From: Methylotenera sp.
GTDB taxonomy: Bacteria; Pseudomonadota; Gammaproteobacteria; Burkholderiales; Methylophilaceae
Direction: 5' to 3'
Assembly: GCA_020622105.1 (NCBI GenBank)
Contig: JAHRYP010000009.1
Location: 26,615-90,614, forward strand
DNA length: 64,000 nucleotides
Part shown: positions 1 to 64,000 of the stretch, in pieces
Numbering within the stretch: the stretch's first letter is position 1
How the letters are laid out: the number at the start of each line of letters is the position of its first letter
Translations under genes and position numbers: made by a program
The notes under the pieces: generated by a model
What the model was told of the DNA's origin: nothing
Database searches by the model: none
The model's input: only the letters and a program-made list of their open reading frames with translations

Positions 1-317
1 TAGCCAAAGAGATGCGACCGGGACAGCGTAATAATCTGGATGCATTATGCAGGCATTTTGGTATTGATAACTCAAGACGTACTTTACATGGTGCATTATT
101 GGATGCTGAACTATTAGCCGATGTGTATATGGCGATGACGCGGGGTCAGGAAAGCCTCATGATGACATTAGATAAGCCAGAGCAAACTGGTGTCGATGTT
201 GTGCCAAAGATTAACGCGCCCATTCTGGTTAAGCTGGCAAGTGCAGATGAACAGGCAGCGCATGAAGTGTATTTAGCAGGGCTGGCAAAATCGGGCAATT
301 GTATTTGGAATAGTTAA
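1..317 (+). CDS. dnaQ: DNA polymerase III subunit epsilon (3'-5' exonuclease), C-terminal part, truncated by window start
   Basis: C-terminal motif RPGQRNNLDALCRHFGIDNSRRTLHGALLDAELLADVYMAMTRGQ typical of DnaQ; frame open to the window edge. Confidence 0.9.
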   Translation, partial: AKEMRPGQRNNLDALCRHFGIDNSRRTLHGALLDAELLADVYMAMTRGQESLMMTLDKPEQTGVDVVPKINAPILVKLASADEQAAHEVYLAGLAKSGNCIWNS

Positions 318-376
318 GCAGGGTTTTTAAGCAGTATTGATGTGTTTACGGTTTATACCGTTTAAGAAAGAATAAA

Positions 377-1462
377 ATGAATAAGACAATTTTAGTAACA
401 GGCGGCGCCGGTTTTATCGGCTCTAATTTTGTGCTGGCGTGGGTAAAGCAGGGTTTGGGAACCGTAGTAAATCTTGACAACCTCACCTATGCAGGAAATC
501 TTGATAACCTGACCTCATTAGGCCACAATGCACACCATATTTTTGTGCGTGGCGACATCGGTGACAGACATCTGCTAGATAAACTTCTGGCACAGCATAA
601 GCCATGTGCGGTAGTAAATTTTGCTGCTGAAAGTCATGTAGACAGATCAATTCACGGACCTGAAGACTTTATTCAAACCAATGTGGTCGGTACGTTCCAT
701 CTGCTTGAAGCAGTGCGTGGCTACTGGGGTGGGCTCGATACAGAACATAAGAAAAACTTCCGCTTCCTGCATGTGTCTACGGATGAAGTCTATGGTTCAT
801 TATCAAAAGATGACCCAGCATTTACTGAAACTACACCATATGCGCCTAACAGCCCGTATTCAGCTTCTAAAGCGGCATCAGACCATCTGGTGCGTGCGTA
901 TCATCATACTTATGGTTTGCCCACATTAACTACTAATTGCTCCAATAACTATGGTCCGCATCATTTCCCTGAAAAATTGATTCCATTGGTAATTCATAAT
1001 GCTTTAACCGGCAAACCATTACCGATTTACGGCAACGGCCAGCAGATTCGTGACTGGCTGTATGTGGAAGATCACTGTGCGGCGATCCGTCGTGTGCTGG
1101 AAGCTGGCAGGGTAGGTGAAGTTTATAACGTAGGTGGCTGGAACGAAAAACCTAACATTGAAGTGGTGCGCACACTGTGCAGAATGCTGGATAAGAAAAA
1201 GCCGCGTGCAGATGGCCACTCTTATGCAGAACAGATTACGTTTGTGGAAGATAGATTGGGTCATGACCAGCGTTATGCGATTGATGCCAGCAAAATATCC
1301 AATGAGTTAGGCTGGAAACCGGTTGAAACTTTTGACACAGGCATTGAGAAAACCGTGGACTGGTTCCTGCAGAATCAGGATTGGGTCAATAATGTGACCA
1401 GTGGCGAGTACCGCAATTGGGTGCAGACGCAATATGCAGAGCGTGGAGAAGAATTAGCATGA
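377..1462 (+). CDS. rfbB: dTDP-glucose 4,6-dehydratase
   Basis: [15 protein letters not shown] Rossmann motif, [22 protein letters not shown]; first gene of a rfbBACD cluster. Confidence 0.97.
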
Positions 1463-2334
1463 AAGGTATTATTTTAGCTGGAGGATCAGGCACACGCCTG
1501 CATCCGGTAACACAGGTGGTCTCCAAGCAACTGCTACCGGTTTACGACAAACCCATGATCTATTATCCGCTGACAACATTGATGCTGGCGGGTATTCGTG
1601 ACATTCTCGTGATTTCTACGCCTGAAGATACGCCGCGATTCCAGCAGTTACTGGGGGATGGCAGCCAATGGGGCGTGTCAATTCAATACGCAGTGCAGCC
1701 TTCACCTGATGGCCTTGCACAGGCATTTATTATCGGTAAAGACTTTATTGGTCAGGATAGTTGTGCGCTAGTACTCGGAGATAATATTTTTTATGGTCAC
1801 GAGCTTGCAGAAATGACACAGCAAGCGGCTAACCTTACACAAGGTGCTGCCGTGTTTGCATATCCTGTTAGCGATCCGGAGCGTTATGGCGTAGTTGAGT
1901 TTAATGCTCAGGGCCAGGCTATAAGCCTGGAAGAAAAGCCTGCAGTTCCAAAATCCAGATATGCAGTGACCGGATTATATTTCTACGATAATCGCGTGGT
2001 GGATATTGCTGCTCAGTTAAAACCTTCACCGCGCGGTGAGCTGGAAATTACCGATGTGAACCGCATTTATCTGGAAAGCGGTGATTTGCAGGTTAAAGTG
2101 ATGGGACGCGGTATTGCCTGGCTGGATACAGGAACGCATGACTCATTGCTGGAGGCTTCAATGTTTATCCAAACGATCGAGAAGCGTCAGGGCTTGAAAA
2201 TCGCGTGTCCGGAAGAAGTTGCCTATCGTATGCGTTACATCGATGCTGCTGCATTGGATGCGTTGGCGAATAAATATATTAAAAATGGTTATGGCCAGTA
2301 TCTGAAGCTGGTATTAAGCGAGCAGGTGTACTGA
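1459..2334 (+). CDS. rfbA: glucose-1-phosphate thymidylyltransferase
   Basis: [38 protein letters not shown]; start ATG at 1459 overlaps rfbB stop by 4 nt. Confidence 0.97.
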
Positions 2335-2882
2335 TGCAAGTCGTTCAAACAGCAATTCCGGAAGTGTTGATTTTAGAGCCGCAAGTTTACGGTGATGAAC
2401 GTGGTTTCTTTTTTGAGAGTTTCAATCAGCAGAAATTTGAAGCGCTCACCGGCGTTAAAGCAGATTTTGTGCAGGATAATCATTCCAGATCAGCGATTAA
2501 CGTATTACGCGGTTTGCATTACCAGATTCAGCAGCCACAGGGCAAGCTAGTGCGAGTGGTTGCAGGTGAAGTGTTTGATGTGGCGGTTGACCTGCGTCGG
2601 CAGTCTGCGACCTTTGGCAAATGGGTAGGGGTGATTCTTTCTGCCGAAAACAAACGTCAGCTCTGGGTTCCTCCCGGCTTCGCACATGGCTTTCTGGTAC
2701 TGAAAGAAGGCACCGAGTTTTTATATAAAACGACTGACTATTATGCGCCGCAGCACGAGCGCTGCATTCGTTGGGATGACCCGGAAATTGGTATTGAGTG
2801 GCCATTGTCAGGTGAGCCAGCATTATCAGCTAAAGACCAATTGGGGTTGAGTTTTTCGGAAGCCGATGTTTTTGAAGATTGA
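2334..2882 (+). CDS. rfbC: dTDP-4-dehydrorhamnose 3,5-epimerase
   Basis: DERGFFFESFNQQKFE, QDNHSRSAINVLRGLHYQ, WVPPGFAHGFLVL. Confidence 0.97.
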   Translation: MQVVQTAIPEVLILEPQVYGDERGFFFESFNQQKFEALTGVKADFVQDNHSRSAINVLRGLHYQIQQPQGKLVRVVAGEVFDVAVDLRRQSATFGKWVGVILSAENKRQLWVPPGFAHGFLVLKEGTEFLYKTTDYYAPQHERCIRWDDPEIGIEWPLSGEPALSAKDQLGLSFSEADVFED

Positions 2883-2909
2883 CCCGATATTTTAGTAAGA
2901 GTAAACCTA

Positions 2910-3815
2910 GTGTATAAAAAAATATTACTTACCGGTGTGAATGGGCAGGTTGGCCATGCCTTGCAACAAGCCTTTTTAAAAGAAACTGCTTTTGCAGACC
3001 TTGTTGTTAGTCTGGATCGTAGCCAGCTCGACTTGACCGATCAGGACGCAATCCGCCGAGCAGTGCAGACGATTCAACCGGATTTGATCATTAATCCTGC
3101 TGCATACACAGCAGTAGATAAGGCTGAGTCAGAGCCTGAGCTGGCCTATGCAATTAATGCAGCAGCGCCGCAAGTGCTGGCAGAAGAAGCTGCCAAAGTG
3201 GGTGCCAGATTAATTCATTTTTCTACTGACTATGTGTATGCCGGTAATAAATTGGGTACTTACGTTGAAGAGGATACAACGCAGCCTTTAAGCGTTTATG
3301 GCAAAAGCAAACTTGCGGGTGAAGAGGCAATCAGGTCAGTCGGGCTGCCGCACCTTATTTTTCGCACCTCATGGGTGTATGGTGCTTATGGCAAAAACTT
3401 CTTGAAAACGATTTTACGATTAGCCGCAGAGCGCGATGAACTGCGAATTGTAGCTGATCAGTTTGGCGCACCTACCAGCAGCACAAGTATTGCCAATGCA
3501 GTTTTGTCTGTGATGAGCAATTGGCAGAATGAACTTACTGGCACCTATCATCTGGTGAATGCAGGTCAGACTTCATGGCATGGTTTTGCAGTAGCTATTG
3601 TAGAAGAATACAACCGTATTCAGATGGCGCATGGTCTGCCATTACTTAAAGCCAGCGCGGAAAACATACAGGCAATCACTACACAGGACTATCCAACACC
3701 AGCGGCACGTCCAGCTAATTCATGTTTAGACTGCACCAAGCTGGTAACGGATTTCTCAGTAAGATTACCTGATTGGCATGCCGCATTGATTACTGAGCTG
3801 CAAGCCATCAGCTAA
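2910..3815 (+). CDS. rfbD: dTDP-4-dehydrorhamnose reductase
   Basis: ILLTGVNGQVGHAL, INPAAYTAVDKAESE, STDYVYAG. Confidence 0.96.
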   Translation: MYKKILLTGVNGQVGHALQQAFLKETAFADLVVSLDRSQLDLTDQDAIRRAVQTIQPDLIINPAAYTAVDKAESEPELAYAINAAAPQVLAEEAAKVGARLIHFSTDYVYAGNKLGTYVEEDTTQPLSVYGKSKLAGEEAIRSVGLPHLIFRTSWVYGAYGKNFLKTILRLAAERDELRIVADQFGAPTSSTSIANAVLSVMSNWQNELTGTYHLVNAGQTSWHGFAVAIVEEYNRIQMAHGLPLLKASAENIQAITTQDYPTPAARPANSCLDCTKLVTDFSVRLPDWHAALITELQAIS

Positions 3816-3832
3816 ACAAGTTTAATCTAAAG

Positions 3833-4285
3833 CTAGCCTAGTGCGTCAGCCCAGCTATTCGGCGTTTCATACAGGCGCACTTTTTCCAGTTTTAAGTGAT
3901 TACCATAAGTGTCATCGTATTTGGATTTGAGAATTCTGAATGCTTCTAACGCCATGTTTTCTGCCGTAGGCACAGTAGGGAAAACAACTGTTTTGTGATC
4001 TGGCAGCGAGTTTAAGAAGTTCAGCACTTCAGTATCGTGCTGATACACTAAAAACGCGTGATCCCAGATATTGACTACAGACTCTTTGGCAATTGCTTTC
4101 ACGTCCGAGAAGTCCATCACCATGCCATTCTCAGAGGCATTCTCTTGCTTGATGATGTCGCCAGACAGGGTGATTTCTAGTACGTAACGATGGCCATGCA
4201 GGTTTCTGCATTGGCTTTTATGGTTAGGAATACGATGTCCGGAGTCAAACTCAAGGCGAGTGGTAATTTGCATAAATGCGGTCAC
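3833..4285 (-). CDS. queD: 6-pyruvoyl-tetrahydropterin synthase / 6-carboxy-tetrahydropterin synthase family
   Basis: FDSGHRIPNHKSQCRNLHGHRY (Cys + HGH zinc motif), WDHAFLV, VPTAENMA, LYETPNSWADA. Confidence 0.8.
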   Translation of the reverse strand: MTAFMQITTRLEFDSGHRIPNHKSQCRNLHGHRYVLEITLSGDIIKQENASENGMVMDFSDVKAIAKESVVNIWDHAFLVYQHDTEVLNFLNSLPDHKTVVFPTVPTAENMALEAFRILKSKYDDTYGNHLKLEKVRLYETPNSWADALG

Positions 4286-4610
4286 TTAAAGAATGCTTAA
4301 TTTATAAAATGCGTATTATACGCTGACTAGCGTTACTTTTTAATTGACTGCTGTTTCAGGTGATTTTGAATCGGATATTGTAGATATGAATAATTTAAAT
4401 ATCCTTGTATGTTTAAGAAAAATTAGAAGACTTCTTTATGATGATTTCAGTTTTTCTAATATTAATATAGCGATAAATATCCCTGCTATTTTGAGTAAAG
4501 ACTTATTTATTCAGCATTATTTGTTCACAATGGAGCTAATGTTTACTTCTTCTAGAGACTAGAGGTACTATAGATCATGAGGTTAATAAAAATAAAACTT
4601 AGCCCGGAAT

Positions 4611-7385
4611 ATGAGCATTTCAAATACCTTTAATTTTCATTCAATTAAATCCCGCGTGACCTTATTTACGCTGGGAATTTTTGTTATTGGAATTTGGATA
4701 CTATATTTTTTAATCAGTCAAAAATTGCATGACGATATGCAAAAGCAGCTGGCAAACCAACAATCCTCAATAGCTGCAATTCTTGCAACACAGGTTGACG
4801 AAGAGCTGCGTGAGCGCCTGAATGTACTAGAAAAAATTACTGAGAAAATTGCGCCAATAGCATTAATTGACAACAAGCTGTTGCAAGTGACATTGGAAGA
4901 GCAACTGGTGATACAAAGACTCTTTAATGCGGGTGCATTTGTTGTCGGTGCAGATGGAGTGGCTGTCGCATCTATCCCGTCTTCGATAAAAAGAGTAGGC
5001 ATTAGCTATATTGAGCGCGACTATATAGTCGCTGCGCTTAAAGATGGTAAATCAACTATTAGCAGGCCCGTCATTGGTAAAGTGCTAGGAACACCGCTTT
5101 TTAATGTGGTAGTACCGGTTCGCGATTCTCAAGGGTCAGTAGTTGCTGCATTAGCAGGCGTGACGGATCTTGGAAAGCCAAATTTTTTAGACAAAGTTTT
5201 TCAAAACAGCTACAGCAAGACCGGCTATTTTCTGCTTGAAGACGCTAAAAATAGATTGATTATCACAGGTACTGACAAGCGCCGCATTATGCAGAAACTG
5301 CCAGCACCTGGTGTTAATAAACTTATTGATCGTCATGTAAATGGATTTGATGATACCGATATTACCGTCAGCCCCCTTGGCGTAAAAGTACTGGCCTCGG
5401 CGAAACGGGTGCATATTGCAGATTGGTTTATTGTTGTAGCATTGCCGGTTCAAGAAGCGTTTGCACCAATTGATGATATGAAAAAGCATATTATGCTTTT
5501 TGCAACATTAATGACAATTGTTGCAGGTGGCTTAATATGGTGGATGCTAAAACGCGAACTGGTACCTATGTTTACGGCGGTAAAACAGCTTGCTGCATTA
5601 TCTAAAGCCGGAGGTAGTCACCAGCCATTGCCCACCGGCGTTAATAACGAAATTAGCGAGCTAATTAACGGGTTTAATAACTTATTAGATGTGCTAGGAA
5701 AAAGGAGTGCGCAACTTCATGCTCTGCTGCAAAGCATTCCTGACCTTGTTTGGCTGAAAGACACTAACGGTATTTACATGTCGTGTAACTCGGCATTCGA
5801 ACGACTCTATGGTGCTAAAGAAGCCGATATTATTGGCAAGACAGATTATGACTTCATTGATAAGCAGCAGGCAGATTTGTTTCGTGAGAATGACCGTAAA
5901 GCAATGATTGCGCATAAAGCAGTATCTAACGAAGAATGGCTTACTTTTGCTGAGGGTGGTTATCGGGGTTTGTTTGAAACTATCAAAGTGCCTGTAAAAA
6001 ATGCTAACGGCCAAATCATAGGTGTTCTTGGAATTTCTCGCGACATGAGTGAACGCAAGGCAGCTGAGCTTAAGCTGCGTATGTTGTCTACGGCTATTGA
6101 ACAAAGTCCGACATCTGTTGCCATTACAAACGTTGAAGCTAAAATCGAATATATCAACTCAGCCTTTACCAAAGAAGCTGGTTATACGCTGGATGAAGTG
6201 CTCGGAAAGAACCCACGTGTATTGCAATCAGGGATGACTGATACAAAGGTTTATGATGACATGTGGTCAAAAATAACCAATGGTGAGAGCTGGCAAGGCG
6301 AGTTTGTTAATAAGCGTAAAAATGGCGAGATATTTTACGAAGAAGCATATATTTCTCCTATCAAGGATGATGCAGGCAATGCAAGCCACTACGTGGCTGT
6401 GAAACTGGATGTCACTTCACGAAAAGAGGCAGAACGGGCGCTGCGTGAATCTAATAAAAAAATGGACTCGCTGCTGCAATCTTTAGCTGAAGGTGCCTAT
6501 GGTGTTGATAACGAAGGTAACTGTACTTTTGTAAACAATTCATTTTTAAGAATTCTAGGTTATGAAACTGAAGATGAACTGGTAGGCAAGCATATTCACG
6601 AACTCATTCATCACTCGCATGCAGATGGTACGCACTACCCAGCTAGCGAATGTCGAATATATGCAGCTTATAGAAATAATGTTGAAGATCATTGCGCTGA
6701 TGAAGTATTTTGGCATAAGAGTGGTTATGCAATCCAGGTGGAATATTGGTCACAGCCTATCGTGGTAGATGGCGTAGTGATTGGTGCAATCGCAACGTTT
6801 TTTGATATTACTGAGCGCAAGAAAATGGAGCAGCAGATACGTCATCTTGCGCTTCATGATGTGCTTACCAACCTGCCTAACCGCCGTCTATTGATTGAAC
6901 GTATAAGTCAGGCGCAATTATCCAGCAAACGCAGTCTTCAGTACTGCGCATTAATGTTCATGGACCTGGACAATTTTAAACCGCTAAATGATGCGCATGG
7001 ACATGAAGCGGGCGACAAGTTGCTAATTGAAGTTGCAAATCGTTTGCTGAAGAGCGTAAGAGAAATAGATACTGTAGCTCGCATTGGAGGTGATGAGTTT
7101 GTAGTGATGTTGACTGAGCTTGATACGGATGAATCACTATCAAGGCAGCAAGCTGAAAAGGTATCTGAAAAAATTCGCTCTGCTTTAGCCGAGCCTTATT
7201 TTATTAATGTGACGAACGATGGCGGCGTTAATACTGTTGTAGAACACTATTGCACTGCGAGTATAGGAGTAGTGTTGTTTAAAGGTACGGCTCCAAGTAA
7301 AGAAGAAGTGATTAAACTTGCAGATGATGGAATGTATCAGGCTAAGAATGCAGGTCGCAACAAGGTGATTTTTTATGAAAAATAA
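4611..7385 (+). CDS. membrane-anchored sensory diguanylate cyclase (Cache-like sensor, several PAS/PAC, GGDEF)
   Basis: N-terminal TM and extracytoplasmic region; PAS segments; C-terminal GGDEF with upstream REID matching the RxxD inhibitory site. Confidence 0.92.
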   Translation: MSISNTFNFHSIKSRVTLFTLGIFVIGIWILYFLISQKLHDDMQKQLANQQSSIAAILATQVDEELRERLNVLEKITEKIAPIALIDNKLLQVTLEEQLVIQRLFNAGAFVVGADGVAVASIPSSIKRVGISYIERDYIVAALKDGKSTISRPVIGKVLGTPLFNVVVPVRDSQGSVVAALAGVTDLGKPNFLDKVFQNSYSKTGYFLLEDAKNRLIITGTDKRRIMQKLPAPGVNKLIDRHVNGFDDTDITVSPLGVKVLASAKRVHIADWFIVVALPVQEAFAPIDDMKKHIMLFATLMTIVAGGLIWWMLKRELVPMFTAVKQLAALSKAGGSHQPLPTGVNNEISELINGFNNLLDVLGKRSAQLHALLQSIPDLVWLKDTNGIYMSCNSAFERLYGAKEADIIGKTDYDFIDKQQADLFRENDRKAMIAHKAVSNEEWLTFAEGGYRGLFETIKVPVKNANGQIIGVLGISRDMSERKAAELKLRMLSTAIEQSPTSVAITNVEAKIEYINSAFTKEAGYTLDEVLGKNPRVLQSGMTDTKVYDDMWSKITNGESWQGEFVNKRKNGEIFYEEAYISPIKDDAGNASHYVAVKLDVTSRKEAERALRESNKKMDSLLQSLAEGAYGVDNEGNCTFVNNSFLRILGYETEDELVGKHIHELIHHSHADGTHYPASECRIYAAYRNNVEDHCADEVFWHKSGYAIQVEYWSQPIVVDGVVIGAIATFFDITERKKMEQQIRHLALHDVLTNLPNRRLLIERISQAQLSSKRSLQYCALMFMDLDNFKPLNDAHGHEAGDKLLIEVANRLLKSVREIDTVARIGGDEFVVMLTELDTDESLSRQQAEKVSEKIRSALAEPYFINVTNDGGVNTVVEHYCTASIGVVLFKGTAPSKEEVIKLADDGMYQAKNAGRNKVIFYEK

Positions 7386-7473
7386 CCACACATCAACCAA
7401 TTGCAGACTCTGAATATGATATTTGGCACGGCTATACTGCGGGTTGAGTACTCTTTATTGTATTGGCTGTAGA

Positions 7474-8394
7474 TTAAAGTAAAAGCGCTTCAACGTGACT
7501 GCATACGGCATCAGCTAGAGCACCAAGGTGATAGCCGCCTTCCAGAGACGATATTACACGTCCTTTGGCATGTTGCTTAGCCACTTTTTTGATGAATCCA
7601 GTCATCCATGCATAGTCGGCATCCAATAGACGCATATCTGCCAGCGGATCGTCTGCGTGTGCATCAAAGCCAGCAGAGATGTAAATAATTTCCGGCTTGA
7701 ACTGATTCAAGGCAGGTAAAAACTCTTGTTCAAATACCTGCTCAAATTCTTTACGCCCTGATTTTGCGGGCAGCGGAATATTGAGCATCCTGTCGCTACG
7801 TGTATCGGCTCCGCGATGCGGGTAGAACGGGTGCTGAAAGGTCGAGCACAGCATTACGCGCGGGTCGTTCCTGAAAATATCTTCGGTACCGTCGCCATGA
7901 TGCACATCAAAGTCGATTATCGCCGCACGTTTGATGCCATACTTTTCAAAAGCATGTGCCACGCCTACCGCAACATGATTGAAGATGCAGAACCCAGCGC
8001 TGTTGGCGCGTCCGGCATGATGACCGGGTGGCCTGATGCAGCAAAAGGCGTTATCTGCCATATTGCGCATGACGAGGTCAGTTGCGAATATCACAGCGCC
8101 ACTGGCATGCAATGCTGCTGAACGACTCATGGGCCCCATTGCGGTATCAGCATCTAATCTCACTAATCCAGCTTTAGGTGACAATGCACGTATCTTCTGC
8201 ACATATTCACTGCTATGAACACGCTGTAGTTCGCGGTCTGTGGCTAATGGTGCTTCGTAAATGTCGAGTTTTTGATAAATGCCGTTTTTGATGAGGGCAT
8301 TCTTAATGGCGGTAATGCGGGCAGGCGATTCAGGATGGCTGCCATCCATCACATGCAACAGCGTATCCGGATGCGAGATAAATGCCGTTTTCAT
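7474..8394 (-). CDS. histone deacetylase / acetoin utilization (AcuC-like) family protein
   Basis: CIRPPGHHAGRANSAGFCIFNHVAVG, IIDFDVHHGDGTEDIF, YISAGFDAHADDPL. Confidence 0.93.
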   Translation of the reverse strand: MKTAFISHPDTLLHVMDGSHPESPARITAIKNALIKNGIYQKLDIYEAPLATDRELQRVHSSEYVQKIRALSPKAGLVRLDADTAMGPMSRSAALHASGAVIFATDLVMRNMADNAFCCIRPPGHHAGRANSAGFCIFNHVAVGVAHAFEKYGIKRAAIIDFDVHHGDGTEDIFRNDPRVMLCSTFQHPFYPHRGADTRSDRMLNIPLPAKSGRKEFEQVFEQEFLPALNQFKPEIIYISAGFDAHADDPLADMRLLDADYAWMTGFIKKVAKQHAKGRVISSLEGGYHLGALADAVCSHVEALLL

Positions 8395-8399
8395 GGCTG

Positions 8400-9299
8400 C
8401 TAATGAGAAATTTCAGTACGCAGCATTTTGTAAATCGCCAGCCTTTCCGGTGATATCTTATGGGCTGCTGCTGCTTCACTAATAGCACAGTCAGGTTCCT
8501 GCAAATGTTTGCAGTTATTAAACCGGCACTTACCTAAAAAAGGCCTGAATTCGATGAATGCATGCTCAAGCTCGTCGGTGCTTAGATGATGCAAGCCGAA
8601 TTCCTGCAGACCCGGCGAGTCGATCAGAATGCTGTTTGCATCGAGATGATACAAATGAGCTGCCGTCGTCGTATGTTTACCGCTATCGAGCACTTTGCTG
8701 ACTTCCTGCGTGCGTACAGCCTCATTTGGCAGTAATGCGTTGATCATAGTCGATTTTCCCATACCGGACTGGCCTACCAGAATGCTGACTTCACCTTGTA
8801 AAAATGGCCTGAGAGTAGAAATATCTTCTTTAGCGGATAGCGGTAACACCTGATAGCCGAGTGCAGTGTAAAGCTCAAGCTTTTGTTTTGCATTGTCGTT
8901 ATCGGCTAAATCACATTTGTTCAGCACGATTAATGCTTTGATTCCGGCGGCCTCCGCAGCAATCAGGCAGCGATTCAGCAGCGCTTCATAAAAGCTGGGT
9001 TGCGTAGCGAGTACGATGATGATCTGCGTGACATTGGCTGCCAGCGTTTTGCTTTTAAAAGCGTTGCTGCGGTAAAGCAGGGTTGTGCGTGGCACGATGT
9101 TTTCAATCACGCCTTCGCGCTTATCCGTGAGCTTGACTGTGACATGGTCTCCACAGGCAACATCGGTTTTTTTGCCGCGCGTAACGCAGCTGATGCGGTG
9201 CATAGTTTCAGCGAGTTCGACTTTATAGCGTTTGCCATAAGCGGCTACTACTGTACCTTGCAAGTCGCCTTGCGCTAGGGTGTTGTCTGGTGATTGCAC
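8400..9299 (-). CDS. rsgA: ribosome small subunit-dependent GTPase A
   Basis: Circularly permuted GTPase motifs LNKCDL, GQSGMGKSTMIN, DSPGLQEF, plus C-terminal C-x-H-x-C zinc region. Confidence 0.95.
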   Translation of the reverse strand: MQSPDNTLAQGDLQGTVVAAYGKRYKVELAETMHRISCVTRGKKTDVACGDHVTVKLTDKREGVIENIVPRTTLLYRSNAFKSKTLAANVTQIIIVLATQPSFYEALLNRCLIAAEAAGIKALIVLNKCDLADNDNAKQKLELYTALGYQVLPLSAKEDISTLRPFLQGEVSILVGQSGMGKSTMINALLPNEAVRTQEVSKVLDSGKHTTTAAHLYHLDANSILIDSPGLQEFGLHHLSTDELEHAFIEFRPFLGKCRFNNCKHLQEPDCAISEAAAAHKISPERLAIYKMLRTEISH

Positions 9300-9331
9300 T
9301 ATTTTATTATTTTTAATTTTATTATTCTTAA

Positions 9332-9643
9332 CTATTCAGTAAATTTGTAGTAAGTCTGGTTGAGATATTTTGCAACATTAAGCTCTTCATCCTCAAACCA
9401 TTTCAAGTCGAGCATAGTATTACAGTTACGAATCTGCGCTACCAGACCCTTGGCAGATTTCACCTTGCGGTAATCTCGTGTGTAAATTGCAGAACCATCA
9501 CCGCCAAAGCTCGAGGCATGGCAGCTGATACAGTTTTTTTCAACCAGCGCTTTACCGGCGCTCGCGTCGCCAGTCTTGAAAGGTTCTGCCAGTGCATAGC
9601 TATTTACCAGTAACAACCCAGCGAGTAAGCATAGTGATTTCAT
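9332..9643 (-). CDS. c-type cytochrome (single heme, periplasmic)
   Basis: Signal peptide MKSLCLLAGLLLVNSYALAEP then CISCH heme motif; internal start chosen at the signal peptide. Confidence 0.85.
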   Translation of the reverse strand: MKSLCLLAGLLLVNSYALAEPFKTGDASAGKALVEKNCISCHASSFGGDGSAIYTRDYRKVKSAKGLVAQIRNCNTMLDLKWFEDEELNVAKYLNQTYYKFTE

Positions 9644-9667
9644 ATCAACGCCTTTAAAACAGAGTAT

Positions 9668-9815
9668 TAAGGAAACGCGCAATAAGTCCTGCGCGAGCAA
9701 ATTGCTGCGTTGCGCGGTACTCGCACCCTCGCTGTATACCCCATACTATCTCGGGTTCTGCGTTCCGTGCGCCTTGCACTTTATCTCGCTCGGCGACTTA
9801 TTCCGTATTTCCTTA
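9668..9815. repeat. MITE-like / small mobile repeat with imperfect terminal inverted repeats
   Basis: TAAGGAAACGCGCAATAAGTC (9668-9688) versus GACTTATTCCGTATTTCCTTA (9795-9815); reverse complements with about 3 mismatches in 21 nt; noncoding GC-rich interior. Confidence 0.65.
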
Positions 9816-11063
9816 GCTAGTATACGCCGCTAATTTTGAAATTCGTATACTTGCTGGCGGATGTGAGTCATAAAATGCAGAATGTAGTGGATCCGGCGTC
9901 AATGTAGATGCATTATCACGATATAGTTTGACTAAAGCTTCTACCAGATTTTTCGCATTTGCATGTTTCGCTGCATAGTCATCTGCTTCAAATTCATTTT
10001 TGCGTGAATAGCTCGCCATGAGTGGGCGTAACAGAAATAAGAACACTGGTGACACTAACAGGAATAGCAATAACGCCATGTAATTACTAGACTGCTCAAT
10101 ACCTAATCCTGCGTAGAACCAATCCTGATTCATGAGCCAGCCCAGCAGCGCCAGACCGACAAAGCTTACAAAAAACATCAGTGCGATGCGTTTGATCACA
10201 TGGTGATGACGGAAATGGCCGAGTTCGTGTGCGAGTACCGCTTCAATCTCATCTGCATTCAGTCGCTCCAGTAGCGTATCAAAAAATACTACGCGCTTGG
10301 ATGAGCCAAAGCCCGTGAAGTAAGCATTGCCGTGACTGCTGCGTGCTGAGCCATCCATCACAAACAGACCTTGTGATTTAAATCCGCATTTTGTGAGTAA
10401 CGTTTCAATTCTTTGCTTCAGCTCTACATCTGCTAATGGCGTAAATTTATTGAAGAACGGCGCAATGAATGTCGGGTAAACCGCAAGCATTACCAGATTG
10501 AATACACTCCATACAATCCATAGGTAAAGCCACCAGTAAGCGCCGGCACCCTGCATCAGCCATAGTGCTGCGAACAGGATAGGTGCGCCGAGTATTACAC
10601 CTACAATAGTGTGTTTAAGCATGTCACTGAAAAACATGCTGCGTGTCATTTTATTAAAGCCGAACTTTTCATCTACAGTAAATGTTTTATAGTAATCAAA
10701 AGGAATATCGATCAGACTACTGACTATCATGGCGCTACAGATCACCAGTGCACCACGTGCAATTTCATTAGCTGGCAGCAGGTTGCGCCAGATTTCGTCA
10801 ATGAGTTGCAGGCCGCCGCCGATAGTTAGTATAGCCAGTAGTGCTGCCTGCGCAGTCGCTTCAATAATCACCAGTTTTGTTTTTGCGTTGGAGTAATCAG
10901 CAGCTTTTTGATGGGCATCCAGTGAAATGCTACCGCTGAATGCTGCAGGCACCTCATTACGGTGCGATTGCACATGGGCAATATGGCGGTTTCCCAGCCA
11001 GATGCGGATGCCGGTGGTCAGCAGCAGTAAGGTTACAAAAGTGAGAGTCAGTGTATAAGCCAT
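9813..11063 (-). CDS. M48 family metallopeptidase (Ste24/CAAX protease-like)
   Basis: AVLAHELGHFRHHHV (HExxH), multiple TM segments, FDYYKTFTVDEKFGFNK. Confidence 0.93.
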   Translation of the reverse strand: MAYTLTLTFVTLLLLTTGIRIWLGNRHIAHVQSHRNEVPAAFSGSISLDAHQKAADYSNAKTKLVIIEATAQAALLAILTIGGGLQLIDEIWRNLLPANEIARGALVICSAMIVSSLIDIPFDYYKTFTVDEKFGFNKMTRSMFFSDMLKHTIVGVILGAPILFAALWLMQGAGAYWWLYLWIVWSVFNLVMLAVYPTFIAPFFNKFTPLADVELKQRIETLLTKCGFKSQGLFVMDGSARSSHGNAYFTGFGSSKRVVFFDTLLERLNADEIEAVLAHELGHFRHHHVIKRIALMFFVSFVGLALLGWLMNQDWFYAGLGIEQSSNYMALLLFLLVSPVFLFLLRPLMASYSRKNEFEADDYAAKHANAKNLVEALVKLYRDNASTLTPDPLHSAFYDSHPPASIRISKLAAYTS

Positions 11064-11174
11064 CTTTATGTGTTTCGTAAAATTGATTTCGGTTAATATT
11101 ATGTATTGTGAAGCATTTTAGATACGATGGTTCACGCAGTTTGCTTTACAACGCTAATTTTAATGGAAATCATG

Positions 11175-11735
11175 ATGACAGCATCAACCAACGGAACGAA
11201 TCAGAATAATTTAATTTGGCTGGATATGGAAATGAGTGGTTTATTGCCTGATTCAGACCGTATTTTAGAACTAGCTGCAGTGGTCACTGATGCTGAACTC
11301 AATGTGCTGGGTGAATCGCCGGTTTTTGTAGTACATCAGAGTGATGCTGTGCTTGATGGTATGGATGCCTGGAACAAGGGTGCACATGGCCGTTCCGGCT
11401 TGATCGAAAAAGTAAAAGCCTCAACACTGACCGAGGACGAAGCATCAGCGCAGATGATTGAGTTTTTAAAGCAGTTTGTGCCTAGTGGTAAGTCGCCGAT
11501 GTGCGGTAATTCGATCTGTCAGGATAGGCGCTTTATGGCTCGCTATATGCCACAATTGGAATGTTATTTCCATTATCGCAATCTGGACGTCAGCGTGTTT
11601 AAAGAACTGGCACGCCGCTGGAAACCTGAAATTTATTCGGGCTTCAAAAAAGCGAGCAAACATGAAGCATTGGCCGATATTTATGAATCCATTGATGAGC
11701 TTAAATATTACCGCGAGCACTTTATCGTTAAATAA
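11175..11735 (+). CDS. orn: oligoribonuclease
   Basis: [44 protein letters not shown]; start chosen among several ATGs. Confidence 0.95.
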
Positions 11736-11936
11736 TACTTTTAAATAAAATAACTTTAAATAAGATAACGTACAGATAAAAAAGAGGGCGTCCATGTCAG
11801 TAGACGCCCGAAGGGAGAAAAGCAATAATTTGGAGAAGCACTAGGCTTAATGTTATTAAAGCATTAACTATGCCAAGCTATATCTTCACCAATATTGTGA
11901 GCCTCCCTGCTTTAACTGTTAATTTGCTCCGATAAT

Positions 11937-13388
11937 TTAGACTAATCCTTCATACACAGCCAGGTATTCCTGAGCGCTCTTGTCCCAGCTCAAGTTTTGT
12001 GACATGCCGGTTTTTTGAATCTGTAACCAGGTGTCTTTGTTATTCCTATACATCTCTACAGCACGCCTGATACAAGCCATTAAACCATCAGCGCTCGCTT
12101 CAACCATCACAAAGCCGTTAGCGGTCTTGTTGGCAATGTGCGCATTATTACTGTCGATAACTGAATCAGCCAAGCCGCCAGTAGCATTGACGATAGGCGG
12201 TGTGCCGTAAGCCAGTCCGTAAAGCTGGTTTAGCCCGCATGGTTCAAAGCGTGAAGGCATAATAAACATGTCACAGCCAGCCATGATCTGATGCGATAAC
12301 GGCTCGTTATAGCCAATCGTTACGCTGACGCGCCCCGGGTTCTGAATGGCTATATTCTGAAACAATGCTTCGAGCCCCATTTCACCGCCACCAAGCAAGG
12401 CAAACTGGCAACCCTGATCTATCAAAGTCTGTAAATGCGGTACTAGCATGTCGAGACCTTTCTGGTGTGTTAGCCGGCTTACTACGCCCAGTAATGGTGC
12501 GGCTGCATCAACATTGAGCCCAAGGCTCTGCTGCAGGGCTGCCTTTACTTCTTGTTTACCAGCCAGATTTTGGCTGCTGTAATTTTTGATCAGGTATTTA
12601 TCGTGTTCAGGATTCCACTCTTCTGTTTCGATGCCATTGAGAATACCTTTTATCTCATCGCTGCGTTGAGATAAAAGTCCCTCAAGGCCAAAGCCAAAAG
12701 CTGCCGTTTGTATCTCGACTGCATAGCGTGGGCTCACTGTAGTGATCGCGTCTGCATAAAAAATACCGGCTTTCAGAAACGATAGCTGGCCGTGGTATTC
12801 AAATCCTTCGATCGAGAAGCCTGCGCTTGGTAAACCAAGTGATACTACCCAGTGTGGCGCGTAGCTGCCCTGAAAAGCCATATTGTGCAGACTGATAATG
12901 GATTTTGCACGGCTATGTTCGGTTAGCTTCATGTAAGCTGGTGCCAGTCCTGTCTGCCAGTCGTTACAATGTACAATATCCGGATGCCAGTCTGTAATAG
13001 GGGAGTGTTCGCTAGCTAGAATAGAAGCAACCTTTGACAGCACGCCAAAACGTACCGGGTTATCTTGCCATTCCAGCCCATTAGGATCTGCATATGGACC
13101 GCCATTACGTTCATATAGTGCCGCTGATTTGATTACAATGACTTTTACCTTGGTTTCTTTAATGATACCGAGTAAAAGTTCAGCATGGTCGATATGCGGT
13201 AAATGGTGAAGAGTGCCTATAGACTTCAGGTCTGCCAGCTGATTCAAAACTGCCGGATAACCGGGTATCAAGATGCGAATATCAACACCTAATCGCTGAA
13301 GTGCATTAGGTAATGAACCGCTGACATCTGCCAGTCCTCCGGTTTTAATCAGAGGAAAAACTTCTGAACTGACAAATAATACTTTCAT
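11937..13388 (-). CDS. glgA: glycogen synthase (ADP-glucose)
   Basis: MKVLFVSSEVFPLIKTGGLADVSGSLP, PSRFEPCGLNQLYGLAYGTPPIV. Confidence 0.96.
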   Translation of the reverse strand: MKVLFVSSEVFPLIKTGGLADVSGSLPNALQRLGVDIRILIPGYPAVLNQLADLKSIGTLHHLPHIDHAELLLGIIKETKVKVIVIKSAALYERNGGPYADPNGLEWQDNPVRFGVLSKVASILASEHSPITDWHPDIVHCNDWQTGLAPAYMKLTEHSRAKSIISLHNMAFQGSYAPHWVVSLGLPSAGFSIEGFEYHGQLSFLKAGIFYADAITTVSPRYAVEIQTAAFGFGLEGLLSQRSDEIKGILNGIETEEWNPEHDKYLIKNYSSQNLAGKQEVKAALQQSLGLNVDAAAPLLGVVSRLTHQKGLDMLVPHLQTLIDQGCQFALLGGGEMGLEALFQNIAIQNPGRVSVTIGYNEPLSHQIMAGCDMFIMPSRFEPCGLNQLYGLAYGTPPIVNATGGLADSVIDSNNAHIANKTANGFVMVEASADGLMACIRRAVEMYRNNKDTWLQIQKTGMSQNLSWDKSAQEYLAVYEGLV

Positions 13389-13482
13389 TGGCATGATTTT
13401 CTCGCTAAAGTTCTGTGATGACTGTAAACACACGGTTGGCGTCTGTAATTCTACTACACGAACATAATGGTGCGGCTATAAG

Positions 13483-13878
13483 ATGAATCCAGTGATAAAT
13501 TTTACAAATATGCTGGCAATTGGTGCTGGCGCGGCATTAGGTGCCTGGTCGAGATGGGGGCTTGGTTTGGCCTTGAATACGATATTGCCCAATTTTCCTC
13601 TGGGTACACTTATAGCAAATCTAATCGGCGGCCTGTTGATGGGAGTTGCAATGGGACTAATCGGAATCGGTAGCCTGGATAGTGCCAGCTTGCGATTGTT
13701 TGTTACCACTGGCTTCCTAGGGGGGCTGACAACATTCTCGGCATTTACCGGTGAAAGTCTGGCGCTGCTACATAAGCAGGAGTATGTGCTGGCAACGCTA
13801 CATACCTGCAGCCATGTGTTTGGCGCATTGCTTATGGCAGCAGCAGGTGTGGCCTTTATTCAGTATTTAAAACATTAA
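13483..13878 (+). CDS. crcB: CrcB-type fluoride exporter
   Basis: GAALGAWSRWGLGL, GTLIANLIGGLLMG, FVTTGFLGGLTTFSAFTGE. Confidence 0.93.
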   Translation: MNPVINFTNMLAIGAGAALGAWSRWGLGLALNTILPNFPLGTLIANLIGGLLMGVAMGLIGIGSLDSASLRLFVTTGFLGGLTTFSAFTGESLALLHKQEYVLATLHTCSHVFGALLMAAAGVAFIQYLKH

Positions 13879-13950
13879 ATCTCAGACTCAGGAATTTTAT
13901 TGCGTATCTTTAGTCTAGTGTTCTATGCAATGAAAATTTAGTGAGTAAAT

Positions 13951-14510
13951 ATGAATACATTTCAAAAAGTATTAAATCTGAGTCAAAAAATTGTTTTATC
14001 AACTATTTTATTAACGGTGACGCAAATGGCAAATGCAGCGTGTTCAGAGCTCTACAATCATCAGTTTACCACTCTGCAGGGCAATAAAATAAATCTGTGT
14101 GACTATCAGGATAAACCAATTCTGGTGGTGAATACAGCAAGTAAATGTGGTTTTACACCACAGTTTGAGTCTCTGGAAGGACTTTATAGCAAACATAAAG
14201 ATAAGGGACTGCTGGTGATTGGTTTTCCATCCAATGACTTCAGGCAAGAGCTCAGTGATGACAAACAAATTGGTGACTTCTGTAAACAGACTTATGCAGT
14301 CAAGTTTCCGATGATTACCAAAACTTCTGTAAGTGGTGCTAATGCAAACCCTTTTTATAAACAGCTCGCAGCTAAAACCGGCCAAGCGCCTAGCTGGAAC
14401 TTCTTTAAATATGTGATTCGCCTGGCGGTAAAGAAGTATATGCTTACACCAGTGATGTAAAGCCTGATGCTGCCGAGATTATGGGTAAAATAAAACCCGC
14501 TTTGAAGTAG
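13951..14510 (+). pseudogene. glutathione peroxidase, frameshifted near 14413-14422 (ORF closes early at 14460)
   Basis: VVNTASKCGFTPQFESLEGLY, WNFFKYVI; C-terminus PGGKEVYAYTSDVKPDAAEIMGKIKPALK continues in another frame to 14510. Confidence 0.85.
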
Positions 14511-14529
14511 ATTTATTAAGGCATTAAAC

Positions 14530-14561
14530 ATAAAAAAAGGAACCTGGAGTTCCTTTTTTTA
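14530..14561. terminator. bidirectional rho-independent terminator (gpx/ppsR convergent)
   Basis: AAAAAAAGGAACCTGGAGTTCCTTTTTTT hairpin with A/T tracts on both sides. Confidence 0.85.
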
Positions 14562-14582
14562 TGTTTGCTGATGAGGTTTAAT

Positions 14583-15410
14583 TCAGGCAGTGCCGTTTTG
14601 TTTTTTGCTTGGATGTCGAATTTTTTCGATGATAATGGCAGAAAGTTCTTCAACTGAGCGGCTGGTTGAATCTGCCCATGTAATGCCGGCATTGCGCATC
14701 AGGTCTTCAGCTGTAGCGATTTCTTTGCGACAGTTATCCAGAGAAGCATAAAAGCTGCCTGATCTACGTTCGTTGCGTACCGCATGCAGACGTTCTGGCT
14801 TGATGGTTAAGCCAAAAATTTTATCCAAGTGCTTGTTGAGTACTTCAGGCAAGTGGCCGCGCTCAAAGTCTTCAGGTATCAACGGATAGTTAGCAGCCTT
14901 AACGCCAAATTGCATCGCCAAGTAAACGCTGGTTGGTGTCTTGCCGCAGCGGGAAACCCCTATGAGTATCACTTCGGCCTGTTCCAGGCCATTGTTGGTC
15001 ATGCCATCATCGTGATTCAGTGTGAAATTGACGGCTTCCATACGATCGTTATAGCTGCTGCCCATGACGCTGTGCGCAATACCTGCCCCGGTCAGCGGCG
15101 GTTGCTCGAGTTCAACACCAAGTGGATCAATGAATGTAGTGAACAGGTCGATAAAGTAGGCGTTAGACTGCTTGATCATGTTACGCAGGTTTAAGTCACC
15201 TAAGGACATAATCACAACCGGACGGCCGCCATCTTTCTTTTCGGCGCTTGCTATTGCTTCCTGCGCCAGTTTGATTTTTTCCGGCGTATTGGTAAACGGC
15301 AGGCGCTCTTGGGTAAAGTGCGTGTTTGGAAAGTGCTCCAGCAATTTACCCAAAGATCCTGCCGTAATACCAGTGCCGTCAGAAATAAAGAACGCGGTAC
15401 GGTTTATCAT
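14583..15410 (-). CDS. ppsR: PEP synthase kinase/pyrophosphorylase (posphoenolpyruvate synthetase regulatory protein)
   Basis: FFISDGTGITAGSLG, ILIGVSRCGKTPTSVYLA; adjacent to ppsA. Confidence 0.95.
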   Translation of the reverse strand: MINRTAFFISDGTGITAGSLGKLLEHFPNTHFTQERLPFTNTPEKIKLAQEAIASAEKKDGGRPVVIMSLGDLNLRNMIKQSNAYFIDLFTTFIDPLGVELEQPPLTGAGIAHSVMGSSYNDRMEAVNFTLNHDDGMTNNGLEQAEVILIGVSRCGKTPTSVYLAMQFGVKAANYPLIPEDFERGHLPEVLNKHLDKIFGLTIKPERLHAVRNERRSGSFYASLDNCRKEIATAEDLMRNAGITWADSTSRSVEELSAIIIEKIRHPSKKQNGTA

Positions 15411-15467
15411 GTGCTGCTATCCAGTCTGGTGGTGTCCAAGTGATGCAATGGTTGAGCAAATCAAAGA

Positions 15468-17841
15468 CTATTTTTTAGTCAGTCTCTGCCATGTAGCAAC
15501 CACCGTGTCTGGATTCAGTGATACTGATTGAATACCTTCAGCAACCAGCCATTCAGCAAAATCTTCATGGTCTGATGGGCCTTGACCGCAGATACCTACA
15601 TATTTACCAAGACGGTTACAGGTGCTGATTGCCATTCTGAGCAATACTTTTACTGCATCGTTACGCTCATCAAAGCCGTCAGCCAGAATACCTGAGTCAC
15701 GGTCCATGCCTAATGTCAGCTGCGTCAGGTCGTTAGAGCCGATTGAGAAGCCATCGAAGTACTCAAGGAACTGTTCCGCCAGCAATGCGTTAGATGGAAT
15801 CTCGCACATCATAATCAGGCGCAAGCCGTTTTCGCCACGTTTGAGACCGTTAGCCGCCATGATTTCTGTTACCGCTTTAGCTTCATCCAGAGTACGTACG
15901 AAAGGCAGCATCAGTTCAACGTTGATCAGGCCCATTTCATCGCGTACTTTTTTCATGGCTGCACATTCCATGGCAAAGCACTCTTTAAAATCTTCTGCCA
16001 TATAACGCGCTGCACCACGGAAACCGATCATCGGGTTTTCTTCATCTGGCTCGTAGATCTCGCCGCCAACCAGTTTTTTGTACTCTGCTAGACTTGAAGT
16101 CTGAAGTACGTACGATGACTGGTTTTGGATAAAACGCAGCAGCAATCGTAGCTACGCCTTCAGCAACTTTATCAATATAGAATTGCTTAGGTGATGAATA
16201 GCCACGTGCACGGTTCTTAATAATAGTCTGCACAGCAGATGGCATTGCATCTACATTCAAGATGGCTTTCGGGTGGATGCCAACCATGTTGTTGATCACG
16301 AATTCCAGACGTGCCAAGCCAACGCCGTCGTTTGGTGTTTGTGCAAAGCTGAACGCCATATCCGGGTTACCCACGTTCATCATGATTTTGCATGGTGGTT
16401 TGCTCAAGGCAGCTGTAGCTTGAGTGTTAACCTCATATTCAATCGCGCCGTGGTAAACAAAGCCTGATTCACCTTCAGCACAAGATACAGTAACAATTTC
16501 GCCTTCACGCAATACATCAGTTGCATTCACTGCGCCCACGATTGCAGGAATACCTAACTCCCGCGCGATAATCGCAGCATGACAGGTACGGCCGCCGCGG
16601 TTCGTTACCAAAGCACTGGCGCGTTTCATCACCGGTTCCCAGTTAGGGTCTGTCATATCCGCTACGAGAACGTCACCTGGCTGTACCAGATGCATATCCG
16701 CCGGATCCAGTACGATACGTACTGGGCCTACGCCCACTTTTTGCGTTACCGCACGGCCCACTACTAATGGTTTTTCGCTGTGTTTGTTGAGTTTGAATGT
16801 TTCAGTAATATTGTTTGCTGCTTGTTGTGACTTAACTGTTTCCGGGCGTGCCTGCAGAATGTACAACTTATTATCAATACCGTTTTTGCCCCATTCGATA
16901 TCCATTGGACAGCCATAATGGGCTTCAATCTGCATTGCATAACGTGCCAGTTCTAAAACGTCTGCGTCTGACAGTGAGTAACGGTCACTCTCTAATGGAT
17001 CAACATCAACGGTTTGCGTACTTTTACCTGCGCGTGTTGCATCGCTGAATATCATTTTAATGAGTTTTGAACCCATGGTACGGCGCACGATAGAAGGCTT
17101 GCCTTGCGCCAGAGTCGGTTTATGTACGTAGAACTCGTCAGGGTTCACTGCACCTTGCACTACAGTTTCACCCAGACCGTATGATGAAGTGATAAATACT
17201 ACATCTTTAAAGCCTGATTCAGTATCAATAGTGAACATAACACCAGCACAGCCGATATCGCTGCGTACCATTTGCTGAACACCGGCTGAAAGTGCTACAT
17301 CAGCGTGTACAAAGCCTTTATGTACACGATATGAAATCGCGCGGTCGTTATAAAGAGATGCGAATACTTCTTTGATCGCGTGCAGGATATTGTCTAAACC
17401 ATGGATGTTCAGGAAAGATTCCTGTTGGCCCGCAAATGAAGCGTCCGGTAAGTCTTCAGCAGTTGCTGATGAGCGTACTGCGAATGTCGCATCTTTACCT
17501 GATTTTGCAATCAGAATTTCATAATTTTCTTTAATCGCTTTATCTAAAGCTGGTGGAAACGGCGCTTCCATAATCCATTCGCGCACTTTTTTACCGCAAA
17601 TGGCCAATGCTTGTGTGTCATCTATGTTTAAGTTATCTAACTCAGCATTGATTTTGTCGTCAAGGCCGTTTTGAGCCAGAAATTCACGGTATGCATCTGC
17701 TGTAGTCGCAAACCCGGTTGGGACGCGCACACCTTTTGCGGATAGCTGTGAAATCATTTCGCCTAAGGAAGCATTTTTACCTCCGACTGAAGGTACATCT
17801 ATATTGCGAAGGTTTTCAAATGGAATAACGTGGGCTGACAT
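15468..17841 (-). pseudogene. ppsA: phosphoenolpyruvate synthase, split by a frameshift near 16090-16105
   Basis: 599 aa N-terminal ORF (VPSVGGKNASLGEM, GGRTCHAAIIARELG) ends in [13 protein letters not shown] then goes out of frame; the next frame gives [28 protein letters not shown] through the C-terminal GSNDLTQL and [10 protein letters not shown]. Confidence 0.93.
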
Positions 17842-18224
17842 GATAGTTCCTTAGATGTTCAAACAAGTAATTGATTAATTCTTTTAGTCCGCTTTTGGCA
17901 AGCATATTGCAGCAAACATGTGAAATATGCGTTTGGAAAAGGGTGATTAAATAGTTAGTTATTATTAGTTAGGTCTTATTTTGCCTAATTATCCCGAGGT
18001 TGTCACCTGATAATGCTTAGATTAAATAAATCTTTTAAGTAAACGTTGAAAATTGATTAAATTATTCTTTTGCCTTGATGCTTGCGATATATGAAAATAA
18101 CTGACTGTCAGCTAAAATATAGTTGCATAACAGGAAACAACACTTACAATGATGCAACAATTAATCATGCAACACTTCAAATTTTATAATATGCCTGTCT
18201 GGCCACTTCGGCAATTGGAAAAGC

Positions 18225-19205
18225 ATGACTGCTAGCATACAAGTGCGCACTAGCGGACGTTTACATATGGGCTTTTTCGATCTGCACGGCGGCTTGGGGC
18301 GAAAATTCGGCAGCATAGGATTAAGCTTGGCTGAGCCTGCATTGCTTATTGAAGCGCAGGCTTCTAAACATCTGAATGTTACAGGCGAAGCATCAGTGCC
18401 GGGTACAGTGCTTGCAAAAGCTTCTGCTATTGCACAGCAATTGGCTACAAAACTGGACTTGGCTGGGGCGCTTGACCTTCATATCAGTGAGCATATCCCT
18501 GAACACGCGGGATTAGGCTCGGGGACACAGATTGCCCTCGCGGTAGGTTCGGCTATCAGCAATTTATATCATCTAGATTTAAATGCGCGCAAAATCGCGG
18601 AGCTCTCCGGGCGCGGCAGACGTTCCGGTATCGGCATTGCTGCGTTCGATCATGGCGGATTGTTAATTGATGGCGGGCGGGGTATTGCGGCTGATGCTAA
18701 TGCAGTGCCGCCTTTGCTCGCAAGATATCATTTTCCCGAAGAGTGGGCGATATTACTGATTTTTGATGCAACGCAGCCAGGTATTCATGGCGAGGAGGAA
18801 AAACTGGGCTTTAATCAGCTCCCGGTTTTCCCTGAGAGTCTGGCGGCGCATTTATGCCGACATGTGCTGATGCAGGCAATGCCTGCCATTGTCGAAAAAG
18901 ATTTAACGGCATTCGGACATTCCATACAAGTATTGCAGCAGCATGTGGGTGATTACTTCGCTCCGGTACAAGGCGGCCGTTACGCTAGTAAACTGGTAGG
19001 TGATGTGCTGCATTATCTGCAGCAAGCAGGAGTTGCCTGTTTTGGACAAAGTTCCTGGGGGCCAACTGGTTTTGCGATATTTGAAAACAGCACTACTGCG
19101 GAACAATATGTGCAGCAATTAAAAATTAAATTTACTGATCAAGCCTTGTCCTGGAGAGTCTGCAAGGCCAATAATCAAGGTGCAGAAATTAACGTGCAGG
19201 GGTAA
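18225..19205 (+). CDS. mptG: beta-ribofuranosylaminobenzene 5'-phosphate synthase family (H4MPT biosynthesis)
   Basis: RTSGRLHMGFFDLHGGLGRKFGSIGLSL, EHAGLGSGTQIALAVG, GRGRRSGIGIAAFDHGGLLIDGG. Confidence 0.92.
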   Translation: MTASIQVRTSGRLHMGFFDLHGGLGRKFGSIGLSLAEPALLIEAQASKHLNVTGEASVPGTVLAKASAIAQQLATKLDLAGALDLHISEHIPEHAGLGSGTQIALAVGSAISNLYHLDLNARKIAELSGRGRRSGIGIAAFDHGGLLIDGGRGIAADANAVPPLLARYHFPEEWAILLIFDATQPGIHGEEEKLGFNQLPVFPESLAAHLCRHVLMQAMPAIVEKDLTAFGHSIQVLQQHVGDYFAPVQGGRYASKLVGDVLHYLQQAGVACFGQSSWGPTGFAIFENSTTAEQYVQQLKIKFTDQALSWRVCKANNQGAEINVQG

Positions 19206-19303
19206 GGGCACAGATTTAAAGTTTCAGGTTTTATAGTCTGTACTTAATGGCTCGGCACTAAGTCAGACAGGTTTTAAATTAAATAAATTTTAAGGTTGTT
19301 ATC

Positions 19304-20215
19304 ATGGAAAAACCCAGCATTTTGCATTTGTTTACGGCAGCTAAAAATGCCAGCCCATTTGATGTCAATATGGCTTTTGACGCGGGTTTCGATAAAATTA
19401 TGCCGTACACTAATGTCGAATTGTCTGAAGTGGCAGGGCTGACGCAGGATGCGATCTTTTCGCGTAGCCCGTCAGGTGTAAAACGTGAAGGTGTTTTTAT
19501 TGGGGGGCGTGATATAGACCTCGCCATGCAGATGCTTCACGCTGCCAAGAATGCTATGTTTGCTCCATTTGCCTGCTCTGTATTCGCTGATCCTTCCGGA
19601 GCATTCACAACTGCTGCTGCAATGATAGCTAAGGTAGAAGCACACCTTAAAGCTAAGTTTGGTGAAGATTTAAACGGCAAAACACTGAGTGTGTTTGGCG
19701 CCACAGGGCCGGTAGGCGGCTGCGCTGCGATTATAGCTGCAAAACAGGGTGCAAATGTGCAATTGGTTGCGCACAATTCGCTTGCAAGAGTCGAAGCAAA
19801 AGCTCAGCTCTGGAATAGTGAGTATCAAATTAATCTACAAATAGTTGATGGCAGCACAGATGCGAAAAAATCTGACGTTCTGGCACAAGCCGAAATTGTC
19901 ATCTGTGCTGCTGCAGCTGGAGTGCAGGTGATTAGCCTCGAGCAGTTAACACAGGCCAAACGCCTGAAAATCGTCGCAGATGTAAATGCAGTTGCACCTA
20001 ATGGTGTACAAGGGGTGGATGTTAGCCATGACGGCGTGCAGGTTGCCAGTACCAATATTTATGGCATCGGTGCACTTGCGATCGGTCAGCTCAAATATGC
20101 AACCCAGCATCAGTTGTTAAAACAAATGCTGCCGCAAGATCAGGAAAAGCCTAAATATCTAGACTTTATGGCAGCATTCAATCTGGCACGCGAATTATCA
20201 AAAAATCAATACTGA
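19304..20215 (+). CDS. mtdB: NAD(P)-dependent methylene-tetrahydromethanopterin dehydrogenase
   Basis: FDVNMAFDAGFDKIMPYTNV, IFSRSPSGVKREGVFIGGRD, FGATGPVGGCAAIIAAKQGA. Confidence 0.9.
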   Translation: MEKPSILHLFTAAKNASPFDVNMAFDAGFDKIMPYTNVELSEVAGLTQDAIFSRSPSGVKREGVFIGGRDIDLAMQMLHAAKNAMFAPFACSVFADPSGAFTTAAAMIAKVEAHLKAKFGEDLNGKTLSVFGATGPVGGCAAIIAAKQGANVQLVAHNSLARVEAKAQLWNSEYQINLQIVDGSTDAKKSDVLAQAEIVICAAAAGVQVISLEQLTQAKRLKIVADVNAVAPNGVQGVDVSHDGVQVASTNIYGIGALAIGQLKYATQHQLLKQMLPQDQEKPKYLDFMAAFNLARELSKNQY

Positions 20216-21397
20216 TAATAGCACTATCGGCACGTCCGTTTGTTGAGGCTGCAGTTAAAGCTGGTTACGCCATATTCGCAATAGATGCATTCGCTGATGC
20301 ACAGACTGTAGCTTTGGCTGACAAGGCTATAACGGTTGCGTATGGCAGGCGGGGCTTTGATGCGGATGGGGTGTTGGCCGCTGTTGATACGCTGAACTTA
20401 AGCCAGTTTGCCGGATTTGTTTATGGCAGTGGTTTTGAGGCGCAGCCGGAGTTACTAGTCAAACTAGCTGCAAAGTTACCCCTGATCGGCAATTGTCCCG
20501 ACACTGTTGCAGCCGTTAAAACCCCAGCTGTTTTTTTTGCAGCATTACAGCAGCTGAATATTAATCATCCCGGCGTGTGTTATGCATATTCTGAAACGCA
20601 TGCAAACGATTATCTGATCAAGTTCGCCGGAGGTAGTGGCGGCATGCATATACGTTCATCTAACTCGCACGCCTGTTTGCTTGCGGAGGATTATTACCAG
20701 CAGAAAATTAATGGGCGGCCGGTGTCATTGTTATTTTTCGCTGATAAGCATCATATTGAAGTGATTGGTTTTAATGAGCAGTGGTTGAGTCCATCAGTGG
20801 TTGCTCCATTCCGTTATGGCGGGGCTGTAAGCAATGCGGAATTCTCGCCCAGTGTTCAGCAGCAGTTGATTAATGCCGCGCAAAAATTGACCAGAATTTG
20901 GTTTGCTGGGTCTTAATAGTCTGGATGCAATTGTGGATGAGACTGCCAATCCAGCCTGGGCGGATGGTCAGGTGTTTGTTCTGGAAATCAACCCCAGGTT
21001 AAGTGCAACGTTCGATTTATATAGCTGTGCCAAACGCAACCTATTTAAGCGGCACGTTGACGTTTGTTTAAATCAATATGGCTTGAATCAAAATGCAGCC
21101 TATCAATTGGATCTAAAGTGCAAAGCGCATGCAATCGTTTATGCTGCGGAACAAATAGCATTGTCAGCGCCTGTGCTGTGGCCGGACTGGGTCATAGATA
21201 CTCCACAGTTGAGTGAAAAGATACTCAGGATATCTAACGGCGAGCCTGTTTGTACGGTGCTTGCCTATGCTGATAGTGCAGAAGCTGCAAAAAAAATAGC
21301 GCAGAGTAGAGTTGAAATAATACAAAATTTATTACAATCACTTAATCAAGATTGTTGCACGGATGACTGCGTTAATATATCCGTGTACATCCACTAA
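20215..21397 (+). pseudogene. ATP-grasp protein of the H4MPT-linked C1 cluster (Orf5-like), frameshifted near 20894-20902
   Basis: Upstream in-frame IIALSARPFVEAAVKAGYAIFAIDAFADAQT precedes the ATG at 20314; LTRI continues in another frame as FGLLGLNSLDAIVDETANPAWADGQVFVLEINPRLSATFDLY. Confidence 0.75.
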
Positions 21398-21431
21398 TTA
21401 AAAAAATTTGGCAGCAAATAAAAGGATAACA

Positions 21432-22412
21432 GTGCAAAACATTCAGGCATCAGCATCATTAAAACAGCAAGCAAGTGTTAATCAGCTTGCGGCACCTTTA
21501 ATTAGTCAATTATTAGCGCAAGCAAATACGCTGCAGCTTGGCGTCTCGAAGCATGAATCCGGCTGTACTATTGTCGATGCAGGCATTCAACACGCGGGTA
21601 GCGCGGAAGCTGGCAGGCTGATTGCTGAAATATGTATGGGTGGCCTTGGTCGTGTTGCCTTGCAAGCTGATGACCGCTTTTCTGGCTGGACTGAGGCGGT
21701 TGCTGTGACTTCTACGTCTCCGGTGCTGGCTTGCCTTGCCAGCCAATATGCAGGTTGGGCATTGAGCCATGAAAAGTTTTTCTCATTGGGTTCTGGCCCG
21801 GCACGTGCATTGGCGCAGCGTGAAGATTTATTCAAAGAGCTGGCTTATGTTGATAGCGCGAGCAGTACTTGCATTGTGCTGGAAACTGACAAAGTGCCCC
21901 CGCTACAGGTGATTGAAAAGATTGTGCGTGATACCAAAGTGACACCTGAAAATCTAACAATTATTCTAACGCCAACCAGTAGTATTGCAGGTGTGGTGCA
22001 GATTGTTGGTCGCGTACTTGAAGTAGCGTTGCACAAAGCGCATACACTGCATTTTCCGCTGGAAAACATTGTCAGCGGTTCCGGCTTGGCTGTGCTGCCG
22101 CCGGTAGCTAAAGACTTTATGACGGCGATGGGACGCACCAACGATGCAATTTTGTTTGGTGGCTATGTGCATCTGCAAGTACGTGGCGACGATGCAGCTG
22201 CTGCAAAATTGGCTGCTGATCTGCCTAGTAGTGCTTCAAAAGATTACGGTAAAACCTTTGCCGAGGTATTCAAATTCTACGAAATGGACTTTTATAAGAT
22301 TGACCCCATGCTGTTCAGCCCTGCCAAAGTCACTATTACCAACGTAGATACTGGTCATGTATTTGAGGGTGGATATCTGAATGCGGATTTAATCAATCTT
22401 TCATTCTCTTGA
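21432..22412 (+). CDS. mch: methenyltetrahydromethanopterin cyclohydrolase
   Basis: VNQLAAPLISQLL, DAGIQHAGSAEAGRLIAEICMGGLG, SSTCIVLETDKVPP; GTG start at 21432 with AAAGGA upstream preferred over TTG at 21408. Confidence 0.93.
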   Translation: MQNIQASASLKQQASVNQLAAPLISQLLAQANTLQLGVSKHESGCTIVDAGIQHAGSAEAGRLIAEICMGGLGRVALQADDRFSGWTEAVAVTSTSPVLACLASQYAGWALSHEKFFSLGSGPARALAQREDLFKELAYVDSASSTCIVLETDKVPPLQVIEKIVRDTKVTPENLTIILTPTSSIAGVVQIVGRVLEVALHKAHTLHFPLENIVSGSGLAVLPPVAKDFMTAMGRTNDAILFGGYVHLQVRGDDAAAAKLAADLPSSASKDYGKTFAEVFKFYEMDFYKIDPMLFSPAKVTITNVDTGHVFEGGYLNADLINLSFS

Positions 22413-22431
22413 ATCGTTTCAGGCCAATTGC

Positions 22432-23340
22432 GTGCGCATTCCTATTTTTACTGACGATGCCGGCTGGCAGGGCGCCCAGCTCAAACAAGCTTTTGCCAAG
22501 CGCAGCGTAGAGGCGGTTTTTGTCTCGTTGCAGGATTGTGTCATCAATCTGGCACAGCAGATTCCAAATATTCAAATTCCGCATTTCGATACACTGCCGC
22601 CAGCTGCTTTTGTGCGCGGCGTTGCTGGCGGCACCTTGCAGCAGGTGATTACACGCCTGAATGTGCTGCATATGCTGACGCGGCAGGGTGTGCGTATCTA
22701 CAACCAGGCGCAGGCGATTGAGCGCACTGTAGATAAAGCTATGACCAGTTTTTTGCTGCGTATGCATGGCGTGGCTACTCCTGCCACCTGGGTGTGCGAA
22801 TCAAGAGCGCACATGGAAACTATTCGCCAGCAGGCTGCAAGCGATGACCAACAGTTGGTGCTTAAACCTTTATTTGGCTCGCAGGGGCAAGGCGTACGTA
22901 AACTGTTGCACAGTGAACCTTTGCCAGTGCCTATGCAGCAGTATGTAGATGGCGTTTACTATCTGCAGCAATTAATTGAGACTGCAGATAAGCCACATGA
23001 CTATCGCGTATTCGTGATTGGCGGCAAGGTGGTTGCTGCGATGAAACGTCAGGGTGAAAGCTGGGTTAATAACGTGGCGTCCGGTGGACGCTGTGAAGCG
23101 ATACAGCCAAGCCGGCAGATGCAAGCTTTAGCTTTAAGCGCAGCGCAAGCGGTAGATATAGACTACTGTGGTGTGGATATTATTCAGGCTGCAAATGGTG
23201 ACTATTATGTGCTGGAGGTCAATAGTATCCCAGCATGGCGCGGCTTGCAGGGCGTGACGGATTTTAATATCGCAGAAGTACTGGTCGATGATTTTTTATC
23301 TCAATTGGAATCTTCAACCGTAAGATGCGTTCAGTCATAA
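22432..23340 (+). CDS. RimK-like ATP-grasp ligase of the H4MPT cluster (Orf7-like)
   Basis: RiMK-type ATP-grasp: LVLKPLFGSQGQGVRKL, DYRVFVIGGKVVAAMKR, YYVLEVNSIPAWRGLQGVT; between mch and a citG-like gene. Confidence 0.85.
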   Translation: MRIPIFTDDAGWQGAQLKQAFAKRSVEAVFVSLQDCVINLAQQIPNIQIPHFDTLPPAAFVRGVAGGTLQQVITRLNVLHMLTRQGVRIYNQAQAIERTVDKAMTSFLLRMHGVATPATWVCESRAHMETIRQQAASDDQQLVLKPLFGSQGQGVRKLLHSEPLPVPMQQYVDGVYYLQQLIETADKPHDYRVFVIGGKVVAAMKRQGESWVNNVASGGRCEAIQPSRQMQALALSAAQAVDIDYCGVDIIQAANGDYYVLEVNSIPAWRGLQGVTDFNIAEVLVDDFLSQLESSTVRCVQS

Positions 23341-23349
23341 GGAAGTGTA

Positions 23350-24198
23350 ATGGGCCTTAAAAAATTTACGTCTGCGCAATTAGCCAAAGCCTATAAAACA
23401 GCCTGCATGGCAGAGTTGCAGGCCTTAAAGCCAGGTAATGTACATGCATTTGCCGATGGTCACGGCATGACTGTTCATGACTTTATCAAGAGTGCAGAAG
23501 TGACGGCGGAGATTATTACCAGGCCGGATTTAAGTCTCGGGGAGCGCATTTTTTACGCGGCAGAAGCCACAAAAAATGTGGTCGGTCAAAATACCAATCT
23601 AGGCGTATTGCTGCTGTGTGCGCCTATTATAGAGGCGGCATTGCAACTGACTGACGGGCAGACATTAAGGCAGAGCCTACATGAGACCTTGTTGCAACTT
23701 ACTGTGAGTGATGCTGAGTATGTGTCAAGAGCGATTGTACTGGCGAGCCCCGGAGGTTTGGGAAGTGCTGCAGAATACGATGTGCGAGATATACCAAGTG
23801 TTAGCCTGCTGAAAATGATGAGTGCCGCACAAGGTAGAGACCGTATTGCATGGCAGTATGCCAATAACTTTTACGACATCATGGAGTTTGGTTGGCCTCG
23901 CTATGCTGATGCCATGATTAAGTGGGCAAACCCGGCATGGTCTGCCACAGCGTTATATCTGGCTTATTTGGCGCATTATCCTGATACGCATGTTGTACGT
24001 AAATTCGGTGACGCTTTCGCTGAAGGTTTAAAGCAGGAGGCTGCTGAGTTTGAACGGATGCACAGTGCAGCAGAGAATCCTAAGCTGGTACAAAAAAGGC
24101 TGCTAGACTGGGATGCCTCGCTTAAATTGCGTGGTATTAATCCGGGTACCAGTGCTGATCTGACTGTGGCAACGCTTCTGGTAAGCGAGTTGATATAG
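23350..24198 (+). CDS. triphosphoribosyl-dephospho-CoA synthase (CitG/MdcB) family protein
   Basis: CMAELQALKPGNVHAFADGHGMTVHDFIKSAEV, GQNTNLGVLLLCAPI, ASPGGLGSAAEYDV; no citrate lyase or malonate decarboxylase genes nearby. Confidence 0.82.
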   Translation: MGLKKFTSAQLAKAYKTACMAELQALKPGNVHAFADGHGMTVHDFIKSAEVTAEIITRPDLSLGERIFYAAEATKNVVGQNTNLGVLLLCAPIIEAALQLTDGQTLRQSLHETLLQLTVSDAEYVSRAIVLASPGGLGSAAEYDVRDIPSVSLLKMMSAAQGRDRIAWQYANNFYDIMEFGWPRYADAMIKWANPAWSATALYLAYLAHYPDTHVVRKFGDAFAEGLKQEAAEFERMHSAAENPKLVQKRLLDWDASLKLRGINPGTSADLTVATLLVSELI

Positions 24199-24542
24199 CA
24201 GTTTTTTAAGATCACATATCAGTGGTCATCATGTGATTGATATTCCGTGTAGGGTTGACCGAGATTGTTTTTGCTTACTTTGTACATTACAATGAATTTA
24301 ACTTGATGCAATTAAGATTCCAGCCCCTAATTCGGAATCTGGGTGCTTAACTCATCTGCTTTTCAGTTATTGGGGAAATAATTTAAAAGCAGATTGGGGT
24401 GTGAGCTGAAACTTATAATTTCATGGCAGTGTTATATTAAAAATATGCATTGTTTTGATTATGCCCTGAATTTCGTTGGACAAATGAGTTTTGCAAGTAA
24501 GGCTTTAAAATAAGAACTAATGCGAAAGTTAAAACTATAAAA

Positions 24543-25229
24543 ATGAAAATAGCTTTGTTAGATGATGATTTAGCCTATGCCGGGATTGTGATTGAGTGGT
24601 TGGAGGAGGCTGGTTTCAAGGTTGACCACTTTAAGTCCGGTCTGGATTTTGTTCGCAAGTATCCACACGAGCACTATGACCTTTGTATCTTTGATTGGGG
24701 ACTGCCGGATATGGAAGGCCCTGATGTCATGGTTAGCCTCAAGTTGCGTGCTAATAAACTGCCACCTCTTATATTTCTTACTGGCCATTCTGAAGAGCAG
24801 GATATTGTTCGTGTGATAGATGCAGGAGCTGATGACTATGTGGTTAAGCCGGCAAGTCGTGCCATATTGCTGGCGCGAGTCAATGCTTTATTAAGACGTG
24901 CAAACCCACAGCCGAATAATGATCCATGCCTTGAATTTGGATCACTAAAGTTTGATACCAAGTTGCGTCTGGCCAGTATGGGCGGTGAGGATTTCAAGCT
25001 TACTGATAAGGAATTTGACTTGGCGTTATACTTCATGAAGAATGAAGGCGTGTTGCTATCAAGGTCACATTTGATGCAAGTAGTATGGGGCGCGTCACCG
25101 GATATAGAAACACGCAAGGTCGATGTGCATGTCAGTCATTTGCGAACCAAGTTAAAACTCACGCCGGAACATGGATGGAAGCTGACCTCTATTTATCAAC
25201 AGGGTTACAGACTTGAACGTAGTAGTTAA
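24543..25229 (+). CDS. OmpR-family response regulator
   Basis: LLDDDLAYAGIV receiver, CIFDWGLPD phosphoacceptor, KPASRAILLARVNALLRR, winged-helix C-terminus VDVHVSHLRTKL. Confidence 0.92.
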   Translation: MKIALLDDDLAYAGIVIEWLEEAGFKVDHFKSGLDFVRKYPHEHYDLCIFDWGLPDMEGPDVMVSLKLRANKLPPLIFLTGHSEEQDIVRVIDAGADDYVVKPASRAILLARVNALLRRANPQPNNDPCLEFGSLKFDTKLRLASMGGEDFKLTDKEFDLALYFMKNEGVLLSRSHLMQVVWGASPDIETRKVDVHVSHLRTKLKLTPEHGWKLTSIYQQGYRLERSS

Positions 25230-25298
25230 CCCAAATTGCCTTTGACCGCTTGATTCATTTGTAACTGGCAGTGTCAGTATGGTGATTAAATAAACCTC

Positions 25299-26537
25299 AT
25301 GCAATTTAAAGACCGCATTCTTATCATGACAATGATTGGGCTATTTGCCTGTCTGCTTGTCGTAAGTATTGAGTTTAACACCCACATATTCTCTGCAATC
25401 GTCGACAATAAATCAGTAATACATGCGCCGGTCTGGTTGACGTGTTTGATCACGATTGCTCTGGCGGTGCTGCCCTTATTCTGGTTTCACAAACTGTCAC
25501 CTGTCTATAGTCTTCTTAGCATCTGTGTTTACATCATAGCTATTGTTTCTCTGGTATTTGCTGCTGCATACTTTTTTAAAGTATGGGTGCCGCCAACGGG
25601 TTTAATTTTGATAACACTACTTGCATACCCTTTATGGAGTTGTAGCAAGCTTAATGCTGCGCAGGCTGCGTTAGATCAGGCATTGCAGAATTTACAGGAT
25701 GAACTTGCCAGGTTGGGAATGGAACAGGAGATGGAATCGTCTCATAGCGACGAAGATCCGCAGCAGGCACGCATTCATAAATTAGCGTTAACAGCCAAGC
25801 ACTTACGTGATATGCATAAATCCAGAAGTGATACTCTCATTTTTATTTCTCATGATATTCGTTCGCCATTAGGCGCCGCAATGCTGCTACTGGATAAGTT
25901 CGAACATAATAAATATTCGGTGCGCATGAGGCAATTGCTGGAACGTGCACACACGATGGCAGAAGGTTTTTTACAGGCATCTCGTGCAGAAATGTCTGAT
26001 GTGAACAAATTTCATGTACTGGATATGGTGAGTTTAACGCAGCAGGTCGTTGATGATGCTTATGAGCTATTAGCAACTAAAGGCATTGTTCTGAAAATGG
26101 ACCATGCGCAAGATAATGTTTGGGTAAGAGGTGACTTCGGACTTTTGTTCAGGGCGGTGTCTAATATTTTGCTGAATGCGATTAATTACTCTCCTGCGGG
26201 CTCTGTGATTAAGATCGTTATAGAAAATGATGAAGTAGCCCTGCGTTTGAAAGTGATTGATCAGGGCCCAGGTATTCCTGAAGACAAAATCCAAAAGCTA
26301 TTTAAACGCTTCAGTCGTGTAGAAAGTGAGTCTCAGGATCAGAACGGCAGTGGCCTCGGCCTGTATTTTGTCGGAATCACCATCAGGAAACATCGTGGCA
26401 CCGTCTCAGCAGCCAATATCAACAGCCAAGGTGCAGAGTTTGTAATTACGCTGCCACTCGAGCGTAGAAAAAGTAATCTCGCGGTTACTGATGATAGAAG
26501 AGTTAAACCAGAGTCTACATTTGAGGACACCATATAA
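25299..26537 (+). CDS. membrane sensor histidine kinase
   Basis: Multiple N-terminal TM helices; H-box ISHDIRSPLGAAMLLL; N-box NILLNAINYSP; DQGPGIPEDKIQKLFKRFSR; GSGLGLYFV. Confidence 0.92.
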   Translation: MQFKDRILIMTMIGLFACLLVVSIEFNTHIFSAIVDNKSVIHAPVWLTCLITIALAVLPLFWFHKLSPVYSLLSICVYIIAIVSLVFAAAYFFKVWVPPTGLILITLLAYPLWSCSKLNAAQAALDQALQNLQDELARLGMEQEMESSHSDEDPQQARIHKLALTAKHLRDMHKSRSDTLIFISHDIRSPLGAAMLLLDKFEHNKYSVRMRQLLERAHTMAEGFLQASRAEMSDVNKFHVLDMVSLTQQVVDDAYELLATKGIVLKMDHAQDNVWVRGDFGLLFRAVSNILLNAINYSPAGSVIKIVIENDEVALRLKVIDQGPGIPEDKIQKLFKRFSRVESESQDQNGSGLGLYFVGITIRKHRGTVSAANINSQGAEFVITLPLERRKSNLAVTDDRRVKPESTFEDTI

Positions 26538-26609
26538 TTTTTAAGATATAATCTTGGTCTTGATTTTGTGTAAGACTGTTGTATTCGAATAATTTTTAGG
26601 AGGCATGTA

Positions 26610-27560
26610 ATGGCTACTTTATTAGAGCAATTAAAAACTATGACCACAATCGTGGCAGATACAGGTGATGTTGAAGCAATTAAAGCGGTTAAACCATACG
26701 ACGCGACAACCAACCCATCATTATTGTTAAAAGCAAGCCAATTGCCACAATACGCTCCATTGATCGAGACTGCGATTGCTTACGCAAAAGCACAAGGTGG
26801 TTCTAAAGAACAACAAATCGACAACGCTGCTGACAAACTGGCTGTATTGATCGGTATGGAAATCGTTAAAGAAGTGCCAGGCCGTATCTCAACTGAAGTT
26901 GATGCGCGTCTGTCATTCAATATTGATGCAATGGTGGCTAAAGGCCGTAAAATCATCAAATTGTACGAAGAAGCTGGCGTAGATAAAAGCCGCGTTCTGA
27001 TTAAATTGGCTTCAACCTGGGAAGGCATTAAAGCGGGCGAGATTCTTGAAAAAGAAGGCATCAACTGTAACCTGACATTGCTGTTCGGTTTCGGTCAGGC
27101 ACGTGCATGTGCTGAAGCTGGCGTATTCCTGATTTCACCATTCGTTGGCCGTATCCTTGACTGGTACAAAGCTAAAACTGGCGAGACATACACATCAGAA
27201 ACAGATCCAGGCGTATTGTCTGTGCGTAAAATCTACGCTTACTATAAAGAACACGGTTACAAAACTGTTGTGATGGGTGCTTCATTCCGTAACATCGGTG
27301 AAGTAACTGCTTTGGCAGGTTGTGATCGTTTGACTATCGCTCCAAACCTGTTGCAAGAGCTGGAAGCTACACAAGGCGAATTAACACGTGTGTTGGTTGA
27401 TGGCGGCGCTAAAACAGCTGCTCCAGCTAGATTGACAGAAGCTGAGTTCCGCTTTGCATTGAACGAAGATGCAATGGCAACTGAGAAATTAGCTGAAGGT
27501 ATTCGCGGTTTCGTTGTTGACCAAAACAAATTGGAAGCAGCATTAAGCGCAAAACTATAA
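26610..27560 (+). CDS. tal: transaldolase
   Basis: [69 protein letters not shown] Shine-Dalgarno. Confidence 0.96.
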
Positions 27561-27584
27561 GCAAGTCATCGCTTGTAGGAAAAA

Positions 27585-27615
27585 AATTATTAATGCGTAA
27601 ACCGCATTAATAATT
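27585..27615. other. Perfect 13-bp inverted repeat (hairpin) between tal and hps
   Basis: AATTATTAATGCG-taaac-CGCATTAATAATT; no T-tract follows; right arm overlaps a TTGACA. Confidence 0.75.
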
Positions 27616-27642
27616 GACATAAATAGGCTAGGCATTTACTAT
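27614..27642 (+). promoter_or_regulatory. candidate sigma70-type promoter of hps
   Basis: TTGACA (27614-27619), 17-nt spacer, TACTAT (27637-27642). Confidence 0.55.
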
Positions 27643-27661
27643 AAGTGTCCAGTTTTTTTAG

Positions 27662-27690
27662 AGTGCTATTTTTCACAAGAAGATAGCACT
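27662..27690 (+). other. stem-loop in hps 5' leader
   Basis: AGTGCTAT (27662-27669) / ATAGCACT (27683-27690), 13-nt loop. Confidence 0.55.
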
Positions 27691-27732
27691 TCAAATTAGC
27701 AATATCTTAATATTAATAAACGGAGATACACC

Positions 27733-28365
27733 ATGGCATTAACCCAAATGGCATTAGATTCATTAGATTTCGACGCAACAGTTGCTTTGGCAACTACAGT
27801 TGCTCCACACGTGGACATCTTGGAAATCGGTACACCATGCATCAAGCACAACGGTATCAAATTGCTTGAAGTTTTGCGCGCTAAATTCCCAAACAACAAA
27901 ATCTTGGTTGACTTGAAAACAGCTGACGCTGGTTTCTACGAAGCTGAGCCATTCTTCAAAGCCGGTGCTGACATCGTTACTGTATTAGGTATTTCTGATA
28001 TCGGTACTATCAAAGGCGTAATTGATGTTGCTAACAAATACGGCAAAAAAGCACAAGTTGACTTGATCAACGTTGCTGACAAAGCTGCTGTTACTAAAGC
28101 AGTTGCTGCTGCTGGCGCGCACATCATTGGCGTTCACACTGGTTTAGACCAACAAGCTGCTGGTCAAACACCATTCGCTGACTTGGCTTTAGTTGCTGGT
28201 TTGAACTTAGGCGTTGAAATCTCAGTTGCTGGTGGCGTTAAAGCTGCTACAGCTAAACAAGTTGTTGACGCTGGTGCAACTATCGTTGTTGCTGGTGCTG
28301 CTATCTACGGCGCTGCTGATCCAGCTGCTGCAGCTGCAGAAATCACAGCTATCGTTCACGGTTAA
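27733..28365 (+). CDS. hps: 3-hexulose-6-phosphate synthase (RuMP pathway)
   Basis: HVDILEIGTPCIKHNGIKLLEVLR, ILVDLKTADAGFYEAEPFFKAGADIVTVLG; restricted codon usage consistent with high expression. Confidence 0.96.
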   Translation: MALTQMALDSLDFDATVALATTVAPHVDILEIGTPCIKHNGIKLLEVLRAKFPNNKILVDLKTADAGFYEAEPFFKAGADIVTVLGISDIGTIKGVIDVANKYGKKAQVDLINVADKAAVTKAVAAAGAHIIGVHTGLDQQAAGQTPFADLALVAGLNLGVEISVAGGVKAATAKQVVDAGATIVVAGAAIYGAADPAAAAAEITAIVHG

Positions 28366-28376
28366 TTCAACCTCTT

Positions 28377-28396
28377 TTCAATAAGTCATTATTGAA
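28377..28396. other. hairpin just downstream of hps stop
   Basis: TTCAATAA-gtca-TTATTGAA perfect 8-bp inverted repeat. Confidence 0.55.
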
Positions 28397-28404
28397 ATGA
28401 ACGA

Positions 28405-28445
28405 ATAAAAAATCCTGACTCAGCAATGGGTCGGGATTTTTTTTA
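28405..28445 (+). terminator. rho-independent terminator after hps
   Basis: AATCCTGACtcagcaatggGTCGGGATTTTTTTT stem plus T-tract. Confidence 0.75.
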
Positions 28446-28454
28446 TAAGATTTT

Positions 28455-28483
28455 TTGATTTAAAAAGTTAAACTAAATATAAG
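28455..28483 (+). promoter_or_regulatory. candidate sigma70-type promoter of phi
   Basis: TTGATT (28455-28460), 17-nt spacer, TATAAG (28478-28483), just downstream of the hps terminator. Confidence 0.5.
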
Positions 28484-28496
28484 AGAAGGACACATC

Positions 28497-29033
28497 ATGA
28501 GCAGTCAAGATTTGATTTTGGGTAGACTAACTACTATTTTGTCAGAAACAGATAACAGCAAAGCAGCTACTTTGTTGAAAATGGTTGAAGAAGCTGGCCG
28601 TACATTTATTGGTGGTGCTGGTCGTTCTCTGCTCGTATCACGTTTCTTTGCAATGCGTTTAGTGCACGCTGGCTACAACGTTAGCATGATTGGTGAAGTC
28701 GTTACTCCAGCAATCAAAGCGGGTGACTTGTTGATTCTGGTTTCTGGTTCAGGTGGTACAGAAACATTATTACCATTCGTTAAAAAAGCAAAATCAGTGG
28801 GTGCTAAGCTGGTTGTGATTTCAATGAAGAAATCTTCTGCAATGGCAGATGTTGCTGACTTGGTTGTTCAAATCGGTAACGACAACAGCTTCCCATTAAC
28901 TAAAGGCATGCCTATGGGCAGCCAATTTGAGCTTTCAACCTTGATTTTCCTTGAAGCAGCTATTGCAGACCTGATTTTTGCTAAAGGCTTGACTGAAGAA
29001 GGTATGCGCGCAATTCACGCTAACTTGGAATAA
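28497..29033 (+). CDS. phi: 6-phospho-3-hexuloisomerase (RuMP pathway)
   Basis: SIS-domain protein: GGAGRSLLVSRFFAMRLVHAGYNVSMIGEVVTPAI, GSGGTETLLPFVKKAK; follows hps. Confidence 0.95.
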   Translation: MSSQDLILGRLTTILSETDNSKAATLLKMVEEAGRTFIGGAGRSLLVSRFFAMRLVHAGYNVSMIGEVVTPAIKAGDLLILVSGSGGTETLLPFVKKAKSVGAKLVVISMKKSSAMADVADLVVQIGNDNSFPLTKGMPMGSQFELSTLIFLEAAIADLIFAKGLTEEGMRAIHANLE

Positions 29034-29060
29034 TAGTTTTTAGTAAACAATAGTTTGATT

Positions 29061-29087
29061 AAAGCCCGGCAACTGTCGGGCTTTTTT
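29061..29087 (+). terminator. rho-independent terminator after phi, abutting the stop of the convergent hisA-like gene
   Basis: AAAGCCCGGCaactGTCGGGCTTTTTT. Confidence 0.85.
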
Positions 29088-29787
29088 ATTGGTACACGTT
29101 CTTGATCTTATCGGCTGATATTTGCTTGCTATGAAGTGCACTGGCAAGCAATACGCCATAAATACCCAGTTGTTTTAATGTGCTTATATCATCAATATTG
29201 CGTACTCCACCGGCTGCGTAAAGATTAAATTCTTTACTATAGCGTTTGAATTTTTCTAACAACTCCAGGTTTGCGCCTTGGTTCGCGCCCACTTGTGCCA
29301 GTGACATCAGTATTACATTTTCAGGCCAAAGATCAGTATTGGTGTGTAAATCGGCAAAGCCTAAGAAACCAGACTGATTGCTATCGAGTGACAGTATGAA
29401 GTTTTTGTTTAAGTAAGCGCTGATTTCGCCTAAGTCATGTGTAGAGGTGATGCTTTCACTGCCAATCACATGTGTCAGCTTAAGGTTGTTCCATAAACGC
29501 AGATGGTTTGCATTTTTGATGCCTGCATCTAACCAAATTTCAAGTGCAGGGTATTGTTCCTGAATATATTTAATAATAGCTGCATGATTGCCTTGCCCTG
29601 TAATAGCATCAAGATCAGCGATATATATGCGTTCAAATGGGTATAATTCTAATAGGGCGTTAATGACGTCAATGGGCTCGCTGGATTTGCATAATGCAGA
29701 TTGAATCGGCTGATAATTGCTTCGATCACCCATTTTGGCATGTACGACCATGCCGTTTAATAAATCAATTACAGGAATTAATTGCAT
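29086..29787 (-). CDS. HisA/HisF-like TIM-barrel protein of the C1 cofactor cluster (function unassigned)
   Basis: MQLIPVIDLLNGMVVHAKMGDRSNYQPI resembles the HisA N-terminus; YIADLDAITG, AAGGVRNIDDISTLKQLGIYGVLLASALH; no other his genes in the window. Confidence 0.85.
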   Translation of the reverse strand: MQLIPVIDLLNGMVVHAKMGDRSNYQPIQSALCKSSEPIDVINALLELYPFERIYIADLDAITGQGNHAAIIKYIQEQYPALEIWLDAGIKNANHLRLWNNLKLTHVIGSESITSTHDLGEISAYLNKNFILSLDSNQSGFLGFADLHTNTDLWPENVILMSLAQVGANQGANLELLEKFKRYSKEFNLYAAGGVRNIDDISTLKQLGIYGVLLASALHSKQISADKIKNVYQ

Positions 29788-30844
29788 CATCGAACAGAAT
29801 AAAAAATTATTGGTCTGTGAGTTTATCACTGGCGGCGGACTCAGTGCAGAGGCTTTGCCGGAATCTTTGGCGAAAGAAGGCATATTAATGCGCGATGCCT
29901 TGTTGCGTGATTTAGCTGAGTTAAACCGGTTTGATATTATCACCATGCATGATGTCAGGCTGGTGCCGCCAATTCAGGCTAAGCAGAGCATTGCGGTTGA
30001 AGCTGGCAAATTTAAAGCGTGCTTTACAGAGGTACTCAGTCAGGTTGATATGGTCTGGTTGATTGCACCAGAGAGCGAAGGCACCTTACTGGAATTGAGC
30101 GAGCAATGTTATGAGGCAGAAAAGCTTGAAAATGGCCCTGTCTTTCTGGGCTCCGGTTTTGATGCAATGTTAACGGGCACAAGTAAAACGCTATGTTTCG
30201 AAGCGCTACAGGCAGCTAATATTCATACCTTGCCCGTGCATGCCGGTGAAGATTTAATACAGCCATCTTATTATGATGCGTTGTGCAAATTGAATATTCC
30301 AAAGTGGGTGGCTAAGCCGGAGGATGGAGCAGGTTGTGACGGGATCAGGATTTTTGATTCTTTAGAAGATTTGAAAGCATGGATAGCGCAGGATGAGCGC
30401 TATTTAGATTATTTAGCACAGCCCTATCAAGCAGGTGAAGCCGCTAGTTTTTCCATGCTGTGTCGTAATGGCAAGGCCTGGTTGTTAAGTTGTAATCAGC
30501 AGCATATTGTGAATGACGGTAGTCAGTTTAAGTTAAACGGAGTCACGATAAACGGCATGTCGGTTTATTGGCAGAAGTTTGAAACGATTGCCAGAAAAGT
30601 TGCCAGGATGCTGCCGGATGCGCTGGGCTATATTGGTGTAGATCTGATTGTGGATACAGTAAATAATAAAATTTATGTTTTAGAAATCAACCCGCGTTTA
30701 ACTACAAGTTACGTGGCTTTACATGATGCACTCAATTACAACCCTGCCAAACTGATTCTGGATTGCGTATTAAACGATAAATTTGATATGCCTAGTTTTT
30801 CAAAAGGCAGCTTATTGCAAAACCAGGTTGAAGTTAAGTTATGA
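29717..30844 (+). CDS. ATP-grasp protein, tyramine-glutamate ligase (MfnD)-like
   Basis: CEFITGGGLSAEALPESLAKEGILMRDALLRDL, WVAKPEDGAGCDGIRIF, YIGVDLIVDTVNNKIYVLEINPRLTTSYVAL; exact start uncertain (see findings). Confidence 0.78.
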   Translation: MLRSPILACTTMPFNKSITGINCIIEQNKKLLVCEFITGGGLSAEALPESLAKEGILMRDALLRDLAELNRFDIITMHDVRLVPPIQAKQSIAVEAGKFKACFTEVLSQVDMVWLIAPESEGTLLELSEQCYEAEKLENGPVFLGSGFDAMLTGTSKTLCFEALQAANIHTLPVHAGEDLIQPSYYDALCKLNIPKWVAKPEDGAGCDGIRIFDSLEDLKAWIAQDERYLDYLAQPYQAGEAASFSMLCRNGKAWLLSCNQQHIVNDGSQFKLNGVTINGMSVYWQKFETIARKVARMLPDALGYIGVDLIVDTVNNKIYVLEINPRLTTSYVALHDALNYNPAKLILDCVLNDKFDMPSFSKGSLLQNQVEVKL

Positions 30845-31887
30845 CGCGTAATTGTATCGGTTGGGATATAGGCGGGGCACATTTAAAAGCAGTTCTACTC
30901 AATATGGATGGGCAAGTGCTGGCTGCTACGCAGGTATATTGCCCACTATGGCGTGGCTTAAGTGAACTGGAAATTGCTATCGACAAAATTCTGCAGGAAT
31001 TTAATGCGGATCAGCATGCTGTTACGATGACAGGAGAGCTTGCAGATATTTTTGCTAGCAGGCGCGATGGTGTCATGCAAATTGCAGCCACATTAGCTGC
31101 AAAACTTCATGGCGAGGTGCGTTACTACGCCGGCAGATATGGTTTTGTAAATAAAGATGCAGTTAAAGAGTATTGGCTGGATATCGCGTCAATGAATTGG
31201 CTGGCAAGTGTCGAATATGCGGCACGTAAAGCAGCTAAAGCACTGTTTGTTGATATTGGCAGTACAACGACTGATATTGCTTTGATTGATAATGCAAACC
31301 CTCAGATTAAAGGTTTTACTGACGCAACACGCATGCAGTGTGATGAGCTGGTTTATACCGGCGTAGTGCGTACGCCGCTGATGGCAATGGCACAAAAGAT
31401 TTCGTTTGCAGGGCAAATGACCAATGTTGCGGCAGAATATTTTGCTACTGCAGCGGATGTTTATACATTAACAGGTGACCTGAATCCAGCTGAAAATATG
31501 GCAGAGACAGCAGACGGTGCAGACAAGACAATTCAAGCCTGTGCCTGCCGTATTGCACGTATGATAGGCTGCGATGCTGATGATGCACCATTAGCGTCAT
31601 GGGTTGAATTGGCTAGCTCTTTTAAAAAAGTGCAGCTTGAACAAATCAGACAGGTACTGTTAAAGCAAATGGCTTTGCTGAAAGACTGCTTGGGATTGCA
31701 GTTAATCGGGGCAGGTGCAGGCGCTTTCTTGGTAGCCGAGCTGACACTGAAGCTTGATCTGGAGTATTGCCCTGTTTCTGACTTTATTACAGGGTTTGAT
31801 AAAGATGCTGTAGACATGGCTGCCGTTTGCTTCCCGGCTTATGCTGTGGCTTATTTAAGTATTAAAGACTCAGGAGTTTTTGCGTGA
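30841..31887 (+). CDS. hydantoinase/oxoprolinase-like ATPase of H4MPT/methanofuran cluster (MfnF-like)
   Basis: IGWDIGGAHLKAVLL, ALFVDIGSTTTDIALI; 4-nt overlap with preceding ATP-grasp gene. Confidence 0.82.
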   Translation: MTRNCIGWDIGGAHLKAVLLNMDGQVLAATQVYCPLWRGLSELEIAIDKILQEFNADQHAVTMTGELADIFASRRDGVMQIAATLAAKLHGEVRYYAGRYGFVNKDAVKEYWLDIASMNWLASVEYAARKAAKALFVDIGSTTTDIALIDNANPQIKGFTDATRMQCDELVYTGVVRTPLMAMAQKISFAGQMTNVAAEYFATAADVYTLTGDLNPAENMAETADGADKTIQACACRIARMIGCDADDAPLASWVELASSFKKVQLEQIRQVLLKQMALLKDCLGLQLIGAGAGAFLVAELTLKLDLEYCPVSDFITGFDKDAVDMAAVCFPAYAVAYLSIKDSGVFA

Positions 31888-33308
31888 CCTTATTGAAGCA
31901 TCATCTGACTTATCATCATGACAGTGCACGTTTATTTGCGCGCATTGCACACCAGCCCTGGGCAGTGTTTCTTGATAGCGGCCAGATGCTTGATGCGGCA
32001 AGCGGCAAGCCGGGCAGTCAATATGGCCGTTATGATATTCTGGTGGCTGATCCATTTATCACCTTTGTTAGCGGTGAGTCGCAAACCGAGGTATCTGAAC
32101 GCGGCCATGGTTATGTTTCAACTGAAGACCCCTTTGCGCTGCTCAAGCAGGCAATGCAGCCTTACCTGGCAGCGCAAGAGGATTTGCCGTTTACAGGAGG
32201 CGCAGTGGGTTATTTCGGCTATGATCTGGCGCGACGTCTGGAAAAACTGGCGAGTATCGCAGCAAACTGTGACGCTATTCCACCCATGCAGGTTGGTATC
32301 TATGACTGGGCTGTGGTAGTTGACCATCAACATAAAACCTCCTGTCTGGTATCCAACGGTTTTGATGCTAAAACACGTGAGAACTGGGATGCTTTGTGTA
32401 CTCTTTTCGATACGCCTGTGAGTGAGCTCAATGTCGGTTCAGAGCAGTTTGAGGTAACGACTCCAATCCGGTCGAACATGGATAAATCTGCCTATGCGCG
32501 TGCATTTACTGCAATTAAAAATTATATCCTTGAAGGTGATTGTTACCAGGTTAATCTGGCGCAAAGATTTTCTGCCAAAGCGACTGGCGATGGCTGGCCT
32601 GCCTATCAGAAACTGAGAGAGATAAGCCCGGCACCGTTCATGGCTTATATGAATTTGAGCCGTATGCAGGTGCTTTCCGGCTCGCCGGAGCGATTTTTGC
32701 AAGTGGTTAACCGAAGGCATGTTGAAACGCGGCCGATAAAAGGCACTAGGCCGCGCTCTGGCGATGCTGTGCTTGATGCGCAGTATGCGACCGATCTGCA
32801 ATCCAGCATTAAAGACAAAGCCGAAAACCTGATGATTGTTGATTTGCTGCGTAATGACATCGGCAAAAATTGCGAGACGGGTTCTGTTAAAGCTGATAAA
32901 TTATTTCAGTTGCAAAGCTTTGCCAATGTGCACCATTTGGTAAGTATAGTTACCGGCAGGTTACAGGCAGCAAAAACTGCCATTGATTTATTGCGCGGAT
33001 GTTTTCCCGGCGGCTCTATCACCGGCGCGCCTAAACTGAGGGCCATGGAAATTATTGAGGAACTGGAACCGCACCGGCGCGGTGTATATTGCGGTGCAAT
33101 CGGTTATATTGGTTTTGATGGCAATATGGATACTAATATCGCGATTCGTACAGCCGTGTATATTAAAAATAGCGATGCTGAAGGTGAAATCAGTTTCTAT
33201 GCCGGCGGTGGTATTGTGGCAGACTCTGAGCTTGAGAAAGAATATATAGAAACGCTGGATAAGGCTTCTAGCATGATGAAGGTGATGCAATTTTTTAGTA
33301 AAAATTAA
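31884..33308 (+). CDS. pabB: aminodeoxychorismate synthase component I
   Basis: Chorismate-binding enzyme with ETRPIKGTRPRSGD (PIKGT motif), GSPERFLQV, GGSITGAPKLRAMEIIEELEPHRRGVYCGAIGY. Confidence 0.92.
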   Translation: MTLLKHHLTYHHDSARLFARIAHQPWAVFLDSGQMLDAASGKPGSQYGRYDILVADPFITFVSGESQTEVSERGHGYVSTEDPFALLKQAMQPYLAAQEDLPFTGGAVGYFGYDLARRLEKLASIAANCDAIPPMQVGIYDWAVVVDHQHKTSCLVSNGFDAKTRENWDALCTLFDTPVSELNVGSEQFEVTTPIRSNMDKSAYARAFTAIKNYILEGDCYQVNLAQRFSAKATGDGWPAYQKLREISPAPFMAYMNLSRMQVLSGSPERFLQVVNRRHVETRPIKGTRPRSGDAVLDAQYATDLQSSIKDKAENLMIVDLLRNDIGKNCETGSVKADKLFQLQSFANVHHLVSIVTGRLQAAKTAIDLLRGCFPGGSITGAPKLRAMEIIEELEPHRRGVYCGAIGYIGFDGNMDTNIAIRTAVYIKNSDAEGEISFYAGGGIVADSELEKEYIETLDKASSMMKVMQFFSKN

Positions 33309-33333
33309 AGTGATCTAATTATTTGGGGCTATA

Positions 33334-33969
33334 TTGATGTGGGTAGTTAAATTAGGCGGCAGTTTACTCGGCTCACCAGAGCTTGCAAGATGGCTGGATA
33401 CATTAGTTAAAATCAGCGACGGTAAAGTGCTGATTGTACCTGGCGGTGGTATGTTTGCGGATGCCGTGCGCCAGGCGCAGGAAACTTCTCTGATTAATGA
33501 TGCCGTAGCGCATCATCTGGCGTTACTGGCTATGGACCAATTCGGTTTACTGTTGGCCGGGATGAATCCAGGTCTGGTGACTGCTAGCAGCGAGCTTGAG
33601 ATTGCAGAGCGTGGCTGGCAGCATCGTGGGATTGTCTGGTTGCCAAGCCGCATGGTGCTTGCTGATGAAAATATACCTAAAAACTGGCATGTTACATCTG
33701 ATAGCTTGAGTGCCTGGATCGCGAATAAAATCGGTTCTGAACATCTGGTACTGGTGAAATCCAAAGATCTGGCAGGCTATGCAAAAACAGCACCGATGGC
33801 GCTGCAAACACTTATAGCTGATGGACTGATAGATAGCGCTTTTGCTGAATTTGGTGCTAAGTCAAATGCGCAGATATGGATGCTGAATAAAGCAGATCAT
33901 CATGTGTTTGCGCAAGGTCTGAATCTTGGTAAGCTTAAAGAGCAGGCATTGCCTGTTAGTAAAGACTAA
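33334..33969 (+). CDS. amino acid kinase family protein (aspartate/glutamate/uridylate kinase; MfnE-like)
   Basis: WVVKLGGSLLGSPELARWLD, VLIVPGGGMFADAVRQ, HVTSDSLSAWIANKIGSEHLVLVKSKD. Confidence 0.82.
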   Translation: MMWVVKLGGSLLGSPELARWLDTLVKISDGKVLIVPGGGMFADAVRQAQETSLINDAVAHHLALLAMDQFGLLLAGMNPGLVTASSELEIAERGWQHRGIVWLPSRMVLADENIPKNWHVTSDSLSAWIANKIGSEHLVLVKSKDLAGYAKTAPMALQTLIADGLIDSAFAEFGAKSNAQIWMLNKADHHVFAQGLNLGKLKEQALPVSKD

Positions 33970-33995
33970 ACGAAGTACGATTCAAGGAGATTCTT

Positions 33996-34370
33996 ATGTC
34001 ATCCAATCACACCTATACAGATCAGGAAGTTGAAGAAAAATTAAAAGCCGAGTTGCCGCACTGGGTTCTGGAAAATGGCTGGATACGCCGTAAATATAAA
34101 ACCAGTGGCTGGAAAGCAACATTAATGGTGGTGAATACTGTTGGACACCTTGCTGAAGCTGCATGGCATCACCCGGATCTGGCCGTATCGTATGCATTTG
34201 TAATTGTTAAATTATGCACACATGATGCTAAAGGAATTACCGATAAGGACTTTGAACTGGCGGCTAAGATTGAAGCTGTTATTGGCTGGCAGCCAGCCAA
34301 AGAGGGCGGTGCACTCACTGGCACGCCGAATGACGATGCCAGATTTAAATACATTAAATACGATGCCTGA
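33996..34370 (+). CDS. phhB: pterin-4a-carbinolamine dehydratase family
   Basis: Short protein with TVGHLAEAAWHHPDLAVSYAFVIVKLCTHDAKGITDKDFELAAKIEAV (H-H-P motif). Confidence 0.88.
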   Translation: MSSNHTYTDQEVEEKLKAELPHWVLENGWIRRKYKTSGWKATLMVVNTVGHLAEAAWHHPDLAVSYAFVIVKLCTHDAKGITDKDFELAAKIEAVIGWQPAKEGGALTGTPNDDARFKYIKYDA

Positions 34371-34392
34371 TTAAGCTGAATTTCGTTTTTGC

Positions 34393-37300
34393 TTACACGA
34401 TTTTCTGCCGTTCGAACCGGCCAAAATGCAGCATGATAGTTGGCAGTATCAGCAAATTCAAAATGGTCGATGTGACCAGACCGCCAACAATAATTGTTGC
34501 CATCGGGCCTTCAATTTCACGCCCCGGCTGACCGCTGGCGGCTGCTAAAGGCAGCAAGCCCAGAGCTGTTACCAATGCGGTCATCAGAATAGATGGCAGA
34601 CGTTCTGATGCGCCTCGGATGCAGGTGTCCAGTCCCCATACGCAGTTTTCCTCATCAATCAGGTGCTGGTAGTGCGAGATCATCATGTGGAGTTACGTAG
34701 AGTAATGCCGAACAGCGTCACAAAGCCTACCAGTGAACCTAATGAAATCCAGCCGCCGGTGAACATCACGGCCAGCACGCCGCCAATCAGGGCAAAAGGC
34801 AGGTTGGCAAAGGTAAGCAATAAATTACGCAAACGGCCAAATGCAATGTAAAGCATCAGAAACACTGTGACACCGGCTAGCAGAGATTGCAAAATCAGCG
34901 CTTCCCTTGACTTGGCATTGGCTTCAGCTGCACCGGTGAACTCCAGATAGGCACCTTGTGAAAGTACAAGGTCAGTTTTTAATCTGGCCTTCAGTTCATC
35001 AGTAAAAGCGCCGATGTCGCGTTCTACTACATTGGCAGTGACAGTCTGGATGCGTTTGGCCCCTGCATGCAGTATTTTTGAGCGGCCATTTTCCTGTACG
35101 ATATCGGCAACATCTCGCAGCCTGATGAGTTTGCCGTCAGTATTGAACAAGGGCAGGCTGCCTGCCTCTTGAATGTCGTCACGTGCTTCCTGAGCCAGTA
35201 AAACACTGACACCGATGACACGGTTGCCTTCATACACCTGCGTGACAGGAACGCCCTCATAAGCTGCGCGTATGCTATCCAAAACATCGGTAGGATGCAG
35301 GCCGAGTCTTGCCATTTTTTCAGGACGCAGACGCATCACCAGCTGCGGTGTGCCCGGGGGTGACTGCACCATGACATCAGCCGCACCAGGTATGCTATTC
35401 AATATACTGGCAATGGCATTGGCATCTCTATCCAGCGCATCAAGGTCCTGACCGTAGATGTTGATCACGGTAGATGCAGCGTAGCCGGATATGGTCTCCT
35501 CGATACGTTCTGTTAAGAATGTGTTGATGGCAAAGTTGATACCAACAAAACCTGCTTCAGCTTTGCCATCGCCATCATCATCCGATGCTTCACCGCCAAG
35601 TTTTTCTCTAATTTCGTCGAGAATACGGCGCTGCTCTGTACCTGAAATCGCACCGATTTCAATTTCAAACTCACTGTAGTGTGTACCAAAAGTATCTGCT
35701 CCATTGGGAGCACGGCCCACCCATTGCGTGACTGACTTCACGCCATCAATGCTGCGGATCGCGGCCGATACTTTTTTGCCGATACGCAACGATTCCTGCT
35801 CGGAAGTGCCGGGTACGGCTGTCATATGCATGATGTAATGACCTTCATGCAGGGCGGGGATGAACTGGTTTTTGAAAAGGGGCAGGATGCCCAAGCCTAT
35901 GGCCATCAGCATAAAGCTTACGGCAAGTATAAGTTTGTAATGTGCTTCAATTTTGATCAGCATGTTTACGTACCATTTTTTGATGATACGTATCATGGGC
36001 GGATCTTCTGCTTCAAGTTTGGCGTTACCGAGCAATAGGTAGCATAGTGCAGGTGTGAGGGTTAGTGCGACCAGTAAAGAAGCCATGATTGCTGCGATAT
36101 AGGCAATGCCGAGTGGTGCGAATAACTTGCCTGCGACTCCGCCCAAGGTGAGTAGTGGCATGAACACCAAGGCAACAATAATCGTTGCATAGACGACCGA
36201 ACTGCGCACTTCCATTGATGCATCAAACACGACGCGATAGGTTGGCAGTGGTTCCGCTAACATGCGATTTTCGCGCAGACGTCTGAAAATGTTTTCGGTG
36301 TCGATAATGGCATCATCGACCACTTCACCGAGTGCAATGGCCAGACCGCCCAACACCATAATGTTAAGCCCGATATTGTAGTAACTCATGACTACAATCG
36401 CGGTGAGCAATGACAGCGGAATTGCGGTGGCGGAAATAAATGCGGTACGTACATTGAATAGAAACAGGAACAATACCGTGATCACTAACACTGAGCCGAT
36501 GAGAATGTCAGTACGCACACCCTGAATTGCAACCTCGATAAAGTTGGCAGGCCTGAATAAACCTTCATGCAGCGTCACATTTTCAGCCTGCAGTGTCGGC
36601 TTTAGTTCTTGCAGTGCTTTTTCAATCGCCAGTGTTACGCCATGTGTATTGGCACCTAACTGACCTTGCACTGAAAGGTATACGCCGGTTTCTTCATTAA
36701 TGGCAGCAGCGCTGATAGATGGCACGGCGCCTTCAACAACCTTGCCGATATCACCCAGCCGGATGGTTTGCCCATTTTTATGCAGCAGTGCAACCATCGC
36801 CAATTTGTCAGGTGTGGTGGCTTGGCCTTCTGTATTGATGACAATGCGCTGATTTTTATTTTCAATAAAACCATTGCCACGCACGCCGGTAGCTTTCTTT
36901 ACCGCTTCTTCAACCTGCAATAAAGAGATGCCGTATTTGATCATCTTTTCAGGTTCAACCTGTACCTGAAGCTGTCGCACTTTGCCGCCAAATACGTTGA
37001 CATCAGCAACGCCAGGTATTGCCATCAGATGCGGTACGATAGTCCAGTCCACCAGTGTTCTTAATTCGGTCAGGCTGCGATTTTTGGAAGTCACGCCAAA
37101 GCCGAGTACAGTGCTGGCCGAGGAAGTAAGCGGGGTGATATTAGGGGTAATGCCTTGCGGTAGTTTATTATTGAGTGTCGATAAGCGTTCTGCAATCACC
37201 TGACGGTTACGGTAAACATCAGTTTTTTCATCAAAAATGATAGTAACAATCGACAGTCCAGGGATCGACTGTGAACGCATGCTGGCAATGCCGACTGTAC

Positions 37301-37523
37301 CGGCGATACTGGTTTCAATGCGCTGGGTTACCAGACTTTCAACCAGTTCGGCAGATAGACCCGGTGACTCGGTCTGGATAACGATTTGTGTAGGCGCAAA
37401 CTCAGGGAACACATCCAGATTGCTGCGGCTTAAACTATAAAAGCCATACAACACCACCAGCGTAGCCAAGCCGATAATGACGCCGCTGAAACGGATGGAG
37501 AAACGTACTAAAGCCGACATCAT
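34393..37523 (-). pseudogene. CusA/CzcA-type heavy-metal RND efflux pump, frameshifted near 34681-34692
   Basis: 946 aa ORF with RND motifs (GGLAIALGEVVDDAIIDTENIFRRL) stops after GFVTLFGITLRNS; remaining C-terminus MMISHYQHLIDEE...LNLLILPTIMLHFGRF lies in the next frame. Confidence 0.92.
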
Positions 37524-37637
37524 ATCTAGCTGATCTCCACTATGGATCTGAAGATGGAATTAGTCATTGTTTTAGTTCCGACATAACATCGCTTCGCTAT
37601 ATTAGTCTTCACTGAAACTCCTCCTAAATTTAGCAAT

Positions 37638-38702
37638 TTAGTCATCGTTTTCATTGGTGATCTGTGATTTGAATTCTTCAGACAGCAGTAGTTGTGCGCC
37701 ACTGGTGACCACTTGATCATTTGCCTTCAAGTTGCCTTGATAGAACCAGCCGTTACCAATTTCAATGTCAGTCACAACTGGAATGCGGCTGAATTTGTCT
37801 TCTGCTGTTTTCTTGTAAACCCAGGATTTACCTGCATACCAGATAATGGCTGCATTAGGGATAATGACACCGTCGTTTACTTTGGCAGAGGTGCTTGTTA
37901 ATGCATTCACCTGCATACCTGCCCGCAATTCTTTCGTTTTGGCATGATAAAAATAAGTTTTACCTTGAATCGTAGCGCTGCTTGCCGGCGCGCGCGATAG
38001 GTATGATGCACGGATCGATTGCCCTGGTGCTGCTGTCGGCGCAATCATGATACTGCTGTTTTGCGCTGGTTCTGCTGCATCAAACGGGAGCGTGATTTGT
38101 ATCAGCACTTCTTGATTGGAAATCAGGTTTTGCAGTAATTCACTTTTTTCGATGTTAGTAGCATGTTGAGTCAGGGTTTCGCCCCACATTTGACGCATGC
38201 TGTCTGTAATACTTTTGGCGCTGGATTCAGCCGCAGCAATTTTTGCTTCATCGGCCTTGATGTTGGATCTGGCAGTTGCCACCACTTTATCCGAGATATT
38301 CTTGTCATCCTGATTGAGCGCCTGTAAACGGGCAAACTCACTTTTATTGTAAGTCAGAGCGGTGCGCAACACTTCAATATCCGCTTTGGCCGCCAGATAG
38401 CGCGAGCGCAGGTCGATAAGGTTATCGATACTGACCACAGTGCCATAACTGCTGACACTGGACTGATGCTTGCTAGCCTTTAACAGGCTGGTGGTGATTT
38501 CACTTTGCTGTTGGGTAGCAGCGCTGATGTTGATGACAGTCATACCTTGTTCAGTCACAACGCGATTTGGGGTTTCGATTTCTTCTTCTGTCTGCTGTGT
38601 CATGGCTTCAAATTCATCTTTGCCGTAAAACACGAGCACCCAGAATAGCACTACGATTAAAAATGCCTGTAAGCCAATGATGATAGTCAGTTTACGATTC
38701 AT
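37638..38702 (-). CDS. efflux RND transporter periplasmic adaptor (membrane fusion) protein
   Basis: Single N-terminal TM, YGTVVSIDNLIDLRSRYLAAKADIEVL, DGVIIPNAAIIWYAGKSWVYKK; operonic with RND pump. Confidence 0.88.
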   Translation of the reverse strand: MNRKLTIIIGLQAFLIVVLFWVLVFYGKDEFEAMTQQTEEEIETPNRVVTEQGMTVINISAATQQQSEITTSLLKASKHQSSVSSYGTVVSIDNLIDLRSRYLAAKADIEVLRTALTYNKSEFARLQALNQDDKNISDKVVATARSNIKADEAKIAAAESSAKSITDSMRQMWGETLTQHATNIEKSELLQNLISNQEVLIQITLPFDAAEPAQNSSIMIAPTAAPGQSIRASYLSRAPASSATIQGKTYFYHAKTKELRAGMQVNALTSTSAKVNDGVIIPNAAIIWYAGKSWVYKKTAEDKFSRIPVVTDIEIGNGWFYQGNLKANDQVVTSGAQLLLSEEFKSQITNENDD

Positions 38703-38809
38703 TTTTATTATATTTCCATTGAACTTAAAAAGTGACGCCTGGCGTCTGCGGTTAATGTCATAATTTTTTAAGGCACACTTGTGTATTCGGGTGCTTATTT
38801 ATTCTATGT

Positions 38810-40252
38810 TTATCTTGTAATAGTCAGGTTTTCAATCTCTTCATTGGTGATAGCGCTGTCGGCCAATGGTGCCTGTATCGCATTTTCCAGATCGTTTACA
38901 CTGGCAGCCAACTGAGAGTTTGCCAGCGCAATTTGCTGCTCGGCGATGACTTCTTCCAGTTTGGCATAGGTGAGCTCCAGCCGGTCACTTTCACCGGCAC
39001 GTAGCCTGTTATCCATGCGTCTGGTATTGGCCTGCTGCTGCTGGTATAGATTTTTCTTGTTGTCCAGTAGCTGTATAGACTGTGTCAGTCTGGCATTTGC
39101 AACATTAACTTCAGAAATGACATTGGTCTGTAGCGCTTCAAATTGTTTTGCCTCAACTTCGCGTAATTGCGTTGCTTCTGCAATCGCTAATTTATTTTTA
39201 GTCAGAATGGTCATCAGGCTGGATAAACCCAGTGACCATACTTTGTCGCCAAACTCATAGGCATAGCCGGGGCTGATGACTAAGTCAGGATATTGTTTCG
39301 CAATTTCCAGTTTCAATTTGGCTTCTGCCACTGCATAGCGCTCAAGTGCAATGCGAATGTCGAGACGATTCAACAGTGCACGGCTCTGTAAATCTGGCGC
39401 GATTGGGTTAAACAACGTATTTTTATCTGCAATATTTGCAGTATCTGCTAATTGCATTTGTTCAACTTGGCTTAGCGATAATCCCAGATTGTTAGCCAGT
39501 CTGGCAAGTAACACCAAATGATTACGTTGCTTTGATTCCAGTTCAGTATTCAGTGTTTGCAGCTGAAGTTTAGCGCGGCTTAACTCAATGTTAGATGACT
39601 CTCCAAGATCGATACGCTTTTGGTAAATGGAAACGATGTCTTGTCGGTATGCCTGTTCTTTTGACATCAGTTTTATCTGCTGACGATTGGCTTGGTATTC
39701 GTTAAAAGTTTTTGTTACTTCATTGCGTAATTGCCAGGCCGCTTGTGCAATTCTAAGTTTGGCAGCTTCTGCAAGATGTTGCGCACTTTCAATGCGAATA
39801 TTACGTTTGTTTGCCGTTTCAATAGGTATTTCAATGCTTAAGCTATAAGCATGCGGGCTGATCTCTTCACTTGCATTATTACTTTTTGAATATTGGCCAC
39901 CGACAGTAGGCAGCCGCATTTCTGCCGCGGTACGTTTTGCGGCTTCTGCGCTGCGCCACTGTGCACGAGCGATATCTAAACTCGGGTTGAAGAACAGGGC
40001 GCAATAAATCAGGTCATCTAATTTCCATTGCTGAATCGGCAACTGTGCAGATGTATAGCCGTTGTTGATCAGGTATTGATGGAATTGATCATTATCAGCG
40101 CGTCTATTGGCAATCTTTTGAGCAAGTGCTGTGGTATCGATTGGCTTGGCAATATATTCCTGGAATCCGCAGGCAGTAATGCTTAGGTACAGCAGCGAAA
40201 GCAGAGCGACTTTAGGCCTTGCCACTGGATATGAATAGGCAGAGTTACTCAA
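38810..40252 (-). CDS. TolC-family outer membrane efflux protein
   Basis: Lipoprotein-like N-terminus (LSITACGFQE), coiled-coil OEP repeats; same operon as RND pump. Confidence 0.88.
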   Translation of the reverse strand: MSNSAYSYPVARPKVALLSLLYLSITACGFQEYIAKPIDTTALAQKIANRRADNDQFHQYLINNGYTSAQLPIQQWKLDDLIYCALFFNPSLDIARAQWRSAEAAKRTAAEMRLPTVGGQYSKSNNASEEISPHAYSLSIEIPIETANKRNIRIESAQHLAEAAKLRIAQAAWQLRNEVTKTFNEYQANRQQIKLMSKEQAYRQDIVSIYQKRIDLGESSNIELSRAKLQLQTLNTELESKQRNHLVLLARLANNLGLSLSQVEQMQLADTANIADKNTLFNPIAPDLQSRALLNRLDIRIALERYAVAEAKLKLEIAKQYPDLVISPGYAYEFGDKVWSLGLSSLMTILTKNKLAIAEATQLREVEAKQFEALQTNVISEVNVANARLTQSIQLLDNKKNLYQQQQANTRRMDNRLRAGESDRLELTYAKLEEVIAEQQIALANSQLAASVNDLENAIQAPLADSAITNEEIENLTITR

Positions 40253-40293
40253 GATGATTAATCAAGCTTGCTGGTAATTTAGGAAGGTTGTAT

Positions 40294-40542
40294 TTAATTA
40301 ACGATTTCAGCGTGCACAGCATTTAATGCATCCTGCAGTGTTTCTTCGCTGAGGCTATTGATGGATGTTGCAAGTAAATCTGCCGCTTCTACAGCCGAAA
40401 TTGGCAGCTCATGGCTATCCATTTCTGCAATGAAGCCGGCAGCAACACCTGCAATTTTGAGTAAAGCCTGTCTTTCACGCATCAGAAGTTCTAATTCTGC
40501 ACGCAGCATGTTAATTTCATTTTGGTTAATTGTGTTTGGCAT
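40294..40542 (-). CDS. hypothetical protein (82 aa)
   Basis: Complete ORF directly upstream of the efflux operon, helical N-terminus NEINMLRAELELLMRERQALLKIAGVAAGFIAEM. Confidence 0.5.
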   Translation of the reverse strand: MPNTINQNEINMLRAELELLMRERQALLKIAGVAAGFIAEMDSHELPISAVEAADLLATSINSLSEETLQDALNAVHAEIVN

Positions 40543-40782
40543 GATGATCAGCTTTTAATTTTAATTGGGTCTAAAGGATTGAGTGTTATTCTCGCACAAT
40601 CATTAGCGGCACTGCTATATTTTCAGCAATCTATAACGATTGAACAGCTAAGTCGATTAAATAATGTGTCAGCAATGAATAATTTCCAGCTTTTTTATTT
40701 TATGTCTTTTCTGAATGTGAAAACTTGAGATACAATAACGAATTATCTGAACGGCTGATGTTTTGTAAGCCGTACACTACCT

Positions 40783-40867
40783 GCGAAAGTGGCGGAATTG
40801 GTAGACGCACTGGATTTAGGTTCCAGCGCCGCAAGGCGTGAGAGTTCGAGTCTCTCCTTTCGCACCA
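40783..40867 (+). tRNA. tRNA-Leu (anticodon TAG)
   Basis: gcgaaagtggcggaattggtagacgcactggatttaggttccagcgccgcaaggcgtgagagttcgagtctctcctttcgcacca; long variable arm, encoded CCA. Confidence 0.96.
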
Positions 40868-40972
40868 ACTTTACTTTAAATAGCATGTCATCAAGATGGC
40901 TTTTCTAGAAATATGATTTTCTAGGTGCATCTGTATCATGACGTGCGGTTAAAAAAATTTAGGAACTACAGC

Positions 40973-42277
40973 ATGGCTCTGAATGTTGAAACCCTCGGCA
41001 ACCTCGAACGCAGAATCACTATCAGCGTTCCGCTTCAGCCACTTGAGGCACAGATCAAACAACGATTAAACCAAATTTCACGTACGGCTAAATTTGCTGG
41101 TTTTAGACCAGGTAAAGCGCCAATGGGTTTGGTGAGTCAGCATTACGGCAGTCAAGTGCGTGATGAAGTTTACTCAGGCGCGGTTGAAAAAAGTTTTGGT
41201 GATGCAGTTGAAGAAAACAAATTGCGTGTTGCAGGTTTTCCAAACATTGAACACAAACCTTTCGATGCTGCTTCAGAAGTACTAGAGTACACAGCTACCT
41301 TTGAAATTTTCCCTGAAGTAGCTATCGGCGACTTGTCTAAAGTGAAAATCGAGCGCCCAGTGACTGAAATCTCTGATGCTGATGTTAAAAAAACATTGGA
41401 TGTGCTGGTTAAGCAGCGCGTAAGTTACGAGCCAGTTAAACGTGCCGCTAAAAAAGGTGATCGTATTAATGTTACCTTGAAAGCATACATGGATGGCCAG
41501 GAAGTTGAATCAACTGGCGAAGCTGGTATTGATCTGGTGATTGGTGAAGGTGGTCGCGTAGCTACGTTTGATGATGAATTAATCGGCGGTAAAACAGGCG
41601 CAAGCAAAAAGTTCGATATTACTTACCCAGAAGACTATGAGTCTGCACAGATTGCTGGTAAAACAGTGGGTTATGAGGTTACTTTTAACAGTGTATCTCA
41701 ACCTAAATATCCTGAAATTGATGCTGAATTTGCGAAAAGCCTAGGCATTGAAGACGGCGATGTTGAGAAGATGAAAGCTGAAATCACAGAAAGCCTGAAG
41801 CAAGAAGTTGCTAAGCGTGTAAGTGCTAAATTGAAAGAACAGGTTTTCCAGGCATTGGCTGATAACTCAGAGTTCGATATTCCACGTGCAATTCTGGAAG
41901 TTGAAATCAACCGCATGATGCAAACTACTGAGCAAAACCTCAAGCAACGTGGTGCCGATATGTCTAACATCAGACTTGAGCCATCAATGTTTGAAGATCA
42001 AGCTAAACGCAGCAGCAAATTGCGTTTACTGCTTGGTGAGTTGATCAATAAAAACGGTTTGCATGCAAATGCTGATCAGGTACGTGCAATGGTTGACGTG
42101 TTCTCACAAAGCTTTGAGCGTCCTGCAGATGTAGTGACCTGGTACTATGCTGATCCAAAACGTTTGGATGAGCCAGCAGCTTTAGCTACTGAAGAGAATG
42201 CTGTGAGCTGGGTGCTTACACAAGCTAAGGTAACTGATAAAAAAGTTAAGTTTGACGATTTAATGGGAACTGCCTAA
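40973..42277 (+). CDS. tig: trigger factor
   Basis: [42 protein letters not shown]; start at [10 protein letters not shown]; followed by clpP/clpX. Confidence 0.96.
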
Positions 42278-42921
42278 TGAATATAATGCCGCAACCGCAA
42301 TCTCAGTTTGATCTAGCACCAAGTGGGCTGGGTTACATCCCAATGGTGGTTGAGCAGAGTGGTCGCGGCGAGCGTTCATATGATATTTACTCACGCTTGC
42401 TCAAAGAGCGTGTAGTATTTCTGGTTGGTCCGGTAAATGATATATCTGCAAACCTGGTGGTAGCGCAACTATTGTTTTTGGAAGCTGAAAATCCGGATAA
42501 AGATATCTATTTGTATATCAATTCTCCTGGTGGTTCTGTGACTGCCGGCATGTCAATCTACGACACCATGCAGTTTATTAAACCTGATGTAAGTACTTTA
42601 TGTATTGGACAGGCGGCGAGCATGGGTGCTTTTCTGTTAGCAGCCGGTGCGAAGGAAAAGCGTTTTAGTTTACCTAACTCACGCATCATGATTCACCAGC
42701 CTTCAGGCGGCTTCCAAGGTCAATCTTCTGACATTGAAATCCACGCAAAAGAAATTCTCTACTTGCGTTCAAAACTAAACGATATCTTGGCCTATCATAC
42801 TGGTAGAACAGCTGAAGAAATTGATCGTGACACCGAGCGCGATAACTTCATGAGTGCTGAGCAATCAGTTGCTTACGGCATGATTGATAAAGTGATCGGT
42901 AGCCGCATCGAAGCTGCATAA
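42277..42921 (+). CDS. clpP: ATP-dependent Clp protease proteolytic subunit
   Basis: [48 protein letters not shown]. Confidence 0.98.
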
Positions 42922-42970
42922 TTGCATAAATTACTATATTAATAGTATAGTAAGTGCATCTAATTTGTAG

Positions 42971-42995
42971 AATAGCCTAATTCACTTAGGCTATT
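42971..42995. other. 10-bp perfect hairpin in clpP-clpX intergenic region
   Basis: AATAGCCTAA-ttcac-TTAGGCTATT. Confidence 0.6.
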
Positions 42996-43026
42996 TGGCG
43001 CAAAAAAACTTAATAGGACTACATTC

Positions 43027-44307
43027 ATGGCCACTAAAGCCGACGACGATAAATTACTTTATTGCTCTTTCTGTGGCAAAAGCCAACACGAAGTTAAAAA
43101 GTTAATTGCTGGGCCTTCCGTATTCATTTGTAATGAGTGTGTTGATTTATGCAATGACATCATCAAGGAAGAAGTGCTAAGTTCAGATGGACTAAAATCT
43201 ACTGAAGCCAATCTGCCCACACCTCAGGAAATCTGCAAAATACTGGATCAATATGTGATTGGCCAGACGCAAGCCAAGAAAAATCTGGCGGTAGCGGTAT
43301 ATAACCACTATAAGCGTTTGGGTCATAACAATTTGTCTAATGGCGGTCAAAAAGATGAAGTGGAAATTGCAAAAAGCAATATTCTGCTGATAGGGCCAAC
43401 CGGTTCAGGTAAAACCTTGCTGGCACAAACGTTGGCAAGGCTGCTGGACGTGCCGTTCGTCATGGCGGATGCCACTACATTGACCGAGGCTGGTTATGTG
43501 GGTGAAGACGTTGAAAACATCATGCAGAAGCTATTGCAGAAGTGCGATTACGATATTGAGAAAGCACAGCGCGGCATTGTTTATATTGATGAAGTGGATA
43601 AAATTTCACGTAAATCAGACAATCCTTCAATTACCCGTGACGTATCTGGTGAAGGCGTGCAGCAGGCATTGCTCAAACTGATCGAAGGTACTGTAGCTTC
43701 AATTCCACCTCAAGGCGGCCGCAAACATCCTAACCAGGAATTTGTTCAGCTTGATACCACCAATATTCTGTTCATTTGCGGCGGTGCATTTGATGGTCTG
43801 GAAAAAGTCATTCGCTTGCGTTCAGAAAAAGGCGGCATCGGTTTTGGTGCTGAAGTGAAAAGTAAGGTGGATGCTCGTGAAGTAGGTGCAGTGCTGAAAG
43901 ATGTCGAGCCTGAAGATTTAATTAAGTTTGGTTTGATTCCTGAGTTTATCGGTCGTTTGCCTGTAGTTGCCACGCTGGAGTCTCTTGATGAAGCTGCGCT
44001 GATGACGATTCTGACTGAACCTAAAAATGCGCTGACTAAACAGTATATCAAGCTGTTTAAAATGGAAGGCGTAGACTTGGAGTTCAGGGAGTCTGCGTTA
44101 CTGCTGATTGCGAAAAAGGCTTTAGAACGTAAAACCGGTGCGCGTGGTTTGAGATCAATTATGGAACACTCTCTGCTCGAAATTATGTATGAGCTGCCAT
44201 CTTTGAAAAATTTAAGCAAAGTAGTAGTAGATGAAGGTGTTATCCGTGGTGATACGCCGCCTATTTTGATTTATGAAGATAAGCCGGCAGAAGAGGCTGC
44301 AGGTTAA
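43027..44307 (+). CDS. clpX: ATP-dependent Clp protease ATP-binding subunit
   Basis: N-terminal zinc finger [47 protein letters not shown]. Confidence 0.98.
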
Positions 44308-44341
44308 GCATCTTTATTAATTAATATATCTCTAATGTCAA

Positions 44342-44384
44342 AAATTAGCCCAGCAAACTTTTAGTTTTGTTGGGCTAAATTTTT
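44342..44384 (+). terminator. rho-independent terminator after clpX
   Basis: TTAGCCCAGCAAAcTTTTAgTTTTGTTGGGCTAAATTTTT. Confidence 0.75.
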
Positions 44385-44598
44385 ATGTTTGTCACCACTA
44401 AAGCTTTCAATCGTCTATTTCTCACTAGACTATTTTCATTTTCTACATAAATTTCGTTAATTTTCTTATAAATTTATTTTTAAGACACTAAATTGGTGCT
44501 TAAATATCAACTAGCACTTGAACTCATAAGAATTAACCCCATCAACAGCTATATAAGTGTTTATTACTTATTTTTAGCTTAATTTTGGAAGTCTACAC

Positions 44599-47055
44599 AT
44601 GGCACAATTATTACCTTCATATAGTCCAGATAGCGGTTTGTTACCGCTACTGCCGTTGCGTGATGTCGTTGTATATCCGCATCTGGTAATCCCTCTTTTT
44701 GTTGGACGCACAAAATCCGTCAAGGCACTTGAACTTGCGTCAGAAGGCAATAAGCAGATTCTATTGGTTGCGCAGAAATCTGCCAGCAAAGACGATCCGG
44801 AAGCGAGCGATTTGCATGAAGTGGGTACGATAGCAACTGTACTGCAAATGCTGAAGCTGCCAGATGGCACAGTCAAGGTGCTGGTTGAAGGCGTGCAGCG
44901 CGCAAAAATCAGTGAGTTTACCGAGACGGAAGAGTGCTTCGCAGCACGTCCTGAGCTCGTTGCAGATTCTGAAACTGATGTAGAAATACAGGCATTAATG
45001 CGCACGGTATTTGCGCAGTTTGATCAGTATGTCAAATTGAATAAAAAAATTCCGCCGGAAATTTTGACTTCACTGGCTACTATAGATGAAGCCGGGCGTC
45101 TGGCTGATACGATTGCCGCACATTTGACACTCAAACTTGAAGAAAAACAAAAAATTCTTGAAATGTTTGACGTTGCCGAGCGTCTGGAGCATCTGTTACG
45201 CCTGATGGAAGGCGAAATTGATATCTTGCAGGTTGAAACGTAACTGTGGCCGCGTTAAGCGCCGATGGAGAAAACCCAGCGCGAGTATTATTTGAATGAA
45301 CAAGTAAAAGCTATCCAGAAAGAGTTAGGCGAGCATGATGAAAACGCCGAGATGGATGAGCTTGAGAAACGTATTGAAGAAGCCAAACTGCCTAAAGATG
45401 CGCAGGCTAAGGTTACTAGTGAGCTGAAAAAATTGAAACTGATGTCACCGATGTCAGCAGAGGCCTCAGTAGTACGTAATTATATTGATACCCTGATTAG
45501 CTTGCCGTGGAATAAAAAAACCAGAATCAGCAAGAATCTGGCCAAGGCTGAGGCTGTGCTCGATGATGACCATTATGGTCTGGAAAAGGTTAAAGAGCGT
45601 ATTGTCGAGTACCTTGCGGTGCAGCAACGTGTGGATAAAATCAAAGCGCCAATCTTGTGTCTGGTAGGGCCTCCTGGTGTAGGTAAAACTTCACTTGGCC
45701 AAAGTATTGCCAAAGCCATTAACCGTAAATTTGTGCGTATGGCTTTGGGCGGTGTGCGCGATGAGTCTGAAATCCGTGGTCATAGACGTACTTATATTGG
45801 CTCAATGCCCGGCAAGATCTTGCAAAGTATGTCTAAAGTCGGCGTTAAAAATCCGCTGTTCCTGCTGGATGAGGTCGATAAGCTAGGCCAAGACTTTAGA
45901 GGCGACCCTTCATCAGCATTGCTGGAGGTATTAGACCCGGAACAGAATCATACGTTTGTCGACCACTATGTCGAGGTTGAGTATGACTTGTCTGATGTGA
46001 TTTTTGTGGCAACTGCCAACTCAATGAATATTCCTGCACCTTTGCTGGATCGTATGGAAATTATCAATCTATCTGGATATACAGAAGATGAAAAAGTCAA
46101 CATTGCAATGCGTTATCTGTTGCCTAAGCAGTTGAAGTCACATGGCTTGAAAGATGATGAATTGCATGTGTCTGAGGCGGCGGTACGCGATATTGTACGT
46201 TATTACACCCGTGAGGCTGGCGTTCGTAGACTGGAGCAGGAAGTTGCCAAAGTGTGCAGAAAAGTTGTTAAAGAGTTGCTCACGGCCAAAGCGAAGAAGG
46301 CTGCAGCAGCGCCTAAGAAAATTAACGTTACACCCAAGAACCTTGATAAGTATCTGGGTGTGCAGCGTTACGATTATGGCGTTGCCGCAAAAGAGAATCA
46401 GGTTGGCCAGGTTACAGGTCTCGCTTGGACGTCAGTTGGCGGCGAGCTGTTAACGATTGAAGCGGTGTTGCTGCCAGGTAAAGGTAAAACCACTACTACT
46501 GGTAAGCTCGGTGATGTCATGAAAGAATCTACGCAGGCAGCGATGAGCGTAGTTAGAAGCCGCGCACAGCGTTTAGGTATCGCTAACAACTTCTATGAAG
46601 AGAATGATATTCATATTCACTTCCCTGAAGGAGCTACGCCTAAGGATGGCCCGAGTGCCGGTATTGCGATTACTACCGCTCTGGTTTCAATTTTGACAGG
46701 CATTCCTGTGCGTGCAGATGTTGCAATGACTGGTGAAATTACGCTGAGAGGCGAAGTATTGCCTATCGGCGGTTTGAAAGAAAAACTGCTGGCAGCGCAC
46801 CGTGGCGGCATTAAAACAGTATTGATTCCGCAGCAAAACGTCAAGGATCTGACCGATGTGCCGGAGAACATTAAAAACCATCTGGATATTCATCCGGTAA
46901 AATGGATTGATGACGTGTTGGCATTAGCTTTGGCTTCAGTGCCGGTGCCTTTGCCGGAAGCTGCAGATGTTAATGAAAATCCTGTAAAAGAGGTTCAACT
47001 TGCTGATAATTCTCAGGAAACACAGTCCACGTCATTAGACGCTATAAAACATTAA
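44599..47055 (+). pseudogene. lon: ATP-dependent protease La (Lon), interrupted at 45236-45264
   Basis: N-terminal ORF (LLPLLPLRDVVVYPHLVIPLFVGR) ends EGEIDILQVET*; the same reading frame resumes at [23 protein letters not shown] and runs through [15 protein letters not shown] and [16 protein letters not shown]. Confidence 0.93.
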
Positions 47056-47190
47056 TAAAATAAGTGCTGATATCGGTCTATAAAGGCTTGACACGGCCTT
47101 TGTAGGCTTGATATAAAGACAATGCGAGGATCGTTCCTCATAGAAATTACCGTTGTTTTTCTTTAATAAACCTTAATAAGGGGATTACAC

Positions 47191-47463
47191 GTGAATAAAT
47201 CAGAACTAATTGATCAAGTTGCAAGTGCTGCAGGTATTTCTAAAGCTGCTGCAGGTCGTGCATTAGATGCAACAACTGCTGCAGTGACAAAAGCGTTAAA
47301 AAAGGGTGATCTTGTAACATTAATCGGCTTTGGCACTTTTTACGTAGGTAAACGTGAGGCTCGTAACGGTCGCAATCCTCGCACGGGTGAAACAATCAAG
47401 ATCAAAGCTGCTAATTCTCCTAAATTTAGGGCTGGTAAAGCGCTCAAAGATGCTGTAAACTAG
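47191..47463 (+). CDS. hupB: DNA-binding protein HU-beta
   Basis: [50 protein letters not shown]. Confidence 0.97.
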
Positions 47464-47482
47464 CGTTTTCGTTGGTTGAGCA

Positions 47483-47558
47483 GGGTGCTTAGCTCAGTTG
47501 GTAGAGCGTCGCCCTTACAAGGCGAATGTCAGCGGTTCGACCCCGTTAGCACCCACCA
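47483..47558 (+). tRNA. tRNA-Val (anticodon TAC)
   Basis: gggtgcttagctcagttggtagagcgtcgcccttacaaggcgaatgtcagcggttcgaccccgttagcacccacca; GGGTGCT/AGCACCC acceptor stem. Confidence 0.96.
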
Positions 47559-47678
47559 AAAACCGACGATAATGTTAAGTGACTAAGCCGTTTCTAATTT
47601 ATTAAATTTAGAGTGCTGGTAGTTTAAGCACTCTTTATTTTGTAAAAAATATCTATGATATAGAAACGCAGATTTTAT

Positions 47679-47755
47679 GGAGTGGTAGTTCAGTTGGTTA
47701 GAATACCGGCCTGTCACGCCGGGGGTCGCGGGTTCGAGTCCCGTCCACTCCGCCA
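47679..47755 (+). tRNA. tRNA-Asp (anticodon GTC)
   Basis: ggagtggtagttcagttggttagaataccggcctgtcacgccgggggtcgcgggttcgagtcccgtccactccgcca. Confidence 0.96.
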
Positions 47756-47757
47756 AA

Positions 47758-47793
47758 TAAAAAAAGCGAGTCTTAGGACTCGCTTTTTTTATT
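47758..47793 (+). terminator. rho-independent terminator after tRNA-Asp
   Basis: AAAAAAGCGAGTCttaGGACTCGCTTTTTTT. Confidence 0.85.
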
Positions 47794-47967
47794 TCTACTT
47801 TATGTTTACTTCGCATCAAAAGAACTGATTCCGTTTGTACTGTGTCATACACAGTTACTGCATATCTAGCCTGTAACTGTGATATATTAATGCGGTTTTG
47901 GTTGGTACTTGTTTCGTGCAAGTTCGACAATGTTTTACTTATCAGTGAAAATTTAAAAGAGAGTTTT

Positions 47968-49869
47968 ATGTTAGATAGTATCCGTTCTGTTGCAAAAGGT
48001 TGGGTTGGTAAAACCTTGTTGGCCTTGATCACGATTCCTTTTGCCTTGTTTGGTATTGACTCATATTTAAGCGATGCCGGTAATAATGTTGCTGTTGCTA
48101 AAGTGGATGGCACTAACATCACAATGCAGGAGTATTCAAATGCATTGCAAAACCTGCGCAATCGACTTCAGTCTGAAGGTAAGGTTGATCCTGCAGAGCT
48201 GGATAATCCTCAAGTTAAAATGTTGGTATTGGATCGTTTGATCAATCAGCAATTACTGGAAAAAGAGATTCGTAGTGCCAAATATGCAATCAGTGATGCG
48301 CAGCTGGCCACCTACATTACCGGTATGCCAAACTTTCAGAAGGATGGCAAGTTCTCACAAGAAATGTATGATGAGTTGCTGCAGCAGAATCAGCTGACAC
48401 CTAAAAAATTCGAAGCTTCCATACGCGCTGACTTGCTAGCGCAACAGGCGCAAGATGGTGTCGCTAAGCTTGGTTTTATCTCAAATGCACGTGCTGAAAG
48501 CACTTTGAAACTGCTCAAGCAAAAACGTCTGGTTACGATTTCTGAAATAAAAACAAAAGACTTTATTGATCAGGTAAAAGTTGATCCGGCAGAAGTTAAG
48601 GCTTATTACGACAAACATAAAGAAAGTTTACGTAACCCTGAACAAGTAAAAATTGAATTTCTATTGTTGTCCGCAAGCAGCTTGGTGCCGACAATACAGG
48701 TGGATGATGCCGAAGTTAAGAAGTTTTATGATGAAAATGCATCAAAATTTCAGGGTAATGAACAAAGACGTGCTAGCCATATCTTAATTGGTTTCGGTGT
48801 GAATGCTAGCGCTGAGCAAAAGCAGGCGGCTAAAGCAAAAGCTGAAGAACTGCTGGCGGCAATTAAAAAGAACCCGAAGTCATTTGAGGAGTTGGCAGTT
48901 AAAAACTCTCAGGACCCAGGCTCAGCAACTAAAGGTGGTGACCTTGGCAGTTTTGGCCGTGGCGCAATGGTTAAACCTTTTGAAGATGCGGCATTCGGCA
49001 TGAAAGTTGGTCAGGTAAGTGATCTGGTTGAGTCTGAGTTCGGCTACCATATTATCAAGCTTACTGAAATTACGGGTCAGAGCTCGGATTTTGAGAGCCT
49101 GAAACCACAAATTAAAGCTGAATTGATTTTCCAGAAGGCACAAGCAGCCTTTACGGAAAAAGCCGAGACTTTTAGTAATACTGTATATGAACAATCAGAT
49201 AGCTTATTGCCTGCAGCTAAAACCTTTGGTGGTCAGGTACAGACATCAGACTGGTCAACACGTGAAGATATTGCAAAATTCTTTAAGAGTGACAAAATTG
49301 TAGGCGCAGTATTTTCTGCAGAGTCTTTAAAAGAGCGTCGCAATACTGAAGCGGTTGAGATTTCACCGAATAATTTATTGTCTGCCCGCGTACTGGATTA
49401 CAAACCTGCAACGCCTAAAACTTTTGATGAAGTTAAAGCTGGCATTGAGGCGTTGTTGAAACTTGAGGCTGCTGCAAAACTTGCTGTTGCTAAAGGTGAA
49501 GCTGCGCTTAAAAGCTTGCAACAGGGTAAAGAAGTTGCTGATGTAGAATGGATTCCTGAAGTGACTGTGGATCGCAAAACTGCAGAAGGTTTGACACAAC
49601 TGGCAATGACACAGATCTTTAAGACTGATGTAAGTAAATTACCTGCTTATTCAGGCTTAGCTGATAGCAAACAAGGTTACTTGTTGGTTAAAGTGATTAG
49701 TGTGGATAATTCAGTATCAGGTGATGAAGAATCTATTAAGAGTAAGAAATCAGAACTGAATGCGGCTTTAGCAGATGAGTATCTGACAGCTTACAAGCAA
49801 TCATTACGCGAAAAAGCCAAGATCAAAGTTAACGAAAGATTGTTAATGGATAAAAGCGCTGAACAATAG
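47968..49869 (+). CDS. ppiD: SurA N-terminal / parvulin-type peptidyl-prolyl isomerase, PpiD
   Basis: MLDSIRSVAKGWVGKTLLALITIPFALFGIDSYL; parvulin domain RRASHILIGF...GSATKGGDLGSFGRGAMVKPFEDAAF; follows hupB. Confidence 0.94.
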   Translation: MLDSIRSVAKGWVGKTLLALITIPFALFGIDSYLSDAGNNVAVAKVDGTNITMQEYSNALQNLRNRLQSEGKVDPAELDNPQVKMLVLDRLINQQLLEKEIRSAKYAISDAQLATYITGMPNFQKDGKFSQEMYDELLQQNQLTPKKFEASIRADLLAQQAQDGVAKLGFISNARAESTLKLLKQKRLVTISEIKTKDFIDQVKVDPAEVKAYYDKHKESLRNPEQVKIEFLLLSASSLVPTIQVDDAEVKKFYDENASKFQGNEQRRASHILIGFGVNASAEQKQAAKAKAEELLAAIKKNPKSFEELAVKNSQDPGSATKGGDLGSFGRGAMVKPFEDAAFGMKVGQVSDLVESEFGYHIIKLTEITGQSSDFESLKPQIKAELIFQKAQAAFTEKAETFSNTVYEQSDSLLPAAKTFGGQVQTSDWSTREDIAKFFKSDKIVGAVFSAESLKERRNTEAVEISPNNLLSARVLDYKPATPKTFDEVKAGIEALLKLEAAAKLAVAKGEAALKSLQQGKEVADVEWIPEVTVDRKTAEGLTQLAMTQIFKTDVSKLPAYSGLADSKQGYLLVKVISVDNSVSGDEESIKSKKSELNAALADEYLTAYKQSLREKAKIKVNERLLMDKSAEQ

Positions 49870-49931
49870 TACCCAAAATACTAATCCAGGACTACGGTTT
49901 TTAACTCAGTTTTGGCTTGGTTCAAGGTAAT

Positions 49932-49960
49932 AAAAAAGGACGCTAACGCGTCCTTTTTTA
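49932..49960 (+). terminator. rho-independent terminator between ppiD and fabI (convergent)
   Basis: AAAAAAGGACGCtaacGCGTCCTTTTTT. Confidence 0.85.
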
Positions 49961-49993
49961 TTTGCTTAACTCTGGTGATTAATCAGTGGTTAA

Positions 49994-50779
49994 TTAATCA
50001 ATTACGCCAGCTGCAGTAATGTTCATGCCGCCGTCTACATAAGTGATTTCACCGGTAATGCCTGAAGCCAGGTCGCTGCAAAGGAAAGCTGCTGCATTGC
50101 CGACTTCATCAATAGTTACATTACGGCGCAAAGCAGCGTGCTTTTCATTGAAGCCTATCATTTTATCAAAGTCGGCAATACCTGACGCTGCAAGCGTTTT
50201 AATCGGGCCTGCGGACACCGCATTCACGCGGATGCCACGTGGGCCTAAGCTTTGTGCTAAATAGCGTACATTCGCTTCTAAACTGGCTTTGGCAACACCC
50301 ATCACGTTGTAGTTAGGCATGGTACGTTCTGCACCCAGATAACTTAATGTAAGCAGACTGCCTTTGCGACCTTCCATCATTGGATAGGCGGCTTTAGCCA
50401 GCGCTGAAAAGCTGTATGAGCTGATGTCATGGGCGATACGGAAATACTCACGGTTGATGTTATCCAGATAATCACCGTCTAATGCTACTTTTGGCACAAA
50501 TGCAACTGAGTGCACCAGTGAATCCAAACCGTCCCAATGTTTTGCCAGTGCCGGGAATAAGGCATCAATCTGTGCATCTTCCGCAACGTCACACGGCAAT
50601 ACGATTTTAGAGTCAAAATCCGCGGCTAAATCGGCAACGCGTTTTTCGTGCTTTTCCATTTGATAGGTAAATGCAAGTTCAGCGCCTTCACGCTTCATTG
50701 CTGCTGCGATACCGTAAGCGATAGAGCGGTTGCTTAATAAGCCCGCGATGAGTACTTTTTTGCCTGCTAAAAATCCCAT
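49994..50779 (-). CDS. fabI: enoyl-[acyl-carrier-protein] reductase (NADH)
   Basis: [58 protein letters not shown]. Confidence 0.97.
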
Positions 50780-50832
50780 AATGAATCCTGTAATGATTTA
50801 TCAAATCTGTTATTGGTTTTGCTACGCGGCAC

Positions 50833-51672
50833 TTACTTTTGGTGCCCGCTCCTGGGGTCTAGCGCATCGCGCAGACCCTCACCGAGCAAATTATACCCTA
50901 ACACTGTGATTAAAATCGCTAGTCCCGGGAATAGCGATAACCACCAGGCGAATTGAATATATTCTTTTCCATCGGTCAGTATGTTGCCCCATGAGGCCTG
51001 TGGTGCCTGTACGCCCAAGCCCAGAAAGCTTAGTCCTGATTCCATGAGTACGGCACCGGCAACACCCAATACGGCACTGACAATAATCGGCGTTAGGCTG
51101 TTAGGTAGTAAATGTTTGAATATCAGGCGGTAATCTCTGGCGCCCAGTGTACGTGATGCCATGACATATTCACGTTCACACAAGCTCAGGAATTCGGCAC
51201 GTACCAGTCGGGTGACGCCCATCCACGAGGTCAGGCCAATCACAATCATAATGTTGATGATGGAAGGTGTGAGAAAGGCGATGACTGCCAGTATCAGAAA
51301 AAAACTGGGGATGGATAACATGACATCAACTAAACGCATAATTAAAACATCTACCCAGCCTCGATAGAAACCGGCGATCGCACCGAGCAGGATGCCAATC
51401 AGGGTTGAAATACCAACAGCGACCAACCCAACCAGTAATGAGATACGGCCACCATGCAGCATGCGGCTTAATACATCACGGCCTAAGCCGTCGGTGCCCA
51501 TCCAGTGCTGCATGGATGGCCCAAGCAGAATTGCTTTTACGTTAATTTCATTCGGGTCATAAGGCGCAATAAACGGCGCCAGCATTGCGAGCACAAATAT
51601 CAGCACGATGATTATAAAACCAGCCAGCGCTAGTGGGTTGGATAAAGCTTTTTTAAACATGGACAAGTTCAT
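50833..51672 (-). CDS. ABC transporter permease, OppC/DppC family
   Basis: FIAPYDPNEINVKAILLGPSMQHWMGTDGLGRDVLSRMLHGGRISL; ASWGNILTDG. Confidence 0.93.
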   Translation of the reverse strand: MNLSMFKKALSNPLALAGFIIIVLIFVLAMLAPFIAPYDPNEINVKAILLGPSMQHWMGTDGLGRDVLSRMLHGGRISLLVGLVAVGISTLIGILLGAIAGFYRGWVDVLIMRLVDVMLSIPSFFLILAVIAFLTPSIINIMIVIGLTSWMGVTRLVRAEFLSLCEREYVMASRTLGARDYRLIFKHLLPNSLTPIIVSAVLGVAGAVLMESGLSFLGLGVQAPQASWGNILTDGKEYIQFAWWLSLFPGLAILITVLGYNLLGEGLRDALDPRSGHQK

Positions 51673-51675
51673 GAT

Positions 51676-52698
51676 TTAACCTTTTACCACACCACGCCTT
51701 ACGCGTGGATCTGCCCATGCATACATGAGGTCAGCAAGTAAATTACCGAGTAATGTTAATGCTGAACCGATGGTTAATATGCCCATCACTACAGGAAAGT
51801 CACGCATTAGCACAGCATCATAAAACAACTTACCCATACCCGGTATGGCAAAAATAGTCTCTGCGATCACAGATCCGCCTATCAGGCCGGGAATCGATAA
51901 GCCGATAATCGTAATCAAAGGCAGCAGCGCGTTGCGTAATGCGTGGGTGTAAATTACTTTATGCTCATTGAGGCCTTTTGCGCGCGCGGTTGTGATGTAG
52001 TCTTGATGCAACACATCCAGCATACCGTTTTTAACAAACAGCGTAATGCCTGCCAAGCCAGTGATGGATGGGATAACAACCGGCAGGAATAAATGGCTCA
52101 ATGAATCCTTGATCTTGCCCCAGGTATCCAATGATTCGTAGTTAAGGCTGTGCAGGCCTGAAATCGGGAACCAGTTATTAACTACGCCCAGCCAGTACAT
52201 TAATAGCAGTGAGAGCCAGAAGCCGGGAATAGAAAAACCTACAAAATTAAATAGAGTGATCGATCGATCCTGCCAGCCCTGATATTTGCGTGCGGCAATA
52301 ATGCCCAATGGAATCGCTAATATCAGTGTGATTGCCAGCCCCAATAGATTAATCATTAACGTAATCGGCAGCGCTTCCTGAATCAAGCCTTTAGTGACAT
52401 TTCCGTCTTTGTCTGTGGTTTGCCAAAATACAGGTTTCTGGTGGCTGGCGAATGATTTACCAAAATCCAGTGTGGCTAATCGTTTGAGCCATAAACCATA
52501 TTGCACAATCACCGGTTTATCCAGATTGTACATTTCACGCAGCTTTTGCCTTGATTCTTCACTGGCTTTCGGGTTGAAAGCAGTTTCATTGCTGGTGATA
52601 TCACCCGGCGCCAGATGCATGATGAAAAATGAAATCAGGCTGATGCCAATCAGCAGCGGAATCATCCAGAGGACACGTTTAATAATGTATTTAAGCAT
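51676..52698 (-). CDS. ABC transporter permease, OppB/DppB family
   Basis: MLKYIIKRVLWMIPLLIGISLISFFIMHLAPGD; RNALLPLITIIGLSIPGLIGGSVIAETIF. Confidence 0.93.
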   Translation of the reverse strand: MLKYIIKRVLWMIPLLIGISLISFFIMHLAPGDITSNETAFNPKASEESRQKLREMYNLDKPVIVQYGLWLKRLATLDFGKSFASHQKPVFWQTTDKDGNVTKGLIQEALPITLMINLLGLAITLILAIPLGIIAARKYQGWQDRSITLFNFVGFSIPGFWLSLLLMYWLGVVNNWFPISGLHSLNYESLDTWGKIKDSLSHLFLPVVIPSITGLAGITLFVKNGMLDVLHQDYITTARAKGLNEHKVIYTHALRNALLPLITIIGLSIPGLIGGSVIAETIFAIPGMGKLFYDAVLMRDFPVVMGILTIGSALTLLGNLLADLMYAWADPRVRRGVVKG

Positions 52699-52700
52699 GG

Positions 52701-54362
52701 TTACTGACTTATTTCGTTGCGCCTGAGCGGTTGTGGAATATACCAATCCTGAGAGTTGTGACCAATGCCAGCTGGAGGCGCTGGATCGTCAATACCTTTT
52801 ACACGTTTATGGATCGCTGTCAGTCCATAACCTGCCGATAAATAAATAATGGGGCTATCTTGCAGTAAGGTGCGAGCAAACTCGTGGTAGATTTTCATGC
52901 GCTTGTCAGGGTCCAGCTCGAGACGTCCTTGTTCGAGCAATTTATCAACGACTGGATTGTTATAACCGATGAAATTAAACTGCCCCGGCGCCTGCTGGCT
53001 GGAGTGCCAGATGTTGAATTGGTCTGGGTCAAGGCCCAAGCCCCAGCCTAGCACTACCACATCAAAATCGCCGGTTTTAATAAAGCGGCTGATAAAGCTG
53101 GCCCATTCAATGGCACGTATTTTGACATCGATCCCGATATCTTTAAGTCGGCGCTGAATCAGTACGGCTGATTTTTCACGTTCTTTATTTTGATTGGTTA
53201 CGATCTCAAAGGCAAAAGGCTTGCCATCGCGATCTAGAATGCCGTCACCATCCGTGTCTGCAAACCCAGCTTCTTTCAGTAGTGCTCGTGCCTTGGCCGG
53301 GTCGTAAGGGTAGGGCGTGAGCGCCGGGTTACTCCAGCGCGTACCCGGTTTGTATGGTGAAGCGATATTGATACCCAGGCCTAGATAGACGCCGTCAATA
53401 ATCTCCTGCTTGTCAATCGCATAGTTAATGGCATGGCGCACGCGCACATCATCAAAAGGTTTGTGTTTGAGATTAAAGCCCATGTAGGTATAACTGTTGC
53501 CCAGCTCTTTATAGAGGGCTAGTTTTTGCTGTAATTCCGGGCGTGCCGGAATAATGCGGGAAAATTTAATGGGGTCTAGCCCCATGTAATCAATGTTGTC
53601 CGCCATTAATTCCAGAAACTGAGCAGAGTTGTCGGGGATGATGCGTGTGATTAACTGGTCAATCTTGGCCTGACCCAATACCGAGTTCGGGTTTCGGGAT
53701 AACTTCAGATTTTCACCATGTGTCCAGCGGTCGAGTTTGTAGTAGTGGCTGCCTACAGGGTTACGTGCAAATGATGTAGTGTGTAAGTCCTGCCCTTGTA
53801 GCAAGTGTTTAGGCAGTATCTGCAATCCTGCCCAGCTATCCAGCGCCGGCGCATATGCCTGCTCATAAGTTACCGTAAAAGTGAGCGGGTCTGGTGTTTC
53901 GGCTTTTTTAACCAGCTGAAAATCGGAGGCGTAAGGGCTTGCTGTCTTTTCATCGGTTACCGCCTGCCAGGTGAATAAAACATCCGCACTGGTTAATGGC
54001 TGATTATCAGCCCATTTCAAATTGGGTTTGAGTTTAAAAGTTATGGTTTTCTGGTCGGATGAGATTTCCCAGCTTGTTACCAGGTCACCTTCAAGTTCAA
54101 GATTTTTATCATATTTGAGCAGACTGTTGAATATATTAGAACTAATAGCTGATGATGCAGATTCACCGGCAATCATTGAAATCAGGCCGCTGGGTTCTCC
54201 AGTCATGGCACTAATCAAAGTGCCGCCAGATTCGCTGGGATAATTTTTGCCAAGATCCAGATCGGCGGATGGTGAGTTATCAGAAGATCCGCAAGCCGCA
54301 ATAATGAAGGTGACAAGTACAATTGAAGCTGATTTACTAAGGCCCGAAAATGAATTTGTCAT
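52701..54362 (-). CDS. peptide ABC transporter substrate-binding lipoprotein (OppA/DppA family)
   Basis: Lipobox-like VTFIIAACGSS; SBP_bac_5 features WEISSDQKTITFKLKPNLKWADNQPLTSADVLFTW, AINYAIDKQEIIDGVYLGLG. Confidence 0.93.
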   Translation of the reverse strand: MTNSFSGLSKSASIVLVTFIIAACGSSDNSPSADLDLGKNYPSESGGTLISAMTGEPSGLISMIAGESASSAISSNIFNSLLKYDKNLELEGDLVTSWEISSDQKTITFKLKPNLKWADNQPLTSADVLFTWQAVTDEKTASPYASDFQLVKKAETPDPLTFTVTYEQAYAPALDSWAGLQILPKHLLQGQDLHTTSFARNPVGSHYYKLDRWTHGENLKLSRNPNSVLGQAKIDQLITRIIPDNSAQFLELMADNIDYMGLDPIKFSRIIPARPELQQKLALYKELGNSYTYMGFNLKHKPFDDVRVRHAINYAIDKQEIIDGVYLGLGINIASPYKPGTRWSNPALTPYPYDPAKARALLKEAGFADTDGDGILDRDGKPFAFEIVTNQNKEREKSAVLIQRRLKDIGIDVKIRAIEWASFISRFIKTGDFDVVVLGWGLGLDPDQFNIWHSSQQAPGQFNFIGYNNPVVDKLLEQGRLELDPDKRMKIYHEFARTLLQDSPIIYLSAGYGLTAIHKRVKGIDDPAPPAGIGHNSQDWYIPQPLRRNEISQ

Positions 54363-54388
54363 CTTGAATATTGTTTTTAATTGTTTAT

Positions 54389-56299
54389 TTAAACTTCATC
54401 AGATTGCTTAATCGTTAGCTTGTTACCAGGTTCAATGTGACTGCCATATTTTTTGTTCCAGCGTTTAAGATCAGCAACTGCAACATCGAATTTTTCAGCA
54501 ATGCTATGTAACGTATCACCACGTTTAACAACATAGGTCTGCGCCTTTGTAGCATTTTTTGATTTGCTTGCTTTTGAGCCATTAACGTCTGCAACTTGAA
54601 TGCTAAGTACCTGACCTGCATTTACCCGGCTTGTTTTAAGCGAGTTAGCTGCCATGATCTGCTTCACGCTCACACCATAGCGTTTGGCAATTGTTGTCAT
54701 GACCTCACCTTTTTTAACTTTGTGTGAGACGTTGCGGTTTTGCTTTGGTTCATTTTCAGTGATGGATTCGAGGTCAGATGAATTATCCTCGTGACTTGCT
54801 ATATTGATATTGCTAGAACGATAATCCGGATCACTGGCAAGCTCCGCTTCCATTTCAGCTACAGTGGCGCCAGCCAAACCAGCCTCAGTCGAATTGGCCA
54901 CAGCATTATTGCTTGTTTTAAAATCGGTGCTATTGCCATTAGGTACTAATATTGGTGAAGTCTTTTTAATTTTGCTTTGAGCAGGCAAATCATTTACATC
55001 ACGTAATTTGCTGACGTGTATACCGAATTTATCCGCAATTTTTTCCAGACGCTCGCCTTTTTTCGCGAAATAGGTTTTCCAACTCACGAGTGGTTTATTG
55101 TAGTTCTCCAGGTTGGTTCTAAACGTTTGCGCAGATAAAATTGGCAGAAGTAATTCAAGATTTTTATCTTCGTTGGTAATTACCGGGCGGTTGAAACTTG
55201 GGTTTAGTGCTAGAAACTCCTCGTCGCTGATCTCGGCAAGTTTTGCTGCTAAATGAGAATCTATTTGTGCCGGTGCTGCGACCTTGGCAAAGTAAGGGGT
55301 GTTGGCGATGGTTTGAATATTCAAGCCGTAGTTGCCAGGGTTGGTCATAAGATTTTTTATCGCTTGCAACTTAGGTACGTAATTTCTGGTTTCTACTGGT
55401 AGGTTCAAGCTTTCATAGTCTGTGGGCAAGCCTAATTTTCGGTTACGTTCAATGGCGCGCGATACGGTACCTTCGCCAGCGTTATACGCAGCCAGCGCCA
55501 GATCCCATGCGCCGAACATCGCATGAAGTTTTTGCAGATAGGTTAATGCAGCATCGGTAGCAAATGTGACGTTACGACGATTATCAAACCACCAGTTTTG
55601 TTTGAGCCCAAAATACTTGCCTGTAGCCGGTACGAATTGCCAAATTCCGGATGCGCGGCTAGTTGAGTAAGCCTTTGGATTGTAAGCACTTTCTATCATC
55701 GGCAGTAGTGCAATTTCAGTAGGCATGCCGCGTTTTTCCACTTCTTCTACCACATGGAACAGGTATCTCTGGCTACGCTCAACCATACGTTTTATGTAGT
55801 CTGGGCGTGAGCTATACCACTGCTCATGTTTTTGCGTAAGGTTTGAAGTTGAGTCTGGTATGGCATATCCATTTTTGATGCGCTGCCATAGATCATCTCT
55901 TTCGACCTGAGGTGCTACATTTTGATATGTGTCACTTACAGTGGCAGGGAGGCCAAGTGTTTTACTGAATCTGTCGTCACGTGTGCCTTTTGGCATGACA
56001 CCATCGCCATTATTATATATCGGGGTATTACCGATGCTATAAGCTGGTACGACGCTGGTTGTGGGGTTGGTAATTTTTTTGTCAGTACTTTTAAAGGCAG
56101 GGTCATTTTGGTTGCTATTGCCAACGCTTCCCATGTCGCGTAATGCCGGTTTAACAACCTCATCTGAATAAATGATGATTTCATCACCATTAACGTTAGA
56201 GATTGTGCTGGGTTCAGCATGTAGTGAATTGCTTGCCAAAATGTTTGCAGCAAGCAATATTGTGAGTAGACCTGATAATTTGATACTGGAATATTTCAT
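54389..56299 (-). CDS. mltD: membrane-bound lytic murein transglycosylase D with LysM repeats
   Basis: ALLPMIESAYNPKAYSTSRASGIWQFVPATGKYFGL, ALAAYNAGEGTVSRAI; LysM motifs including YVVKRGDTLHSIAEKFDVAVADLKRWN. Confidence 0.94.
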   Translation of the reverse strand: MKYSSIKLSGLLTILLAANILASNSLHAEPSTISNVNGDEIIIYSDEVVKPALRDMGSVGNSNQNDPAFKSTDKKITNPTTSVVPAYSIGNTPIYNNGDGVMPKGTRDDRFSKTLGLPATVSDTYQNVAPQVERDDLWQRIKNGYAIPDSTSNLTQKHEQWYSSRPDYIKRMVERSQRYLFHVVEEVEKRGMPTEIALLPMIESAYNPKAYSTSRASGIWQFVPATGKYFGLKQNWWFDNRRNVTFATDAALTYLQKLHAMFGAWDLALAAYNAGEGTVSRAIERNRKLGLPTDYESLNLPVETRNYVPKLQAIKNLMTNPGNYGLNIQTIANTPYFAKVAAPAQIDSHLAAKLAEISDEEFLALNPSFNRPVITNEDKNLELLLPILSAQTFRTNLENYNKPLVSWKTYFAKKGERLEKIADKFGIHVSKLRDVNDLPAQSKIKKTSPILVPNGNSTDFKTSNNAVANSTEAGLAGATVAEMEAELASDPDYRSSNINIASHEDNSSDLESITENEPKQNRNVSHKVKKGEVMTTIAKRYGVSVKQIMAANSLKTSRVNAGQVLSIQVADVNGSKASKSKNATKAQTYVVKRGDTLHSIAEKFDVAVADLKRWNKKYGSHIEPGNKLTIKQSDEV

Positions 56300-56468
56300 T
56301 CGAATGAGAAGTTGAATATTGTTTTTGGAATGATAAAGGCGCAAAACAATAGAAACTCCTTGGGTACGCTGTAAATCATAAGGTAGAAGCATGGTAACGA
56401 ATACAAGCTTGTGAAGTCAAGTAGAATCACAGTGTAAATTACTTTATATATTAATCATAACTTTATGA

Positions 56469-57245
56469 TTAATAAGAATTTCTAAGTTCTCTTATCTTTG
56501 TGAAAACTTGTAGTAACGGCTGGTTTAGTAACTGCGTTGACAACTGAATTTGTTTTGAGTCACATCGCAAGAAAGGGTTGGTCGCCAGTTCCAGCGCAAC
56601 TGTGGATGGCAGGCTAGGTAATTCTGCGTTGCGTATGGCGATAGTATCTTGATGTCTTTGCTTCAGCGCTTCGTTATCAGGCTCTATAGACAGCGCAAAG
56701 TTGATATTATGCAGCGTGTATTCATGCGTGCAGAAAACTTGTGACTCTGGCGGCAGTGCCGCTAATTTTTGCAGTGATGCAAACATCTGCAATGGTGTTC
56801 CTTCAAATAAGCGGCCGCAGCCGGCACCAAACAAGGTGTCACCGCAGAAAAGCCACTTTTGGCCGGCATATTCTATATAAAAACCAATGTGACCAAGCGT
56901 ATGACCAGGCAAGTCCAATACTTTCAATTGCGGCAGCCAGTCAGTACATTTAAATGTATCAGGTTCGCCAACCGGAATGTGTTTGAACGCATAGTGTTCC
57001 AGCTTGGGCGCAAATACAGTCAAATCAGGGAATTGATTAAGTAGCGTGTCAACACCGCCAATATGATCTTGATGGTGATGTGTAATTAATATGGCTTCCA
57101 GATTCAGATTAAGCGTAATTAATGTATTAAGTAATGGTGCCGCATCACCTGGATCAACAGCTACAGCATTAATTCCGTTATGAATCAGCCAGATATAATT
57201 ATCTTTGAACGCCAGTACTGGAATAATTTGTAATTTGTATTGCAT
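56469..57245 (-). CDS. gloB: hydroxyacylglutathione hydrolase (glyoxalase II)
   Basis: ITHHHQDHIGGVDTLL, DLPGHTLGHIGFY, FCGDTLFGAGCGRLFEGT, FCTHEYTLHNINFAL. Confidence 0.97.
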   Translation of the reverse strand: MQYKLQIIPVLAFKDNYIWLIHNGINAVAVDPGDAAPLLNTLITLNLNLEAILITHHHQDHIGGVDTLLNQFPDLTVFAPKLEHYAFKHIPVGEPDTFKCTDWLPQLKVLDLPGHTLGHIGFYIEYAGQKWLFCGDTLFGAGCGRLFEGTPLQMFASLQKLAALPPESQVFCTHEYTLHNINFALSIEPDNEALKQRHQDTIAIRNAELPSLPSTVALELATNPFLRCDSKQIQLSTQLLNQPLLQVFTKIRELRNSY

Positions 57246-57317
57246 ATCGTCTATTATCTGGTTGAAGGTTTCAATTTTTTTACTAAATATTAGTTATATT
57301 GGAATAATACCCCTGTA

Positions 57318-58129
57318 ATGAGTTTGCAACCGAATCAACAGCAAGTTAATGATAGATCGTATCAATGGTTTGATACCGCATCAGGTCGCTATTTGCAACT
57401 GCAAGAGCAGGGCTTATATGACCAGGCCGTAGTAGATTTGTTTGGTTTTAATGCGGTGCAAATGGGGTGCCCGCAAATGGATCTGCTGCGTAACTCACGC
57501 ATTCCACATCGTTATAAATCTTCAGATCTTCCTGACGCATCAATAAAAACTGATTTGCAATGTTGCGATGATTTTTTGCCTTTTGCCGATAGCAGTTTAG
57601 ATCTGTTATTACTACCGCATCGCCTTGAATTCAGCGAGCGTCCGCATCAGACCTTGCGTGAAGCAGAGCGCGTGATGATGCCAGAGGGCATTTACTCATA
57701 TCCGGTTTTAATCCTTTTAGCTTGTGGGGATTGGTGCTGGTATTTAAAAATATATTTTCAGGCAGGTGCCGAAGTAAAACATTCCCGTGGAATAGCCGCT
57801 TTATCGGGCTTACGCGCTTAAAAGACTGGCTGACTTTATTGGGTTTCGAAGTGGTGTCAGTTGAAATCTGCTGCCATATTCCACCATTCGAGCAGGAAGA
57901 TTGGCAGCGCAGGTTTAATTTTATGGATAAAATTGGCAGCCGCTGGCTGTCATTTATGGGTGGTGTGTATTTTGTAGTTGCAAAAAAACGCGTGGCTGGG
58001 ATGACACCGCTGAAGCCTAACTGGAAAACGCCATCATTACAGTCCAGTTTAGTTCCCAGACCTACACAGCGTAAGCCAAGTCAAAGCAGGGCAGTTAAAC
58101 CGGATAATAAACATCATTGTGAGCAATGA
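57318..58129 (+). pseudogene. class I SAM-dependent methyltransferase adjacent to gloB, frameshifted near 57684-57690
   Basis: MPEG then out of frame; the alternative frame gives GHLLISGFNPFSLWGLVLVFKNIFSG joining RFIGLTRLKDWLTLLGFEVVSVEICCHIPPF. Confidence 0.82.
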
Positions 58130-58180
58130 AAGATTTTGGATTGGCGCGGTATAGCGTGCCTAAATGAAATCTTACCTGAA

Positions 58181-58672
58181 CTAATATATGATGCGATCAG
58201 GATTGGCTGTGTAATCTTTAAGTAACTTTAGTGCTTCAGTTTCAAGAATTTGTATTTGCGGTATTTTACGTTCACTTGATGGTTTGTTAAGTTCTTCAAA
58301 GATGAACGCGTCATCAAAATTTGCTGTTGCCGCAGCCTGAATGTTAAAGCCGTAATATACACGACCCACATGCGCCCAATAGATTGCGCTAAGGCACATC
58401 GGGCACGGTTGACCACTAGTATAAATTTGACAGCCACTTAAATCATAGGATTGAATGTTTTTGCAGGCATCACGGATTGCAGTGATTTCACCGTGTGCCG
58501 TTGGGTCGTTTGATAAAAGCACACGGTTCCAGCCCTCGCCTATAATTTTGCTGTTTTTAACAACAATAGCGCCGAATGGCCCGCCGTTACCAGCTTCCAT
58601 GCCTTTACGGCCAAGCTCAATAGCGTATTGCATGAATTTCTCAGCCTGCTCTTTATCGTAAAAGCTCATCAC
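58181..58672 (-). CDS. nucleoside/guanine deaminase-like cytidine deaminase superfamily protein
   Basis: GGPFGAIVVKNSKIIGEGWNRV, DPTAHGEITAIRDAC, YTSGQPCPMCLSAIYWAHVGRVYYG. Confidence 0.9.
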   Translation of the reverse strand: MMSFYDKEQAEKFMQYAIELGRKGMEAGNGGPFGAIVVKNSKIIGEGWNRVLLSNDPTAHGEITAIRDACKNIQSYDLSGCQIYTSGQPCPMCLSAIYWAHVGRVYYGFNIQAAATANFDDAFIFEELNKPSSERKIPQIQILETEALKLLKDYTANPDRIIY

Positions 58673-58747
58673 TGTTCTCCATCATGCCAACTAGCACGTT
58701 TGAATTATGGCAGAAGATTAACCAATGTATATTGTTACCGTAAAATG

Positions 58748-59779
58748 CTAGACCTGCATCAACATTTTTCTGATTTCAAGTTCATCCAGCCCTTTGCCGA
58801 TAATCACGATACGCGAGTTTGGATTGTCTTCAGTCCAGCCTTCAAGCAGCGTAGGCGGGTAGGGCGTGAAATGCACAGCATGAATCGCCAGTGGCGACGG
58901 CTGATCATCTGCATGAATGATGCCTTTTAAGCGCAGCAGGTTCTCGCCATGCGTCTGGCATAACTTCAAAATCACTGGTTTCAGATCGCGCCATTTCAGC
59001 GAAGTAGGCATGGTAACGATGAAACTTTTAATGTCATCATCATGTGACTTTTGCGGCAATGTGCCTTTGGGCAGTTTGTTATTGATAGGTGCTCGCAGCC
59101 AGCGCTGTGGCTCAGCCTGTTTGGTTTTAATGTCAAATAAGCCTACATCGATAATACAGGCTGGGTCTATATCACCATGCACAATTTTATGTTGGGTTGC
59201 GCCAAGATTAACTGCGCTTAATTTTTGTTCCAGCGCATTGATCTGTTCTGCGCTGGCTAAATCCGTTTTGGTCAGCAGCAATACGTCAGCAACAGCAGCC
59301 TGTTTTAGCGCTTCTTTATTTGCAGTTAACTGATCAAGACCATAGATGCTGTCAATGGTTACTACGACAGCATCCAGCCTGTAAACCGATTCGATCACCG
59401 GTTCGTTCATCAGGTTAGCCAGTATCGGCCCAGGATCTGCCATGCCGGTAGTTTCAATCACTAAACGTTTGAATTGCGGTATAGCTTCTAATGAGCGTTT
59501 GAAAAACAAGTCGCGCATCGTATCTGCCAGTTCGTTTTTCAGCGAGCAGCATAGGCAGCCCGAACTGAGCAGTACCGTGTTATCTGCAATGTGTTCACTC
59601 TCAATGTTTTGTGCCAGATTAGTGTTAGCAAAAATTTGGTCAAGACCGGCATCACCAAGTTCGTTGATGATCACCGCAGTATCATGCATCGCCGGGTGAT
59701 ATAAAAGCCTGTTAAGCAGCGTTGTTTTTCCGCTGCCTAAAAAACCGGTGAGCAGCGTGACAGGAATTCTGTTATCCAT
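58748..59779 (-). CDS. CobW/YjiA-family (COG0523) GTPase
   Basis: VTLLTGFLGSGKTTLLNRLL, SSGCLCCSLKNEL (CxCC), ETTGMADPGPIL, LLTKTDLAS. Confidence 0.95.
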   Translation of the reverse strand: MDNRIPVTLLTGFLGSGKTTLLNRLLYHPAMHDTAVIINELGDAGLDQIFANTNLAQNIESEHIADNTVLLSSGCLCCSLKNELADTMRDLFFKRSLEAIPQFKRLVIETTGMADPGPILANLMNEPVIESVYRLDAVVVTIDSIYGLDQLTANKEALKQAAVADVLLLTKTDLASAEQINALEQKLSAVNLGATQHKIVHGDIDPACIIDVGLFDIKTKQAEPQRWLRAPINNKLPKGTLPQKSHDDDIKSFIVTMPTSLKWRDLKPVILKLCQTHGENLLRLKGIIHADDQPSPLAIHAVHFTPYPPTLLEGWTEDNPNSRIVIIGKGLDELEIRKMLMQV

Positions 59780-59856
59780 AATGTAGTTTGGTTTTATTCA
59801 AAGGGAATGTGCTAAATACAAGGTAAAATGTCACAAATTTTAATTGATGGCACAGT

Positions 59857-61835
59857 ATGAATGTATTTTTTGAAGAAGATGGCAATTTTAAAGTTGCCTC
59901 TATCATGACCGAAACACAGGGTTCTATGCAAATAGAATCTGCAAGCGGAAAACGCAGTAAACTCAAAGTGAGTAATGTGCTGATGCGTTTTGAAGCGCCT
60001 CTGACAGGATTTCTTGAAGCTGCAAATATTGAAGCTGAGACACTGGATCTCGATTTTTATGGGAATGCTGCGGCGAGCCAGAGTTTGGTTTTGAAGAGTT
60101 TGCAGCCGAATATTATGGGCGCAAACCCACGTCGGTTGAAGCTGCCGCTATTGCCATCAAGCTGCACAGTGCGCCTGTATATTTTAATCGCAAGGGTAAA
60201 GGCCGCTATAAGGCTGCACCTGCTGAAATATTAAAAGCCGCCCTTGCCGGACTTGAGAAAAAACGTCTGCTGGCTGAAAAAATGGCGAGTTTTATCGAAC
60301 AGCTCAAGTCGCATAGCATGCCTGAAGAATTGATGCAAAAGCTTGATATGCTAATGTACGAACCTGATAAAAATTCTTTTGAATATAAAACGCTGGACGC
60401 AGCAGCCAGTGCTTTGCATTTAAACCATATCAAGCTGCTGCATAGTTGCGGTGCGATCCCTTCAGTACACGATTATCATCTGGGGGCATTTCTACGTGAG
60501 TATTTTGCCAAGGGTACCGGTTTTAATGCAGATGAAATACCAACGCTGCCTGATGATCTGCCGCTGGCAGAGGTTGAGGCATTCAGTATTGATGACAGCA
60601 CAACGAATGAAATTGATGATGCATTATCAGTACAGCAGTTAGCGGACGGCGTTACCCGGGTAGGCATCCATATTTCTGCGCCGGCTTTGGGTATAGCGGT
60701 TGATAGCGCAATGGATAAAGAGGCGATGTATCGTTTGTCTACCGTGTATATGCCCGGACACAAAATCACGATGCTGCCGGAATCCACGATCCGACCTTTT
60801 AGTCTGGATCAAGGCGAAATAAAACCGGTACTGTCTTTATATCTGGATGTTGCGCCGGATTTAACTGTGCTACAGCGTAATAGTAAAGTTGAGCGCATTA
60901 AAATTGCAGATAACCTGCGTCATGATTTATTGGAGCCTTTCTTCAATGAAACCACGTTGGATGCTGATAGCGGTCATCCGTATTGGGCAAGATTACGCTT
61001 CTTGTTTGATTTGGCTGAATCTTTGGAAAAAGCGCGCGGAAAATATGACCCGACCAAACCGCCGCAAGTGGATTACAACTTTTATGTTACCGACGGTAAG
61101 GTAAGTATTGTCAGCCGCCACCGTGGCTCGCCTATGGATAAGGTCGTAGCAGAACTCATGATTGAGGCGAACAGCCAGTGGGGCGCGCTGCTTGCAGCGC
61201 ATGATGTGCCGGGGCTGTATCGAGCGCAGATGGGCGGTAAGGTTTATATGACAACGAAAGTCGAGCCGCATCAGGGCTTGGGTGTTGCCCAGTATAGCTG
61301 GAGTACATCACCGTTGCGCCGTGCCGTGGACTTAATCAATCAGCGCCAGATTATCAGCGTGGTACAGAACACAGAACCTGCTTATGCACATAATAGTGAC
61401 GCACTGACCACGCATATGCGTAACTTCGAGCTCACCTATAAAGCTTATAGCGAGTTCCAGATTCGCATGGAACGTTACTGGTGCCTGCAATACCTGATTC
61501 AGGAAAACGTACAGGAAATACATGCAACCGTATGGCGCGAAAATCTGGTGCGACTGGACAGCCTGCCTTACATGACCAAGGTCTATGGGATGCCGGAATT
61601 GAAGTCAGGTACCCGCGTAAGCTTGCAGGTACAGGACGTGGACACTTTGATGATGGAGCTGCGAACTAAATTCCTGCGTGTGCTGGAAGAAGAGCCGGTG
61701 CAGCCTTTAGTGCTGGATGATGCTGAGGGTGAAATTCTGGATATTGAAGTTGCAGAGGCTGTGGCCGCAGAGGCAGAAGTTGTTGAGACGGATGCAGCAA
61801 ATGTTGATGCAGAGAGTAAAGGTGAGGCTGCGTAG
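59857..61835 (+). pseudogene. RNB-domain exoribonuclease (RNase II family), frameshifted at 60054-60058
   Basis: 59857 ORF MNVFFEEDGNFKVASIMTETQGSMQIE...ETLDLDF then, in the next frame, LWECCGEPEFGFEEFAAEYYGRKPTSVEAAAIAIK joins the 60282 ORF with RNB motifs (SIDDSTTNEIDDALSVQ, YMPGHKITMLPE, SRHRGSPMDKVVAELMIEAN). Confidence 0.9.
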
Positions 61836-62644
61836 TGTTTCGAGTTGCTAAACATCTGATCCGTGGATTAACGCGCTCATCTGCGGCTGATGAAATTGTT
61901 GATGTGAGTGAGCTGGATGGCGTACGCGCACTGCATTTGGGGTCAGCTACCATTCAGAGTGCCATGCGTATTCGTGATCCACTGGCTCTGGAGCTTACTT
62001 ATACGCGCGGGATGATGTGTTTTCTGCTGTTTCATCATAGTGTCAGGCACATGCTCACGATTGGTTTGGGTGGTGGCTCTATTGCCAAGTATGTGCATGC
62101 CTATTGTCCTGAAATTGAGAGTAAAGTAATTGAAATTAACCCGCGGATTATTCAGGTTGCACGTAACCAGTTTTGTGTGCCGGAAAATGATGAGCGGCTG
62201 CAAGTGATTGAAGCTGATGGTTTACAGTATCTGGCCGAGCATAAAGATGCCGCTGATGTGCTGATGATCGATGCTTTTGACAGTAACGGCATTCCGCCTG
62301 ATTTTTGTAGTCAGGACTTTTTTGATCAATGCGCAGATAGCCTGAAATATGATGGTATTCTGGTCATTAATCTATGGGGTAGCGATAAAAACTTTGATGT
62401 TTATCTGAATAGAATAGAACAGAGTTTTTTTGGCAAAGCACTGATCCTGCCTACAGGCAGGCCAGGCAATATCGCCGTGTTTGGCTTTAAACGTGAACCT
62501 GCAGATTTGCGTATCAGTAGCTTACGTGCACGTGCAAAAGAGTTGGAAAAAACGCACAAGATAGAGTTTCTGCAGTTTGTAGAAAAATTGGCAGAACACA
62601 ATGACAGTACCAGTAACCGAATTTTTATGAAAAGTGATAGATAA
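61835..62644 (+). CDS. spermidine synthase-like methyltransferase-fold protein
   Basis: HMLTIGLGGGSIAKYVHAYCPEIESKVIEINPRIIQVARNQF, DVLMIDAFDSNGIP; GTG start at 61835. Confidence 0.82.
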   Translation: MFRVAKHLIRGLTRSSAADEIVDVSELDGVRALHLGSATIQSAMRIRDPLALELTYTRGMMCFLLFHHSVRHMLTIGLGGGSIAKYVHAYCPEIESKVIEINPRIIQVARNQFCVPENDERLQVIEADGLQYLAEHKDAADVLMIDAFDSNGIPPDFCSQDFFDQCADSLKYDGILVINLWGSDKNFDVYLNRIEQSFFGKALILPTGRPGNIAVFGFKREPADLRISSLRARAKELEKTHKIEFLQFVEKLAEHNDSTSNRIFMKSDR

Positions 62645-62647
62645 TTT

Positions 62648-63802
62648 ATGGCACAGCTTGCCCCTAACCGATACTTTGCAACCTGCCCACGAGGCTTGGA
62701 ACAATTGCTGGCAGACGAACTGCAGCAGATTGGCGCTAAATCCATCAAACCTACCGATGGCGGTGTGAGTTTTGATGGCGATTGGGCGGTGTGTTATGCC
62801 GCTAATTTACACTCCCGTATTGCCACGCGCATTATGTGGCAGGTGGGGCGTGGCAAATATCTGAACGAAGAAGATTTATTCAATGCAGCCTACAAACTGA
62901 ACTGGCCACAATGGTTTGAAGTGAAGCATGATTTTATGGTGAAAGTGACCGGCGTGAAATGTCCGCTAAAAAGTCTGGAATTTGCGACTTTAAAGATTAA
63001 AGATGCCGTGTGCGATAAATTCAGGCTCGCGGTTGGCAGCAGGCCATATATTGATACCAAAACCCCAGCAGTGCGGATTCATGCTTATTTAACTGTTGAT
63101 GAATATCAGTTTTATCTGGATACCTCAGGTGCCGCTTTGTATCAGCGCGGCAATCGCGGTGCGAGCATAGAGGCGCCGCTGCGTGAAAATCTGGCAGCAG
63201 GCATTTTGAAATTATCAGGCTGGCAGCCCGGACAAGCTTTGCTTGACCCTATGTGCGGCAGCGGAACATTTCTGTTGGAAGCTGCAATGCTAGCACTGGA
63301 TATTGCACCTGGATTAAAACGCGATTTTGGTTTTGAAAAACTGAGAACTTTTGAGTCCGATAGTTGGAAAAAGATCAAAAATCAGGCATTAAGTAAGGTC
63401 AAGAAAGTCTCTTTCCAGAAGATATATGGCTCAGACCTCGATTTGCGTGCGGTGCGCGTAACCAAGCAGAATCTTGAAGCAGCAGGCTTGCTGGAAGCGG
63501 TGCAGATTGCACATGTAGATATGCTCAAAGCTGTACCACCGGCAGATAGCGGTGTGCTGGTGACGAATCCACCTTATGGAGTACGCATCGGGGAAGATGA
63601 AGAACTGGCAGAACTATATCCAAAAATGGGTGAGGCTCTGAAACGCAAATTTGCCGGTTGGAATACTTATTTCCTGACTAATGATTTGCGTATGCCCAAG
63701 CTGATGCGCCTGACGCCAAGCAAACGCACGCCATTATTTAACGGGCCTCTGGAGTGCCGTTTGTTCGAGATTAAGATGGTAGCAGGCAGTAACCGTAAAT
63801 AA
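62648..63802 (+). CDS. THUMP-domain class I SAM-dependent RNA methyltransferase (RlmL N-terminal / YcbY-like)
   Basis: FATCPRGLEQLLADELQQIGA, LLDPMCGSGTFLLEAAMLALDIAPG, VLVTNPPYGVRIGE. Confidence 0.93.
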   Translation: MAQLAPNRYFATCPRGLEQLLADELQQIGAKSIKPTDGGVSFDGDWAVCYAANLHSRIATRIMWQVGRGKYLNEEDLFNAAYKLNWPQWFEVKHDFMVKVTGVKCPLKSLEFATLKIKDAVCDKFRLAVGSRPYIDTKTPAVRIHAYLTVDEYQFYLDTSGAALYQRGNRGASIEAPLRENLAAGILKLSGWQPGQALLDPMCGSGTFLLEAAMLALDIAPGLKRDFGFEKLRTFESDSWKKIKNQALSKVKKVSFQKIYGSDLDLRAVRVTKQNLEAAGLLEAVQIAHVDMLKAVPPADSGVLVTNPPYGVRIGEDEELAELYPKMGEALKRKFAGWNTYFLTNDLRMPKLMRLTPSKRTPLFNGPLECRLFEIKMVAGSNRK

Positions 63803-63821
63803 TGTTGCGTAAGGATTAGAC

Positions 63822-64000
63822 ATGGCCGACTCACTACAGGAACTGAGAATACGTATTAATGATTTCGTGGCCGAGCGTGATTGGGCGCAGTTTCATACGC
63901 CTAAGAACCTGGCGATGGCAATGATTGTCGAAGCCGCCGAGCTGGTAGAGCAGTTTCAGTGGGATACGGCGCAGGAAAGCCGACAGTTATCACTTGAAAA
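63822..64000 (+). CDS. MazG-like nucleotide pyrophosphohydrolase, truncated by window end
   Basis: MADSLQELRIRINDFVAERDWAQFHTPKNLAMAMIVEAAELVEQFQWDT typical of RS21-C6/MazG-like proteins. Confidence 0.85.
   Translation, partial: MADSLQELRIRINDFVAERDWAQFHTPKNLAMAMIVEAAELVEQFQWDTAQESRQLSLE

Follow-up and report, generated by a model that had tools for sequence, protein, structure and literature searches.

The window considered here, i.e., the whole 64,000-nucleotide stretch of Methylotenera sp. DNA that was analysed, carries a run of genes in the order mptG-mtdB-myfA-mch-myfB-CitG, with these and other pertinent features as listed in Table 1. The last gene of the run, which is the one of concern here, starts 9 bp past the stop of the preceding RimK-type ligase gene (myfB). 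It is an intact open reading frame of 282 amino acids, that is, with an ATG start, an AGGAAG-like ribosome site, and zero internal stops, the strand opposite being rich in stops. Its product matches the Pfam family CitG (PF01874) at 224 bits (E 3.9e-66) and over its full length (residues 12-278), so that an earlier, sequence-only reading of this DNA was right to call the protein CitG-like. The source genome contains no second PF01874 gene. Against the NCBIfam equivalogs CitG and MdcB the product scores just 25.6 and 24.3 bits, with cut-offs of 272.3 and 282.35. The gene's neighbours are genes of H4MPT and methylofuran synthesis or use rather than citCDEFX or mdcACDE/G. The earlier remark that no citrate lyase or malonate decarboxylase genes are present here stands as well, as no cit or mdc genes were found among the scanned window proteins, a scan which was limited to the window and did not take in the whole genome.

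Table 1. Features of the window, with the evidence on which each assignment rests.
Feature	Position	Strand	Evidence
mptG, beta-ribofuranosylaminobenzene 5'-phosphate (RFAP) synthase	18225..19205	+	TIGR00144 200 bits, cut-off 113.5
mtdB, methylene-H4MPT dehydrogenase	19304..20215	+	Pfam Mpt_N 124.5 bits
myfA/orfY, ATP-grasp methylofuran ligase, in two reading frames	20205..21397	+	ORFs 20314-20916, 20903-21397
mch, methenyl-H4MPT cyclohydrolase	21408..22412	+	TIGR03120 398 bits
myfB/orf5, RimK/MptN-like glutamate ligase of methylofuran	22432..23340	+	NF040720 MptN 206.8 bits, below cut-off 350
CitG-family protein (Orf7 type), predicted alpha-ribosyl transferase of (dephospho-)H4MPT synthesis	23350..24198	+	PF01874, model, tree
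HisA-like Orf17 (methylofuran synthesis)	29086..29946	-	by eye from translation, no profile scan
MfnD-like ATP-grasp protein (Orf1)	29717..30844	+	NF040722 75.4 bits
MfnF homologue (Orf9)	30841..31887	+	TIGR03123 340.7 bits, NF040623 164 bits
MfnE homologue (Orf21)	33334..33969	+	NF040622 90.2 bits

Two of the entries in Table 1 require comment. The change of frame within myfA/orfY was placed near 20895-20905 by tblastn with intact relatives, and represents either a sequencing or assembly slip or instead a genuine frameshift. The ORF listed for Orf17 overlaps its neighbour, with the true start probably further in.

As judged from synteny with published clusters, the window gene is Orf7. That is, the published order is mch-orf5-orf7-fae-orf17, and Orf7 of the ‘archaeal-like’ H4MPT/methylofuran cluster of methylotrophs (Methylorubrum extorquens and others) occupies the same position, mch-orf5-orf7-fae (PMC3615186). 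An annotated Phyllobacterium cluster supports the same identification, running from mch through a RimK ligase, a ‘triphosphoribosyl-dephospho-CoA synthase’, fae, a HisA-like gene, and MfnF to DUF447, which is followed by DUF6513, a flavoprotein, dihydroneopterin aldolase, and MfnB. By this synteny, DUF447 is inferred probably to be Orf19 and DUF6513 to be Orf20. The sequence-only reading had placed the CitG-like gene directly behind mch and an ‘Orf7-like’ ligase. The position was correct; the label was not, as the ligase is Orf5, i.e., MyfB, and it is the CitG gene itself which is Orf7. According to those portions of PMC8141765 that were accessible, ligases of this MptN/RimK-like type, Orf5, have been renamed MyfB as the methylofuran polyglutamate ligase, an orf5 mutant accumulates short methylofuran, Orf17 has a role in methylofuran synthesis, and genes of the cluster are reported as essential for growth on methanol. 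Neither those portions nor other accessible papers state a function for Orf7. The RefSeq name given to Orf7 proteins, ‘triphosphoribosyl-dephospho-CoA synthase’, is very likely a misannotation. In Azospirillum and Phyllobacterium, H4MPT clusters are found on megaplasmids.

The distribution of Orf7-type CitG was profiled across 249 Pseudomonadota genomes, 25 of which carry PF01874, 12 mch, and 14 an mptG scoring over its cut-off. Orf7-type CitG and mch were found together in 12 genomes, either one without the other in 0 and 0, and neither in 237; none of the 237 mch-negative Pseudomonadota, that is, possesses an Orf7-type copy. Each of the 12 mch-positive genomes has exactly one such copy, no more than 9 kb from mch, and has mptG as well. 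The type is recognised by the motifs KPGNVH, NTNLG-like, PDxH/L..RK, and NPGTSADLT, which the window protein meets. The other 17 PF01874 copies, here termed ‘classic’, display instead KPGLV or KPALV, NTHRG or NTHKG, and SPGG.ADL, and those classic copies that were examined adjoin CitF, a citrate-type carrier, malonate decarboxylase subunits, MdcG, or an acyltransferase. Three Pseudomonadota genomes possess both types; in these the Orf7-type copy adjoins mch, and the classic copy is found at another locus. A further two have an mptG homologue over the cut-off, without mch or CitG, which perhaps is another C-glycoside synthase.

A wider scan, of 85,462 species, yielded 80 named loci. At the bacterial ones (alpha-, beta-, and gammaproteobacteria along with planctomycetes) the gene is accompanied by H4MPT or methylofuran genes in nearly all cases having enough flank, and of 14 named genomes of archaea and planctomycetes carrying Orf7-type CitG, 13 proved to have mptG. 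In a maximum-likelihood tree of 92 proteins, the root of which is not fixed, the 17 classic CitG/MdcB proteins form one clade (100/100), set apart by a branch 2.5 changes per column in length, with the window gene outside of it in another clade (100/100). All of the bacterial Orf7-type proteins fall within a single clade (100/100) amid archaeal sequences, beside those of Methanobacteriota (90/88), and this placement fits with an archaeal origin followed by one transfer to bacteria. With the same caveat as to the root, these sequence comparisons fit with Orf7 belonging to a branch of the CitG fold that came from archaea, one which would be dedicated to arylribitol pterins, i.e., H4MPT and its relatives.

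Among archaea the profile was scored with an mptG threshold of 60 bits, which was my own choice. Of 110 Methanobacteriota genomes, 109 carry CitG and 108 carry mptG, with CitG in about 107 of the 108 mptG-positive ones. For Halobacteriota, 134 genomes have both, 2 mptG only, 3 neither, and 0 CitG only (CitG, that is, in 134 of 136 mptG-positive genomes). The 131 Thermoproteota include 62 with CitG, 54 with mptG, and 30 with mch, and CitG occurs in 51 of the 54 with mptG. Where mch is lacking, as in 101 of the Thermoproteota, 38 genomes nonetheless have both CitG and mptG, 0 have CitG only, 2 mptG only, and 61 neither (Fisher 9e-26); the control genome Sulfolobus acidocaldarius is of this sort, having CitG and mptG and no mch. 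Archaeal CitG often is unlinked to mch. From such co-occurrence it follows that CitG tracks mptG, the first committed enzyme of the cofactor, rather than mch or an operon. Members of a clade are not independent, so that p-values overstate the evidence, and MAGs are incomplete. The latter probably explains the genomes with mptG or mch in which CitG was not detected (8 Thermoproteota, 2 Halobacteriota, 1 Methanobacteriota).

Certain archaea depart from this pattern in other ways. Eleven Thermoproteota have CitG and mch without a detectable mptG, whether due to missing sequence, to a divergent synthase, or to salvage. The CitG of Sulfolobus-like and some other Thermoproteota is divergent, with several copies appearing to lack the asparagine of NTNLG, and their substrate may differ. 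Sulfolobales do carry CitG, and to judge only from the titles of papers it is solely the arylribitol part of their pterin that has been described. Outside of the lineages profiled here, White is reported to have found a differently glycosylated arylribitol pterin, with a sugar other than ribose, in Thermococcales.

Among the neighbours of archaeal CitG is DUF447, which lies directly downstream at all 14 Archaeoglobi loci, at 22 of 30 loci from other Halobacteriota, and at all 10 further Halobacteriota loci, several of the latter being GC-rich, haloarchaea-like stretches. In mch-negative Thermoproteota, CitG and DUF447 are found within about 10 kb of mptG, mptA (TIGR00294), and an MptE-like pterin diphosphokinase, with some unrelated genes interspersed and no methanofuran genes. 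One Bathyarchaeota contig brings together CitG, DUF447, mptG, mch, and an MptN-like ligase. Across 30 Methanobacteriota loci, viewed with flanks of 1.5 kb, no linkage of CitG to DUF447 or pterin genes was seen. The expectation that this subfamily would follow mptG and mch rather than cit or mdc genes thus is borne out by the Pseudomonadota and by three phyla of archaea, among them lineages in which the genes are unlinked or mch is absent. The outcome which would have refuted the proposal, occurrence mainly in genomes lacking mptG and mch, is not what is seen: none of the 62 CitG-bearing Thermoproteota lacks both. That same co-occurrence, along with gene context, upholds the suggested role in H4MPT cofactor assembly so far as membership in the pathway is concerned. 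There can be very little doubt, that is, that Orf7-type CitG belongs to (d)H4MPT biosynthesis.

What Orf7 would do within that pathway must be approached by way of its relatives. CitG (TIGR03125) and MdcB (TIGR03132), the ATP:dephospho-CoA triphosphoribosyl transferases, share with Orf7 a fold and a family (PF01874), invariant E/K/N/G/D residues, and PG..AD. Orf7 differs from them in being just 19% identical, in forming a separate clade, in possessing an extra helix (148-165), in lacking cit/mdc neighbours, in its distribution among genomes, and in having NTNLG-like and NPGT in place of the NTHRG and SPGG motifs. An AlphaFold model of the window protein, built with 52 relatives, is almost all-helical with a pLDDT of 96; that of a classic type, from a shallow input of 8 sequences, reached 82. 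Profile-profile comparison joins the two types with a probability of 99.6 (E 7e-25). Eleven residues (E22, K27, V31, S48, N81, G85, D212, P265, G266, A269, D270) are shared by at least 93% of the Orf7-type proteins and by every, or almost every, classic CitG/MdcB protein, and others are specific to Orf7, i.e., N30, F45, P92, D121, D164 (within the inserted helix 148-165), D255, and N264. The simplest reading of these alignments, in the absence of any spatial check, would be of a shared ribosyl-transfer core combined with a changed acceptor pocket. The window model has a single significant PDB match, 3h9p of Archaeoglobus fulgidus (Foldseek E 1e-5, TM 0.60/0.76), which comes from an organism possessing H4MPT, shares about 21% identity with the window protein, displays the subfamily motifs NxHFG and NPGTIADLT, and is titled merely ‘putative triphosphoribosyl-dephospho-CoA synthase’. 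Orf7 would be a functional variant within the known CitG family, with neither the fold nor the system being new.

Biological methane formation depends on H4MPT, as does formaldehyde oxidation in most methylotrophs. The mptG product makes the first ribosyl bond of H4MPT, a C-glycoside. In the completed cofactor, the 5-OH of the deoxyribitol bears an alpha-ribofuranosyl unit as well. To my knowledge several steps of H4MPT synthesis lack a known enzyme, this second ribosyl transfer among them, and I know of no enzyme that has been assigned to it. In the CitG reaction, the 2'-OH of dephospho-CoA becomes linked to ribose from ATP by an alpha-glycosidic bond, and adenine is released. Orf7 is the protein of the mptG/mch co-occurrence profile whose family chemistry fits the missing step. 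As a separate branch which travels with H4MPT genes, it probably performs the attachment of the second ribose. This assignment of alpha-ribosyl transfer to ribitol is thought likely, resting as it does on analogy with CitG chemistry and on elimination within the pathway, without activity data. A literature search covering 5.39 million papers turned up no link between CitG and methanopterin, though key older papers lay outside of that search; seven unknown methanopterin proteins have been counted (PMC3087415).

As proposed, Orf7 would bind a ribosyl donor, whether ATP, as CitG does, or PRPP. The acceptor would be the 1-(4-aminophenyl)-1-deoxy-D-ribitol unit, either on its own or after attachment to the pterin. 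The terminal 5-OH of this ribitol would attack the donor ribose at C1 and, were ATP the donor, the N-glycoside would undergo inversion. The base or pyrophosphate would then leave, giving rise to an alpha-ribofuranosyl group as its 5-phosphate or 5-triphosphate. Bacteria would subsequently strip the phosphate(s), resulting in dephospho-H4MPT, with methanogens adding hydroxyglutarate instead. As to the donor, opinion here is evenly poised between ATP and its alternative, PRPP: ATP fits the family, and simple inversion would yield the alpha product, and PRPP fits the published scheme, in which a second PRPP, not ATP, is drawn at this step (PMC3334880). More tentative still, and on the whole doubtful, is the idea that ATP might be used exactly as by CitG, i.e., with adenine departing and a 5-triphospho-alpha-ribosyl group left on the ribitol as an activated intermediate. 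Methanogens then might link it to 2-hydroxyglutarate as a phosphodiester, pyrophosphate being lost, which would carry the logic of CitX/MdcG over to a small-molecule coenzyme, with bacteria hydrolysing the triphosphate to reach dephospho-H4MPT. Were that so, the published scheme would be mistaken as to its second PRPP, and citrate lyase and malonate decarboxylase would have been either the recipients or the source of this module.

As profile and context speak to membership in the pathway and not to a step, Orf7 could act elsewhere in H4MPT synthesis, for instance in arylamine formation, ring opening, or dephosphorylation, with the CitG fold applying a different chemistry to the same nucleotide-like substrates. 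Its own conserved residues and inserted helix would allow for a changed reaction, and the archaeal pairing with DUF447 could point toward a coupled reductive step. The CitG-shared residues all are retained, however, which suggests a conserved core chemistry, and no other step after mptG that I know of transfers ribosyl or splits a nucleotide. This possibility accordingly is viewed as improbable, though not one to be set aside. A role in methylofuran (methanofuran) synthesis, like that of neighbouring myfA, myfB, orf17, mfnF, and mfnE, is suggested by the window alone, where the gene sits amid methylofuran genes and directly behind myfB. Methylofuran nevertheless contains no ribose or glycosidic bond, and Azospirillum has mptG-mtdB-mch-CitG with no myfB in between. 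CitG, moreover, is inherited together with mptG both in mch-negative Thermoproteota and in genomes of a haloarchaea-like kind; in some of those Thermoproteota its companions are mptA, mptE, mptG, and DUF447, not mfn genes. Given that profile and those pterin-gene clusters, the methylofuran role is rejected as highly improbable. Lastly, PF01874 membership and the RefSeq name on relatives are what would make of Orf7 a true triphosphoribosyl-dephospho-CoA synthase, serving some unrecognised acyl-carrier lyase or decarboxylase, which is barely credible and is rejected given scores about a tenth of the equivalog cut-offs, placement outside of the long-branched CitG/MdcB clade, replaced motifs, cit/mdc genes flanking the checked classic copies and never the Orf7 type, and the separate locations of the two types where they coexist.

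With alpha-ribosyl transfer as the favoured assignment, a widely misnamed family, which almost all of the sampled methanogens possess, becomes a specific candidate for the second ribosyl transfer, and the solved structure 3h9p gains a likely pathway. Should the enzyme be confirmed, it might serve as a methanogen-specific inhibitor target.

DUF447 is flagged as well, as a linked second candidate. It has a flavin-reductase-like fold, with structures 2iml, 2nr4, 2ptf, and 3b5m all uncharacterised, and perhaps is an H4MPT-synthesis enzyme catalysing a reductive step. It is found also inside bacterial H4MPT clusters. Haloarchaea are said to be without methanopterin-specific enzymes (PMC8305020); haloarchaea-like genomes (7 Halobacteriota) keep mptG, CitG, and DUF447, and may make an arylribitol pterin. 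Five mch-negative Thermoproteota with a CitG-DUF447-mptG-mptA-mptE neighbourhood are candidates for possessing a modified-folate pathway that lacks the C1 branch of H4MPT.
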